Shown here: positions 1 through 45,960 of the stretch, piece by piece
How the letters are laid out: every line of letters begins with the position of its first letter
Numbering within the stretch: the stretch's first letter is position 1
Assembly (NCBI GenBank): GCA_020627825.1
Contig: JAHDGD010000014.1
Span: 1-45,960, forward strand
Reading direction: 5' to 3'
DNA length: 45,960 bases
Source: Saprospiraceae bacterium
Lineage (GTDB): Bacteria; Bacteroidota; Bacteroidia; Chitinophagales; Saprospiraceae
The notes under the pieces: model-generated
What the model saw: the letters and a program-made list of their open reading frames with translations, nothing else
What the model was told of the DNA's origin: nothing
Database searches by the model: none
Translations under genes and position numbers: made by a program

Positions 1-41
1 CTAGTTAGATAGAATAATGGATAAAGAATTTTTAAGCCTGT

Positions 42-1091
42 TTACTCATATCTTTCCATATCATAATAGAACTTATAAAATCGTCCTTTTTCATCCTCTC
101 CTCTTTCAGCGCGATCCCTATCTCCATGAATATAGATACTGAAGTTTTTATCCAACTTCAATATCGATCGAAATATTTTCGACGTCTTCTTTACTGCTGG
201 CTTTGAAATTTCAAAATTAGACGGGAACTGCAGATTTTGGGCTTGACCCATCCGCTCTTCATACGCCTGAAAACCCTCCACAATCTCTTGATTTCCAAAA
301 ACAGCTTCTTCAAAACTACCTCTTTCAAACTGATCATTCTTTTTAAAATAATCACTTGACTTGTTGAGCATGGCAATTTGATCAGCAAGGCTTATGTTCA
401 TTTCATCAGGCACAGACGAATCGACAAAACTCTTTGTCATCTCCATTGCTACTTTAGTTTGATAGTAATTATTTTCTATTGGCTTTAAGCCCAAAAAAGT
501 TTCTTTCCAAAACATCGCCTCTTCTCCTCCTGCTTTCTTATCGCAGATAACAACATCGTAACCCTCTTCTTCATTTACATCAAAAATCAAGCACCCTTTA
601 TCCAATTTCCCAATCTCATACCCATAATCTGGCACCATCTTATAATAAGATCCTTGGTGATTATACTTAAAAAAAGTATGTAAGCTTTCACTTTTAAACA
701 ACCCTATTGCATTCACATATTGAGCTCCTATTTTAATATTTGTTATATAAGCGATGCTAAATTCACCATCTACAACCTTAGGGTGCACACTAGAGTCATA
801 TAATAATTGCGCTAAGTTTCCTGATTGTTCGATGAATTGTGATGGGTCCGTAAAAATAGCTTGCACACAATTCATTACCGGATGCACATCAAGGCTTTCT
901 TTGTGGTAAAATGTAAAATATTCTTCGAGTTTCATTCCATCGAAGAAAAACTGTTGAATCAACTCTGTGTCCTCCACGGAATATTCTGTTAACCCTTGAG
1001 ATATTTGGAGGGTTTGTCCTTTTGCCTTATTTCCCACAAAATGTGTAATAAGGTGACTCATGTTGCTTTCTGTAAAATCCATTTTATCCAT
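42..1091 (-). CDS. Nucleoid-associated protein, NdpA/YejK family
   Basis: The 349-residue product resembles the 37-kDa nucleoid-associated protein family (E. coli YejK, about 335 residues), abundant DNA-associated proteins of poorly defined role. The support is the N-terminal stretch with HFVGNKAKGQ, the overall length, and a C-terminal signature around IYIHGDRDRAERG and GRFYKFYYD. No signal peptide or membrane segment is visible, consistent with a cytoplasmic protein. It starts 55 bases from a divergent ECF sigma gene. Upstream on its own strand there is a near-consensus -7 box, TATCTTCG (1103-1096). Internal methionines at residues 4 and 11 are alternative starts. The family call rests on remembered family features, not a search. 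Confidence 0.78.
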   Translation of the reverse strand: MDKMDFTESNMSHLITHFVGNKAKGQTLQISQGLTEYSVEDTELIQQFFFDGMKLEEYFTFYHKESLDVHPVMNCVQAIFTDPSQFIEQSGNLAQLLYDSSVHPKVVDGEFSIAYITNIKIGAQYVNAIGLFKSESLHTFFKYNHQGSYYKMVPDYGYEIGKLDKGCLIFDVNEEEGYDVVICDKKAGGEEAMFWKETFLGLKPIENNYYQTKVAMEMTKSFVDSSVPDEMNISLADQIAMLNKSSDYFKKNDQFERGSFEEAVFGNQEIVEGFQAYEERMGQAQNLQFPSNFEISKPAVKKTSKIFRSILKLDKNFSIYIHGDRDRAERGEDEKGRFYKFYYDMERYE

Positions 1092-1146
1092 GCCGCGAAG
1101 ATACCAATAAGACCGTATTGAATGACAATTTTTGTAAATTTACCTC

Positions 1147-1749
1147 ATGAAGTTTTCCATTTTTTCTCGCAATAAAACGAAATCCGACGAAGAGTTGGTC
1201 TCGTTGTATCAAGAAAATGGCGACATGGAAATACTGGGTGAGCTGTACAATCGATACCTAGAAATGCTCTTCGGTGTATGCATGAAATACTTCAAAGATC
1301 AAATCAAAAGTGAAGATGCAGTGATGCACATCTTCGAACTAGTTGCCAAAAAAATACCTCAACATAATATCGAGTTTTTTAAGTCTTGGCTTTATCGAGT
1401 TGCGAGTAATCATTGCTTGGATGTATTAAGAAAAGAGAGTCGGGATCAAGAGAAAAAAAATTCTTACATAAATATGCAATCTAGAACCTCTCATCGTCTT
1501 ATTCATGAAGATGATACCTCCTGGATGTGGAAAGAAGAGAAATTGAATGCATTGGAAGCGTGTATAGAGCAACTAAAAGCAGAACAGAAAGAATGCATCA
1601 ACTTGTTTTATTTACAAGGATTGAGTTATGCAGAACTTAGTGAAAAACTTCAAGTGAACTGGTCGAAAGTCCGTTCACTGATTCAGAATGGTAAAAGAAA
1701 TCTTAAAAATTGCGTAGAACGTAGCTATGAAGCAGCACGAAATAAATAA
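1147..1749 (+). CDS. ECF RNA polymerase sigma factor (module 1)
   Basis: This 200-residue protein has the two-domain layout of extracytoplasmic-function sigma factors. Region 2 covers roughly residues 15-90, with the helix containing KSEDAVMHIFELVAKK and the FFKSWLYRVASNHCLDVLRK stretch that contacts the -10 element. Region 4 covers roughly 130-190, with QKECINLFYLQGLSYAEL leading into a helix-turn-helix. It should direct core polymerase to a small regulon. Its last 23 bases overlap the next gene, a membrane protein, which is the usual arrangement of an ECF factor with its regulator. The stretch of basic residues before region 4 is unusually long but within family variation. Confidence 0.9.
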   Translation: MKFSIFSRNKTKSDEELVSLYQENGDMEILGELYNRYLEMLFGVCMKYFKDQIKSEDAVMHIFELVAKKIPQHNIEFFKSWLYRVASNHCLDVLRKESRDQEKKNSYINMQSRTSHRLIHEDDTSWMWKEEKLNALEACIEQLKAEQKECINLFYLQGLSYAELSEKLQVNWSKVRSLIQNGKRNLKNCVERSYEAARNK

Positions 1750-3001
1750 ATTACTAGAACAATATCGAACAGGTACGATTTCTCCGTCCGATCGACATCT
1801 ACTGGAGCAATTGGCCACGGAAGATGATTTTGTTTTTGATTCGATTCAAGGCATAAAAAATGCCGATGCTTCATATGATATGGATGGGTTAAGAACTAGA
1901 TTGATAAAGCGGGTTGAGCCCAAAAAGAAAAGAATATTACCTTTATGGGTTTCCAGTGCTGCCGCTGTTCTTCTTCTTTTATTAGGTGTTTTCTGGTTCA
2001 TAAACCCTAGTCAACAGGAAAGCAATAAAAACGTATTGGCTGACGCAATTCCCACTACGACACATTCTGAAACAAGTAAAGAAGAAAACGTCCTTATAAA
2101 TCAGCAAAAAGAGCGTGAAGTACTAGATCAAAAAAATCATGATATAGAAGAATCCGAAGAGGATATGGAGATTACTTCAACAGCAATAAAAAAAGAACAG
2201 AAAGATGAATCTATTCCTGTTGAAGTTACTCAAGAGTCATCCATTTCAACCATAGAGCCCGTATTAACTTCGATTCCTGAGAACGAAATAGCAGAAGGTT
2301 CAATTGAAAACGATGTTATGGATGATGATGAAGTGGTAGAAGTTTTAGCTGGAGACTTGAATACAGAATATAGTCCTGAAAGAAGTTCTCCTCCTCCTCC
2401 GGCTGCAAAAACAAGTTCCCCTACGAAAAAAAGAAAAGCAGCAGAATCTTTTAATAGCGCTATAGATGGTGTTGCGATAGGTAAAGGAAAAACATATTCC
2501 GGCATCGTTACTGACTTTTATGGCGATCCTTTAATCGGAGCTTCTGTTCATTTATTAGGAACTGATCAATATGCCAGTACGGATATTGATGGTACTGTCC
2601 AGTTCGTAAATGTTCATATTGAAAACCCGAGGGTACTTGTTGATTACACAGGTTTTATACCTGCAGAGGTTCCCATAAAAGAATCCTTTTCTATTCAATT
2701 AAAAGAAGGTGCAGTTCTAGAAGAAGTAGTAGTTGCAAACGTTGAAAATATGAATGAATCCATACCAGAGATAGGATGGGACACATTTCATAAAATGGTT
2801 GAAGATCAACTCCAACTTACTCCTCTTTTATCCAGAAATACAAAAGCGGACATTCATATTGAATTCAATGTTCGACAAAATGGATTTCCAGTTGATATAA
2901 AAGTGCTTTCAGGAAAAGAGAACCCGAAAACTTCTGCAATACTTCAACTATTAGCCACATCTGGTAAATGGAGTCCAGGTAAAGGCACCATTCGCTATTG
3001 A
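1727..3001 (+). CDS. Putative membrane anti-sigma protein with CarboxypepD_reg-like and TonB-C-like domains
   Basis: The 424-residue protein begins with about 68 cytoplasmic residues of short helices ending in a basic patch (KKKR). One membrane helix follows at about 71-92 (LPLWVSSAAAVLLLLLGVFW), then a long acidic Ser/Glu/Pro linker to about 240. A carboxypeptidase-regulatory-like beta domain follows at about 255-325 (YSGIVTDFYGDPLIGASV). The last 90 residues resemble the TonB C-terminal fold (DIHIEFNVRQNGFPVDIKV and a GKWSPG turn). It overlaps the ECF sigma gene by 23 bases. By context the cytoplasmic part may hold the sigma factor and the periplasmic part may sense an envelope signal. That role is inferred; no classical zinc anti-sigma motif is visible. 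Confidence 0.72.
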   Translation: MKQHEINKLLEQYRTGTISPSDRHLLEQLATEDDFVFDSIQGIKNADASYDMDGLRTRLIKRVEPKKKRILPLWVSSAAAVLLLLLGVFWFINPSQQESNKNVLADAIPTTTHSETSKEENVLINQQKEREVLDQKNHDIEESEEDMEITSTAIKKEQKDESIPVEVTQESSISTIEPVLTSIPENEIAEGSIENDVMDDDEVVEVLAGDLNTEYSPERSSPPPPAAKTSSPTKKRKAAESFNSAIDGVAIGKGKTYSGIVTDFYGDPLIGASVHLLGTDQYASTDIDGTVQFVNVHIENPRVLVDYTGFIPAEVPIKESFSIQLKEGAVLEEVVVANVENMNESIPEIGWDTFHKMVEDQLQLTPLLSRNTKADIHIEFNVRQNGFPVDIKVLSGKENPKTSAILQLLATSGKWSPGKGTIRY

Positions 3002-3076
3002 TTAACGAGTACATCTTAACATGATAATTGATCAACATTTCATGTAAATAATACTATATTTAACAAAAATATAAAC

Positions 3077-3448
3077 ATGAAATTAGGTGCTTTTTCAATT
3101 AGTTTAGCAGTTAAAAACCTGGTTGTTTCAAAGGAATTTTACGAAAATTTAGGCTTTAAAGTCTTTGCTGGGGATCTGGAAAAAAGCTATTTAATTATGA
3201 AAAATGAAACAACTCTTATAGGGTTATTTCAAGGGATGTTTGAAAATAACATTTTGACATTCAATCCAGGCTGGGATCAAAATGCGCAAGAGATTGAATC
3301 CTTTTCAGACGTTCGTTCTATACAACAACACATAAAATCTAAGGGCATTTCATGTATTACTGAAGTTGATGAAAAAACGCAAGGTCCAGGAAGTTTTATG
3401 ATAGCAGATCCTGACGGAAATGTGCTATTAATTGATCAACATCGATAA
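3077..3448 (+). CDS. VOC (glyoxalase/bleomycin-resistance) family protein
   Basis: A 123-residue single-domain protein with the beta-alpha-beta-beta-beta pattern of the vicinal oxygen chelate superfamily. The opening strand and helix are ISLAVKNLVVSKEFYENLGF and the closing motif is GSFMIADPDGNVLLIDQH, where the family normally has its metal-binding Glu or a substitute. The family includes glyoxalases, dioxygenases and drug-binding proteins, so the substrate cannot be inferred. It sits alone between the sigma module and the sulfur-transport pair, 75 bases after the former. A TATATTTA sequence shortly upstream could be a weak -7 box. Confidence 0.85.
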   Translation: MKLGAFSISLAVKNLVVSKEFYENLGFKVFAGDLEKSYLIMKNETTLIGLFQGMFENNILTFNPGWDQNAQEIESFSDVRSIQQHIKSKGISCITEVDEKTQGPGSFMIADPDGNVLLIDQHR

Positions 3449-3530
3449 AATAAACTCAACTTTAACATTTTAGATCTTGAAATGACTCCATAAAATATGA
3501 GGTCCATTATATGTGTTGGTTTAATATTCA

Positions 3531-3538
3531 TACTTTTG
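3531..3538 (+). promoter_or_regulatory. Bacteroidota -7 box for the YeeE/YedE pair
   Basis: TACTTTTG matches TAnnTTTG exactly. Expected transcription start is about 6-8 bases downstream, near 3545. This favours the ATG at 3557 over the in-frame TTG at 3548 as start of the next gene. No clear TTTG box is seen at the expected -33 spacing. Confidence 0.5.
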
Positions 3539-3556
3539 CAATGAATATTGTGCGAT

Positions 3557-4114
3557 ATGGATATACTTTACACTCCTTGGCCTTGGTATGTGTCAGGCCC
3601 TCTCATTTCCATCATCATGTTATTACTTTTATATTTTGGTAAGAGTTTTGGCATATCGGAAAATTTACGAACGATTTGTTCGATAGCAGGAGGGAAACGT
3701 TTTACAGATTATTTTAAAGTCGATATAAAATCAAGAATTTGGAATCTTGTATTTTTAGTAGGCACCATAATTGGTGGTTTTATAACGTCAAGATATTTAA
3801 CGACTTCTACTGAAGTTGATTTAAACCCTAAGACAGTAAATCAATTAAAAGAGCTAGGTTTCCAAAATCCTGGAGCAGAATTTCTTCCACCAGAATTGTT
3901 TTCAAGTTCTGAGATCATGAGTGTAAAAGGTATTCTTATTTTATTAGTTGGAGGTTTATTGGTTGGATTTGGAACACGATATGCTGGTGGTTGTACATCC
4001 GGTCATGCAATTTCTGGATTAAGTAATTTACAAGTTCCTAGTCTCATTGCCGTTATTGGGTTTTTTATAGGAGGGCTTACAATGGTACATTTTATTTTTC
4101 CTTTACTGTTTTAA
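3557..4114 (+). CDS. YeeE/YedE family sulfur-compound transporter, subunit 1
   Basis: A 185-residue polytopic membrane protein of the YeeE/YedE (DUF395) family, whose characterised members import thiosulfate. Four hydrophobic segments are visible. The family signature near residues 140-155 is GFGTRYAGGCTSGHAISG, with the conserved Cys and Gly-rich loops. It is about half the length of a full YeeE and is followed 9 bases later by a second half-size protein, so the two probably act together as a split transporter. The reading frame could open at a TTG three codons earlier, but that would leave almost no leader after the promoter at 3531. The transported species is inferred from the family. Confidence 0.85.
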   Translation: MDILYTPWPWYVSGPLISIIMLLLLYFGKSFGISENLRTICSIAGGKRFTDYFKVDIKSRIWNLVFLVGTIIGGFITSRYLTTSTEVDLNPKTVNQLKELGFQNPGAEFLPPELFSSSEIMSVKGILILLVGGLLVGFGTRYAGGCTSGHAISGLSNLQVPSLIAVIGFFIGGLTMVHFIFPLLF

Positions 4115-4123
4115 TGGTGTGAT

Positions 4124-4537
4124 ATGAAGTTAATTAAGTTTTTAGGGTTGGGAATTATTTTTGGGATCATACTGACAAAGTCAGAAGTGGTTTCATGGTT
4201 TAGAATATATGAGATGTTTCAATTTCAATCTTTTCATATGTATGGAATTATCGGTTCAGCCGTTGTTTTGGGAGCAATAGGTGTGTATATAATGAAAAGA
4301 AAAAATATAAAAACCTATTATAAGGAAGCCTTGGAAATAAAAGACAAAGAGATGCAAGTTGCTCGTTATCTTATAGGAGGATCATTATTTGGATTGGGAT
4401 GGGGGCTAACGGGAGCCTGTCCAGGACCATTATTTGCTTTATTGGGATATGGTTATTTTCCTATTCTCATTGTTATAGTTGGTGCCGTAGTTGGTACATT
4501 TCTTTACGGAGTATTGCGTAAATATTTACCACATTAA
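4124..4537 (+). CDS. YeeE/YedE-type sulfur transporter, subunit 2 (DUF6691-like)
   Basis: A 137-residue membrane protein with about four hydrophobic segments and the signature GLGWGLTGACPGPLFALLGYG near its C-terminal third, equivalent to the second conserved-Cys repeat of full-length YeeE/YedE proteins. It lies 9 bases after the first subunit and is surely co-transcribed. Such pairs often sit beside rhodanese or persulfide-dioxygenase genes, but none is present here. Its stop codon overlaps the stop of the convergent yraN gene across a shared TTAA. Confidence 0.85.
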   Translation: MKLIKFLGLGIIFGIILTKSEVVSWFRIYEMFQFQSFHMYGIIGSAVVLGAIGVYIMKRKNIKTYYKEALEIKDKEMQVARYLIGGSLFGLGWGLTGACPGPLFALLGYGYFPILIVIVGAVVGTFLYGVLRKYLPH

Positions 4538-4896
4538 GCTAGTCCAGGAAAAAAAGCATCTTTGATGTGTTTAATATGGGTAGAATTACCTTTAAGAATT
4601 ATAGCCATAATATCGAAGCGTATTTCACCAAGGTGCTGGATGTCATCACAAAAAATAGAAGCTGCGAAACTGATATTTTTTTGTTTTTGACGGGTAACAA
4701 ATTCTTCAGGACTTCCGAAATAATCGTAGGTTCTCGTTTTAACCTCTACGAAAATTATTTGATCTTTATCTTTAGCAATGATATCGACTTCAGCGTATGA
4801 AGCTCGATAATTTTGTTGTAAGATGGTGTACCCTTTAGATCTCAAATAGTCTGTTGCTATTTGCTCTCCTTTTTCACCTAGTTGTATATGATTCAT
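4534..4896 (-). CDS. YraN family (UPF0102) putative endonuclease
   Basis: A 120-residue protein of the YraN/UPF0102 family, which has a restriction-endonuclease-like fold. Visible features are the N-terminal GEKGEQIATDYLRSKGY helix-strand and the nuclease-like core AEVDIIAKDKDQIIFVEVKTR, giving the E...D...ExK arrangement. The terminal Phe-Asp near RFDIMAI is also typical. Family members are linked to DNA processing, but the cellular role is unsettled. It converges on the sulfur-transport pair with a 4-base overlap of the two stop codons, so transcription from either side must pass into the other gene or end within it. Confidence 0.9.
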   Translation of the reverse strand: MNHIQLGEKGEQIATDYLRSKGYTILQQNYRASYAEVDIIAKDKDQIIFVEVKTRTYDYFGSPEEFVTRQKQKNISFAASIFCDDIQHLGEIRFDIMAIILKGNSTHIKHIKDAFFPGLA

Positions 4897-5034
4897 GTGT
4901 GTTTGGTGTATTTGTATTAATTTGTGTAAGAATTTTAGTAGTATAACTGCTATTCTATAAAACGAAAATACATTGATTTTCGAAAACGAGCACCATTATA
5001 TAGGATTAGAAATAATTTAATGGCGAAAATTCAC

Positions 5035-5064
5035 TTGATAATTAAAGTTTTATGCCTATATTTG
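5035..5064 (+). promoter_or_regulatory. Consensus Bacteroidota promoter of rpmE2
   Basis: TTG (5035-5037), a 19-base spacer and TATATTTG (5057-5064) fit the Bacteroidota housekeeping promoter exactly. The predicted start near 5071 leaves a leader of about 37 bases before the rpmE2 ATG. It is one of the two best promoters in the window. Confidence 0.75.
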
Positions 5065-5107
5065 CGGTCCGATTCTAAAAATCGACAATAATAATAAACG
5101 TTCAATA

Positions 5108-5386
5108 ATGAAAAAAGATATACATCCTACGGAATATAGAACAGTTGTGTTCAAAGATGTGTCTTGTGATTACACATTCTTAAGCAAGTCTTGTACACCA
5201 ACTAAAGATAAGATTACTTGGGAAGATGGAAACGAATATCCATTAATTAAAGTGGAAATTTCATCGGAATCACATCCATTCTTTACGGGTAAAATGAAGT
5301 TTGTTGATACAGCAGGACGTATTGATAAATTCAATAAGAAATTCGCTAAGTTTTCTCAAAGAAATCCAGTTAAGACGGAGGAATAA
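5108..5386 (+). CDS. rpmE2: 50S ribosomal protein L31 type B
   Basis: The 92-residue product is the type B (YkgM-like) form of large-subunit protein L31: [17 protein letters not shown] at the start, then [21 protein letters not shown], the most conserved stretch. It lacks the paired CxxC zinc ligands of type A L31, so it should not need zinc. It has its own strong promoter and is followed by a strong hairpin terminator, so it is probably monocistronic. No type A gene is in the window, so whether this is the sole L31 is unknown. Confidence 0.95.
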
Positions 5387-5410
5387 GAGAAATCTTGAAG
5401 ATATAAAAAG

Positions 5411-5439
5411 GCTCTTTGCAACAGCAAAGGGCTTTTTTT
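5411..5439 (+). terminator. Rho-independent terminator of rpmE2
   Basis: A 9-bp stem, GCTCTTTGC with GCAAAGGGC (one G-U pair) around an AACA loop, is followed directly by seven T. It begins 25 bases after the rpmE2 stop codon. Confidence 0.88.
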
Positions 5440-5458
5440 ATGTGTGGGTGCACACATA
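5439..5458. repeat. Perfect 8-bp stem-loop between two terminators
   Basis: TATGTGTG and CACACATA flank a GGTG loop. It lies between the rpmE2 terminator and the next A/T-flanked hairpin and has no T-run of its own on the plus strand. It may add to the barrier. Confidence 0.6.
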
Positions 5459-5494
5459 AAAAAAGAGACGCGTAAAAACGCTGTCTCTTTTTTA
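5459..5494. terminator. Bidirectional terminator
   Basis: An AAAAAAGAGAC arm pairs with GTCTCTTTTTT, with an inner GCGT/ACGC extension around AAAA. An A-run on the left and a T-run on the right make it functional in both directions. It can stop read-through from rpmE2 on the plus strand and from acs on the minus strand. Confidence 0.8.
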
Positions 5495-5823
5495 TCGGCT
5501 ATGATTAACGCATTTTGGGAGATCAAATCTATCGTATGAAAAGTCCCAAGAAATTAATACATGCTTTAAGTGAAACGACTCTGAACAGATTTTTATAATA
5601 AAATTCTATTGTATTTATTATAAAGTTGTTTTGCTTCCGCTTTATGTAGCTTTCTTGTCCTTATAAAGCTCTATTACTCCTTTTGTGACACTTTGCCTGT
5701 ACTATAATGTATCCAACAATCATGCCAAACAACATCACATGTTGAAAATTTAACATTTATAAACAATTGTATTTGATGTTTTTGTTTAAGAAAACTTTAT
5801 AATTTAAAAATTGAAATAAATAA
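5495..5823. other. Gene-free AT-rich stretch between rpmE2 terminators and acs
   Basis: I see no coding frame. At about 5621-5680 there is weak resemblance, in the same orientation, to the repeat at 22214-22293: AAGTTGTT near the left end and CTATTAC to its right, with extra bases between. This may be a decayed third copy or chance. A 22-base perfect A/T palindrome (5813-5834) straddles the acs stop codon. Confidence 0.4.
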
Positions 5824-7722
5824 TTATTTATTTCGATTTTGAATTAACTCTTTTACAATGTCAGGATTAAGTAATGTCGAAATATCGCCTAATTGGTCCA
5901 TCTCATTACAAGCAATTTTCCTTAAAATTCTTCTCATGATTTTGCCTGATCGCGTCTTTGGCAATCCACTTGTAAATTGAATCTTATCAGGTTTCGCTAT
6001 CGGTCCTATCTCTTTCCTTACAACAGCGCATATTTCATCTTTAAATTCGAGATCTAATTCTTTATCCTGGGTGATAACAAAGGCATAAATCCCTTGTCCT
6101 TTAATATCATGAGGATAACCAACGACAGCTGACTCTATTACATTAGGATGTTCATTAATCGCATTTTCTACTTCTGCTGTCCCCATTCTGTGACCTGATA
6201 CATTGATAACATCATCAACTCGTCCTATAACTCGAATTCTCCCTTGATCATCTCTTCGAGCACCATCTCCAGTAAAATACATATTCTTAAACAATGAAAA
6301 ATAAACACTCTTACATCTTTCATGATCTCCGTATGTTGTTCGGATCATTGATGGCCAAGGGTGTTTTATGCACAACAAACCTTCAACATTATTTCCTTCT
6401 TTTAGATTACCTTCGTTGTCAACCAATACTGGTTGAATACCCGGTAAGGGATAAGAAGCATATGTTGGTTTTGTATCTGTAATTCCAGGTAAGGGTGAAA
6501 GCATGATTCCGCCTGTTTCCGTTTGCCACCACGTATCAACAATTGGCGCTTTTCCTTTTCCTATATATTGATCATACCAATGCCATGCTTCTTCATTTAT
6601 TGGCTCTCCCACAGATCCCAATACTTTCAATGAAGAAAGGTCATACTTACCAGGCCATTCATTCCCTTGAGCCATCAAAGCTCTTATAGCTGTTGGTGCC
6701 GTATAAAATTGATTGACTCTGTGTTTCTCGCATATTGCCCAAAATCTACCAGCATCAGGACAAGTAGGTACTCCTTCATACATCATTGTCGTGGCTCCCG
6801 CAAGTAATGGACCATATACAATGTAAGAGTGTCCTGTAATCCAACCTATATCCGCAGTACACCAGTACACATCTCCTTCTTTATATTGAAAAACATTTTT
6901 AAACGAATAACAGGTATATACCATATATCCGCCAACAGTATGTACAACACCCTTTGGCTTTCCAGTTGATCCTGAAGTATATAAAATAAACAACAGATCT
7001 TCACTATCCATTATCTCTGGTTCACATATAGGTTCTTGCTTCTCCATTAAATCAGCCCAATCAATATCTGTATCATCCGACCAATTGATTTCCTCTCCAG
7101 TATTCCTGTATACAATTACATTTTTTACACTATTGCAACTGATATCCATAGCATCATCAACGACTTGTTTTACTGGAATACATTTCATTCCCCTATTGTT
7201 AAAATCTGAACATATAATAACGTTGGCTTGAGCATCATCCACTCGATCTGCTAAAGCCTGTGCAGAAAAACCAGCAAAAACAACACTATGAACGGCTCCT
7301 ATCCTTGCACAGGCTAAAACGCCTATCGCTAATTCAGGAACCATTGGCATGTAAAAAACCACTCTGTCTCCTTTTTGAACACCAATTTCTTTTAAACCAT
7401 TTGCACACTTACATACTTCGTCATGCAATTCTTGATAGGTTAAGCTTACTACTTCTTCGTCAGGCATATTGGCTTCCCAGATAATGGCTTTTTGATTTGC
7501 TTTTGTCGCTAGATGCCGATCTATACAATTAACTGTAATATTGGTTTTGCCTCCTAAAAACCATTTCACAGAAGGTTCAGTAAAATTCCATTCACAAACT
7601 CTTTCAAAAGGTTCATACCAATAAAAATGTCGCGCTTGTTCTTCCCAATATTTTTCAGGATTTTCAATGCTTCTTTGATAATGTTCTTTGTATTCTTCTA
7701 TTGATTTAATCTGAGTCGTCAT
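5824..7722 (-). CDS. acs: Acetyl-CoA synthetase (AMP-forming)
   Basis: A 632-residue enzyme that activates acetate to acetyl-CoA through acetyl-AMP in the cytoplasm. Length and order match the family (E. coli 652). Visible motifs are the acyl-adenylate P-loop YTSGSTGKPKGVVHT near residue 250, the acetate-pocket motif WWQTETGG, and YFTGDGARRD followed by GRVDDVINVSGHR at the domain hinge. The C-terminal TRSGKIMRR contains the catalytic lysine (about K594), which is regulated by acetylation in other bacteria. It is alone on its strand, with a long divergent region before marR. No ATG upstream would add family-like sequence, so the chosen start is good. Confidence 0.97.
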   Translation of the reverse strand: MTTQIKSIEEYKEHYQRSIENPEKYWEEQARHFYWYEPFERVCEWNFTEPSVKWFLGGKTNITVNCIDRHLATKANQKAIIWEANMPDEEVVSLTYQELHDEVCKCANGLKEIGVQKGDRVVFYMPMVPELAIGVLACARIGAVHSVVFAGFSAQALADRVDDAQANVIICSDFNNRGMKCIPVKQVVDDAMDISCNSVKNVIVYRNTGEEINWSDDTDIDWADLMEKQEPICEPEIMDSEDLLFILYTSGSTGKPKGVVHTVGGYMVYTCYSFKNVFQYKEGDVYWCTADIGWITGHSYIVYGPLLAGATTMMYEGVPTCPDAGRFWAICEKHRVNQFYTAPTAIRALMAQGNEWPGKYDLSSLKVLGSVGEPINEEAWHWYDQYIGKGKAPIVDTWWQTETGGIMLSPLPGITDTKPTYASYPLPGIQPVLVDNEGNLKEGNNVEGLLCIKHPWPSMIRTTYGDHERCKSVYFSLFKNMYFTGDGARRDDQGRIRVIGRVDDVINVSGHRMGTAEVENAINEHPNVIESAVVGYPHDIKGQGIYAFVITQDKELDLEFKDEICAVVRKEIGPIAKPDKIQFTSGLPKTRSGKIMRRILRKIACNEMDQLGDISTLLNPDIVKELIQNRNK

Positions 7723-7850
7723 CGAATTTTCTTTTCTAGTAAATATAAAAAAATAGTCTTTTTTGGATGCGAAAGAACGAATAAAGGGGTCTTATTTACA
7801 TCCATCTACTTTCACTTATCGATCAATATTTCAACTATGGTAAAAAGATA

Positions 7851-7872
7851 TTTTGGGGTTTAAACCCCAAAA
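7851..7872. repeat. Perfect 22-bp palindrome of the GGG/CCC family
   Basis: TTTTGGGG and CCCCAAAA flank a central TTTAAA. It lies between acs and marR. Neither strand has a terminator-like T-run after the stem, so it is better seen as a member of the dispersed palindrome family described in the findings. Confidence 0.7.
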
Positions 7873-7936
7873 AAAATAGAAAAACAAGTTTCTTTTGGCC
7901 AGTTTAATCGTCTTTATTGCGACATTTTACATTTAT

Positions 7937-7960
7937 TGTTTAAACATTAATGTTTAAACA
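7937..7960. promoter_or_regulatory. Double palindrome, probable MarR operator
   Basis: Two identical perfect palindromes, TGTTTAAACA at 7937-7946 and 7951-7960, are separated by TTAA, giving a 24-base palindrome overall. It ends 14 bases before the marR start codon. MarR dimers bind palindromes of this size and commonly repress their own operons, so this is the likely autoregulatory site for marR-yceI. Confidence 0.68.
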
Positions 7961-7974
7961 TCGTTATTTGAGCT

Positions 7975-8430
7975 ATGAGTATTGAAAAAGACTTGAAACA
8001 AAATAAGCCGTTTGGTACAATGCAGGAAAAATGCTTGGTTAATATCATGTACACCTGTAGATTCATAGAAAGTAATATCAAAAAGCTTTACAAGAGCTAC
8101 GGGATTACTGGAAAACAATACAATATTTTGAGAATTTTAAGAGGGGCAGGAAAACCAATAAGTACACAAGTTATACGAGATCGCATGATTGACAGAATGT
8201 CTGATATTTCTAGGATCGTAGACCGATTAGTAGATAAAGATTTTGTTTCTAAATGCATCAACAAAGAAGATAAGCGTCTTGTTGACGTTACGTTATCACA
8301 AAAAGGAAAAGACCTTTTAGAAACGATAGATAAAAATATAGGACCTGAAGATTATGATACACATAATCTTTCACATCAAGAAGCAGAAACGTTAAACAAG
8401 CTTCTCGACAAAATAAGAGGATACAATTAA
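7975..8430 (+). CDS. MarR family transcriptional regulator
   Basis: A 151-residue winged-helix repressor. The N-terminal dimerisation helices are followed by the DNA-reading part at about residues 55-105 (ISTQVIRDRMIDRMSDISRIVDRLVDKDFV) and the wing (KEDKRLVDVTLSQKGKDLL), which carries the family's Asp-Lys-Arg signature. It precedes a YceI gene by 20 bases, a common pairing in Bacteroidota, and a strong palindrome sits just before its start, so autoregulation is likely. The inducing ligand cannot be told; there is no conspicuous redox-sensing Cys pair of the OhrR type, although two Cys occur at about residues 20 and 28. Confidence 0.93.
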   Translation: MSIEKDLKQNKPFGTMQEKCLVNIMYTCRFIESNIKKLYKSYGITGKQYNILRILRGAGKPISTQVIRDRMIDRMSDISRIVDRLVDKDFVSKCINKEDKRLVDVTLSQKGKDLLETIDKNIGPEDYDTHNLSHQEAETLNKLLDKIRGYN

Positions 8431-8450
8431 CAACAAATAAATTTTTTATA

Positions 8451-9041
8451 ATGAAATTATTATCAATAGGGCTATTGCCTTTACTATTCTTAGTTGGACT
8501 TTTTACAACAACCGAAACAGAACCGATTACTGGTGAAGTAAGTTCTTCACTTATCACTTGGAAAGCTTACAAAGTAACTGGGAGTCATGCTGGTACTGTC
8601 GATTTAAAAAGCTCGAATCTTGATTTCGATGCAGATGGAAACTTGACTGGAGGGAACTTTGTCATAGACATGAACTCAATTGCTGTAACTGATATCACAG
8701 GAGAATATGCTGATAAATTGAAAGGACATTTAATGAGCGATGATTTCTTTGGTGTTGCGAATCATCCTACAGCAACATTAAATATTACAAAAGTAGCTGC
8801 AAAGGGGACTCCTGGAGAATATAAAGTCACCGCTGACCTTACTATAAAAGGAAAGACAGCTCCAGTAAAATTCTACACAAAAATCACTGAAGTAGATGGG
8901 ATGAAAAAAGCTACTGCAGATATCAAGGTAGACCGTACGGAATACGATGTTCAATATGGGTCAGGCTCTTTCTTCTCTAATCTAGGAGACAAGACTATTT
9001 ACGATGAGTTTGACATCACCGTAGAATTGATTATCAAATAA
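8451..9041 (+). CDS. YceI family periplasmic lipid-binding-like protein
   Basis: A 196-residue secreted protein with a hydrophobic N-terminal signal (MKLLSIGLLPLLFLVGLF) and the YceI lipocalin-like barrel from about residue 30 to the end: SSLITWKAYKVTGSHAGTVDLK, the HLMSDDFFGVANHPTATLNI block, then ADLTIKGKTAPVKF. YceI proteins bind isoprenoid-like lipids and are induced by base or osmotic stress in E. coli; the role here is not known. It is the second gene of the marR operon and ends at a strong terminator shared with tag. Confidence 0.93.
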   Translation: MKLLSIGLLPLLFLVGLFTTTETEPITGEVSSSLITWKAYKVTGSHAGTVDLKSSNLDFDADGNLTGGNFVIDMNSIAVTDITGEYADKLKGHLMSDDFFGVANHPTATLNITKVAAKGTPGEYKVTADLTIKGKTAPVKFYTKITEVDGMKKATADIKVDRTEYDVQYGSGSFFSNLGDKTIYDEFDITVELIIK

Positions 9042-9090
9042 TAGATGAGACCGTGTTGAAATTATTCAACACCATCCATACATCAAAGAA

Positions 9091-9121
9091 AAAGGCTACG
9101 AAAAAGAATTTCGTAGCCTTT
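9091..9121. terminator. Bidirectional terminator between yceI and tag
   Basis: A perfect 13-bp stem (9091-9103 with 9109-9121) has a 5-base AAGAA loop. The right arm runs into more T (plus strand) and the left arm is preceded by A (minus strand). It serves two convergent genes, and its right end touches the tag stop region. Confidence 0.9.
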
Positions 9122-9122
9122 T

Positions 9123-9698
9123 TTATGCCATTTCTTTACATTCTTGGTATCGAAAACAATCTACAATATGATCATTTACCATTCCCGTTGCCTGCATATG
9201 TGCATACATTATTGTTGAGCCCACAAACTTAAACCCATCCTTTTTCATTTGCTTGGACATGGCATCACTAATAGGAGAAGTTGCTGGTACTTCTTTTAAT
9301 GTTTTAAAAGCATTTACAGTTACCTTCCCATCATTGAATCTCCAGAAATAATCTGAAAAACTCATTCCAGAATCCTTAATCTTGAGATATATTTGAGCAT
9401 TTGTTATAGCAGCCCTTACTTTTAGTTTGTTTCGAATAATACCAGGATTTTGCAATAATTCTTGAACCTTTTCTTCAGAATACTTTGCCATTTTTTCCGC
9501 ATTGAACCCATCAAAAGCCTCTCTAAAATGCTCTCTCTTATTCAAAATGGTACTCCATGACAGTCCAGCTTGATTGCCTTCTAGAATTAACATTTCAAAT
9601 AAATGCTGGTCATCAAAACTTGGAACACCCCATTCTTTATCGTGATATTCCTGGTACAAAGTACTTCCCATACACCAATCACATTTTATTTTTTCCAT
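9123..9698 (-). CDS. tag: DNA-3-methyladenine glycosylase I
   Basis: The 191-residue product is the Tag base-excision enzyme that removes 3-methyladenine from alkylated DNA. It carries the N-terminal CDWC...YHDKEWG block (zinc ligands Cys6 and His19 by alignment to E. coli Cys4 and His17). It also has the DDQHLFEMLILEGNQAGLSW core and the C-terminal DHIVDC pair, with His and Cys four apart as in the E. coli His175/Cys179 pair. It lies 19 bases after the ABC permease gene and is probably read in the same operon. An alkyl-transfer repair gene (ogt) is transcribed from the other side of the same cluster. Confidence 0.96.
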   Translation of the reverse strand: MEKIKCDWCMGSTLYQEYHDKEWGVPSFDDQHLFEMLILEGNQAGLSWSTILNKREHFREAFDGFNAEKMAKYSEEKVQELLQNPGIIRNKLKVRAAITNAQIYLKIKDSGMSFSDYFWRFNDGKVTVNAFKTLKEVPATSPISDAMSKQMKKDGFKFVGSTIMYAHMQATGMVNDHIVDCFRYQECKEMA

Positions 9699-9717
9699 AT
9701 CGTTTATTTAATAACCG

Positions 9718-11034
9718 TTAATAAAACAACCATTTAGCCAACTCCTTCAGAGACGTTTTCTTTCCATATAATAAAATACCAACACGATAAATTTTACCTG
9801 TCATCCAAATCATACCTACAACCGTGCCTATCATTAACAAAATAGAAAGTCCTACTTGCCATAATGGAGGATCAAAAGCCAATCTCGCAGGTAATAATAT
9901 AGGACTAAATAAAGGAAACATCGAACCGAAAATCGCTAAATTACCATTGGGGTTATCAATAATTGGCATGATCAATGAAAAAGCAATAATCACAGGAATA
10001 ATAATAGGAATCATTAACGATTGTGACTCCCCCATATCGTCTCCCATAGCTGCACCTATTGCGGCAAACATCGAAGAATAAATGAAAAATCCTCCCAGAA
10101 AACAAATAATAAAAACAGGTATTATTAATACCCAATTCATCCTTCCTAACTCCATTATTATATTCGATAAAGACAACTCATTTAATTGTTCTTGAGGAAT
10201 AGCTGCATTAACATCTGACATACTTGAAAATTGTGAAGAATCTATTCCCATAAAATAACTTACAACAAGTAAGATTATTGGCGTAAGAATAATCCATACT
10301 AATAATTGTGAAAGCCCCACTGCTCCTACACCTAGAATTTTACCTAGCATGAGTTTAAAAGGCTTTACAGAAGAAATAATAACTTCAACTATACGATTAA
10401 TTTTTTCTTCCATTACAGATCGCATAACCATTCCTCCGTATATAAAAATCACCATATACATAAGAAATCCCATAATAAACCCTATTCCACTGCCTACTAA
10501 GGTATTCAGTTTGCTCTCATTTGACTTTCCTTTTGATGCAAGAAAATCCGCATTCTCAATGTTCACTTTCACATCAAATGAGGAAATTATGTCTTGATCC
10601 ACTTGAGAGGTTTCGATCCGTTGCAACCGAAACGCTTCTTCAATATCTTCCTCGATATCATCAATTCCATTAATCCCCATTTTTTCTTTACTCAAATACG
10701 TAGCTTGAGCTTTGTTTCCATTTGCAGCATTTGAAGGAATCTGTATAAAAACATCATACTCATTTAGTTCGTATTCTTCCCGCGCCTTTTTAGCGTCAAG
10801 ATCCGTATACACATAGCTCAAGTTTCCGTCTTCAGACAAGTAAGAACCTGTCAACTTTCCTTCGTCAAGTACTAACGCAGTTTTTTCTTTATCTCCCGAA
10901 TAATAGCCTATCAAGGCAGAAAACACAAAAAAAGCACCAAAAGCAAGAGGTGTCAATAAAGTAGCCAGAATAAAACTTTTCGATTTTACACGAACCATAT
11001 ATTCCCTAGCGGTGATCGTCCATAATTTATTCAT
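9718..11034 (-). CDS. ABC-2 type transporter permease (NatB-like)
   Basis: A 438-residue permease with one N-terminal membrane helix (about 20-45), a large extracytoplasmic domain (about 50-175) and about five clustered helices to the C-terminus, including the stretch with GGMVMRSVMEEKINRIVEVIISSVKP that is typical of NatB/ABC-2 exporters. It follows its ATPase by only 2 bases. Substrates of this family range from sodium to antibiotics and lipids, so none is assigned. Its C-terminal neighbour is tag. Confidence 0.9.
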   Translation of the reverse strand: MNKLWTITAREYMVRVKSKSFILATLLTPLAFGAFFVFSALIGYYSGDKEKTALVLDEGKLTGSYLSEDGNLSYVYTDLDAKKAREEYELNEYDVFIQIPSNAANGNKAQATYLSKEKMGINGIDDIEEDIEEAFRLQRIETSQVDQDIISSFDVKVNIENADFLASKGKSNESKLNTLVGSGIGFIMGFLMYMVIFIYGGMVMRSVMEEKINRIVEVIISSVKPFKLMLGKILGVGAVGLSQLLVWIILTPIILLVVSYFMGIDSSQFSSMSDVNAAIPQEQLNELSLSNIIMELGRMNWVLIIPVFIICFLGGFFIYSSMFAAIGAAMGDDMGESQSLMIPIIIPVIIAFSLIMPIIDNPNGNLAIFGSMFPLFSPILLPARLAFDPPLWQVGLSILLMIGTVVGMIWMTGKIYRVGILLYGKKTSLKELAKWLFY

Positions 11035-11036
11035 GC

Positions 11037-11933
11037 CTAATTATTTTGAACCAGTTTAATAAAAATATCATTGATACTCGGAAGAATCTCTTGAAATGCT
11101 TTAATTCGAACACCTCCATTGATTTGAGTTTTAAGAAAATCGAAAACATGATCATCGGTTTCACCCATTAATTCAAATGATGAATTCCCCATATTTTGAA
11201 TAGAAACAGCTTGATTTTCAATTAACGAGCTACCGTTGTGCAATTCAAGATGATATTTATTTTCTTTGAAATTTTCTTTTATGTCATCAACATTTCCAGT
11301 AAGCTGAACTTTTCCTTTGTTTATAAGTACGAGGTCTTCACATATTTCTTCCACACTCTCCATACGATGTGTCGAAAAAATGATACTTGCGCCCTCAGCG
11401 TTTAACCGTGCAATTTCCTCTTTTATAATATTCGTATTGACAGGATCCAATCCTGAAAAAGGCTCATCTAATATAATTAAACTGGGTTCGTGAAGAACAG
11501 TAGCAATAAATTGGATTTTTTGTTGCATTCCTTTCGATAATTCTTGGACCTTTTTATTATACCAAGCTTCTATATCTAGTCTATCCAACCAATAATTAAT
11601 TTTATTTTTTGCTTCTTTTACGGTCATCCCCTTCAGCTCTGCGAGGTAGATCAAGTGTTCTCCTACCTTCATTTTTTTATACAAGCCACGTTCTTCAGGC
11701 ATATAACCAATATGTTCAGGAGTTCTTTTGTTTATTGGATTTCCATCCAAAAGGACTGAACCACTATCAGCAGCTGTGATACTTGTTATGATTCGAATTA
11801 AGGACGTTTTCCCAGCGCCATTTGGCCCTAGCAATCCGAAAATTTTACCTTTTTTCATGTCAAAAGACACATTATCCACTGCTCTGTGGTTTTTATAGTC
11901 TTTAACGACATTGGAAAGTGAGAGTACATTCAT
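11037..11933 (-). CDS. ABC transporter ATP-binding protein (NatA-like)
   Basis: The 298-residue nucleotide-binding subunit of the exporter. It has Walker A (GLLGPNGAGKTS, about residue 34), the signature loop LSKGMQQ, Walker B with catalytic Glu (LIILDEPFSGLDP) and the switch His (STHRMESVEE). The last 80 residues form the extra C-terminal domain of NatA-type ATPases. The frame stays open 18 codons upstream, but the family start (MNVLSLSNVVKDYKN) is at 11933, which I chose. It diverges from ogt across about 107 bases. Confidence 0.94.
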   Translation of the reverse strand: MNVLSLSNVVKDYKNHRAVDNVSFDMKKGKIFGLLGPNGAGKTSLIRIITSITAADSGSVLLDGNPINKRTPEHIGYMPEERGLYKKMKVGEHLIYLAELKGMTVKEAKNKINYWLDRLDIEAWYNKKVQELSKGMQQKIQFIATVLHEPSLIILDEPFSGLDPVNTNIIKEEIARLNAEGASIIFSTHRMESVEEICEDLVLINKGKVQLTGNVDDIKENFKENKYHLELHNGSSLIENQAVSIQNMGNSSFELMGETDDHVFDFLKTQINGGVRIKAFQEILPSINDIFIKLVQNN

Positions 11934-12040
11934 ATCGTATAGGTTTTCTGAATCAACAAAATAAAAAAGATTATAAATCCTTTGCACACATTTATAAGAT
12001 TATTACACTACTTTTATCGATAAACAAAGCTTTTTTTAAA

Positions 12041-12514
12041 ATGAAATTCCGTTGTTCTTATGAATCGCCACTTGGAATATTACATATTCATTCTTCGCAA
12101 AATGGTATTACGAAAATAGAGCGCAATATTAAAATCTTACCGTATGTATCTGATGCTTTTTTGGGTCAAGCCCAAAAAGAGCTAGATGAATATTTTGTGG
12201 GTAAAAGACAACAATTTACTGTACCCTTGGATTTGTCGATAGGGACTCCTTTTCAACAAGAAGTGTGGAATACCTTATGCAACATTTCATATGGTGAAGT
12301 CAAATCTTATTCGGATCTTGCTTTATTATGCGGAGATATAAAAAAAGTAAGAGCTGTGGGAAGAGCAAATGGTGCAAACCCTGTTCCTATAATTGTACCT
12401 TGTCATCGCGTCATAGGAAAAAATGCTAAATTGGTAGGCTATTCACAAGGTCTAGATATGAAAGCTTTCCTTTTGAAGCTCGAAAAAGCACCTATCATGC
12501 ATACCTTATTCTGA
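12041..12514 (+). CDS. ogt: Methylated-DNA--protein-cysteine methyltransferase
   Basis: The 157-residue suicide repair protein transfers methyl groups from O6-methylguanine to its own cysteine. The active site IVPCHRVIG is intact, preceded by the recognition helix region GTPFQQEVWNTLCNISYGEVKSYSDLA and the VRAVGRANGANP arginine-finger stretch. The frame is open 41 codons upstream, but the family begins at the ATG at 12041 (MKFRCSYESPLGILHI). Its TGA stop overlaps the ATG of the next gene, giving translational coupling. One copy of the 15-base GGGTCAAGCCCAAAA repeat lies inside it at 12163-12177 and encodes GQAQK. Confidence 0.94.
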   Translation: MKFRCSYESPLGILHIHSSQNGITKIERNIKILPYVSDAFLGQAQKELDEYFVGKRQQFTVPLDLSIGTPFQQEVWNTLCNISYGEVKSYSDLALLCGDIKKVRAVGRANGANPVPIIVPCHRVIGKNAKLVGYSQGLDMKAFLLKLEKAPIMHTLF

Positions 12515-13101
12515 TGATGAATAAAATGAATCAATTACTAAAAGAAATCAGATCTTGCACTATCTGCCAAGATCATTTGCCTTTGGGTCCCAACCCAATC
12601 GTTACTTGTCATCCTAAAAGTAAGGTAATTATAATTGGTCAAGCACCAGGTCATATTGTACATGAAAGTTCCAAACCTTGGTCAGATAAAAGTGGAAAAC
12701 GATTAAGAGAGTGGCTAGGGGTTTCGGAAGAATCTTTTTACAATACCGAAAACTTCGCCATTGTCCCCATGGGGTTCTGTTACCCAGGAAAAGGGAAGAC
12801 AGGAGATCTTCCGCCTAGAAAAGAATGCGCACCGCAATGGCATAACAAGCTTTTGACGGAAGTCAAAGGAGACCCTTTATTTTTATTGATCGGTAAATAT
12901 GCACAAGACTATTACTTGCCAGAAGTAAAAAAATTAAACTTGACGACGAAAGTGATGCAGTTTCCTGAATACCTCCCACAGTTTTTTGTATTGCCTCACC
13001 CATCGCCATTAAACAATCGTTGGATGGCCAAAAACCCATGGTTCGAAAAAGAAAATATTCCCGTATTAAGAGCTGAAATAAGAAAACGTGGTGTTTCCTA
13101 G
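12514..13101 (+). CDS. Uracil-DNA glycosylase family protein, probable Fe-S type
   Basis: A 195-residue member of the uracil-DNA glycosylase superfamily. Motif I is GQAPG (residues 42-46) and motif II is HPSPLN (162-167). Cys15, Cys18, Cys89 and Cys105 fit the CxxC...C-x15-C pattern of [4Fe-4S] ligands in families 4 and 5. Motif I lacks the usual acidic residue pair, so the exact subfamily and base specificity are open. The ATG at 12514 overlaps the ogt stop as ATGA; another ATG follows immediately at 12517. Coupling to ogt suggests a joint base-damage response. Confidence 0.8.
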   Translation: MMNKMNQLLKEIRSCTICQDHLPLGPNPIVTCHPKSKVIIIGQAPGHIVHESSKPWSDKSGKRLREWLGVSEESFYNTENFAIVPMGFCYPGKGKTGDLPPRKECAPQWHNKLLTEVKGDPLFLLIGKYAQDYYLPEVKKLNLTTKVMQFPEYLPQFFVLPHPSPLNNRWMAKNPWFEKENIPVLRAEIRKRGVS

Positions 13102-13110
13102 CGAAAAGTG

Positions 13111-13118
13111 TATCTTTG
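13111..13118 (+). promoter_or_regulatory. -7 box of the small protein-mutL-rhomboid operon
   Basis: TATCTTTG matches TAnnTTTG. Predicted start about 13125, so the downstream gene must begin at ATG 13133 and not at the earlier in-frame ATG at 13088. The -33 element is not clear. Confidence 0.5.
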
Positions 13119-13132
13119 AAAAAAGCGTTGAG

Positions 13133-13447
13133 ATGAGAATATTTGGTAGAAGAGAAAAACCGACTGGTTTCAATTATATTCCTCAATTTTATGATGAGAG
13201 AAAAGAAAAATTGGATAATCTGATGAAAGATTATAACACCACGGATGAAGCATCCATGGAGGCCATGAAAGCCAGAATTAAAATGGGCTATTCTTCTCGT
13301 CCTTATTACTACGACAAAAACAATACGGGATCCAAATTAAGAAGAAAAAGTAACATGAGAGTAATGCTTATCATTGCTATTTTACTCATACTTTTGATAA
13401 CAGCATTAACGAACTTCGGAACCATATTACAAGAAATCGCAAAATAA
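13133..13447 (+). CDS. Small single-pass membrane protein upstream of mutL
   Basis: A 104-residue protein I do not recognise. It has about 70 polar, basic N-terminal residues (MRIFGRREKPTGFNYIPQFYDERKEKLD) followed by one membrane helix near residues 77-95 (VMLIIAILLILLITALTNF) and a short tail, so most of it should face the cytoplasm. It ends directly before the mutL ATG and opens that operon. Small proteins of this kind upstream of mutL are familiar to me in Bacteroidota, but I know no function. The longer frame from 13088 is unlikely because it begins upstream of the -7 box. Confidence 0.75.
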   Translation: MRIFGRREKPTGFNYIPQFYDERKEKLDNLMKDYNTTDEASMEAMKARIKMGYSSRPYYYDKNNTGSKLRRKSNMRVMLIIAILLILLITALTNFGTILQEIAK

Positions 13448-15307
13448 ATGAGTGACATAATTCAGTTGCTTCCAGACTCTATCGCAAACCAGATAGCTGC
13501 TGGGGAAGTGGTTCAAAGACCGTCTTCCGCAGTAAAAGAATTGCTTGAAAATGCTATAGATGCTGGTAGTTCTTCCATAAAGCTAATTCTAAAAAATGCT
13601 GGAAAAACACTTATTCAAGTTATCGATGATGGCAAGGGTATGTCGCCAATGGATGCAAGAATGTGTTTCGAACGTCATGCCACTTCCAAGATTCGCAATG
13701 CTGATGATCTTTTTGCCATTCACACCATGGGGTTTCGTGGTGAAGCAATGGCTTCTATTGCCGCAATTGCACAAGTGGAGTTAATAACGAAAGAAAAGGA
13801 TAGTGACTTAGGAACAATGCTCCACATTGCAGGAAGTACTCTTACAAAACAAGAACCCTGTCAAGCTGCGGATGGAACCTCTATTTCAGTGAAAAATTTA
13901 TTTTTTAATGTTCCTGCACGACGCAAATTCTTGAAATCAGAAGCAACAGAATACAAACATATTCTTGATGAATTTCATAGAATTGTATTGTGCTATCCCC
14001 ATATAAAATTTTCATTGTTTCATAACAACAATGAGATTTATCATCTTCCCTCAAGCAATCTAAGGCAACGAATAGTAAATGTTTTCGGGCGAGCAATGAA
14101 TGAAAAATTGGTCCCTTTAGAAGAAAATACGGATACCCTTGGGATTACAGGATTTATATTAAAACCTCAATATGCAAGAAAAACAAGAGGTGATCAATAT
14201 CTATTCGTAAACAATCGATTTATTAAAAGCAACTACATGAATCATGCGGTTCGATTCGCATTTGAAAATTTAATATCTGCCGATTTACATCCTGGTTTTT
14301 TTATCTACTTGACCATCGATCCTGCCAAAATTGATGTTAATGTTCATCCTACCAAACAAGAAATAAAATTCGAAGAAGAACGGCTTATTTACAACTATAT
14401 AAAAGTGGCTATCCGTCATGCTCTTGGCAAACATAACTTAACCCCTTCTATTGATTTTGATTCAACAAACTTTAATTCTACGGTTCCGAATCCTTCAACC
14501 GGATTTACTTCTGTTCCATCTTCTATGGGATCTACTAATTCTAGAGAAGATGCATATGATAGCTATAAAAAACAAGAAAAAGCGAATGTAAAAAACTGGG
14601 AATCATTATACGAGGGTCTGATTGATATAAAACCAGAAGAGACACAGAATCCGAATGAACAGAACGAAGGGAATGTATTCACTGTAAAGAGTAAAATCTT
14701 TCAAGAAGAAAAAGAAGATAAACTGATCCAAGACTTTCAAGATCAACAATTTTTTCAATTACATAATCGATATATTCTATCTCCTATAAAGTCTGGCTTC
14801 ATCTTGATCGACCAACAAGCAGCACATGAACGGATACTATATGAAAAATATCTTAATCATATAGATACCGAAACGAAAAGTGCTCAACAAAGTTTGTTTC
14901 CTGAAACGATAGATTTGTCTGCATCTCAAGCAGAAATGCTTAAAAACGTATTGCCATATTTAGTTGCAATGGGTTGGGAAATCGAAGATTTTGGTGGTCA
15001 TTCATTCATCATTCGAAGCCTACCTGAATCCTTCGAACAACAAGGTGAAATCAAGGATGAATTACTCAGTTTGGTAGAGAACATCACAGATGAAAAAGAT
15101 GTTAAAAAGGAAAAAGAATTGATGGCTAGAAGAATGGCAAAAAGAATGTCCGTTCGCAAATACAAAAAGTTGACTCTGGAGGAAATGAAGTCCTTAGTCA
15201 ATACTTTATTTGCTTGCGAACACCCTTATCTTTCTCCTTCTAATAAAAGTGTCATTACAACCTTTACCTTAGAAGAAATCATGCAACGCTTTAATATTAC
15301 AAAATGA
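13448..15307 (+). CDS. mutL: DNA mismatch repair protein MutL
   Basis: A 619-residue MutL. The GHKL ATPase is at about 1-330: ELLENAIDAGS, DDGKGM and TMGFRGEA are intact, followed by a variable acidic linker (about 335-440) and a C-terminal dimerisation domain. The metal-binding endonuclease motif, usually DQHA(x)2E(x)4E, reads DQQAAHERILYE at residue 455, so its His is Gln while both Glu are present. The downstream ACEHP replaces the usual CPHGRP. Nicking activity is therefore uncertain. The gene abuts the small membrane protein and overlaps the rhomboid gene by 4 bases. Confidence 0.96.
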   Translation: MSDIIQLLPDSIANQIAAGEVVQRPSSAVKELLENAIDAGSSSIKLILKNAGKTLIQVIDDGKGMSPMDARMCFERHATSKIRNADDLFAIHTMGFRGEAMASIAAIAQVELITKEKDSDLGTMLHIAGSTLTKQEPCQAADGTSISVKNLFFNVPARRKFLKSEATEYKHILDEFHRIVLCYPHIKFSLFHNNNEIYHLPSSNLRQRIVNVFGRAMNEKLVPLEENTDTLGITGFILKPQYARKTRGDQYLFVNNRFIKSNYMNHAVRFAFENLISADLHPGFFIYLTIDPAKIDVNVHPTKQEIKFEEERLIYNYIKVAIRHALGKHNLTPSIDFDSTNFNSTVPNPSTGFTSVPSSMGSTNSREDAYDSYKKQEKANVKNWESLYEGLIDIKPEETQNPNEQNEGNVFTVKSKIFQEEKEDKLIQDFQDQQFFQLHNRYILSPIKSGFILIDQQAAHERILYEKYLNHIDTETKSAQQSLFPETIDLSASQAEMLKNVLPYLVAMGWEIEDFGGHSFIIRSLPESFEQQGEIKDELLSLVENITDEKDVKKEKELMARRMAKRMSVRKYKKLTLEEMKSLVNTLFACEHPYLSPSNKSVITTFTLEEIMQRFNITK

Positions 15308-15891
15308 TACAGATTACACCAGTTGTTAAAAATCTATTGATCATCAATATTTTTGTTTTTGTATCCATTGCCATTACAAGGATGCAATTACCAGAGTTAG
15401 TCTATTATATGCCTTTGCATCGATTGAATAACCCATATTTTCAGCCATTTCAGTTCGTTACAAGCATGTTTACACACTATAGTTTAGGGCATATCTTTTT
15501 CAACATGCTGACTTTGTTTTTTTTCGGACCATTGGTAGAAAATCGAATTGGTCCTCGAAAAACCTTCTTTGCCTATTTGATCGGTGGCTTGTTATCAGCT
15601 ATTGTTTTCTTTATCTTCTTTAGCTTTATACAACCCACCAATTTCCATTTACTTGGTGCATCGGGAGCAGTTTATACTATAATCGTACTTGCTGCATTAT
15701 ACTATCCGAACATGAAAGCTGGCTTGTTATTTTTACCTTTTCAATTTCCACTTGGATACATGGCGGCTGCTTTTATTACACTTGATATTTTGTTCTTTCG
15801 ATCAGGAGCAAGTACAGGTACAGCACACCTTGCCCATTTAGCAGGAGCTGCACTAGGGTTTATTCTATACTATTGGTGGGAAAAGAGATAA
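15304..15891 (+). CDS. Rhomboid family intramembrane serine protease
   Basis: A 195-residue polytopic protein with about six membrane helices. The catalytic Ser lies in GASGAVY (Ser120) and the catalytic His in AHLAGAALG (His178), giving the rhomboid dyad. The first loop contains the HYSLGHIFFNMLTLFFFG stretch, with the conserved His and Asn of the oxyanion site. It cleaves membrane-protein substrates within the bilayer; the substrate here is unknown. Its ATG overlaps the mutL stop (ATGA), so the two are translationally coupled, although no functional tie to mismatch repair is known. Confidence 0.95.
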   Translation: MIQITPVVKNLLIINIFVFVSIAITRMQLPELVYYMPLHRLNNPYFQPFQFVTSMFTHYSLGHIFFNMLTLFFFGPLVENRIGPRKTFFAYLIGGLLSAIVFFIFFSFIQPTNFHLLGASGAVYTIIVLAALYYPNMKAGLLFLPFQFPLGYMAAAFITLDILFFRSGASTGTAHLAHLAGAALGFILYYWWEKR

Positions 15892-15958
15892 ATTTCTTAT
15901 CCAATATCACGTCAACGTATATTACTATTTGCACTTTAAAATGGAGAATTTCTATTTG

Positions 15959-17575
15959 TTAAAAAACATACCCCACTCCAAGTCGTAGACCAATATCAGT
16001 ATATCGCAATTCGATAGGATGTTCATCCCTTATCCAATTAGACAAGTGAGAACGGAAATCAATTCCACCTGAAAGCACAACTCGGTTTTCTGTATAATAT
16101 CGCAGTCCGAGTCCTCCTGTTAATTTATATCCTGTTGATGTTTTGAATACAGGACGCTCATCAAAAGAAACAACATCTACATTATCAACAATATGATAGC
16201 CGCTTCTAGAAGTATATAAATTGACAGACATCCCTATATCTCCGTAGACGGCTAGTGCTGAATTAAGTGCAATTTCATATCCTACAGCAGCTGTGAATTC
16301 AACCATACGATGGTAATTATAGGTGCTGTATAGAGCCATAGAATCTTGTGTAACTTCTAATGGTGCAGGAATTGTATCATTCATACCATCAGGACGAATA
16401 ATAATAATTACCGGAAGATCTTCAACTGTTGTTATGGTTTGACTCAAATTAATATCAAATTTTTCGTCAAGCTGACCATATCCTACACCTCCGTGAACAT
16501 ATAATCCACTATTAGTTTGATATCTGCCTACTGCATTCACCTGAAAGGTTTCAAGATACTTTTCTGTTTCAAGCTTATTTTGTTTCCATAGTTCACCTTC
16601 TTCTGAAAGTGCTGTAATCCTAGGAATACTATAATATGGAATGGCTTGTACCTCACCTACAAAATACCCTCTTAATCCACCTCTACTTCCTCCTCCAAAA
16701 GAAGGGCATGTAACCTTATTGGGTGGTAAAGACCCTATAAATTCAGTTGTTGCATCCATCTTTGTAAGATTGAAATGAGCCATATTTTCCAATGAATTCG
16801 AATAAACCAAAGATGTTTTAGAAGTAGATAATTCTTCAAGTTCTGTTGATTGATTCGCTACCTCTGTTGCTAATTCGACTTGTGTTTCGTTCTTAGTGTC
16901 TCCTATTTTTGTTACCGTAGATTCTTGAGCAACGGATGAACTGGAAATGTTAGATTCATTCGTTGACGGAAATTCTTCTGACGTTTGATGACTAGAAGGA
17001 TTACTAGTTGGGTTTACACCCAAAGGTGATGACTCTTTTGATGGTTCATTTTGTGGCAACATCATTGTTGATGAAGTAGAATGAGATGTATTTTCAAGAG
17101 AGGATTCAGAATTCTTGGACACAACGCCTTCAATAGGATTGCTATTGACGTTAGATGATGCAATGTCACTATTGTTTGACGTCCTATTATGTCCTGTCTT
17201 CTTTATTTCCTCAGAACCTACATATTCTTTATTTGAACTTGATGTTGCTGAAGTTGATGCAATGTGTGTCGTATTTGGTGTAGATCTTTGATCAAATGGT
17301 TCAGATTGTTTGTTTTGGTGTTGTGATTGAAAATAAAATATTGCAGCTATACCTATAAGTCCTACTACTGAAAGTCCAAGTATCCATTTCGTACTAATTA
17401 AGGAAGTAAGAATTCCTCCTTTAGCTGCTGTTGCCGAAGCACTTGAAACAGCAGTACCAGTCGCTGCTTCCGTCATTCCCGCTTGGATTCCTGCCCATAA
17501 GTTATCTGTATTTACAGCACTTTCGTAACTGGACAGCTTTGATTTTATACTATGTTCAAGTTTATCTTTTTCCAT
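15959..17575 (-). CDS. Putative dual-membrane-spanning anti-sigma protein with outer-membrane barrel
   Basis: A 538-residue protein in three parts. Residues 1-60 are cytoplasmic (MEKDKLEHSIKSKLSSYESA and an Ala/Thr stretch), followed by one inner-membrane helix at about 63-82 (WILGLSVVGLIGIAAIFYF). A Ser/Thr/Asn/Glu-rich linker spans about 85-260, long enough to cross the periplasm. The C-terminal part, about 295-538, shows alternating amphipathic strands, glycine and tyrosine turns and a final Phe (GVGYVF), as in small outer-membrane barrels. It overlaps the upstream ECF sigma gene by 31 bases. The layout matches the dual-membrane-spanning anti-sigma (Dma) proteins reported in Bacteroides. 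The anti-sigma role is inferred from position and layout. Confidence 0.75.
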   Translation of the reverse strand: MEKDKLEHSIKSKLSSYESAVNTDNLWAGIQAGMTEAATGTAVSSASATAAKGGILTSLISTKWILGLSVVGLIGIAAIFYFQSQHQNKQSEPFDQRSTPNTTHIASTSATSSSNKEYVGSEEIKKTGHNRTSNNSDIASSNVNSNPIEGVVSKNSESSLENTSHSTSSTMMLPQNEPSKESSPLGVNPTSNPSSHQTSEEFPSTNESNISSSSVAQESTVTKIGDTKNETQVELATEVANQSTELEELSTSKTSLVYSNSLENMAHFNLTKMDATTEFIGSLPPNKVTCPSFGGGSRGGLRGYFVGEVQAIPYYSIPRITALSEEGELWKQNKLETEKYLETFQVNAVGRYQTNSGLYVHGGVGYGQLDEKFDINLSQTITTVEDLPVIIIIRPDGMNDTIPAPLEVTQDSMALYSTYNYHRMVEFTAAVGYEIALNSALAVYGDIGMSVNLYTSRSGYHIVDNVDVVSFDERPVFKTSTGYKLTGGLGLRYYTENRVVLSGGIDFRSHLSNWIRDEHPIELRYTDIGLRLGVGYVF

Positions 17576-18108
17576 GAATCGTCATTCTCTGTTTGAATAA
17601 TTCTTTTTCTTAATATCGCTTTTGCACGTGCTAGATTGGATCTTGACGTAGAAGCATTAATGTTTAGTTTTTCACCTATTTCTTTATGATCATATCCTTC
17701 CATTATATATAAGTTAAATACCATTCGATATTGATCGGGTAATTCTCTTACTAATGCAAGAATTTGTTCTTCATGAAGATCGGACCATACTTTTGGATCC
17801 GCTTTTATATAAAGTGTTTCAGGATCTTCGGATTGATGATAATCCATATATTTTTTTCGTCTTCTTAGTGCTTCGTTCGCTACAATTCTACTCATCCAGT
17901 TTTTCAGTTTGCCTTTTTCCTTACTGAATTGATGAAAGTTTGAAAATACCTTAATGAAAGCTTCTTGTAATATATCTTGAGCACTTGCTTCATCTGGCAT
18001 ATAACGTCTTGCAACTGTAAAAAGATAACCTGCATATGTATCCACTAGTGCTCTTTGGGCGGAAGCCTGAGAACGTAAGCAGCCTGATATGATTTCCGTT
18101 TCTTTCAC
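17545..18108 (-). CDS. ECF RNA polymerase sigma factor (module 2)
   Basis: A 187-residue ECF sigma factor. Region 2 is at about 20-95 (YAGYLFTVARRYMPDEASAQDILQEAFIKVF, then LKNWMSRIVANEALRRRKK) and region 4 at about 120-175 (LVRELPDQYRMVFNLYIMEGYDHKEIGEKLNINASTSRSNLARAK). It is distinct from the sigma factor at 1147, having a more canonical region 2.2. Its 3' end overlaps the start of the barrel-bearing membrane protein by 31 bases, implying a sigma/regulator pair. A regulatory-domain lipoprotein lies 81 bases upstream on the same strand and could belong to the same unit. Confidence 0.95.
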   Translation of the reverse strand: MKETEIISGCLRSQASAQRALVDTYAGYLFTVARRYMPDEASAQDILQEAFIKVFSNFHQFSKEKGKLKNWMSRIVANEALRRRKKYMDYHQSEDPETLYIKADPKVWSDLHEEQILALVRELPDQYRMVFNLYIMEGYDHKEIGEKLNINASTSRSNLARAKAILRKRIIQTENDDSWKKINLNIV

Positions 18109-18189
18109 ATTTTCATTTTTGATGATAAAGAGGTTTTGATTAAAGGAATGAGGAGGAAGTAAACTTCCTCCCCATATTGGGCATCCTCT

Positions 18190-19947
18190 TTAATTTTCGG
18201 TTAGATCCCATTCAATTGTTATTTGAACTTCATCTGTTCCTCCTTGTGCGCTTACTGTAACTAATTCAGTAATTCCTTTTACTCGTCCTCCAGTTCCTTC
18301 GTTAATGGTTACGTCTGCCGTTGCACCATCACATCCACTGTTACAGAAGAAGAAACTTCCATTAGGGTTTGATAGCTCAAATGAAAAGAAATCTATACTT
18401 TCAATATTTACTGTTCCTGTTTGTAATTCATCCAATTCTAAATTAAGTTGTACAAATGTAGAATCTTGTCCTTCAGAACCTATAAAATACTGTCCACTTG
18501 GATTAAATCCACCGTAAAGCCATTCGAAAAGTACGATTTCATCAGCTGGATCTTCTACTGTAATCTTGATGAATTCTGTGATTTCATCACACACTTCAAT
18601 TGTCCCAAGGTCTACTGTACCTGTTGTTGTTACCTCTATTGGCTCACTTACCTTAAATTCGTCTAAATCATATCCTTTAACAATTGCATCAACGGATTGA
18701 CATAAAAATAATTCAGACATAAATGCTCCTTGATCATCTATTGGCATGTTATATGCGAAATAATCATATTCAATAAATGCATATCCATTTGTTACTGCTG
18801 ATCCTGCGCAGTTCACTAAATTACCACTGATTGTAGTTGTGTTAATCGCTGGAATTGTGATTGTACCAATATCTGTATCTTCCGTGTATGGACCATAATT
18901 TCCTTCAAATAACACTTCACCACAGTAATCTTTAGCTACAATATTTAATACCTGATTTTTTGGCATTTTACCTGAGAAGTTTCCTTCTGAATCAGTGTAC
19001 CCATATCGCGTACCTATTCCATCCACTGTAATTTCTAGCTGTACAAATCCAGCAGGTGTTCCATTTTCTGTTTCTACTGTACCACTTACCACTACAAGTG
19101 GGAATGGAGCATCACAATTCCAAAATGAAAAATGTGAAACTTGTCCTACATATGATCCATCTTGTAAAGTTGCGGTTCCTTCTTCTTCCCAGTAACCGGT
19201 ATCTTCATTAAATGACCATAATGGAATAGAGCTTGGTGCTATTCCTTGATATTCGGAAGGCAATGGAAAGGTTAGTTCTGCTTCTGTGTTATCCGCCATA
19301 TTAAGTTCTTGTCCTGCGCTTCCTCTTAATTCAACTGCAACCATACCATACGTTGCAAGCTGTACTCCTTCATCATCCGAATTGATCGCTCTTAAATCAC
19401 CAGGCATTTCACTGTCTATCTGATCGCTAGAAGGGTCAATCCATTTAACAAAAACATCTACTGGACCATTGTATGCGTTTCCAGATTGATCTGCTATTGA
19501 ATTAGCAGGAAATACTACTGATGCATTATCAGACGTTGTTACAGAACCTCCCGTTGAACTTTGGATCGTTCCTGTAAGCTCCATCGTTAATAATTTGATT
19601 TGTGTAAACGTTATTGTTCCTACATGAGGATTAACAACTTTTGCACCAATAAAATAACCATTCTTAGAAGCTTTGATGTAACTTCCATTTTTATTAAATT
19701 CACCTTCTACTGTAAAAAAGCCGTTTTCATCCGTAAATGTCGTTTCTCCTTCTACATCTACCAACACATCTTGGAGCGGTGCATTGTCTTCTCCTATAAT
19801 TCTACCATTAATAGAAGTTTCAACTAATACTACTGGATCGTCAAACATTTTGTCACCAACTGAAGTGTCAATAAAGTTATCTCTACACGAACTAAAGATC
19901 ATTAATATTAGGATGCCCATCCAAATGTTACTTCTCAATAATTTCAT
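18190..19947 (-). CDS. Carboxypeptidase-regulatory-like domain lipoprotein
   Basis: A 585-residue predicted lipoprotein with signal MKLLRSNIWMGILILMIFSSC and lipobox Cys21. Two carboxypeptidase-regulatory-like beta repeats are visible, at about 46-115 (NGRIIGEDNAPLQDVLVDVEG) and 286-360 (VSGTVETENGTPAGFVQLEI). Between them is a domain of the type found in FAM171 and cartilage-layer proteins (residues 125-280, with ASVVFPANSIADQSGNAYNGPVDV). The C-terminal third has paired Cys and a beta-rich pattern. It probably sits on the cell surface or periplasmic face. It precedes the second ECF sigma gene and may be its target or sensor partner; no substrate can be named. Confidence 0.8.
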   Translation of the reverse strand: MKLLRSNIWMGILILMIFSSCRDNFIDTSVGDKMFDDPVVLVETSINGRIIGEDNAPLQDVLVDVEGETTFTDENGFFTVEGEFNKNGSYIKASKNGYFIGAKVVNPHVGTITFTQIKLLTMELTGTIQSSTGGSVTTSDNASVVFPANSIADQSGNAYNGPVDVFVKWIDPSSDQIDSEMPGDLRAINSDDEGVQLATYGMVAVELRGSAGQELNMADNTEAELTFPLPSEYQGIAPSSIPLWSFNEDTGYWEEEGTATLQDGSYVGQVSHFSFWNCDAPFPLVVVSGTVETENGTPAGFVQLEITVDGIGTRYGYTDSEGNFSGKMPKNQVLNIVAKDYCGEVLFEGNYGPYTEDTDIGTITIPAINTTTISGNLVNCAGSAVTNGYAFIEYDYFAYNMPIDDQGAFMSELFLCQSVDAIVKGYDLDEFKVSEPIEVTTTGTVDLGTIEVCDEITEFIKITVEDPADEIVLFEWLYGGFNPSGQYFIGSEGQDSTFVQLNLELDELQTGTVNIESIDFFSFELSNPNGSFFFCNSGCDGATADVTINEGTGGRVKGITELVTVSAQGGTDEVQITIEWDLTEN

Positions 19948-20106
19948 TTTACTTTCTTTTTTAAGTTTTAATTAATTGTTCACTTTGATTATACACCAAT
20001 CAACTAAAGTGATGCGTTGAGCAATTAAAATAATTTACATTCTTTATAAAAAATATATAATCTAATAATTATCAGTTATTTATGTCAAAATATAAAACTA
20101 ATTATC

Positions 20107-21747
20107 TTATGTAATTGAAAATTTTACTTGGAATTCTTCTCTTGACAAACTACTTAAATTCTCATTGGGGTTAACATATGCTTTTCTTGCAACACGAACT
20201 CCATGCGCCACCATATGTATCGCTTCTTTAGAATGTGCATCAGGGTTTATGCTAATCATTACACCTTTTGATCTACAATAGTCGATCCAATGATAATCGA
20301 TATCTAGACGATTGGGATGAGCATTTAATTCGATGATGACATTGTGAGCTGCGCATGCATCTATTATCTGCGCATGATCAATAGGATATGCCTCCCTACT
20401 CAATAAAAGTCTGCCCGTAGGATGACCTAAAATATTGGTGTACGGATTCTTAATTGCATTCATTAATCTTGCAGTGGCTTTTTCTTCTGACATATTTAAA
20501 TTGCTGTGTATAGAAGCAATCACTACATCAAAGCCTTTTAATATTTCTTCGTCATAATCTAGCGAACCGTCATTAAGAATATCACTTTCAATCCCTTTAA
20601 ATATTCGGAAATCAGTCATGGCATTATTCAATTGATCAATTTCTTCCCATTGAGCTTTTACTTGTTCTGGTTTTAATCCATCAGCATAAAAAGCAGTTTG
20701 TGAATGATCCGTAATCAATAAATATTCAAAGCCAGATTTTTTACAATATTCTGCCATTTCTTTCAGACTGTGTAATCCATCTGAATAGGTACTATGAGCA
20801 TGAATAATTCCTTTAATATCTCCTTTTTTTATCAACTCATCATCGCCTCTGTCTCGCGGTTTTAAATCGAATAATTCACGTTGTGGAGGAGCAATAAAAG
20901 AAATATCTAATTCATTAAAAATGGCTTCCTCATTTAATAGATCAAGATATTCTTCTGGTTCGTACTCATATTCATCCTGAAGATATTCAATAAATTCTTC
21001 TGTTGAATTCCGTGCTAATTGTTCAATTGCAAATTCTTCTTGTGGTATGCTTTCAATATGAATATCTACGCCATCAATGTTATGGTTTTCCTTTTCTTGA
21101 TCTTCATGTTGTTGAATAAATACTAGCAACTTGTCTTCATAAGACTCTGTTACCAATACTTCGATTCCTTTAATCACTTGATCATGTTTAGCGGCGTCCC
21201 CTACAATTGCAGCATTTCCATCAAGATCTTTTTCAATAAATAATCTAATCTTTTCGATTGCATGTATAGCGTCTGCATAATGAAAAAACCCTTTAGAGGA
21301 TTGAAAATATTTTAATTTAGACAGTAAAGATTCTTGGGTTTTTAACCCAAATCCTTTTAACGACACTAATCTATTTTCATTACACGCTTGTAAAAGTTCT
21401 CCTATAGTTGTGATGCCCAATTGGTTCCATACGGCTGAAACTTTTTTGGGCCCAAAGCCCCTAACAGAAAGCATTTCAATTATACCTGGAGGCGTCATTT
21501 CTTTGAAGCGTTCAAGAGTGTCCATATAACCTTTTGATTTCAGCTCATCAATTTTACCTGCAATTGCTTTGCCCAAGCCATTAATAGAAAGAATCTCCTC
21601 TGTTGACATCTCATTCAAAGGTGTTTCCTGTTTTCTAAGGATATTGTATGCGGAATAATAGCTTCTTATTTTAAAAGGGTTTTCACCGTGCAAATCCATT
21701 AACTTACCTAATAAATTAAAAGATCGAGCTATTGCTTTATTATCCAT
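20107..21747 (-). CDS. PolX-like protein: degenerate polymerase domain fused to PHP phosphoesterase
   Basis: A 546-residue protein with PolX architecture: helix-hairpin-helix region (about 1-145, with SINGLGKAIAGKI and SVRGFGPKKV), a palm-like region (about 155-285) and a C-terminal PHP domain (about 312-546). The PHP metal motifs look intact: HAHSTYSDG at 316, TDHSQTAF, GIESDI, SIHSN, GHPTGR, NAHPNR and NPDAH. The palm is degraded. The usual GS-x-x-R reads GDAAK at 183, the DxD pair reads GIE at 194-196, and the TGS of the nucleotide site is not recognisable. It should keep nuclease or phosphatase activity but not DNA synthesis. TACTTTTG lies upstream on the minus strand (21767-21760). Confidence 0.88.
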   Translation of the reverse strand: MDNKAIARSFNLLGKLMDLHGENPFKIRSYYSAYNILRKQETPLNEMSTEEILSINGLGKAIAGKIDELKSKGYMDTLERFKEMTPPGIIEMLSVRGFGPKKVSAVWNQLGITTIGELLQACNENRLVSLKGFGLKTQESLLSKLKYFQSSKGFFHYADAIHAIEKIRLFIEKDLDGNAAIVGDAAKHDQVIKGIEVLVTESYEDKLLVFIQQHEDQEKENHNIDGVDIHIESIPQEEFAIEQLARNSTEEFIEYLQDEYEYEPEEYLDLLNEEAIFNELDISFIAPPQRELFDLKPRDRGDDELIKKGDIKGIIHAHSTYSDGLHSLKEMAEYCKKSGFEYLLITDHSQTAFYADGLKPEQVKAQWEEIDQLNNAMTDFRIFKGIESDILNDGSLDYDEEILKGFDVVIASIHSNLNMSEEKATARLMNAIKNPYTNILGHPTGRLLLSREAYPIDHAQIIDACAAHNVIIELNAHPNRLDIDYHWIDYCRSKGVMISINPDAHSKEAIHMVAHGVRVARKAYVNPNENLSSLSREEFQVKFSIT

Positions 21748-21938
21748 ACTTTTTTATCTCAAAAGTACAAAGTAGTTCTTATACAATTTGCAATACATGA
21801 CTGCTGAAAATAGTATGATCATTAATTTTCTACGTTCAAATTTAGAAACGCGAGCATCGTCGTGTTGCAGTAAAGCTTTATAACGAAATTTTTAAGAATG
21901 AGTGCTGCTCTTAAATACTATATAAAAGTATCAAAACG

Positions 21939-21969
21939 AAAAAACCCATACTCCTTTAAGAATATGGGT
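21939..21969 (-). terminator. Rho-independent terminator on the minus strand
   Basis: Read on the minus strand, ACCCATA pairs with TATGGGT across a 12-base loop and is followed by six T. It would end a leftward transcript that has crossed the structured region. It lies about 190 bases upstream of the PolX-like gene, so it is not that gene's own terminator. Confidence 0.6.
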
Positions 21970-22213
21970 AAAAACAAATTTCTCACGATCATGAAAAATG
22001 GGTTTTTCAAAAGAACCACATGGTGTTAGTTGTGGTGCGTATACTTTTACAGTATACTACATGGTGTTTTAATGGGTTGATTTTTGTTTTGTTTATCGTG
22101 TTTTTATGGTGCATTCTATTTACCCGTATTATGCAATAGAAAATCTATTATGACCCAAACTGCCTTTGAAATAAAGGCTACACCAACTTTTGCTCATGCA
22201 CCATAGTGGTGAC

Positions 22214-22293
22214 TATGATTCTTTCACAAAAGTTGTTATTTCTTCGGAAGTTTAGGTCTCATTACGACGTTCTATTACATATTGCGGGTTTAA
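22214..22293. repeat. Intergenic repeat, copy 1
   Basis: This 80-base stretch aligns in the same orientation with 40452-40530. It shares TATGAT, the 12-mer TTGTTATTTCTT (22233-22244), TTCTATT and GGGTTTAA at the same spacing. Over the 49 ungapped bases 22229-22277 I count about 38 matches by hand. Confidence 0.65.
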
Positions 22294-22313
22294 GTTTTTC
22301 ATGAGTTAATGGG

Positions 22314-22508
22314 TCACATATTTCTACCAGAAGCAAAAGATGTGAAGTTTTTGTTTTTCGAGCATATCGGGCATAATTCTTCATGCTCTTTTAATTGTTC
22401 ATCCGATAATTTGGTCATCATGTTTTGTGTGTTAATGGGTGTATCTTGTGTTTTATGTTGTTTCTTCATCATTTTAGTGCAGCTGCAATTTGATTGTGAG
22501 TCCTTCAT
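22314..22508 (-). CDS. Possible small Cys-rich protein
   Basis: A 64-residue frame downstream of queG on the same strand. It carries two cysteine clusters, CSC near residue 8 and CPIC near residue 46, in a polar, Lys- and Gln-rich chain (KLSDEQLKEHEELCPICSK). This is reminiscent of a small metal-binding protein, but I recognise no family. It begins 125 bases after the queG stop, and the minus-strand terminator at 21939 would end its transcript. A longer plus-strand frame overlaps it but has no protein-like composition. Existence as a gene is unproven. Confidence 0.4.
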   Translation of the reverse strand: MKDSQSNCSCTKMMKKQHKTQDTPINTQNMMTKLSDEQLKEHEELCPICSKNKNFTSFASGRNM

Positions 22509-22633
22509 TCTAAATGTTTTTGACGATCATATAATTTTAATGATGATACAAATATGGAAATAGGATGTGCTGTAAAATTTTCTATTTTAGTCAAAAACAC
22601 ATTAATGTTTGTACAATATGTAAATAGGTGGTG

Positions 22634-23560
22634 TTACTCTGAAATAAAGGAAATGTTGCGTTTCAATCCTTTGTACTTGGTTCTTTTAACGGCTGTACCT
22701 GTGAAAAGAGAATCAAAAAGATCTTCCGTGATCTCTTTCCAATCGCTTTTTCTCATTTTTTTCAGTTCGTCAGTTGGGTGTAGTCGATCTTCGTTGTGTG
22801 GTTTGGAAAAACGATTCCATGGACATACCTCCTGACAAATATCGCAACCAAATATCCAATCTTGCATATCATTTTTATAGGCTGGTGGAATGTTATTCTT
22901 TAGTTCGATCGTTAAGTATGAAATACATTTGGATGCATCCAAAATATATCCATTATCAAGTATCGCATCGGTAGGACATGCATCTATGCATCGAGTGCAG
23001 GTGCCACAATGATCTTTTACTGGAGAGTCATAGTCTAATTCTAAATCTGTGATAAGTTCTGCAAGAAAAAAATAGGAGCCTCTATTTTTATTGAGAAGCA
23101 ATGTGTTTTTTCCGATCCAACCGAGACCTGATCTTTTTGCCCAGTCTCTTTCAAGTACTGGTGCAGAGTCAACAAAAGCACGACCGTTAATATCACCTAC
23201 TTTTTCTTTGAGCTCAGTTAAAAGTTTTTTCAGTTTCTTTTTTATAAAATTATGATAGTCTTTACCATAGGCATAACGTGCAATTTTGTAATTGTCTTCT
23301 GATGGTAATTCTTGATGTGGATAATAATTAAATAGGAGGCTTATAACAGACTTTGCTCCTGGGACAAGTTTCGTAGGATCAACCCGTTTTTCGAAGTGAT
23401 TTTCTAAGTAGCTCATTTCGCCTTGATGATTGTTATTTAGCCAATCATCAAGGCGACGTGCTTCTTCTTCCATAAATTCTGCTTTACTCACTCGGATTTC
23501 ATCGAACCCGAGATCTTGTGCTTTTTCAATTAAAAAGCGTTTTAAAGCAGTTTTGTCCAT
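22634..23560 (-). CDS. queG: Epoxyqueuosine reductase
   Basis: A 308-residue cobalamin- and iron-sulfur-dependent enzyme that reduces epoxyqueuosine to queuosine in tRNA, the last step of the pathway. Two [4Fe-4S] motifs are present: HCGTCTRCIDACPTDAI and FGCDICQEVCPWNRF. The catalytic Asp region reads AFVDSAPVLERDWAKRSGLGWIGKN, a family hallmark. It starts 3 bases after the DUF4920 lipoprotein gene and shares that gene's promoter. Length matches bacterial QueG enzymes lacking the C-terminal HEAT extension (E. coli 379). Confidence 0.96.
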   Translation of the reverse strand: MDKTALKRFLIEKAQDLGFDEIRVSKAEFMEEEARRLDDWLNNNHQGEMSYLENHFEKRVDPTKLVPGAKSVISLLFNYYPHQELPSEDNYKIARYAYGKDYHNFIKKKLKKLLTELKEKVGDINGRAFVDSAPVLERDWAKRSGLGWIGKNTLLLNKNRGSYFFLAELITDLELDYDSPVKDHCGTCTRCIDACPTDAILDNGYILDASKCISYLTIELKNNIPPAYKNDMQDWIFGCDICQEVCPWNRFSKPHNEDRLHPTDELKKMRKSDWKEITEDLFDSLFTGTAVKRTKYKGLKRNISFISE

Positions 23561-23563
23561 TGC

Positions 23564-24052
23564 TTATTGTACGGCTTTATTCTTAAGAAAGACACCACTA
23601 GCCATGAACTTATATTCTTCTTGTGGTTCTGTGATGGCTTCAATTTCTTCTTTGGACTTTCCTTCATCTTCTGCATAGTGTCTCAACTCATCCACAGGCG
23701 TAATTTCTTTATATGCTTTTCCTCGCATTACCACTTCTTGTCCTTCACAATCTAATGGTAGGAAAAATCCATAATCTTTAAATTTTACAAAAAAGGATTC
23801 ATCAGGATTGTTTTGTGTAATGATGTTTGTCCAACATCCTTTTTTCTTGCAAACGGATTCCACCATTCCTGCCAATTGGATATTGAGTGTATCTTTCGCC
23901 GATAATCCAGTCATTGCATCTTGGACATTTGTTGTTTTTTCAATAGTAAACTCTTCACCGAAAAATGCTCCCTCAGATGTCGTTGCAGACGGTTCTGCTG
24001 TTTTACAAGAGTATATTGCAATAGCGAATAATATAATAATAAGGTGCTTCAT
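23564..24052 (-). CDS. DUF4920 family lipoprotein
   Basis: A 162-residue predicted lipoprotein: signal MKHLIIILFAIAIYSC with lipobox Cys16, then a compact domain with SVCKKKGCWTNI, FFVKFKDYGFFLPLD and ELRHYAEDEGKSKEEIEAI, features I associate with DUF4920 of Bacteroidota. The paired Cys at SVC...GCW may bind metal or form a disulfide. Function is unknown. It is the first gene of a two-gene unit with queG and has its own strong promoter inside the end of the repressor gene. Confidence 0.82.
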   Translation of the reverse strand: MKHLIIILFAIAIYSCKTAEPSATTSEGAFFGEEFTIEKTTNVQDAMTGLSAKDTLNIQLAGMVESVCKKKGCWTNIITQNNPDESFFVKFKDYGFFLPLDCEGQEVVMRGKAYKEITPVDELRHYAEDEGKSKEEIEAITEPQEEYKFMASGVFLKNKAVQ

Positions 24053-24081
24053 TGTTTTTTTACTTATTTAACGTGAAAAAA

Positions 24082-24111
24082 CAAAGATACGTAGAGTATT
24101 CTTTAATTCAA
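24082..24111 (-). promoter_or_regulatory. Consensus promoter of the DUF4920-queG unit
   Basis: On the minus strand TTG (24111-24109), a 19-base spacer and TATCTTTG (24089-24082) fit the Bacteroidota consensus. The -33 element lies inside the last codons of the repressor gene, so queG can be expressed independently of it. Confidence 0.72.
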
Positions 24112-24855
24112 TTTTTCCTGGAGATCTTTCACTCTTTTCTGAATATCTAGTAATCGTTCTTCTAAAATGTTATCCAAGCTGATTTTACTATCCGAAAAAC
24201 TAAGGTGCGCATAATATTGCCATATTTCAGCAATGTCGCTATAATCTATACTATAGGGTTTATATACATCATTGTCCGATGTCAAAATAAGTTGTTGGTT
24301 TTCTTCTAGGTTCGTAACTCTCTTATATACAACTCCTAAGTCCTTACTTACAATAACATATGTCTTGTCATTTTTGATATGCTTTAATTGTTCTACATAT
24401 GAACAAATAAGAATACTGCCTGGCTCCATAGGTAACATAGAGTCTCCGTTAATCTCGAAGCCACGATATGTTCCTTGAGGCATGTTCGGAAAATACACTT
24501 TTGGCAATTCACTGATATATTGTGGATCTTGAAAACTTTCTAGGTATCCTGCTTCTGCTTTTGTATCGACGAGTTCGATATTACTTCTATCGTTTTGGTC
24601 GACAGAAATAGCAAGCACCTTAAAATCTTTATTTCGAATAATTTCCAGTTCTTTTAAAGAGAGATCTTCTTTTAAGAGTTGATCTAATTTTACGCTAAAG
24701 ATTTCGGACAGTTTTAACAACATGTCGATGTTCGGTTCTGTGTGCCCTCTTTCGTAGTCTCCCATTGTTGTACGAGCTACATCAAGTTGTTGTGCAAGAT
24801 CTTGCTGTGAAAGCTTATTTTTCTTTCGTAAATACTTGATATTCTGAGCAATCAT
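24103..24855 (-). CDS. LexA/CI-like repressor (HTH + S24 peptidase domain)
   Basis: A 250-residue repressor. An XRE-type helix-turn-helix is at about 1-60 (LSQQDLAQQLDVARTTMGDYERGHTEPNI). An S24 domain follows, with catalytic Ser139 (NGDSMLP), Lys178 (VVYKRV) and an Ala102-Gly103 bond (KAEAGYLESF) placed like the self-cleavage site of LexA and CI. It ends in a short coiled coil (ILEERLLDIQKRVKDLQEKL). The frame is open 17 codons upstream, but the domain starts at the ATG at 24855. It is divergent from dinB, suggesting that DNA damage inactivates it and induces the polymerase. The call of SOS-like control is inferred. Confidence 0.9.
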   Translation of the reverse strand: MIAQNIKYLRKKNKLSQQDLAQQLDVARTTMGDYERGHTEPNIDMLLKLSEIFSVKLDQLLKEDLSLKELEIIRNKDFKVLAISVDQNDRSNIELVDTKAEAGYLESFQDPQYISELPKVYFPNMPQGTYRGFEINGDSMLPMEPGSILICSYVEQLKHIKNDKTYVIVSKDLGVVYKRVTNLEENQQLILTSDNDVYKPYSIDYSDIAEIWQYYAHLSFSDSKISLDNILEERLLDIQKRVKDLQEKLN

Positions 24856-24921
24856 AAAGAAAAAAATAAAAAAGTTAACGAATTGTTTGGCAATAATACA
24901 AAACAATTTCTAATTTAGCTG

Positions 24922-24968
24922 GATTTTTCGGCAAATTATTGTCAGTTTTTTCGACATTTAGAAAAATC
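24922..24968. promoter_or_regulatory. Candidate operator between the LexA-like repressor and dinB
   Basis: TTTTTCGGCA (24924-24933) and TTTTTCGACA (24947-24956) form a direct repeat 23 bases apart, about two helical turns. GATTTTTC (24922) is also inverted as GAAAAATC (24961). This lies in the 176-base divergent region. It is a plausible site for a dimeric repressor; no experiment or comparison supports it yet. Confidence 0.35.
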
Positions 24969-25031
24969 GTCTTTTTTCATGACTTGAGTGATGCTGATAT
25001 AAGATCATCATTCGAGATAAAATTTTGAGCT

Positions 25032-26210
25032 ATGTTTGAGAAAGCGATTTTACATCTTGATCTTGATGCCTTTTTTGTTTCCGTAGAGTGTTTGCGGAAC
25101 AGTAAATTTAAAGGCCTCCCCTTGATTATAGGAGGGAGTGGTTCTCGTGGAGTTGTCTCCAGTTGTAGTTATGAAGCACGACGTTTCGGAGTGCATTCAG
25201 CAATGCCTGTAAAGATGGCTTTGCGTCTATGTCCAGATGCTATCATTATACGAGGGGACATGGATGCGTATTCGAAATATTCAAAACTCGTTACGGAGAT
25301 CATTGCAGAAGATGCGCCTGCATTTGAAAAATCTTCTATTGATGAATTTTATGTAGACATGACAGGATTGGACAAGCATTTTGGTTGTTATAAATGGTCT
25401 CTTGAGTTAAGAGAGAAGATTATACGCGAGTCGGGATTACCTATTTCTTTCGGATTATCCTCCAATAAATTAGTGTCTAAGGTTGGTGCAGGAGAAGCCA
25501 AGCCGAATGGTGCAAAAAAGATAGATAATGGAGAAGAAAAACATTTTTTAGCACCTTTACCTGTTCGTAAGATTCCGGGCGTAGGAAAAGAGACGACTCG
25601 AAAATTACAATACATGGGCGTAAAAAAAGTAAAAACCTTAAGTGAAGTGCCTGTACGTTTGCTCGAACGAGAATTTGGTAAAAATGGCAGGTCCTTGTGG
25701 CAAAAAGCCAATGGCATTGATCATACTCCTGTTGTCCCTTATACCGAACGAAAATCTATTTCGAAAGAAAGAACATTCAAAGAAGACACAATAGATATCG
25801 CCTTTATTAAAAATTTATTAGTAGGAATGGTAGATGAATTGGCATATGAGCTGAGAAGTAAAGAAAAGTTAACCTCGTGTATTACTGTAAAAATTCGTTA
25901 CGCTGATTTTAATACCTATACTCGTCAGATTAAGATTCCATATACTGCGAACGAAAATATTCTCGGGCGATATGCAAAGGAGATTTTTGATAAAGTATAT
26001 GAAAGACGTCAAATGATTCGCTTAATCGGCGTAAAGTTTAGTGGCCTCGTTCAAGGAAAGTATCAAATCAGTCTCTTTGACGATACCGTAGAAGAAATCA
26101 ATTTATTACAAGAAGTGGACCATATTCGAAAACGATTTGGTATCGATAAGATTATGCGCGCATCTTCTATGAATGACATGGTTCATAAAGTGATGAGTAT
26201 GGCGTCATGA
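25032..26210 (+). CDS. dinB: DNA polymerase IV, copy 1 (Y-family, next to LexA-like gene)
   Basis: A 392-residue translesion polymerase. Catalytic acidic residues are Asp10 (HLDLDAFF) and Asp104-Glu105 (SSIDEFYVD); the helix-hairpin-helix is KIPGVGKETTRKLQYMG; the little-finger domain follows. The beta-clamp motif YQISLFDD lies about 45 residues before the end and is followed by a tail (IRKRFGIDKIMRASS) absent from the second copy. Divergence from a LexA-like repressor points to damage-inducible expression. The last 32 coding bases and some sequence beyond are repeated 232 bases downstream. Confidence 0.93.
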   Translation: MFEKAILHLDLDAFFVSVECLRNSKFKGLPLIIGGSGSRGVVSSCSYEARRFGVHSAMPVKMALRLCPDAIIIRGDMDAYSKYSKLVTEIIAEDAPAFEKSSIDEFYVDMTGLDKHFGCYKWSLELREKIIRESGLPISFGLSSNKLVSKVGAGEAKPNGAKKIDNGEEKHFLAPLPVRKIPGVGKETTRKLQYMGVKKVKTLSEVPVRLLEREFGKNGRSLWQKANGIDHTPVVPYTERKSISKERTFKEDTIDIAFIKNLLVGMVDELAYELRSKEKLTSCITVKIRYADFNTYTRQIKIPYTANENILGRYAKEIFDKVYERRQMIRLIGVKFSGLVQGKYQISLFDDTVEEINLLQEVDHIRKRFGIDKIMRASSMNDMVHKVMSMAS

Positions 26211-26221
26211 TGTAAAAATAC
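26179..26221 (+). repeat. dinB tail repeat, copy 1
   Basis: 43 bases covering the last codons of dinB (VHKVMSMAS) and its stop. They match 26411-26453 except for two substitutions and a balanced one-base shift in the A-run. Confidence 0.85.
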
Positions 26222-26258
26222 TACCCGTTTTTTAAAAATATCTAGTGTATATAAGAAT

Positions 26259-26273
26259 GGGTCAAGCCCAAAA
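26259..26273. repeat. 15-base palindromic repeat, intergenic copy
   Basis: GGGTCAAGCCCAAAA, identical to copies at 12163-12177 (plus) and 235-249 (minus). It lies between the two dinB tail repeats. Confidence 0.8.
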
Positions 26274-26410
26274 GAAGCCTTGTGGAATGTCCTGAGTAAA
26301 TACTTTGAATTCGCCTTTCAATCTAATCCCATTCAACAGGCATTATACTATTTGCACTCAAAAATAAAACTAGTATAAATTGTATCATACACGAAGCAAA
26401 AAGAATAGCT

Positions 26411-26453
26411 TGGTTCATAAAGTGATGCGTATAGCGTCATGATGGTAAAATAC
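26411..26453 (+). repeat. dinB tail repeat, copy 2 (non-coding)
   Basis: A near-identical copy of the end of dinB with no polymerase sequence recognisable before it. The 26222-26410 interval shows no coding frame. It could be the remnant of a deleted second dinB or of a duplication. Confidence 0.8.
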
Positions 26454-26523
26454 GAAAAACAAATAAAGTGAATAAAAGATATGTAGCACTTTAGTGTTAA
26501 CTTAGTCAGACAAACATCAACAA

Positions 26524-27087
26524 ATGAAATCTTTACATATTTATCTATTGCTATTATTTTGTTTAGGGCTAAACACCTTAAGTCAAGCACAAACTGAAAA
26601 TTCAAAACTATATTACAAATTCGGGATAGGCTCATCTTTCTCAGGTTCAGGAGATGTTGTTTTTTATGAAATAAGTAATTCCCTTAATTATACATTCAGT
26701 CCGTATTTAACAGGTGAAGTAAGTATCAACAATGGTACAGCAATAGGAAATTTATACACTCCATCTGCCTCCTTAATACGAACTGATTTAAATGCAATAA
26801 TCTCCCTTTTAAACAATAAAAAAGTATTTGATTTTCGTGTGGGAGGAGGAATTTCGTATCAATACTCGCCTAGAACTTTTGTAAACTCGTATACCATACT
26901 AAATGGAGAAATACAAGACATCACATACACAACAGAAATAATAAATACCCCAGGGTTTAATTCTATAGTGGAGCTAGTGACACGTATCAATAAAAAAAGT
27001 AAACTCTCAGTAACAGGTCGACTTTCCTATTATGGAAGCATTGACATCAATTCTGGTGTATCTATTACTTTATACCGAAGACTCTAA
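26524..27087 (+). CDS. Predicted secreted outer-membrane protein
   Basis: A 187-residue protein with a clear signal peptide (MKSLHIYLLLLFCLGLNTLSQAQ, cleavage after AQA) and a mature part rich in alternating hydrophobic strands with Gly and Tyr (YYKFGIGSSFSGSGDVVFYEIS, LSVTGRLSYYGSIDINSGVSITLY). This is typical of a small outer-membrane barrel of about eight strands. I recognise no family. It sits alone between dinB and a convergent lipoprotein gene. A weak hairpin (AAAAAC/GTTTTT) follows the stop. Confidence 0.7.
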   Translation: MKSLHIYLLLLFCLGLNTLSQAQTENSKLYYKFGIGSSFSGSGDVVFYEISNSLNYTFSPYLTGEVSINNGTAIGNLYTPSASLIRTDLNAIISLLNNKKVFDFRVGGGISYQYSPRTFVNSYTILNGEIQDITYTTEIINTPGFNSIVELVTRINKKSKLSVTGRLSYYGSIDINSGVSITLYRRL

Positions 27088-27154
27088 CTTAAAAAAAACC
27101 AGGTTTTTCAACTGTCCCTATTATCTACAAAACAGATCTTATTAAAAGCAACAC

Positions 27155-27631
27155 TTATCGTTCAATACCAAAAGCACCATCTAGAACTTCAATCGTTTGA
27201 ACATCTCCATTTTCATCTTCTCTTGAAGCTGTAAAAGAAAACGTTCCTTCAGCAATTGTTTCTGTTAAAACAGTAAGATTAAGTGTTCCAGACCCAGGAT
27301 CTACAGCCGTAGTATACGCTTCTAAAGAAGCAACCCCGTCAGCATACGTAGCAAAACTCAAAGAATTTCCTCCAAGTTCATATGATCCTGTCCCTTCAAA
27401 ATCTGCTAAACTAAATACAATAGATTGTGCATTAATGCCACCTGTACTCCCTGTAATCGTAACAAAAGAAGAATCAACTTCGACAAATGTTGTAAGCAGA
27501 TTCAGTGACTCAAATTCTTCTTCATTTATAGTCGCTGTTAAAAAAGACCCTCCTGTTGAATTTAATAAACGACAAGAAGATAAACAGGTAATCACCAACG
27601 TAAAACAAAATACAGCTTTTAAAATTTTCAT
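27155..27631 (-). CDS. Small lipoprotein, possibly DUF6252-like
   Basis: A 158-residue predicted lipoprotein: signal MKILKAVFCFTLVITCLSSC with Cys20, then a beta-rich domain with a GSYELGGNSLSFATY strand pair and a C-terminal GTLNLTVLTETIAEGTFSFTAS block. That block resembles the Bacteroidota lipoprotein domain DUF6252. The function is unknown and the family assignment is from memory of the pattern only. It converges on the outer-membrane protein gene and diverges from pdxA. Confidence 0.68.
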   Translation of the reverse strand: MKILKAVFCFTLVITCLSSCRLLNSTGGSFLTATINEEEFESLNLLTTFVEVDSSFVTITGSTGGINAQSIVFSLADFEGTGSYELGGNSLSFATYADGVASLEAYTTAVDPGSGTLNLTVLTETIAEGTFSFTASREDENGDVQTIEVLDGAFGIER

Positions 27632-27829
27632 ATTATACTAATTTAATCTGAATATATTACCCATAAGATATAATGCCTTAAAAAAAACCAAATACTATGC
27701 CAAAAGACAGGATATATAAAAAAACAATAAAAACAACTGAGTACCTGTAAACTGAAGGAACTTTAAATAGTAGAATATAAGTTAAAAAGACCATGAAACA
27801 CTACCTTTAAAAAGGAGAAATAATATGCG

Positions 27830-27837
27830 TATCTTTG
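27830..27837 (+). promoter_or_regulatory. -7 box of the pdxA-rsmA-yqeY operon
   Basis: TATCTTTG fits TAnnTTTG, with a TTTA about 20 bases upstream as a poor -33 element. The start near 27844 gives a leader of about 68 bases. That leader contains a palindrome, GGGCTTTAAGCCC (27883-27895), ending 16 bases before the pdxA ATG, which could affect translation. Confidence 0.55.
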
Positions 27838-27911
27838 CGGCTCAAACTCAAAAAAACAAGACACAAAGACAGCAAAAATTTTGGGCTTTAAGCCCATCAA
27901 AAAAGAAATAA

Positions 27912-28958
27912 ATGAACAAACCTAAGATTGGGATTTCAATAGGAGACATAAATGGAATAGGACCAGAAGTTGTCATTAAAACATTCAATGACAAAAGAAT
28001 GCTCAATCAATGTACACCTATTATATATGCATCTTTAAAGACTTTAATTCATTACAAAAGAGTACTGAATATTGACGATTTAAGATTCGACAAAATTTCA
28101 TCTGCAGACCAAGCAAAAGAAGGAAAAATAAATGTCATAAATTGTTGGACAGAGGATGTAGATATAAAAATGGGAGAAGTTACGGAGACAGCCGGAAGAA
28201 TGGCCCATATTAGTCTTGATTACTGTCTAAATGATATCAAAGAAGGAAAAATTGACGCTATGGTAACAGCGCCAATACATAAAAAGAGTATGCAATTAGC
28301 TAGCTTTCCTTACCCTGGTCATACGGAATATCTCGAAAAAGAATCGAATGGAAAAGCATTGATGATGCTATGCCATGAAAGTTTAAGAGTCGCGTTGGTC
28401 ACTACACATATACCTGTTAGCGAAATAGCTAAGTCACTTGATAAAAAAAGGATTATGGCAACAATAGATCGCTTGCACACCAGTTTAAAAGTTGATTTTG
28501 GAATCGAAAGACCTCAGATTGCAGTATTGGGTTTAAACCCACATGCTGGAGACCAAGGTGTTATGGGAGACGATGAAGCCAAGTATATTGTTCCTGCCAT
28601 AAAGGAAGTTAAGCGAAAAGGAATTTTTGCATTTGGCCCCTTTGCTGCGGATGGTTTTTTCGGATCTTCAGGATACACAAAATATGATGCCATATTAGCC
28701 ATGTATCACGATCAAGGCCTAGTTGCATTTAAAAGCTTATCGTTCGGAAAAGGGGTGAATTTTAGTGCTGGCTTAGACATCGTTCGAACTTCACCTGACC
28801 ATGGAACAGGCTTCGATATTGCAGGACAAAATAAAGCAAATGAAGAATCATTCCGAAATGCCATATACTCCGCAATCGATATTTCTAGAAATAGAACCCA
28901 ATATCAAGAGGACCATAAAAATCAATTAAAACCAAGTAGCAAAAGGTCAGAGCGTTAA
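27912..28958 (+). CDS. pdxA: 4-hydroxythreonine-4-phosphate dehydrogenase
   Basis: A 348-residue oxidoreductase of the DXP-dependent vitamin B6 pathway. Family motifs present: IGISIGDINGIGPEV at the start, the substrate-binding MVTAPIHKKSMQLASFPYPGHTEYL with metal-ligand His, LGLNPHAGDQGVMGDDE, and the C-terminal MYHDQGLVAFK, GVNFSAGLDIVRTSPDHGTGFDIAG. It starts an operon with rsmA and yqeY. The GLNPHAG codons contain another GGGTTTAAACCC palindrome, but here the protein motif alone explains it. Confidence 0.97.
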   Translation: MNKPKIGISIGDINGIGPEVVIKTFNDKRMLNQCTPIIYASLKTLIHYKRVLNIDDLRFDKISSADQAKEGKINVINCWTEDVDIKMGEVTETAGRMAHISLDYCLNDIKEGKIDAMVTAPIHKKSMQLASFPYPGHTEYLEKESNGKALMMLCHESLRVALVTTHIPVSEIAKSLDKKRIMATIDRLHTSLKVDFGIERPQIAVLGLNPHAGDQGVMGDDEAKYIVPAIKEVKRKGIFAFGPFAADGFFGSSGYTKYDAILAMYHDQGLVAFKSLSFGKGVNFSAGLDIVRTSPDHGTGFDIAGQNKANEESFRNAIYSAIDISRNRTQYQEDHKNQLKPSSKRSER

Positions 28959-28967
28959 TTAATAAAC

Positions 28968-29741
28968 ATGAAACCTAGAGCAAAAAAATCATATGGTCAG
29001 CATTTTTTAATCAATGAACCAGTAACTGAAAAAATCTCGACTGCACTACTAACACTAGAGCAATATCCCAGATTATTAGAAATTGGTCCTGGACAAGGGG
29101 TGTTGACTAAATATCTAGTAAATAAAAAAAACATAGATTTCAAAGCTGTCGATGCAGACAAAGATATGATTGCCTTTATTAGTAATCTCTTTCCTGAACA
29201 CATAGATCGGTTCATTCTTATGGATTGCTTAAAACTCAATTATTATAATCTGTATGACGGGAAAGAATTTCTTATAATAGGTAATTTTCCATACAATATT
29301 TCCTCTCAAATCATTTTTAAAATACTAAAAAACTACACACTTATTCCAGAAATGGTTGGGATGTTTCAAAAAGAAATGGCCGATCGTATCATTGCAGATC
29401 ATGGTTCAAAAACATATGGTGTTATCTCTGTTTTAACCCAAGCATTATATCACACAGAAAGACTTTTTAATGTTTCTCCGGGTTCTTTTAATCCACCCCC
29501 AAAGGTGAATTCAACTGTCATTCGAATATGGCGTAAAAAAGAAGAACTTTCTTGTGATTATCGTTCTCTTAGAATTGTAGTGAAAACTGCTTTTAATCAG
29601 AGAAGAAAAATGATGCGGAATACGTTAAAGTCAATCGTGAAAGATGAACAACTTTTAAAAAACGACATATTTACTCAACGTCCAGAGCAGTTAAGCGTTG
29701 AAGACTTTATACAATTAACAAATACAATATACAGACCTTAA
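28968..29741 (+). CDS. rsmA: 16S rRNA (adenine1518-N6/adenine1519-N6)-dimethyltransferase
   Basis: The 257-residue KsgA enzyme dimethylates two adjacent adenines in helix 45 of 16S rRNA during small-subunit assembly. Motif I (LLEIGPGQGVLTKYL) and motif IV (IGNFPYNISSQII) of the SAM-dependent fold are intact, and the opening KKSYGQHFLINEPV is diagnostic. The C-terminal helical domain has FNQRRKMMRNTLK. It lies 9 bases after pdxA and 1 base before the YqeY gene, so all three are co-transcribed. Confidence 0.97.
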   Translation: MKPRAKKSYGQHFLINEPVTEKISTALLTLEQYPRLLEIGPGQGVLTKYLVNKKNIDFKAVDADKDMIAFISNLFPEHIDRFILMDCLKLNYYNLYDGKEFLIIGNFPYNISSQIIFKILKNYTLIPEMVGMFQKEMADRIIADHGSKTYGVISVLTQALYHTERLFNVSPGSFNPPPKVNSTVIRIWRKKEELSCDYRSLRIVVKTAFNQRRKMMRNTLKSIVKDEQLLKNDIFTQRPEQLSVEDFIQLTNTIYRP

Positions 29742-29742
29742 A

Positions 29743-30189
29743 ATGACATTAGAAGAAAGAATAATGGCGGATATGAAAGCCGCGATGAAAAATAAAGACA
29801 AAGTCGCCTTGCGTGGAATTCGTGCGATAAAAGCTGCTTTGTTATTAGCTAAAACTGATGGTACTGGTGAAGAGATGACCTCTGAAAAAGAGATCAAAAT
29901 TGTTCAGAAAATGGTGAAACAGAGAAAAGATTCACTTGCAATTTACAAGGAACAAGGTCGCGATGATTTAGCGGCTGTTGAAGAAGAAGAAATTGCTATC
30001 ATTTCAAAATATTTGCCCGAGCAGCTAAGTGAAGAAAAAATTGGCGAAATTGTAAGTGAAATTATTGCTGATTTAGGGGCTGAGGGGATGAAAGATATGG
30101 GCAAAGTAATGGGAGTTGCTTCTAAAAAATTGGCTGGTTCAGCTGATGGAAAAACTCTAGCAGCGGTTGTTCGTCAGAAATTGTCTTAA
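29743..30189 (+). CDS. GatB/YqeY domain protein
   Basis: A 148-residue YqeY-type protein related to the C-terminal tRNA-binding domain of GatB. Visible are the helical N-terminus (RIMADMKAAMKNKDKVALRGIRAIKAAL), the KQRKDSLAIYKEQGRDDLAAVEEEEIAII block and the C-terminal domain (LPEQLSEEKIGEIV, DMGKVMGVASKKLAG). Family members may assist amidotransferase or tRNA metabolism; the exact function is unknown. It is the last gene of the pdxA operon. Confidence 0.94.
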   Translation: MTLEERIMADMKAAMKNKDKVALRGIRAIKAALLLAKTDGTGEEMTSEKEIKIVQKMVKQRKDSLAIYKEQGRDDLAAVEEEEIAIISKYLPEQLSEEKIGEIVSEIIADLGAEGMKDMGKVMGVASKKLAGSADGKTLAAVVRQKLS

Positions 30190-30200
30190 ATTGAAATAAT

Positions 30201-30413
30201 TTAGCAAGAACAGTAATGCCAATACTTCAATTCTTTTTCAAGATCTTGAAGATATTGGGTAATATTATGTTCTCCTTTTACCAGATTGTTATGATCCATT
30301 ATGTAAGGCTCTTGATCTGATTCTTGAATTTTATATTGTATGGAAAGCCTATCTAGTTCATGTTGAATCATTTTGAAAAGTATATTATTTACATTTCCTT
30401 TGATTGTTAACAT
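30201..30413 (-). CDS. Small thioredoxin/glutaredoxin-like protein (tentative)
   Basis: A 70-residue frame on the opposite strand to its neighbours. The pattern EPYIMDHNNLVKGEHNITQYLQDLEKEL resembles the last strand and helix of glutaredoxin-like folds (cis-Pro region, glycine, final helix). The usual CxxC at the N-terminus is missing, and two cysteines form CSC at the extreme C-terminus. It fills an otherwise empty gap and has normal-looking composition, so I keep it as probable. Function cannot be given. Confidence 0.5.
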   Translation of the reverse strand: MLTIKGNVNNILFKMIQHELDRLSIQYKIQESDQEPYIMDHNNLVKGEHNITQYLQDLEKELKYWHYCSC

Positions 30414-30456
30414 GTTTTAATCTGTGTTTTTAAGTAACGATTAGCTATATAGTATA

Positions 30457-31239
30457 ATGAGAATTTTATTTCTTTTGTTGTGTGTTATTACATGCTATTT
30501 GGGCTGGGGCCAAAAGGACTTCATATCACACGATTCCATTCGTATCGTTTACGATGATGAGGGGGAAGGAAAGGTCGTCCTTTTAATTCACGGTTTTATA
30601 AATACAAGAAAATCCTGGTCTGCTTCAAAGTTAAAAGAAGATTTAATCCAAAAAGGATATAGAGTTATTGTTCCCGATTTACGTGGAAATGGCGCTTCTG
30701 ACAAACCACATTCAACTCAATTTTGGGAAAAGAATAATGAAGTAAAGGACTTGATCGCTCTTATTGATCATGAAAATATACATTCCTATAGTGTTGTTGC
30801 TTATTCTCGCGGTGTAACGGTAGCTTCTGAATTATCTCTTCATGATAAAAGAATAACCAAAATGGTTCTAGGAGGAATGGGTGATGAATTTACAGATCCA
30901 GAATGGGCTATACCTACTATTTTTGCTCTAGCTTTTTCAAGTAAAGCAGAACTTACAGAAATGACAATAGGCGCGGTAACTTATGCTAAATCTATTGGGG
31001 CCGATATGATTTGCTTAAGTATGCAACAAAAATATCAACCTTCTCCAAGTGTAGATGCATTAAAAAAGCTTAATCTTCCCGTATTGATTATTGTAGGGGA
31101 TGAAGATAACGCTTACTCAAAAACTACAAGTCTTTCAACTATTTTCTCTTATTCACAAACTAAAATTGTTGATGGAGATCATAACAATACATATAAACAA
31201 GCTAATTTTTCTAAAGCTATCCTTTCATTTCTTGAATAA
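30457..31239 (+). CDS. Secreted alpha/beta hydrolase
   Basis: A 260-residue alpha/beta hydrolase with a short signal peptide (MRILFLLLCVITCYLGWG). The fold markers are the HGF oxyanion loop (VLLIHGFINTRKSW), DLRGNG, the nucleophile elbow AYSRG (Ser117, with Ala in place of the usual first Gly), an Asp in VGDEDNAYS and a final His in DGDHNNT, so the triad is complete. The substrate is unknown. It is followed 8 bases later by a lipoprotein gene, probably in one operon. Confidence 0.88.
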   Translation: MRILFLLLCVITCYLGWGQKDFISHDSIRIVYDDEGEGKVVLLIHGFINTRKSWSASKLKEDLIQKGYRVIVPDLRGNGASDKPHSTQFWEKNNEVKDLIALIDHENIHSYSVVAYSRGVTVASELSLHDKRITKMVLGGMGDEFTDPEWAIPTIFALAFSSKAELTEMTIGAVTYAKSIGADMICLSMQQKYQPSPSVDALKKLNLPVLIIVGDEDNAYSKTTSLSTIFSYSQTKIVDGDHNNTYKQANFSKAILSFLE

Positions 31240-31247
31240 TATGAAAC

Positions 31248-31808
31248 ATGAAGTACATTCTTTTACTGTTGAATCTTTTTATAATTTTATCTTGTACTAA
31301 AGAAGACAGCTCTCTTACTTCTTTAGTAAAAATAGACACTTCTTTTAAAACTCAGCGGCTCACTTCATTACAAAATGGTTTTCAAATCGATGCCCCAGTA
31401 CCTTGGGAATGGAAACATCTTGAAAATCTTGCTTTTGATAATGTAGAAATTCAATCTCCAAAGAACAAGAGTGGGTTAAAAAATATACTTTCGATTACAA
31501 AAATATTAAGTCAAAATAAATCTTTGACTTTAGAAGAAGAATTCAATTGGCATCTCAGTCGTGTAAAAAAACAGGACTGGAAAATTATTGATGCTGGAAA
31601 GACAGGTCATTTTACTTATCCAGCCTATTTTATACATTATACAAGTGGTAATAATGAAGAAAACATGTCCGAAACCATTACCGTTTTAATGGAAGCAGAA
31701 GGAACTGGCTCTTTTTATTTGCTGTTTGCGAGTACCCCTCCTTCTGAAAAAAGAAAAGCCGATTTAGCAATAATGCTTAAAAGTTTGCAAACTTTTATCA
31801 TTAAATAA
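31248..31808 (+). CDS. Hypothetical lipoprotein downstream of the hydrolase
   Basis: A 186-residue predicted lipoprotein (MKYILLLLNLFIILSC, lipobox Cys16). The mature part has an opening like a surface or stress protein domain (FQIDAPVPWEWKHLENLAFDNVEIQSPKN) and a C-terminal GSFYLLFASTPPSEKRKADLAIML stretch reminiscent of PsbP/DUF1795-type domains, where a short protein reports user-like fits of membrane proteins. The match is weak, so I call it hypothetical. It is co-transcribed with the alpha/beta hydrolase. Confidence 0.7.
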   Translation: MKYILLLLNLFIILSCTKEDSSLTSLVKIDTSFKTQRLTSLQNGFQIDAPVPWEWKHLENLAFDNVEIQSPKNKSGLKNILSITKILSQNKSLTLEEEFNWHLSRVKKQDWKIIDAGKTGHFTYPAYFIHYTSGNNEENMSETITVLMEAEGTGSFYLLFASTPPSEKRKADLAIMLKSLQTFIIK

Positions 31809-31854
31809 CGTGGTTATCTCGAATGTTCTCTGATTCTAGAATCTTTCATAAAAG

Positions 31855-33414
31855 CTAAAGCTCTTCTATATGATCTAGATAATATTCAGCCTGATTTATT
31901 AACTCATTTTGCTCCTCATCGCTTTTTTTTCGCCACACATTGTACATCATTCCTATGCGATTATTGGACGCTAATTTATCTTCATTTACTGCGTAAAATC
32001 TCCAATATAAACTATTAAAAGGACAAGCATTTTCACCTGTTTTTAATTTATAATTATAGTGACAATTTTTACAGTAATCACTCATTTTATTGATGTAATT
32101 TGCAGAAGAAACATAAGGTTTTGTCCCTACAATTCCACCATCAGCAAATTGACTCATTCCCCTTGTATTGGTAATTTCTACCCATTCGATCGCATCAATG
32201 TAAATTCCGAGGTACCATTGATCTAGCTCATCTGGATCAATTTCCGTTAGCAACGCAAAATTACCGGTAACCATTAATCGCTGGATATGATGTGCATAGG
32301 CATAATCCAAACTTTGTTGCACACTGTGTTTTATGCAATTCATTTTGGTCTCTCCTGTCCAAAAATATGTTGGCAATTTTCTTGAATGATTGAAATAATT
32401 CATTTTTGAAAATTCCGGCATCTTATACCAATATATTCCGCGCATAAATTCCCTCCATCCTACAATCTGACGGACAAATCCCTCTATCTGTGCAATGCTT
32501 ATTTCATCTTGATTTTCTCTCCATTTTGCTATCGCTTTTTCCACAACGGTAAGAGGTTTTATCATTTTAGCGTTCATTGCGAGGGATAATCTGGAATGAT
32601 AAAGTGACCATGTTCTTTCTACCATAGCATCCTGATATTTACCGAAATTCATTAAGCAATGATCCAAGAAAAAAGTCAATAGTTCATCTACTTCTTCATA
32701 CGTAGTTGGCCATATAAAGGAATCAGCCTCTATGTTACCTATTGTTTCTACGCCTTCCTTTTCAAGAAGTGTTAGCAACTCATTCACGTCATTATGAAAA
32801 ATTTTTGGCTCAACGATCTCATGTTTTTTTGACAGCGCACTTCTATTTTCTTTATCATAATTCCACTTACCTGTTAATGGTTTGCTCGAATCTTCTTCAT
32901 CCATTAATAAACCATACTTCTTTCTTATACTCCTATAAAAAGATTCCATAATGATGGTCTTTTTACCCTCAAAAAACGACCCTAAATACTGGCGTTCTGT
33001 CATAAAATGCTCCGAATCATAAACCTCTATCTCCACTGAAGCCTCTTTAGTAAACTCCATCAATTGTTCATCCAACCTATATTCGTCAGGAAGTTGATAT
33101 TCAAATTTTTCTATAGAAAATTGGCTTATCAGTTCTGATAAATTTCGTGTAAGAACACCTGTATTTTTCGGATCATCCAATGTATAATACACTACATGAT
33201 GTCCCTTTTTCTGAAGCATTTCAGCCATGTGTCTCATCGCTGAAAAAAAAGCGATCACTTTCTGAACATGATGCCTTGTGTACTCCATTTCTTGTTTCAT
33301 TTCCATAAAGACATACAAGGTGTCTTCTTGTACTTGATCATACCAAGAATGTTCTCTATTTAACTGGTCTCCTAAAACAAGTCGTAACGTTTTATAGCTA
33401 GGATGAAGTTGCAT
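31855..33414 (-). CDS. FeS-BCP class photolyase/cryptochrome (PhrB-like)
   Basis: A 519-residue member of the iron-sulfur bacterial cryptochrome and photolyase class, whose characterised member PhrB repairs (6-4) photoproducts with FAD, a lumazine and a [4Fe-4S] cluster. The N-terminus (LRLVLGDQLNREHSWYD) is family-typical. The four cluster cysteines are Cys360, Cys448, Cys451 and Cys464, the same spacing as the remembered PhrB positions 350, 438, 441 and 454. Further conserved parts are the GWREFMRGIYW and SQFADGGIVGTKPYVSSANYI stretches of the FAD domain. It stands alone on its strand. Confidence 0.93.
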   Translation of the reverse strand: MQLHPSYKTLRLVLGDQLNREHSWYDQVQEDTLYVFMEMKQEMEYTRHHVQKVIAFFSAMRHMAEMLQKKGHHVVYYTLDDPKNTGVLTRNLSELISQFSIEKFEYQLPDEYRLDEQLMEFTKEASVEIEVYDSEHFMTERQYLGSFFEGKKTIIMESFYRSIRKKYGLLMDEEDSSKPLTGKWNYDKENRSALSKKHEIVEPKIFHNDVNELLTLLEKEGVETIGNIEADSFIWPTTYEEVDELLTFFLDHCLMNFGKYQDAMVERTWSLYHSRLSLAMNAKMIKPLTVVEKAIAKWRENQDEISIAQIEGFVRQIVGWREFMRGIYWYKMPEFSKMNYFNHSRKLPTYFWTGETKMNCIKHSVQQSLDYAYAHHIQRLMVTGNFALLTEIDPDELDQWYLGIYIDAIEWVEITNTRGMSQFADGGIVGTKPYVSSANYINKMSDYCKNCHYNYKLKTGENACPFNSLYWRFYAVNEDKLASNNRIGMMYNVWRKKSDEEQNELINQAEYYLDHIEEL

Positions 33415-33537
33415 ACAATCTTTTTGTATATAATACCTGATGCACCCGTATTGTTTTATGATGGTATTAAATGCAACATGAACAATTCTATAAAATGAAA
33501 CCTAAATTTTAAAGCAATGAAAACGTATGCTTCAAAT

Positions 33538-33554
33538 ACTTTTCCCTAATTTTC
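33538..33554 (+). promoter_or_regulatory. Possible -7 boxes upstream of the metalloprotease
   Basis: TACTTTTC (33538-33545) and TAATTTTC (33547-33554) each differ from TAnnTTTG only at the last base. The second would give a start about 12 bases before the ATG at 33573. Weak evidence. Confidence 0.3.
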
Positions 33555-33572
33555 GAACACAAAAAAGTTGTT

Positions 33573-35885
33573 ATGAAAACCATATTATCACTTTTGTTCT
33601 CTTTTACGCTTGTTTTTTGGGCTCAAGCCCAAAAAAATTCTGACTTTTTCAATTTCGAATATAATGAAAAGGATGGATCCATCTTACTTGATGTGCCAGC
33701 AGACAAAGGAGAATTCCTATATGTAAATTATTTATCTTCAGGTTTGGGGTCCAATGATATCGGCTTGGATCGTGGTCAAATAGGGGATTCTCGCGTTGTG
33801 GAATTTAAGAAGTATGGCAACACGCTTTTTTTGATACAAAAAAACCTTGAATATCGAGCTGTTAGTCAAAATAAAGAAGAAAAACAATCTGTTGAAGAAG
33901 CTTTTGCAAGTTCTGTTTTATATGCTTTTCCTATTTTAAAGACTACGGGAAATATATATACCATTAACATCAACTCCCTTCTTCTTTCTGATAGTCACAA
34001 AGTAAGTCAACGGTTAAAAAATTCAAAGGAAGGTCAATATAAACTGGATAAATCACGATCGGCTGTTTTACCAGAGCACTGCAAATCATTTCCTGAAAAC
34101 ACCGAGTTTCGAGCAATGCAAACCTTTGGGGGAAACCCCACTGGAAAATATGTATCTACAGTTGTTCCTACTCCTGAATCTATAACCCTTCGCACCCATC
34201 ATAGCTTTGTCCAATTACCTGACGATGCTTATAAAGTCAGAGCATTTCATCCAGCATCCGGTTATTTTATGCGCTCCTATAAAGATTATGCCGCCCCTAT
34301 TGAAGCTGACATGACCCAACGCATGATCACACGGCACCGACTGGAAAAAAACAAAGATGGTTCTGTAAAAGAGCCTATCGTTTATTACATCGACAGAGGT
34401 TGTCCTGAACCTATAAAATCAGCATTAATGGAGGGTGCAAGTTGGTGGAACCAAGCATTCGAAGCAGCTGGATTCAAAAATGCATTTCAAGTAAAAGAGC
34501 TACCCGAAGGTGCTGATCCACTCGATGTGCGATACAACATGATACAGTGGGTACATCGCAGTACACGTGGCTGGTCATATGGTGCAAGTGTTGTAGATCC
34601 TCGTACGGGAGAAATTATAAAAGGTCATGTTTCACTTGGTTCATTACGTGTTCGTCAAGATTTTATGATTATGGAAGCTCTGATGTCACCATATGACTGG
34701 GATTATGATTATACGTCTAAAAGCCCTATGACTGAAATCGCATTAGCACGTCTCAGGCAGTTATCAGCTCATGAGGTTGGTCACACGATTGGCTTGGCGC
34801 ATAATTTTGCTGCAAGTGTAAATAATCGAGCATCTGTTATGGATTATCCACATCCTACATTGAAATGGACAGGAACAGAGATTGATTTTTCACAAGTGTA
34901 CGATGATAAAATAGGCGCATGGGATAAACAAGCCATTAAATACGGTTACACCATATTTGAAGGAGATGAGGATGCTGGTTTACAAGGTATTATCAAAGAA
35001 AATGAAGAAATGGGATTGTTTTATATCACAGATTCAGATGCACGACCACAAGGTGGGGCACATGTGCATGGTCACCTATGGGACAATGGAGAAAATGCTG
35101 TTTATGAACTTGAAAACTTAATAAAAATAAGAGAACATGGTTTGAAAAATTTTGGAGAACATAGCATTAAAAAGGGAACTCCATATAGTGAATTAGAGAA
35201 AAGAATTGTACCCCTTTATATGTTGACTCGTTACCAAGTTGAAGCTGTTGCTAAGTATATAGGTGGTTACGACTATTCTTATGATGTCAAAGATGGAGAT
35301 GTTGTAAAAAGGATTAAAAGAGTGAATAAAACCTACCAACAAAAAGCGACAGATGCATTGCTTGTTACTTTAAGTGATGATTTTTTAAATCAAGGAGATT
35401 TTATCGAACTCATCTTACCACGCTCTCCTGGATATAACAGGACTCGTGAATCGGTAAAAGGCAAAATGGGCCCAATTTACGATCCCTATGCTTTAGCTTC
35501 AGCAAGCAGCAAGCACACCTTACAGTTGATGCTTCATCCAGAACGGTTGAATCGATTAGCACTATTACAAAACCAGAAAGATGAAAAGATTTTAGATGAT
35601 TACTTTGATAAAATTGAAAAGAAAATCATGAGTTCAAAAGATCATAAACTGTTGATGTTAGAACTCTATGTCGATTATCTTTTTTCGGTATTTAATTCGG
35701 AAACTAGTCTTCCCCTAGTAAAAAGCGAATGTTATCGAAGAGTTTCCATATTGTACGATAATTTATTTGTGTCAGAATATATTAAAAATCGAATTCGCCT
35801 GTTTAAAAATTGTAACAACATAAAAAACTACTCCTTTGAAAAGGTCCACATTCCACCTGGATCACCAATAGGATGTCATGAATAG
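33573..35885 (+). CDS. Secreted zinc-dependent metalloprotease (DUF5117/DUF4953 type)
   Basis: A 770-residue exported protein with a signal peptide (MKTILSLLFSFTLVFWAQA). The N-terminal 180 residues fit the DUF5117 region (DVPADKGEFLYVNYLSSGLGSNDIGLDRGQIG). The catalytic part centres on HEVGHTIGLAHNF at His400, an extended metzincin-like zinc site, followed by a Met-turn-like SVMDYPHP. The C-terminal region is helical. It is likely a periplasmic or outer-membrane peptidase; substrates are unknown. The signal-peptide end is encoded by GGGCTCAAGCCC (33619-33630), a variant of the dispersed palindrome. A nuclease gene follows 6 bases later. Confidence 0.92.
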   Translation: MKTILSLLFSFTLVFWAQAQKNSDFFNFEYNEKDGSILLDVPADKGEFLYVNYLSSGLGSNDIGLDRGQIGDSRVVEFKKYGNTLFLIQKNLEYRAVSQNKEEKQSVEEAFASSVLYAFPILKTTGNIYTININSLLLSDSHKVSQRLKNSKEGQYKLDKSRSAVLPEHCKSFPENTEFRAMQTFGGNPTGKYVSTVVPTPESITLRTHHSFVQLPDDAYKVRAFHPASGYFMRSYKDYAAPIEADMTQRMITRHRLEKNKDGSVKEPIVYYIDRGCPEPIKSALMEGASWWNQAFEAAGFKNAFQVKELPEGADPLDVRYNMIQWVHRSTRGWSYGASVVDPRTGEIIKGHVSLGSLRVRQDFMIMEALMSPYDWDYDYTSKSPMTEIALARLRQLSAHEVGHTIGLAHNFAASVNNRASVMDYPHPTLKWTGTEIDFSQVYDDKIGAWDKQAIKYGYTIFEGDEDAGLQGIIKENEEMGLFYITDSDARPQGGAHVHGHLWDNGENAVYELENLIKIREHGLKNFGEHSIKKGTPYSELEKRIVPLYMLTRYQVEAVAKYIGGYDYSYDVKDGDVVKRIKRVNKTYQQKATDALLVTLSDDFLNQGDFIELILPRSPGYNRTRESVKGKMGPIYDPYALASASSKHTLQLMLHPERLNRLALLQNQKDEKILDDYFDKIEKKIMSSKDHKLLMLELYVDYLFSVFNSETSLPLVKSECYRRVSILYDNLFVSEYIKNRIRLFKNCNNIKNYSFEKVHIPPGSPIGCHE

Positions 35886-35891
35886 ATTTGT

Positions 35892-37016
35892 ATGAAAAGG
35901 ATAAACCCTATCTTTGTTGAGATGAATAGATTGATTTTTATATTAACCTGTCTTGCATGTGCAAGTCACCTTTCAGCACAATATGATCACCAGCCTGTCT
36001 TTCCTCTTTTAGAAGGAGACGAACTTCGTGAGCTGGTAATTGATCAATTCAGACCGCTCAATGTTTTGAGTTATGGTCAAGCGCGTGACACGATGTATGG
36101 GATTATTTACAATGTTAATGATAGTATCGCAGGTATTTATTCGGATCATAAAGTTTATTTAGAGCCCGGTGTAGATCCTACCAGTGGAGTATTTATGAAC
36201 GGTGAACCGAATGGAATCAATGCAGAGCATTCTTATCCCCAATCTAAAGGAGCGGGCAGCGGGAACCCAAGAAGTGATATGCATCACCTTTTTCCTTCAC
36301 GTGTGGCAACAAATAGTGCTAGAGGATCGCTCCCTTTCGGCGAAATTAACGATGCGATTACTGAAACTTGGTACTATAAAACCGAAGAAACCCCTATTGA
36401 TCCCAATTTGGATATTCGAGATAAGTATAGTGAAAGAACGCAGAATTTTTGGGAACCTAGAGAAGAGGTGAAAGGAAATATTGCACGTGCAATATTCTAT
36501 TTTTATACGATGTACCAAGCTCAAGCAGATGATGCAGATTCCGAATTCTTTGCAGCTCAAAAAGACGTACTCTGTGATTGGCATTTTCAAGATCCAGTTG
36601 ATCAACTTGAATGGGAAAGGTCTTTCATGATTGCGAAATGGCAAGATGATAAAGCAAACCCATTTGTTCTAGATTGTTCTTTGGCTAGCAGACTGTATTG
36701 TCCTGAAATATCCGCCGAGTGTCAATTGGTTGATGTAGAAGAGGTTGAACTTGAAGATTCATTTACTTTACTAGGAAATCCATTTCAAGATGACTTAATT
36801 ATAGAAGGGGCTTTCGCCCAAAAGGAAATTCTAGAAGTGGGGTTGTATTCTATAATAGGAATAGAGTTATTAAATCCACGGTTTATTATCGAAGGAAAAA
36901 GACTAAAAATATCTGTTGAGCACTTGAATCCAGGTACATATTTTATTAGCTTGACTTATAGACAATCTGGTCAAGTAAAAACAGCAGTATTAAAAGGCAT
37001 TAAAACAAACAAGTAA
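35892..37016 (+). CDS. Secreted endonuclease I with type IX sorting-like C-terminus
   Basis: A 374-residue secreted nuclease. The signal peptide probably starts at the second ATG, 35922 (MNRLIFILTCLACASHLSA). The EndA/NucM core has the beta-beta-metal site NAEHSYPQSKG (His113), then SDMHHLFPSRVATNSARGSLPFG. The last 90 residues (LLGNPFQDDLIIEG, LYSIIGIELL, LNPGTYFISL) look like a type IX secretion sorting domain, so it may be exported to the surface to degrade extracellular DNA. It lies 6 bases after the metalloprotease and 3 before dinB copy 2. A GGGCTTTCGCCC palindrome variant is at 36808. Confidence 0.9.
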   Translation: MKRINPIFVEMNRLIFILTCLACASHLSAQYDHQPVFPLLEGDELRELVIDQFRPLNVLSYGQARDTMYGIIYNVNDSIAGIYSDHKVYLEPGVDPTSGVFMNGEPNGINAEHSYPQSKGAGSGNPRSDMHHLFPSRVATNSARGSLPFGEINDAITETWYYKTEETPIDPNLDIRDKYSERTQNFWEPREEVKGNIARAIFYFYTMYQAQADDADSEFFAAQKDVLCDWHFQDPVDQLEWERSFMIAKWQDDKANPFVLDCSLASRLYCPEISAECQLVDVEEVELEDSFTLLGNPFQDDLIIEGAFAQKEILEVGLYSIIGIELLNPRFIIEGKRLKISVEHLNPGTYFISLTYRQSGQVKTAVLKGIKTNK

Positions 37017-37019
37017 GAA

Positions 37020-38078
37020 ATGCGCAAGATTATACATGTAGATATGGACAGTTTTTACGCTGCTATTGAACAGCGTGATAATCCTGATCTTAAAGGCAAA
37101 CCAATTGCAGTAGGTGGATCCGACAAAGCAAGAGGAGTAATTGCTACAGCAAGTTACGAAGCGCGTAAATATGGAATAACTTCAGCGCTTGCTACAAAAG
37201 TAGCAAAGAAAAAATGTCCTAGATTGATCATTGTCCCTCCTCGTTTTTCTGTTTATAAAGATGTTTCTCGTCAGATTAAAGAAGTTTTCTACAAGTATAC
37301 AGATCTTGTAGAGCCTTTATCTCTTGATGAAGCATACCTTGATGTAACAGAAAATAAACTCGATATGAAATCTGCTATTCTTATAGCAAGAAGAATAAAA
37401 GAAGACATTGAAAAAGAAGTAAATCTTACTGCTTCTGCCGGTGTTTCATATAATAAATTCTTAGCTAAAGTAGCAAGTGATTATAATAAACCTGATGGAT
37501 TAACAGCAATATTACCTGAAAAAGCTCAGTCTTTTATGGAAGACTTACCTATAGAAAAATTCTTTGGGATAGGAGCAGCAACTGCGAGAAAGATGCATCG
37601 GTTACGTATCAAAAAAGGAATTGACCTGAAGCGCATGTCCAAACTAGAACTAGGACAGCACTTTGGAAGAAGTGGTCAATTTTATTATGATATTGTTCGT
37701 GGAATAGATAATCGAGAAGTTAATCCCGATCGTCCTAGAAAATCAGTTAGTGAAGAAACTACTTTTGCAGAAGACATTGTATTGGAAAAAGAAATATTAA
37801 GTGTCTTAAAAAAGCAATGTGCAAGCCTTTCGGATACGTTAAAAAAGAACAACATTCAAGGCAAGACCTTTAACTTGAAAGTACGTTTTAAAAACTTCGA
37901 AACCATTACACGGAGTAAAACCATTGATTTTTATACAAGCGACAAAAAACACATTTACACATCAATCGAAAAATTGTATAAAGCTTTAAAAAATGAACGG
38001 GAAGTCCGATTACTTGGTGTAGGGATGAGTAATTTGGATACTGAGCTCGATGGAAAACAATTGAGTTTAGATCTATAA
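37020..38078 (+). CDS. dinB: DNA polymerase IV, copy 2
   Basis: A 352-residue Y-family polymerase of standard DinB length (E. coli 351). Catalytic residues are Asp8 (HVDMDSFYAA) and Asp103-Glu104 (SLDEAYLD), matching E. coli numbering closely. The helix-hairpin-helix (FGIGAATARKMHRL) and little finger are complete, and the beta-clamp motif KQLSLDL ends the protein. It differs clearly from copy 1 at 25032, which has a C-terminal tail. Being 3 bases after a secreted nuclease gene it may be constitutively read from the metalloprotease promoter. Confidence 0.95.
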   Translation: MRKIIHVDMDSFYAAIEQRDNPDLKGKPIAVGGSDKARGVIATASYEARKYGITSALATKVAKKKCPRLIIVPPRFSVYKDVSRQIKEVFYKYTDLVEPLSLDEAYLDVTENKLDMKSAILIARRIKEDIEKEVNLTASAGVSYNKFLAKVASDYNKPDGLTAILPEKAQSFMEDLPIEKFFGIGAATARKMHRLRIKKGIDLKRMSKLELGQHFGRSGQFYYDIVRGIDNREVNPDRPRKSVSEETTFAEDIVLEKEILSVLKKQCASLSDTLKKNNIQGKTFNLKVRFKNFETITRSKTIDFYTSDKKHIYTSIEKLYKALKNEREVRLLGVGMSNLDTELDGKQLSLDL

Positions 38079-38079
38079 A

Positions 38080-38111
38080 GGAATAGCTTAATTGCTATTT
38101 ATAATTCCTTA
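38080..38111 (+). terminator. Possible hairpin after dinB copy 2
   Basis: GGAAT pairs with ATTCC and an inner ATAGC pairs with GCTAT around TTAATT. There is no T-run, so terminator function is doubtful. Confidence 0.3.
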
Positions 38112-38142
38112 TCAACACACACGACAAATCAATAAGTAAGAA

Positions 38143-39219
38143 TTGAAAAAGAAGATTTATATCATTGTTGGGGCAAGACCTCAAATTATGAAAGCTGCTG
38201 CATTAGCAAGAGCCTTGGATCAAGATGGTACTTTAACTTATGACATCATCCATAGTGGTCAACATTACGATGAAGACATGAGTCATGCGTTTTTTAATGA
38301 ATTAAATCTTAAACAACCAGTTGTAAACTTTCATATAGGCTCCAAAAGACACAATGTCTTTATTGCAGAGTTTCTACTTGCATTTGATGAATTTGTACAA
38401 ACCCATCCATGTGATCTTGTGGTTGTAGTCGGTGATACGAATACAACTGCTGCAGCTGCTATAGCAGCCAGTAAACTAAATATACCGCTTGCCCATGTTG
38501 AAGCAGGAATGAGAGAATGGAATAAACTCATCCCAGAAGAGGTAAATAAATTATTGACAGATGCCGTAAGTGATTTATTCTTTTGTCCTTCTCGTACAGC
38601 TGCCGAAAATCTTATTCGAAATGGTGTTAATAAAAAAGTATATATCACTGGTGATATTACTTATGATTTACTTACAGAAGCTAATGCCTTTCAAAGCAAA
38701 GCTGCCATTGAACAAAAATATTCAGTCACTTCACCATATGTTCTTGCTACTTGTCATCGAGCAGCTACAACATGTGATAAAGCCCTTTTGACGGAAGTCA
38801 TAAAAGGGCTCAACTCTCTACCATTTCCTGTGCTATTCCTTGTTCACCCTCGTACACAAAAAGCACTAGAGTCTTTTGGCCTAAGCCATTTATTTAAAAA
38901 ACACATTCAATGTCTTTCACCATCCAATTATTATGATACACAAAGCCTCATAAAACACGCACATTTTGTTGTGACAGATTCTGGTGGCATCATTAAAGAA
39001 AGTTACTTTCACCAAACCTTCTGCATCATTATTGATCATCAAACAGAATGGGTAGAAAGCGTTGAAGAAGGGTGGTCTGTCATCTGTGGACCGGATGCTC
39101 ACAAAATTCAAGCCGCAAGTAAAAGCATCAAGATACCTTCTGTTCATAAAGCATCGTTTGGAGATGGTCAAGGTGGTAGTCGTGTAGTTCGAGAAATAAG
39201 AAAATATTTAACTGTTTGA
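38143..39219 (+). CDS. wecB: UDP-N-acetylglucosamine 2-epimerase (non-hydrolysing)
   Basis: A 358-residue enzyme that interconverts UDP-GlcNAc and UDP-ManNAc for surface polysaccharides. Motifs: IIVGARPQIMKAAAL at the N-terminus, VVVGDTNTTAAAAIAASKL, LAHVEAGMREWNKLIPEEVNK, and VVTDSGGIIKES for nucleotide binding. The start codon appears to be TTG at 38143. An in-frame stop lies two codons upstream, and the next ATG (codon 16) would remove the GARPQ motif. No other polysaccharide genes are adjacent, so this is an isolated precursor gene. Confidence 0.92.
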   Translation: MKKKIYIIVGARPQIMKAAALARALDQDGTLTYDIIHSGQHYDEDMSHAFFNELNLKQPVVNFHIGSKRHNVFIAEFLLAFDEFVQTHPCDLVVVVGDTNTTAAAAIAASKLNIPLAHVEAGMREWNKLIPEEVNKLLTDAVSDLFFCPSRTAAENLIRNGVNKKVYITGDITYDLLTEANAFQSKAAIEQKYSVTSPYVLATCHRAATTCDKALLTEVIKGLNSLPFPVLFLVHPRTQKALESFGLSHLFKKHIQCLSPSNYYDTQSLIKHAHFVVTDSGGIIKESYFHQTFCIIIDHQTEWVESVEEGWSVICGPDAHKIQAASKSIKIPSVHKASFGDGQGGSRVVREIRKYLTV

Positions 39220-39233
39220 TATCTTTAAGATCA

Positions 39234-40385
39234 ATGAAAAAATTTGTTCTTATAACTAGTATGATCTTAGTCGCATGCTTTTGCCTGTACTATTTTCATA
39301 TTCGTACACATTATCTGAATAATCTGCACACTTCTTTTGACATTTCAGAATACCAAGCTAATTCTAAAGGAATAGAACAATTAATAGACGACTATATAGC
39401 TGCCTATCATATTCCAGGCCTTTCTGCAGCTATTATAAAAAAAGGAGAAGTTGATCAATTCATTTCTCGTGGTTATCAATCAAGAAAAAAGGAATCTCCC
39501 ATAAACGAACATTCAATATTTCAAATCGCATCAACAAGTAAGACCTTAACCGGTATAATATGTAGATCAATGGAACTGGAGGGAAAAATTGATCTTGATA
39601 AAAGTATTGCATCTTACTTAGCTGATGAATTAAGTCCTGAAGCTCAAAAAACATTTAGCTTTATTTCTTTACGCCAAGTAATTACACACCGAAGCGGTCT
39701 GGGAAGAAGTATGTATGCCTATTCATATAAAAATATCATCGATGCATTAGAAACCGTTCCGCTTGAATTTCCGCCTGGATCTAAATATCAATATTCAAAT
39801 TTTGGGTATGCACTGGTAACAATGATTCTGGAACAAGAAAGCAAAAAAACGTATAAAGAATTACTTGTACAATATGTAATGCAGCCTTTTGGTATTGACA
39901 AAATGTATTGTTCAAAGGATGATGTCCCCATCCATACATTAGTTACACCCTACTGGAAACATTTTCGTTTAAGAGAAGGTCCAACACCAGATTTTGGGAC
40001 TCAAATAGGAGCAAGTGGCGTTTTTACAGATACTGAATCCTTAGCTAAACTTGCTAGTCAACAGCTTCAAGCATATCAAAATTTTGACTCTTTAAAAACA
40101 GAAAGTCCACTCATACTTACTTTTCCAAAGGATACCTTATGGAGTAAAAATCACTTTTATGGTTATGGTTTTTTCGAATTTAATTATGAAATAAAAGAAC
40201 TTCCTGGAATACAACATAGCAACTTAGAACATGGAGGAGATCTAGATGGATTTGCAACTATTTATGATTTTTATGCTGTTTGTCAATGTGGTATAATCAT
40301 TAATACATCAAGTGGAGGTGACTGGATAAATGATTTATCTAGAAAAATCAACAACTTGTTGCTTATTGAATATTATAGAAAATAA
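39234..40385 (+). CDS. Serine hydrolase of the beta-lactamase (class C/DD-peptidase) family
   Basis: A 383-residue protein with an N-terminal membrane anchor or signal (MKKFVLITSMILVACFCLYYF). It has the beta-lactamase-like SxxK motif STSK (Ser100, Lys103) and the YxN motif YSN (KYQYSNFGYAL). The third motif is likely around HGGDLDG near the C-terminus. Such proteins include esterases, DD-peptidases and penicillin-binding proteins; a true beta-lactamase cannot be claimed. The frame is open from a TTG at 39216, but the ATG at 39234 starts a normal signal. It begins 14 bases after wecB. Confidence 0.88.
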   Translation: MKKFVLITSMILVACFCLYYFHIRTHYLNNLHTSFDISEYQANSKGIEQLIDDYIAAYHIPGLSAAIIKKGEVDQFISRGYQSRKKESPINEHSIFQIASTSKTLTGIICRSMELEGKIDLDKSIASYLADELSPEAQKTFSFISLRQVITHRSGLGRSMYAYSYKNIIDALETVPLEFPPGSKYQYSNFGYALVTMILEQESKKTYKELLVQYVMQPFGIDKMYCSKDDVPIHTLVTPYWKHFRLREGPTPDFGTQIGASGVFTDTESLAKLASQQLQAYQNFDSLKTESPLILTFPKDTLWSKNHFYGYGFFEFNYEIKELPGIQHSNLEHGGDLDGFATIYDFYAVCQCGIIINTSSGGDWINDLSRKINNLLLIEYYRK

Positions 40386-40451
40386 TTTCGCTTTTACATC
40401 TTAACCTGGTTTCTTTTGGATGATAAGTGATGAAGTATTAGCAACTTAAGG

Positions 40452-40530
40452 TATGATCCCTCGCCAAAATTGTTATTTCTTTGTCATTTCAGTTCTCATT
40501 GAGAAGTTCTATTCCATTATGTGGGTTTAA
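40452..40530. repeat. Intergenic repeat, copy 2, upstream of the purH promoter
   Basis: Matches 22214-22293 in the same orientation, including the 12-mer TTGTTATTTCTT (40470-40481), TTCTATT and GGGTTTAA. It ends 14 bases before the purH -7 box, so it occupies the promoter's upstream region. Confidence 0.65.
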
Positions 40531-40544
40531 TTAAAATAGGTTAT

Positions 40545-40552
40545 TACCTTTG
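40545..40552 (+). promoter_or_regulatory. -7 box of purH
   Basis: TACCTTTG matches TAnnTTTG; the start should be near 40559. This rules out the in-frame TTG at 40550 as a start codon and supports the ATG at 40586. The -33 region falls in the intergenic repeat and has no clear TTTG. Confidence 0.55.
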
Positions 40553-40585
40553 CGCTTTGATCACAATCAACATTGTCAGCTATTT

Positions 40586-42112
40586 ATGGACAAAAAAATT
40601 AAAAGTGCGCTTATATCCGTTTTTCATAAAGACGGTCTAGATAACATAGCTAAAAAACTACATGCCCTGGGTATAACGATATATTCAACAGGAGGCACTC
40701 AAAAGTTTATAGAATCACTTGATATACCAGTTCAGAGAGTAGAAGATCTTACTGGTTATCCTTCCATCCTTGATGGTCGTGTAAAGACATTACACCCTAA
40801 AGTATTTGGTGGTATCTTGGCTAGGAGGGAAGATGATCATCTTACACAGCTTGAAACCTACGATATTCCTGAGCTTGACCTAGTTATAGTGGATTTGTAT
40901 CCATTTGAGGAGACAGTAAAAAACACGAATGAAGAAGCAAAAATTATTGAGAAAATAGATATAGGTGGAATATCACTTATTCGAGCTGCGGCTAAAAATT
41001 TTAATGATGTAGTGGTTATTCCTTCCAAAGATAATTATGAAGCGTTCTTACAATTACTAGAAGAAAAGAATGGACTTACGTCCAAAGCAGACCGAAAGAA
41101 ATTTGCTCGCGATGCATTTAGGGTATCATCACATTACGATACCAAGATTTTCGAATATTACCTTGAAAAAGACGATGAAAACCAAGGATTTAAACAAAGT
41201 TTTTTAAGCGGACAAACTCTTAGATATGGAGAAAATCCACACCAGCAAGGTATATATTATGGAGAGCTGGATTCGATGTTTGAAAAGTTAGGTGGAAAAG
41301 AGCTGTCGTTTAACAATTTAGTTGATGTAGATGCTGCTGTTAATTTGATGAGAGAATTTGAGCATGATGCTCCTACCTTTGCAGTTTTAAAACATACAAA
41401 TGCGTGTGGTGTTGCTACAAGGGCAACGGTATCCGAAGCTTGGCATGCTGCTTTAGCTGGAGATCCAGTATCCGCATTTGGAGGCATCCTTATCAGCAAT
41501 ACAAAAATAGATCTTGAGACAGCAGAAGCCATTCACAGTTTGTTTTACGAAGTCCTTATTGCACCTGACTTTGACGATGATGCAAAAGATTTATTGCAAT
41601 CAAAGAAGAAAAGAATTTTGATGAAAATCAAGCATTTTGGCTCCCAAGCCAAATCCTATAAAAGTTTACTTAATGGCGTAATTGAACAAGATACGGATCT
41701 TAGTATAGAACAAGAAGGAGACATGCGATCTGTCACGAATAGACAACCGACAGAAGAAGAATTGAATGATTTAACTTTTGCTAATAAGCTAGTAAAACAT
41801 CTAAAATCGAATACGATTGTTCTTGCAAAAAACAACCAATTACTTGGAATGGGATGTGGACAAACCAGTAGAGTAGATGCGTGTAAGCAAGCCATTGAAA
41901 AAGCAAAACACTTTGGTTTTTCGCTTGAGGGTGCAGCTATGGCTAGCGATGCTTTTTTTCCTTTTCCAGATTGTGTAGAAATTGCACATAAAGCAGGAAT
42001 TAAATGCGTTGTACAACCAGGGGGTTCAATTAAAGACCAATTAAGTATCGATTATTGTAATGAGAACGCTCTTGCCATGGTCTTTACTGGAATTCGTCAT
42101 TTCAAACATTAA
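40586..42112 (+). CDS. purH: Bifunctional AICAR formyltransferase/IMP cyclohydrolase
   Basis: A 508-residue enzyme for the last two steps of IMP synthesis. The IMP cyclohydrolase domain is N-terminal (STGGTQKFIES, GRVKTLHPKVFGGILARR, DLVIVDLYPFEETV, IDIGGISLIRAAAKNF). The formyltransferase domain follows, with LRYGENPHQQG, VLKHTNACGVA, DPVSAFGGI and the C-terminal ASDAFFPFPDCVEIAHKAGI. The frame continues upstream to a TTG inside the promoter; the ATG at 40586 (MDKKIKSALISVFHKDGL) fits the family. It lies 3 bases before coaX, a pairing probably in one operon. Confidence 0.97.
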   Translation: MDKKIKSALISVFHKDGLDNIAKKLHALGITIYSTGGTQKFIESLDIPVQRVEDLTGYPSILDGRVKTLHPKVFGGILARREDDHLTQLETYDIPELDLVIVDLYPFEETVKNTNEEAKIIEKIDIGGISLIRAAAKNFNDVVVIPSKDNYEAFLQLLEEKNGLTSKADRKKFARDAFRVSSHYDTKIFEYYLEKDDENQGFKQSFLSGQTLRYGENPHQQGIYYGELDSMFEKLGGKELSFNNLVDVDAAVNLMREFEHDAPTFAVLKHTNACGVATRATVSEAWHAALAGDPVSAFGGILISNTKIDLETAEAIHSLFYEVLIAPDFDDDAKDLLQSKKKRILMKIKHFGSQAKSYKSLLNGVIEQDTDLSIEQEGDMRSVTNRQPTEEELNDLTFANKLVKHLKSNTIVLAKNNQLLGMGCGQTSRVDACKQAIEKAKHFGFSLEGAAMASDAFFPFPDCVEIAHKAGIKCVVQPGGSIKDQLSIDYCNENALAMVFTGIRHFKH

Positions 42113-42115
42113 AAC

Positions 42116-42874
42116 ATGATACATTGTGGGACAATTGATATAGGAAACACACGTGCAAAATTGCGGTATGTTTGTTTCGATACCCATACGAAAATGTTTC
42201 AAAAATCCGAATTAGAGGTTGTTCCGAAAGCGGAATTAACTGTAGAAAAATTAGAAAATTGGAAACGTAAAAATACTATTCAATTTTTTTCTTGTTCAGC
42301 AAGTGGGTCATATGAAAATGATATAAAAAAATGGTTTTCACATCATAAAGTCATCATATTGGACCATAAGACCACGATGCCAATAAAGATACATTATAAA
42401 ACTCCTGAAACACTAGGAAGAGATCGGATTGCTGTAGCAATAGCTGCAAACAGTCTGTATCCAAATGAAGGGAATTTAGTAATTGATTTAGGAACTTGTA
42501 TTACGTATGATTGGGTGGACCCAAAAGGTTGTTTTATGGGTGGAAATATAAGTCCAGGGATAGAGATGAGATTACAAGCGATGCATGAAAAAACTGCAGC
42601 ACTCCCAAAAGCAACTCTTGATTTCAATGTTGACTTAATCGGTGATTCGACAGAATCCGCATTACGTCATGGAGCAGTCTTGGGGACGATATGTGAAATA
42701 GAATCGTTTATTGATCGAAGTGCAGTAAAATATCCGAACTTGGTTATTTTATTGACAGGAGGAAATGCTGAAGGTATAAGTCCTCATTTAAAAAGAAAAC
42801 ATGAAATACATACCGACTTACTTCATGTGGGTTTGTGTGAATTGATACGATATAATTATGATGAATTTAAATAA
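42116..42874 (+). CDS. coaX: Type III pantothenate kinase
   Basis: A 252-residue ASKHA-fold kinase that phosphorylates pantothenate in the first step of coenzyme A synthesis. The P-loop-like IDIGNTRAKLRY, the TLGRDRIAVAIAA motif, and DLGTCITYDWVD with SPGIEMRLQAMHEKTAALP are diagnostic. It follows purH by 3 bases and its end overlaps the longest frame of the next gene by 17 bases. Types I and II kinases are unrelated to it. Confidence 0.95.
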   Translation: MIHCGTIDIGNTRAKLRYVCFDTHTKMFQKSELEVVPKAELTVEKLENWKRKNTIQFFSCSASGSYENDIKKWFSHHKVIILDHKTTMPIKIHYKTPETLGRDRIAVAIAANSLYPNEGNLVIDLGTCITYDWVDPKGCFMGGNISPGIEMRLQAMHEKTAALPKATLDFNVDLIGDSTESALRHGAVLGTICEIESFIDRSAVKYPNLVILLTGGNAEGISPHLKRKHEIHTDLLHVGLCELIRYNYDEFK

Positions 42875-42881
42875 TAACGGA

Positions 42882-44207
42882 ATGATACAAAAACTATGGA
42901 TTGTTTTTGTTTTCTGCGCTGTATGGATGCAAAGTGTTACTGGCCAAGTATATAATTCACCTTATTCACGATATGGAATTGGTGATTTTACTGATCCAAA
43001 TTTTGTGTTGTTGCGAGGAATGGGTGGACTAGGTAGTTCTTATGCTGATAATACCACCATTAATCCTGTGAATCCTGCTAGTTATAGTTCCTTAACACTA
43101 GCAAGTTATGATGTTTCATTGTATGCTGAATATGCAAGAGTTTCGGATGCGTCGGTTAGTGAAGATAGATGGCAAGGAAATTTAGAGTACTTGGGACTTG
43201 CTTTTCCACTCAGAAATTATAAAAATGAATTGCTTGACCCCAAAAAGAGAAAAGTAAAATTCGGTATGGCATTTTTTGCTAAACCCTATAGCCGAATAAG
43301 TTACAATGTAACAACAACAGAAGTTCGAGAAGAAACATCAAATATTTTAAGAAATTTCACTGGTGAGGGGGGAACATATCAGCTTGCATGGGGAAATAGT
43401 GTAAAGTACAAATCCTTTTCGGCTGGTTTAAATCTTGGAATATTATACGGATTGATTGAAGATAAACAACAAGTAGTATTAGAAAATGACCCTGCCTCAG
43501 TAAGCGATTTTATTACAAGCAACTACAGCATGCGATCGTTTCTTTACGACTTTGGAGTAATTTATGAATTAGTTCTAAACAAAAAAGAACTAGAAGAGGT
43601 AAAATCAGCAAAAAAGAAAAAATTAAACTTTGGATTAAGGGGAACACCAGGAACAGGTTTTATAACACAAGGGGAATATTCTCATTTTGGAAACAACCTA
43701 AATTTAGGAATTAACGATACGATAGAACTTAATCAAGCTATTGCAGGAACAGGACAATTGCCTCTAACAATAGGAGGAGGAATAACCTATTACAATGGAA
43801 ACCGAATCGTAATTGGAATTGATGCAGAATATAAACAATGGTCATCATATGAAAATACAATAAGACCTAGTCAAACATTTATAGACTCGTACAGGCTTGC
43901 TATTGGTGGGAAATACCGTCCTGATGATAGAGGATTTGGAACCTTTCTAGAAAGAACAACATACACTGGAGGTCTATATTACGAGCAAGATCCTAGAATT
44001 GTTGCGGGAGAAAGTTTAACGAATTATGGTATCCGCATTGGTGCATCAATGCCTTTCTTTTATCAACAAAATTACAGTAGTGTTAATTTCAATTTTGATA
44101 TTGGCCAGAGAGGAAATGCAACATTAATCCGAGAAAACTTCATTCGATTAAATGTTGGCTTGAACTTCAATGACGATAGTTGGTTTATCCAAAGGAAGTA
44201 TAACTAG
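42882..44207 (+). CDS. Predicted outer-membrane barrel protein
   Basis: A 441-residue (from this start) exported protein with a signal peptide (MIQKLWIVFVFCAVWMQSVTG). The mature sequence YNSPYSRYGIGDFTDPNFVLLRGMGGLGSSY resembles PorV/FadL-like Bacteroidota barrels; later strands alternate and the chain ends in a polar tail. Earlier in-frame ATG codons at 42858 and 42861 overlap coaX and would give a non-signal-like extension, so 42882 is preferred. I recall such a gene after coaX in other Bacteroidota. The cargo is unknown. Confidence 0.75.
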   Translation: MIQKLWIVFVFCAVWMQSVTGQVYNSPYSRYGIGDFTDPNFVLLRGMGGLGSSYADNTTINPVNPASYSSLTLASYDVSLYAEYARVSDASVSEDRWQGNLEYLGLAFPLRNYKNELLDPKKRKVKFGMAFFAKPYSRISYNVTTTEVREETSNILRNFTGEGGTYQLAWGNSVKYKSFSAGLNLGILYGLIEDKQQVVLENDPASVSDFITSNYSMRSFLYDFGVIYELVLNKKELEEVKSAKKKKLNFGLRGTPGTGFITQGEYSHFGNNLNLGINDTIELNQAIAGTGQLPLTIGGGITYYNGNRIVIGIDAEYKQWSSYENTIRPSQTFIDSYRLAIGGKYRPDDRGFGTFLERTTYTGGLYYEQDPRIVAGESLTNYGIRIGASMPFFYQQNYSSVNFNFDIGQRGNATLIRENFIRLNVGLNFNDDSWFIQRKYN

Positions 44208-44317
44208 ACATTACTATTTTCAAGATTTAACTGGTTTTTAACGATTTTGAATTGTTTCATTCGGTTAAATTATTGAAATAATAGGTGAATTATTATGCAT
44301 GCTTTAAAAACGTGTGA

Positions 44318-44325
44318 TACATTTG
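44318..44325 (+). promoter_or_regulatory. -7 box of the TPR protein gene
   Basis: TACATTTG fits TAnnTTTG, with a start near 44332 and a leader of about 30 bases to the ATG at 44363. No clear -33 element. Confidence 0.5.
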
Positions 44326-44362
44326 CAGCCTATATAAAATTTTAAATCAAAAACTTGATATA

Positions 44363-45760
44363 ATGAGATTATTACTAAGTTTAATTGTGTTAACATTTAC
44401 GCTATCGTTACAAGCACAATGTGACACATGGACAGGAAAATCAAATGAAGAAGAGCTAGTTGAATATCACGCAATTTACAGAAGTGCATTAAAAGGAAAA
44501 GATTATGCCTTTGCAGAAGAAAATTGGGCTAAAGTATACGCTGAAGCTCCAGCAGCTGATGGTAAAAGAGGAACACATTACACAGACGGAATTAAGATTT
44601 ATAAAAGAAAAATTAAAGCAGAAAAAGATAAAGAGAAAAAAGCAGCATTAAGTGCAACGCTGCTTGAGATCTATGATGCTCAAATTGCATGTTACGAAAG
44701 CAAATCTATTGCAATGAAGTGTAATACGGATGAATGTTATGCTGCTAAAATAGGAGAGATTAAAGGGCGAAAAGGATTTGACATGTATTATACTACTAAA
44801 GCTCCACTTGAAGAAAGTAATGCTTTTTTATTAGAATCTTTAAACACAGCGGGTGAAGAATTAGAGTATAAAATATTATCTCCAACTGCTTATTCTACAG
44901 TAAAATTATTTGAAAACGGCACTTTAGAAAAAGATGTAGTAATAGAGACGTATGAAAAGTTATTAGCAGCAGCAGATCTAAATATAGATAAGGATGGTAA
45001 GTATAAAGACAAGTTTGTAGAAGCTAAAGAAGCTATACAAAATGCATATAAATCTATAGAAAGAGATGTATTCGGTTGTGAATATTTTATTAATAAATTG
45101 AAGCCAGAATATGAAGCTGATCCAGAGAATCCTGATGTGATCAAGACTACATTAGCTTACTTAAAGGCACAAGGTTGTGAAGAAGGGACACCGTTTTTTG
45201 ATGAAATTTCTGCAAAATGGAAAAAATATGCATCAGAAAGAAATGCGGAATTACAAGCAGAATTCGAAGCAAATAATCCTTCAGTAAAAGCAAAATCACT
45301 ATATGATGAAGGAAAATTCGAAGAAGCTGTAACGAAATATCGAGAAGCAATAGCAAAAGAAGAAAGTGCAGAGAAAAAAGCAAATTATACATTCAGTGTA
45401 GCTTCCATTCTATTTCGTAAATTAAATAAATACGGAGAAGCAAGAACTGCCGCTTTAGAAGCTGCTGAACTAAAGCCAGGATGGGGAAGACCTTATATGC
45501 TTATAGGAGACATGTATGCAAAAGGATCTAGAAGTTGTGGCGATGCGTGGAATCAAAGACTAGCTGTTTTGGCAGCTATTGATAAATATGCAAAAGCAAA
45601 AAGTGTTGACCCTTCTGTTACAGAAGAAGCGAATAAAAAAATAGGAATCTATTCGAAATCAAAACCAACACAAGATGAAGGTTTTATGAGAGGATTCAAA
45701 GAAGGTCAAACCCTTACGGTAGGATGTTGGATAGGAGAATCTGTCCGATTGAGATACTAA
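44363..45760 (+). CDS. Secreted tetratricopeptide-repeat protein
   Basis: A 465-residue exported protein with a signal peptide (MRLLLSLIVLTFTLSLQA). The body is largely helical and Lys/Glu/Ala rich. Helix pairs resembling TPR units occur at about 30-65 (RSALKGKDYAFAEENWAKVYAEAP) and more clearly at about 310-400 (AKSLYDEGKFEEAVTKYREAIAKE, then NKYGEARTAALEAAELKPGWGRPYMLIGDMYA). Proteins of this type follow coaX and a barrel gene in other Bacteroidota, suggesting periplasmic or outer-membrane assembly work, but that is inference. Its own promoter and a terminator bound the gene. Confidence 0.82.
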   Translation: MRLLLSLIVLTFTLSLQAQCDTWTGKSNEEELVEYHAIYRSALKGKDYAFAEENWAKVYAEAPAADGKRGTHYTDGIKIYKRKIKAEKDKEKKAALSATLLEIYDAQIACYESKSIAMKCNTDECYAAKIGEIKGRKGFDMYYTTKAPLEESNAFLLESLNTAGEELEYKILSPTAYSTVKLFENGTLEKDVVIETYEKLLAAADLNIDKDGKYKDKFVEAKEAIQNAYKSIERDVFGCEYFINKLKPEYEADPENPDVIKTTLAYLKAQGCEEGTPFFDEISAKWKKYASERNAELQAEFEANNPSVKAKSLYDEGKFEEAVTKYREAIAKEESAEKKANYTFSVASILFRKLNKYGEARTAALEAAELKPGWGRPYMLIGDMYAKGSRSCGDAWNQRLAVLAAIDKYAKAKSVDPSVTEEANKKIGIYSKSKPTQDEGFMRGFKEGQTLTVGCWIGESVRLRY

Positions 45761-45783
45761 ACATTATGTCAATTAAAATAAAA

Positions 45784-45817
45784 ACGGGTCTTTATGAATT
45801 AAGGGCCCGTTTTTTAT
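45784..45817 (+). terminator. Rho-independent terminator of the TPR protein gene
   Basis: ACGGG pairs with CCCGT, extended by G-U and A-T pairs around an ATGAATT loop, and is followed by a run of T. It starts 23 bases after the stop codon. Confidence 0.82.
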
Positions 45818-45834
45818 TTTAGGCTGACTCTTTG

Positions 45835-45842
45835 TAAATTTG
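45835..45842 (+). promoter_or_regulatory. -7 box for a gene beyond the right edge
   Basis: TAAATTTG fits TAnnTTTG. No coding frame begins before the window ends at 45960, so the target gene, if any, lies outside. Confidence 0.35.
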
Positions 45843-45960
45843 TTCATCTCAATAAACGGAAGAAAGTACAAGTCAAAAAAAGTGTTTATATTAACTTGTG
45901 TTTAAATTAATTGCGGAATCACAAATCAAAGAATTCCACCCAATTTTTAACCCGAATTAT

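Follow-up and report, generated by a model that had tools for sequence, protein, structure and literature searches.

A Dma-like sigma/anti-sigma gene pair of a Saprospiraceae bacterium is linked to a lipoprotein gene with a candidate self-cleavage site

Results

A lipoprotein gene, an ECF sigma gene and an overlapping gene for a 538-residue protein follow one another

The window (the whole stretch of DNA that was analysed, 45,960 nucleotides from a Saprospiraceae bacterium) carries three consecutive genes on its minus strand. In the order of transcription, these are a lipoprotein gene, an ECF sigma factor gene that starts after a gap of 81 bases, and a gene that overlaps the sigma gene and encodes a protein of 538 residues (Table 1). 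An earlier reading of this DNA from its letters (the sequence-only reading) had reported the coordinates, the strand, the length of 538 residues, the overlap of 31 bases with the ECF sigma gene and a phenylalanine as the final residue of the anti-sigma candidate, and we found all of these as described. The product of the sigma gene matched the Pfam models Sigma70_r2 (E 2.6e-15) and Sigma70_r4_2 (E 2.2e-14), and its score against the NCBIfam model TIGR02985 was 91.6 bits, under the cut-off of 126.4. A rhomboid protease gene (15304-15891) is the convergent neighbour of the gene for the 538-residue protein. Scans of the window yielded neither a tRNA nor an Rfam family that reached its gathering score.

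The region between the lipoprotein gene and the sigma gene was predicted to fold into a strong RNA hairpin (z -4.05), and none of 200 shuffled versions folded as well. We found no terminator-like T run at this hairpin. Such a structure could keep the output of the lipoprotein gene above that of the sigma gene.

Table 1. Features of the locus and of its predicted products, with positions in the window
Feature	Position	Strand	Basis
Dma-like anti-sigma gene, 538 aa	15959..17575	minus	ORF and AlphaFold model
8-stranded OmpA-type outer-membrane barrel (predicted), residues 304-538	15962..16666	minus	AlphaFold, structural alignment, Pfam
Disordered periplasmic tether (predicted), residues 86-300, one Cys (290)	16676..17320	minus	pLDDT, composition
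Inner-membrane helix (predicted), residues 56-85	17321..17410	minus	AlphaFold, hydropathy
Cytoplasmic head (predicted), residues 1-40, two helices; presumed sigma-binding	17456..17575	minus	AlphaFold, head profile
Sigma/anti-sigma gene overlap, 31 bases	17545..17575	minus	
ECF sigma factor gene, 187 aa, GTG start	17545..18108	minus	ORF and Pfam
Strong RNA hairpin, core about 18148-18175	18126..18192	minus	Folding compared with shuffles
Lipoprotein gene, 585 aa, lipid Cys at residue 21	18190..19947	minus	ORF, family searches
GAIN/ZU5-like domain (predicted), lipoprotein residues about 124-293	19069..19578	minus	Model, structural alignment
His272-Phe273-Ser274, candidate self-cleavage site	19126..19134	minus	Model position, motif conservation

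The 538-residue protein is predicted to combine a cytoplasmic head and an outer-membrane barrel

The structure of the 538-residue protein was predicted with AlphaFold from an alignment of 38 rows, in which the window protein was joined by 37 relatives taken from named records. This single model contains a head, a membrane helix, a disordered tether and a barrel, which is the Dma-like layout that the sequence-only reading had proposed. The head is composed of two helices (residues 3-14 and 23-39) and is the least certain folded part of the model, with block pLDDT values of 68-77. A single helix through the inner membrane, preceded by a short N-terminal part, had been expected and is indeed predicted, both by the model (residues 56-85) and by hydropathy, which peaks at residues 55-73. 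The tether that follows showed pLDDT values mostly below 50 up to residue 300 or so, and its composition is dominated by Ser (20%), Thr (12%), Asn (10%) and Glu (10%). The previous description of a Ser/Thr/Asn-rich linker thus holds for the composition, to which Glu has to be added, and not for the length, which is about 215 residues in the model instead of the 175 residues given before.

The C-terminal domain was modelled as eight long strands within residues 304-537, with block pLDDT values of 70-98 that were mostly above 90. Pfam OMP_b-brl matched the protein with an E value of 2.2e-7. Structural alignments to OmpA and to other structures covered residues from about 299 to 538. The OmpA structure 9fzc aligned with a Z of 16.4 (rmsd 2.8, 166 residues aligned), and further OmpA structures gave a Z of 15.7 (1bxw) and, for an integrative model, of 16.9 (9a2m). 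Beyond OmpA, we obtained Z values of 15.8 for NspA, 15.3 for a designed barrel and 15.0 for OmpW. Prediction of the full-length protein, which had been suggested as a check on the sequence-only reading, therefore yields a barrel and not a soluble domain at the C terminus. Both ends of such a barrel would be located in the periplasm, which fits a tether at its N-terminal side.

A FecR-type anti-sigma factor was discarded as an identity of this protein, since no such family occurred among its Pfam matches (E ≤1) or its NCBIfam matches (E ≤0.01). ZipA matched the linker with an E value of 8e-4 and a score of 19.6 bits (cut-off 119.65), which was taken as low-complexity similarity, and a profile search of PDB sequences with the barrel alignment returned nothing useful. 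The loose pattern CxxF was seen before the barrel in 45 of 120 cases.

Pairs of this kind are widespread in the family

A survey of other sigma/barrel pairs in related genomes, another check proposed by the sequence-only reading, revealed that the pairing is widespread. The genome from which the window originates (4.46 Mb) contains at least five such pairs, two of which were added by a protein search and two more by a profile of 28 relatives. Further, weaker matches were obtained in the same genome beyond these five. The profile matched 57 of the 61 genomes of the same family and at least 76 of 296 genomes drawn from the phylum, a lower bound because no more than five candidates per genome were scored. 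During a first search of the family, a recognised sigma gene was present in 29 of the 32 loci examined, and two of the three loci that had none are truncated at their edge. One relative (L014) has the barrel protein with a lipoprotein gene directly upstream and no recognised sigma gene there.

By a second route, named genomes were searched with the sigma gene alone and the best 80 loci were taken, nearly all of which have titles naming Bacteroidota (L124 is titled only "bacterium"). The next ORF was present in 78 of these best 80 loci. With a threshold of E <1e-3, the head profile matched 76 of these 78 next genes, the two exceptions being L158 and L168, and the barrel profile matched 55 and left 23 without a match. 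As a control, we used 440 other ORFs of at least 200 aa from the same loci, and none of them matched the head or the barrel profile. These counts (76/78 and 55/78 versus 0/440) rule out the chance placement of an ordinary porin beside the sigma gene. Pairs without a barrel match had the head and another or a shorter C-terminal part, several of these proteins being only 212-319 residues long.

In 9 of 158 relatives the head is present in tandem, in two to four copies, which would be compatible with a sigma-binding unit that measures about 30 residues and is repeated. Both the head profile and the barrel profile matched at two loci with the titles Bacteroidaceae bacterium (L130) and Coprobacter (L156). 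Phaeodactylibacter xiamenensis (L143) likewise has a barrel pair. A possible NigD-like lipoprotein is encoded beside the Coprobacter pair, by a match (E 0.0035) that falls short of the cut-off; this neighbour is noteworthy because Dma1 of Bacteroides thetaiotaomicron acts through NigD1 (PMC13088901). In this lineage, anti-sigma factors that bear a barrel are frequent, with several copies per genome, and the tandem-head and barrel-less forms represent natural variants for comparison.

The lipoprotein encoded upstream is one of a family linked to such pairs

The lipoprotein encoded upstream of the sigma gene is part of one family with two forms, one of about 320 residues that is found downstream and one of about 590 residues that is found upstream of the pair. 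The two forms were joined by profile searches, as a profile from the short downstream type of a relative reached the large type, and the reverse search reached one short type. Members of the lipoprotein family were found in 54 of the 61 genomes of the same bacterial family. Of 71 lipoprotein matches with at least 100 bits, 54 had a listed Dma match at a distance of up to 3.5 kb, and reading the neighbourhoods of the remaining 17 added one pair, so that 55 of 71 lie beside a Dma gene. For the other 16, the neighbouring sequence that was read showed no recognised pair; a few of these matches lie on a short contig or at the end of one. Seen from the Dma side, 51 of 126 typed Dma matches had a lipoprotein within 3.5 kb and 75 had none among the matches listed. 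In the genome of the window, the lipoprotein accompanies three of the five pairs, namely that of the window, that of C51 (an 889-residue form, L252) and that of C224 (the short form).

When the count was restricted to pairs flanked on either side by 900 bases or more, the lipoprotein was present within 1 kb of 30 of 66 barrel pairs and of 0 of 24 other pairs (Fisher p 9e-6). The lipoprotein profile had been built from barrel neighbours. A strict tie of the lipoprotein to barrel forms was rejected, as the association was not significant once relatedness was taken into account on the tree, where only four independent pairs stood on well-supported branches. The distances between the lipoprotein gene and the pair are short, with downstream gaps that are mostly below 70 bases and one upstream gap of -4. 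A simple lipobox rule selected 27 of 61 downstream same-strand neighbours, 7 of 55 upstream neighbours and 48 of 351 other ORFs; by this crude rule, lipoproteins are thus enriched on the downstream side only.

After the lipid Cys, position +3 is Lys in 43 and position +4 is acidic in 57 of the 68 readable sequences (out of 78 members). These residues are close to C-X-K-(D/E)2, described as a surface-export signal of Capnocytophaga (PMC5080379), to which the window lipoprotein itself (CRDNFID) is only a partial fit. The sequence-only reading had considered the upstream lipoprotein as a partner or a target, and this view is backed by the conserved linkage (55/71), which fits either role. Judging from gene neighbourhoods, the lipoprotein is probably a partner or a target of the anti-sigma module.

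The lipoprotein is predicted to contain a GAIN/ZU5-like domain with a candidate self-cleavage site

In a further step, the structure of the lipoprotein was predicted from an alignment of 20 rows, and the resulting model was mostly confident from about residue 41 to residue 465. Residues 44-122 matched a transthyretin-like carboxypeptidase domain (2nsm, Z 11.9). A region that begins between about residues 89 and 119 and extends to residue 284 aligned with both GAIN and ZU5 structures. For the GAIN domain of CD97, we obtained a Z of 10.3 with 9mqr (140 residues aligned, rmsd 3.2) and of 9.8 with 8ikj, and for the ZU5 domain of ankyrin-B a Z of 10.1 with 4d8o (128 residues aligned, rmsd 3.3) and of 9.8 with 6m3q. 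These Z values are modest and come from a second alignment of Foldseek candidates; with Foldseek alone, the top ranks went to a Bacillus surface protein, pilins and teneurins. No ZU5, GAIN or GPS model was among the Pfam matches of the lipoprotein at E values of up to 10. The FAM171A N-terminal Pfam model was matched below its cut-off and FAM171A2 was found in the PDB with an E value of 6.6e-4, and a profile search of PDB sequences with the lipoprotein alignment gave nothing useful.

The triplet HFS (residues 272-274) occupies the break between two strands of the model (residues 265-270 and 275-282). Ser274 maps to residue 531 of CD97, as judged from the alignment end points, if the last strands align without a gap, and we take this residue to be the cleavage serine of CD97. 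The motif HF[ST] was present at this site in 33 of 38 large-type rows, in 31 of 35 after removal of near-identical rows, and in none of 39 short-type rows. Its position at the strand break strengthens the case for a GAIN/ZU5-like domain that would cut itself.

Comparable sites have been described in other proteins. The cleavage sequence is HF/S in PIDD, where it directly follows the ZU5 domains, and SF/S in CARD8 and NLRP1 (PMC3210808). GAIN domains are cleaved at H-X-S/T, and a GAIN domain that bears the motif may still not cleave (PMC13062082). By its fold, with Z values of about 10, and by its H-X-S/T-type motif, the lipoprotein resembles the GAIN domains of adhesion GPCRs and the ZU5 proteins PIDD, CARD8 and NLRP1. 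In contrast to these proteins, it is lipid-anchored and bacterial and has no Pfam ZU5 or GAIN match, and its cleavage is predicted. ZU5 domains were noted earlier in large bacterial surface proteins (PMC3482391), and among the matches listed from the open-licence literature we found no report of a ZU5 or GAIN lipoprotein tied to a sigma/anti-sigma pair. On the strength of its model, the lipoprotein looks able to cut itself and carries a candidate self-cleaving domain.

Discussion

We consider it likely that the locus encodes a Dma-type trans-envelope sigma/anti-sigma module, in which the barrel would signal the state of the outer membrane, probably in concert with the lipoprotein, and the sigma factor would be freed in response. 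We infer that the two-helix cytoplasmic head would hold the ECF sigma factor, that one helix would cross the inner membrane and the disordered tether of about 215 residues the periplasm, and that the outer membrane would hold the 8-stranded OmpA-type barrel. The barrel would be affected by a change in this membrane or at the cell surface, probably with the involvement of the upstream lipoprotein, and the signal would pass along the chain to the head and free the sigma factor, which would then transcribe an envelope-related regulon. Release might occur by a pull, by loss of the barrel fold or by proteolysis.

In cell-surface signalling by TonB-dependent transducers and FecR-type anti-sigma factors, the barrel and the anti-sigma factor are separate proteins. 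The proposed module would be similar in placing an ECF sigma factor under the control of an event at the outer membrane, and it differs in that barrel and anti-sigma factor form one chain and the barrel is 8-stranded and of the OmpA type.

The closest parallel is the Dma family, which is represented in B. thetaiotaomicron by Dma1, Dma2 and Dma3 with Das sigma factors and is described as confined to Bacteroidota and adjoining ECF21 sigma factors (PMC13088901). According to the same source, loss of Dma2 raises vesicle production in a manner dependent on Das2, Dma3 carries a sigma domain at its own N terminus, and Dma1 induces a lipoprotein-type NigD gene and acts through NigD1. The window protein has in common with these the N-terminal anti-sigma part, the single membrane helix, the disordered tether and the C-terminal barrel, as well as the adjacent ECF sigma gene and the Bacteroidota host, and the Dma2 operon also contains a third gene (PMC13088901). 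It comes from a different lineage than the Dma proteins of Bacteroides, the Saprospiraceae, and is likened to them by its layout. A similar arrangement is found in Phocaeicola vulgatus, where a sigma gene is followed by a gene for a large anti-sigma factor predicted to span the periplasm and to bear a barrel (M0N98_03761/03760), and insertions in the anti-sigma gene switch the regulon on (PMC9308784). The function of that pair was demonstrated with mutants and toxin treatment (PMC9308784), whereas that of the window pair is predicted.

The route by which the sigma factor would be released could involve proteases. A signal received by the barrel or the lipoprotein might expose the tether or the membrane helix to proteolysis, and the cut would free the head together with the sigma factor. 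Indeed, the long disordered tether of the model would be an easy protease target, stepwise cleavage is one established route of ECF sigma activation (PMC4183432), and the convergent neighbour of the pair encodes a rhomboid protease. However, no rhomboid gene was seen within about 1.5 kb beside a relative of the same genus (L004), and we rejected the rhomboid as a partner on these grounds. We regard proteolytic release as a serious contender that falls somewhat short of an even chance, and we therefore did not adopt the earlier proposal that the barrel signals without a protease relay.

A second alternative, possible and entertained here with more reserve, is that the lipoprotein has no part in sensing and is just a target of the regulon or a surface protein expressed along with the pair, and that the barrel senses alone or with other partners. 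The lipoprotein is near less than half of the barrel pairs (30/66 and 51/126 by the two counts), occurs alone in 16 of 71 cases and varies in its position, upstream or downstream of the pair. Moreover, the hairpin separates the lipoprotein and sigma genes in the window, and Dma1 of B. thetaiotaomicron induces a lipoprotein-type gene (PMC13088901). The short or overlapping distances favour one operon, yet they fit a target and a partner alike.

It is rather unlikely that the protein monitors barrel assembly, such that failed insertion by BAM would free the sigma factor and the system would measure assembly capacity instead of an outside ligand. From the model, a chain anchored in the inner membrane would have to deliver its barrel to the outer membrane, and a P. 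vulgatus toxin that induces such a regulon also induced many genes responsive to a BamA inhibitor (PMC9308784), but this explanation does not account for the linked lipoprotein. That the long protein is a positive regulator needed by the sigma factor and not an inhibitor is very improbable, for although the sign of control is not readable from sequence, in the relatives tested the sigma factor becomes active when the barrel protein is lost (PMC13088901, PMC9308784).

The Dma-type module is thus our preferred reading. Its sigma/anti-sigma design is already known from Bacteroides, and the window pair is a further member by layout. What is new here is the neighbouring lipoprotein with its candidate self-cutting domain, linked to such pairs; a GAIN/ZU5-like linked lipoprotein is not mentioned for Dma in the available portions of the Dma papers. 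If the lipoprotein is the sensing partner, one serine would offer a handle for switching the input off, and with such a handle one could test how the cytoplasmic sigma factor is informed, through a single chain, of an event at the outer membrane.

An extension of the Dma-type module, which we think improbable, is a three-part receptor resembling an adhesion GPCR. The lipoprotein would cut itself at HF/S and its two fragments would stay together until a ligand or a pulling force strips off the outer fragment and exposes a stub. The target of this stub would be the loops of the 8-stranded barrel on its tether, and the effect would be relayed directly to the sigma factor by the one chain that spans the envelope. 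The short-type lipoproteins, which are devoid of the motif, would correspond to an uncut version of this receptor.

The lipoprotein beside the sigma/barrel pair

The pairs of a sigma gene with a head/barrel anti-sigma gene are linked to a family that includes the window lipoprotein. In the GAIN/ZU5-like domain of this protein, as predicted by structural modelling, His272-Phe273-Ser274 forms a candidate self-cleavage motif, HF|S. The GAIN/ZU5-like region (19048-19593) also gave a sequence match to the animal protein FAM171A2 (PDB 9y6n; E 6.6e-4), and its score against the Pfam FAM171A N-terminal model fell under that model's cut-off. A strong RNA hairpin (z -4.05) with no terminator-like T run lies between the lipoprotein and sigma genes, and perhaps makes their outputs unequal.

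Anti-sigma heads among the relatives

In five relatives (L117, L133, L138, L147 and L152), the same head was found 3' of the sigma gene in products of 212-249 aa without a barrel match, and in L078 (748 aa) and L079 (771 aa) it follows the sigma gene with a long and different C-terminal part. Thus, the anti-sigma head seems to be joined to various kinds of outer part. Of the 158 relatives, 9 (L109, L032, L098, L099, L101, L105, L106, L116 and L171) carry the short head motif repeated in tandem, with two to four copies each, as if several sigma molecules could be held per tether, or one sigma could be bound more tightly.

Gene order downstream of the pair was shared by seven Bacteroidales or Bacteroidota loci (L118, L129, L136, L149, L155, L163 and L172), where the pair is followed by a protein of 312-339 residues, an SLT transglycosylase in L118, and then by a gene that we take from its sequence to be uvrA-like.

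A second sigma gene in the window

The window carries a second ECF-type sigma gene, which together with an overlapping gene spans 1147-3001 (+). The 424-residue product of the latter may be a further anti-sigma, distinct in type from the head/barrel one.

Features of the window and of relative L109
Feature	Location	Strand	Remark
Second ECF-type sigma gene	window 1147-1749	+	
Overlapping 424-residue gene	window 1727-3001	+	hydrophobic stretch and CarboxypepD_reg-like domain
RNA hairpin	window 18126-18192		
Lipoprotein gene, GAIN/ZU5-like domain	window 18190-19947	-	predicted structure
HFS, candidate self-cleavage motif	window 19126-19134		
Four head-motif copies	L109 6515-8203
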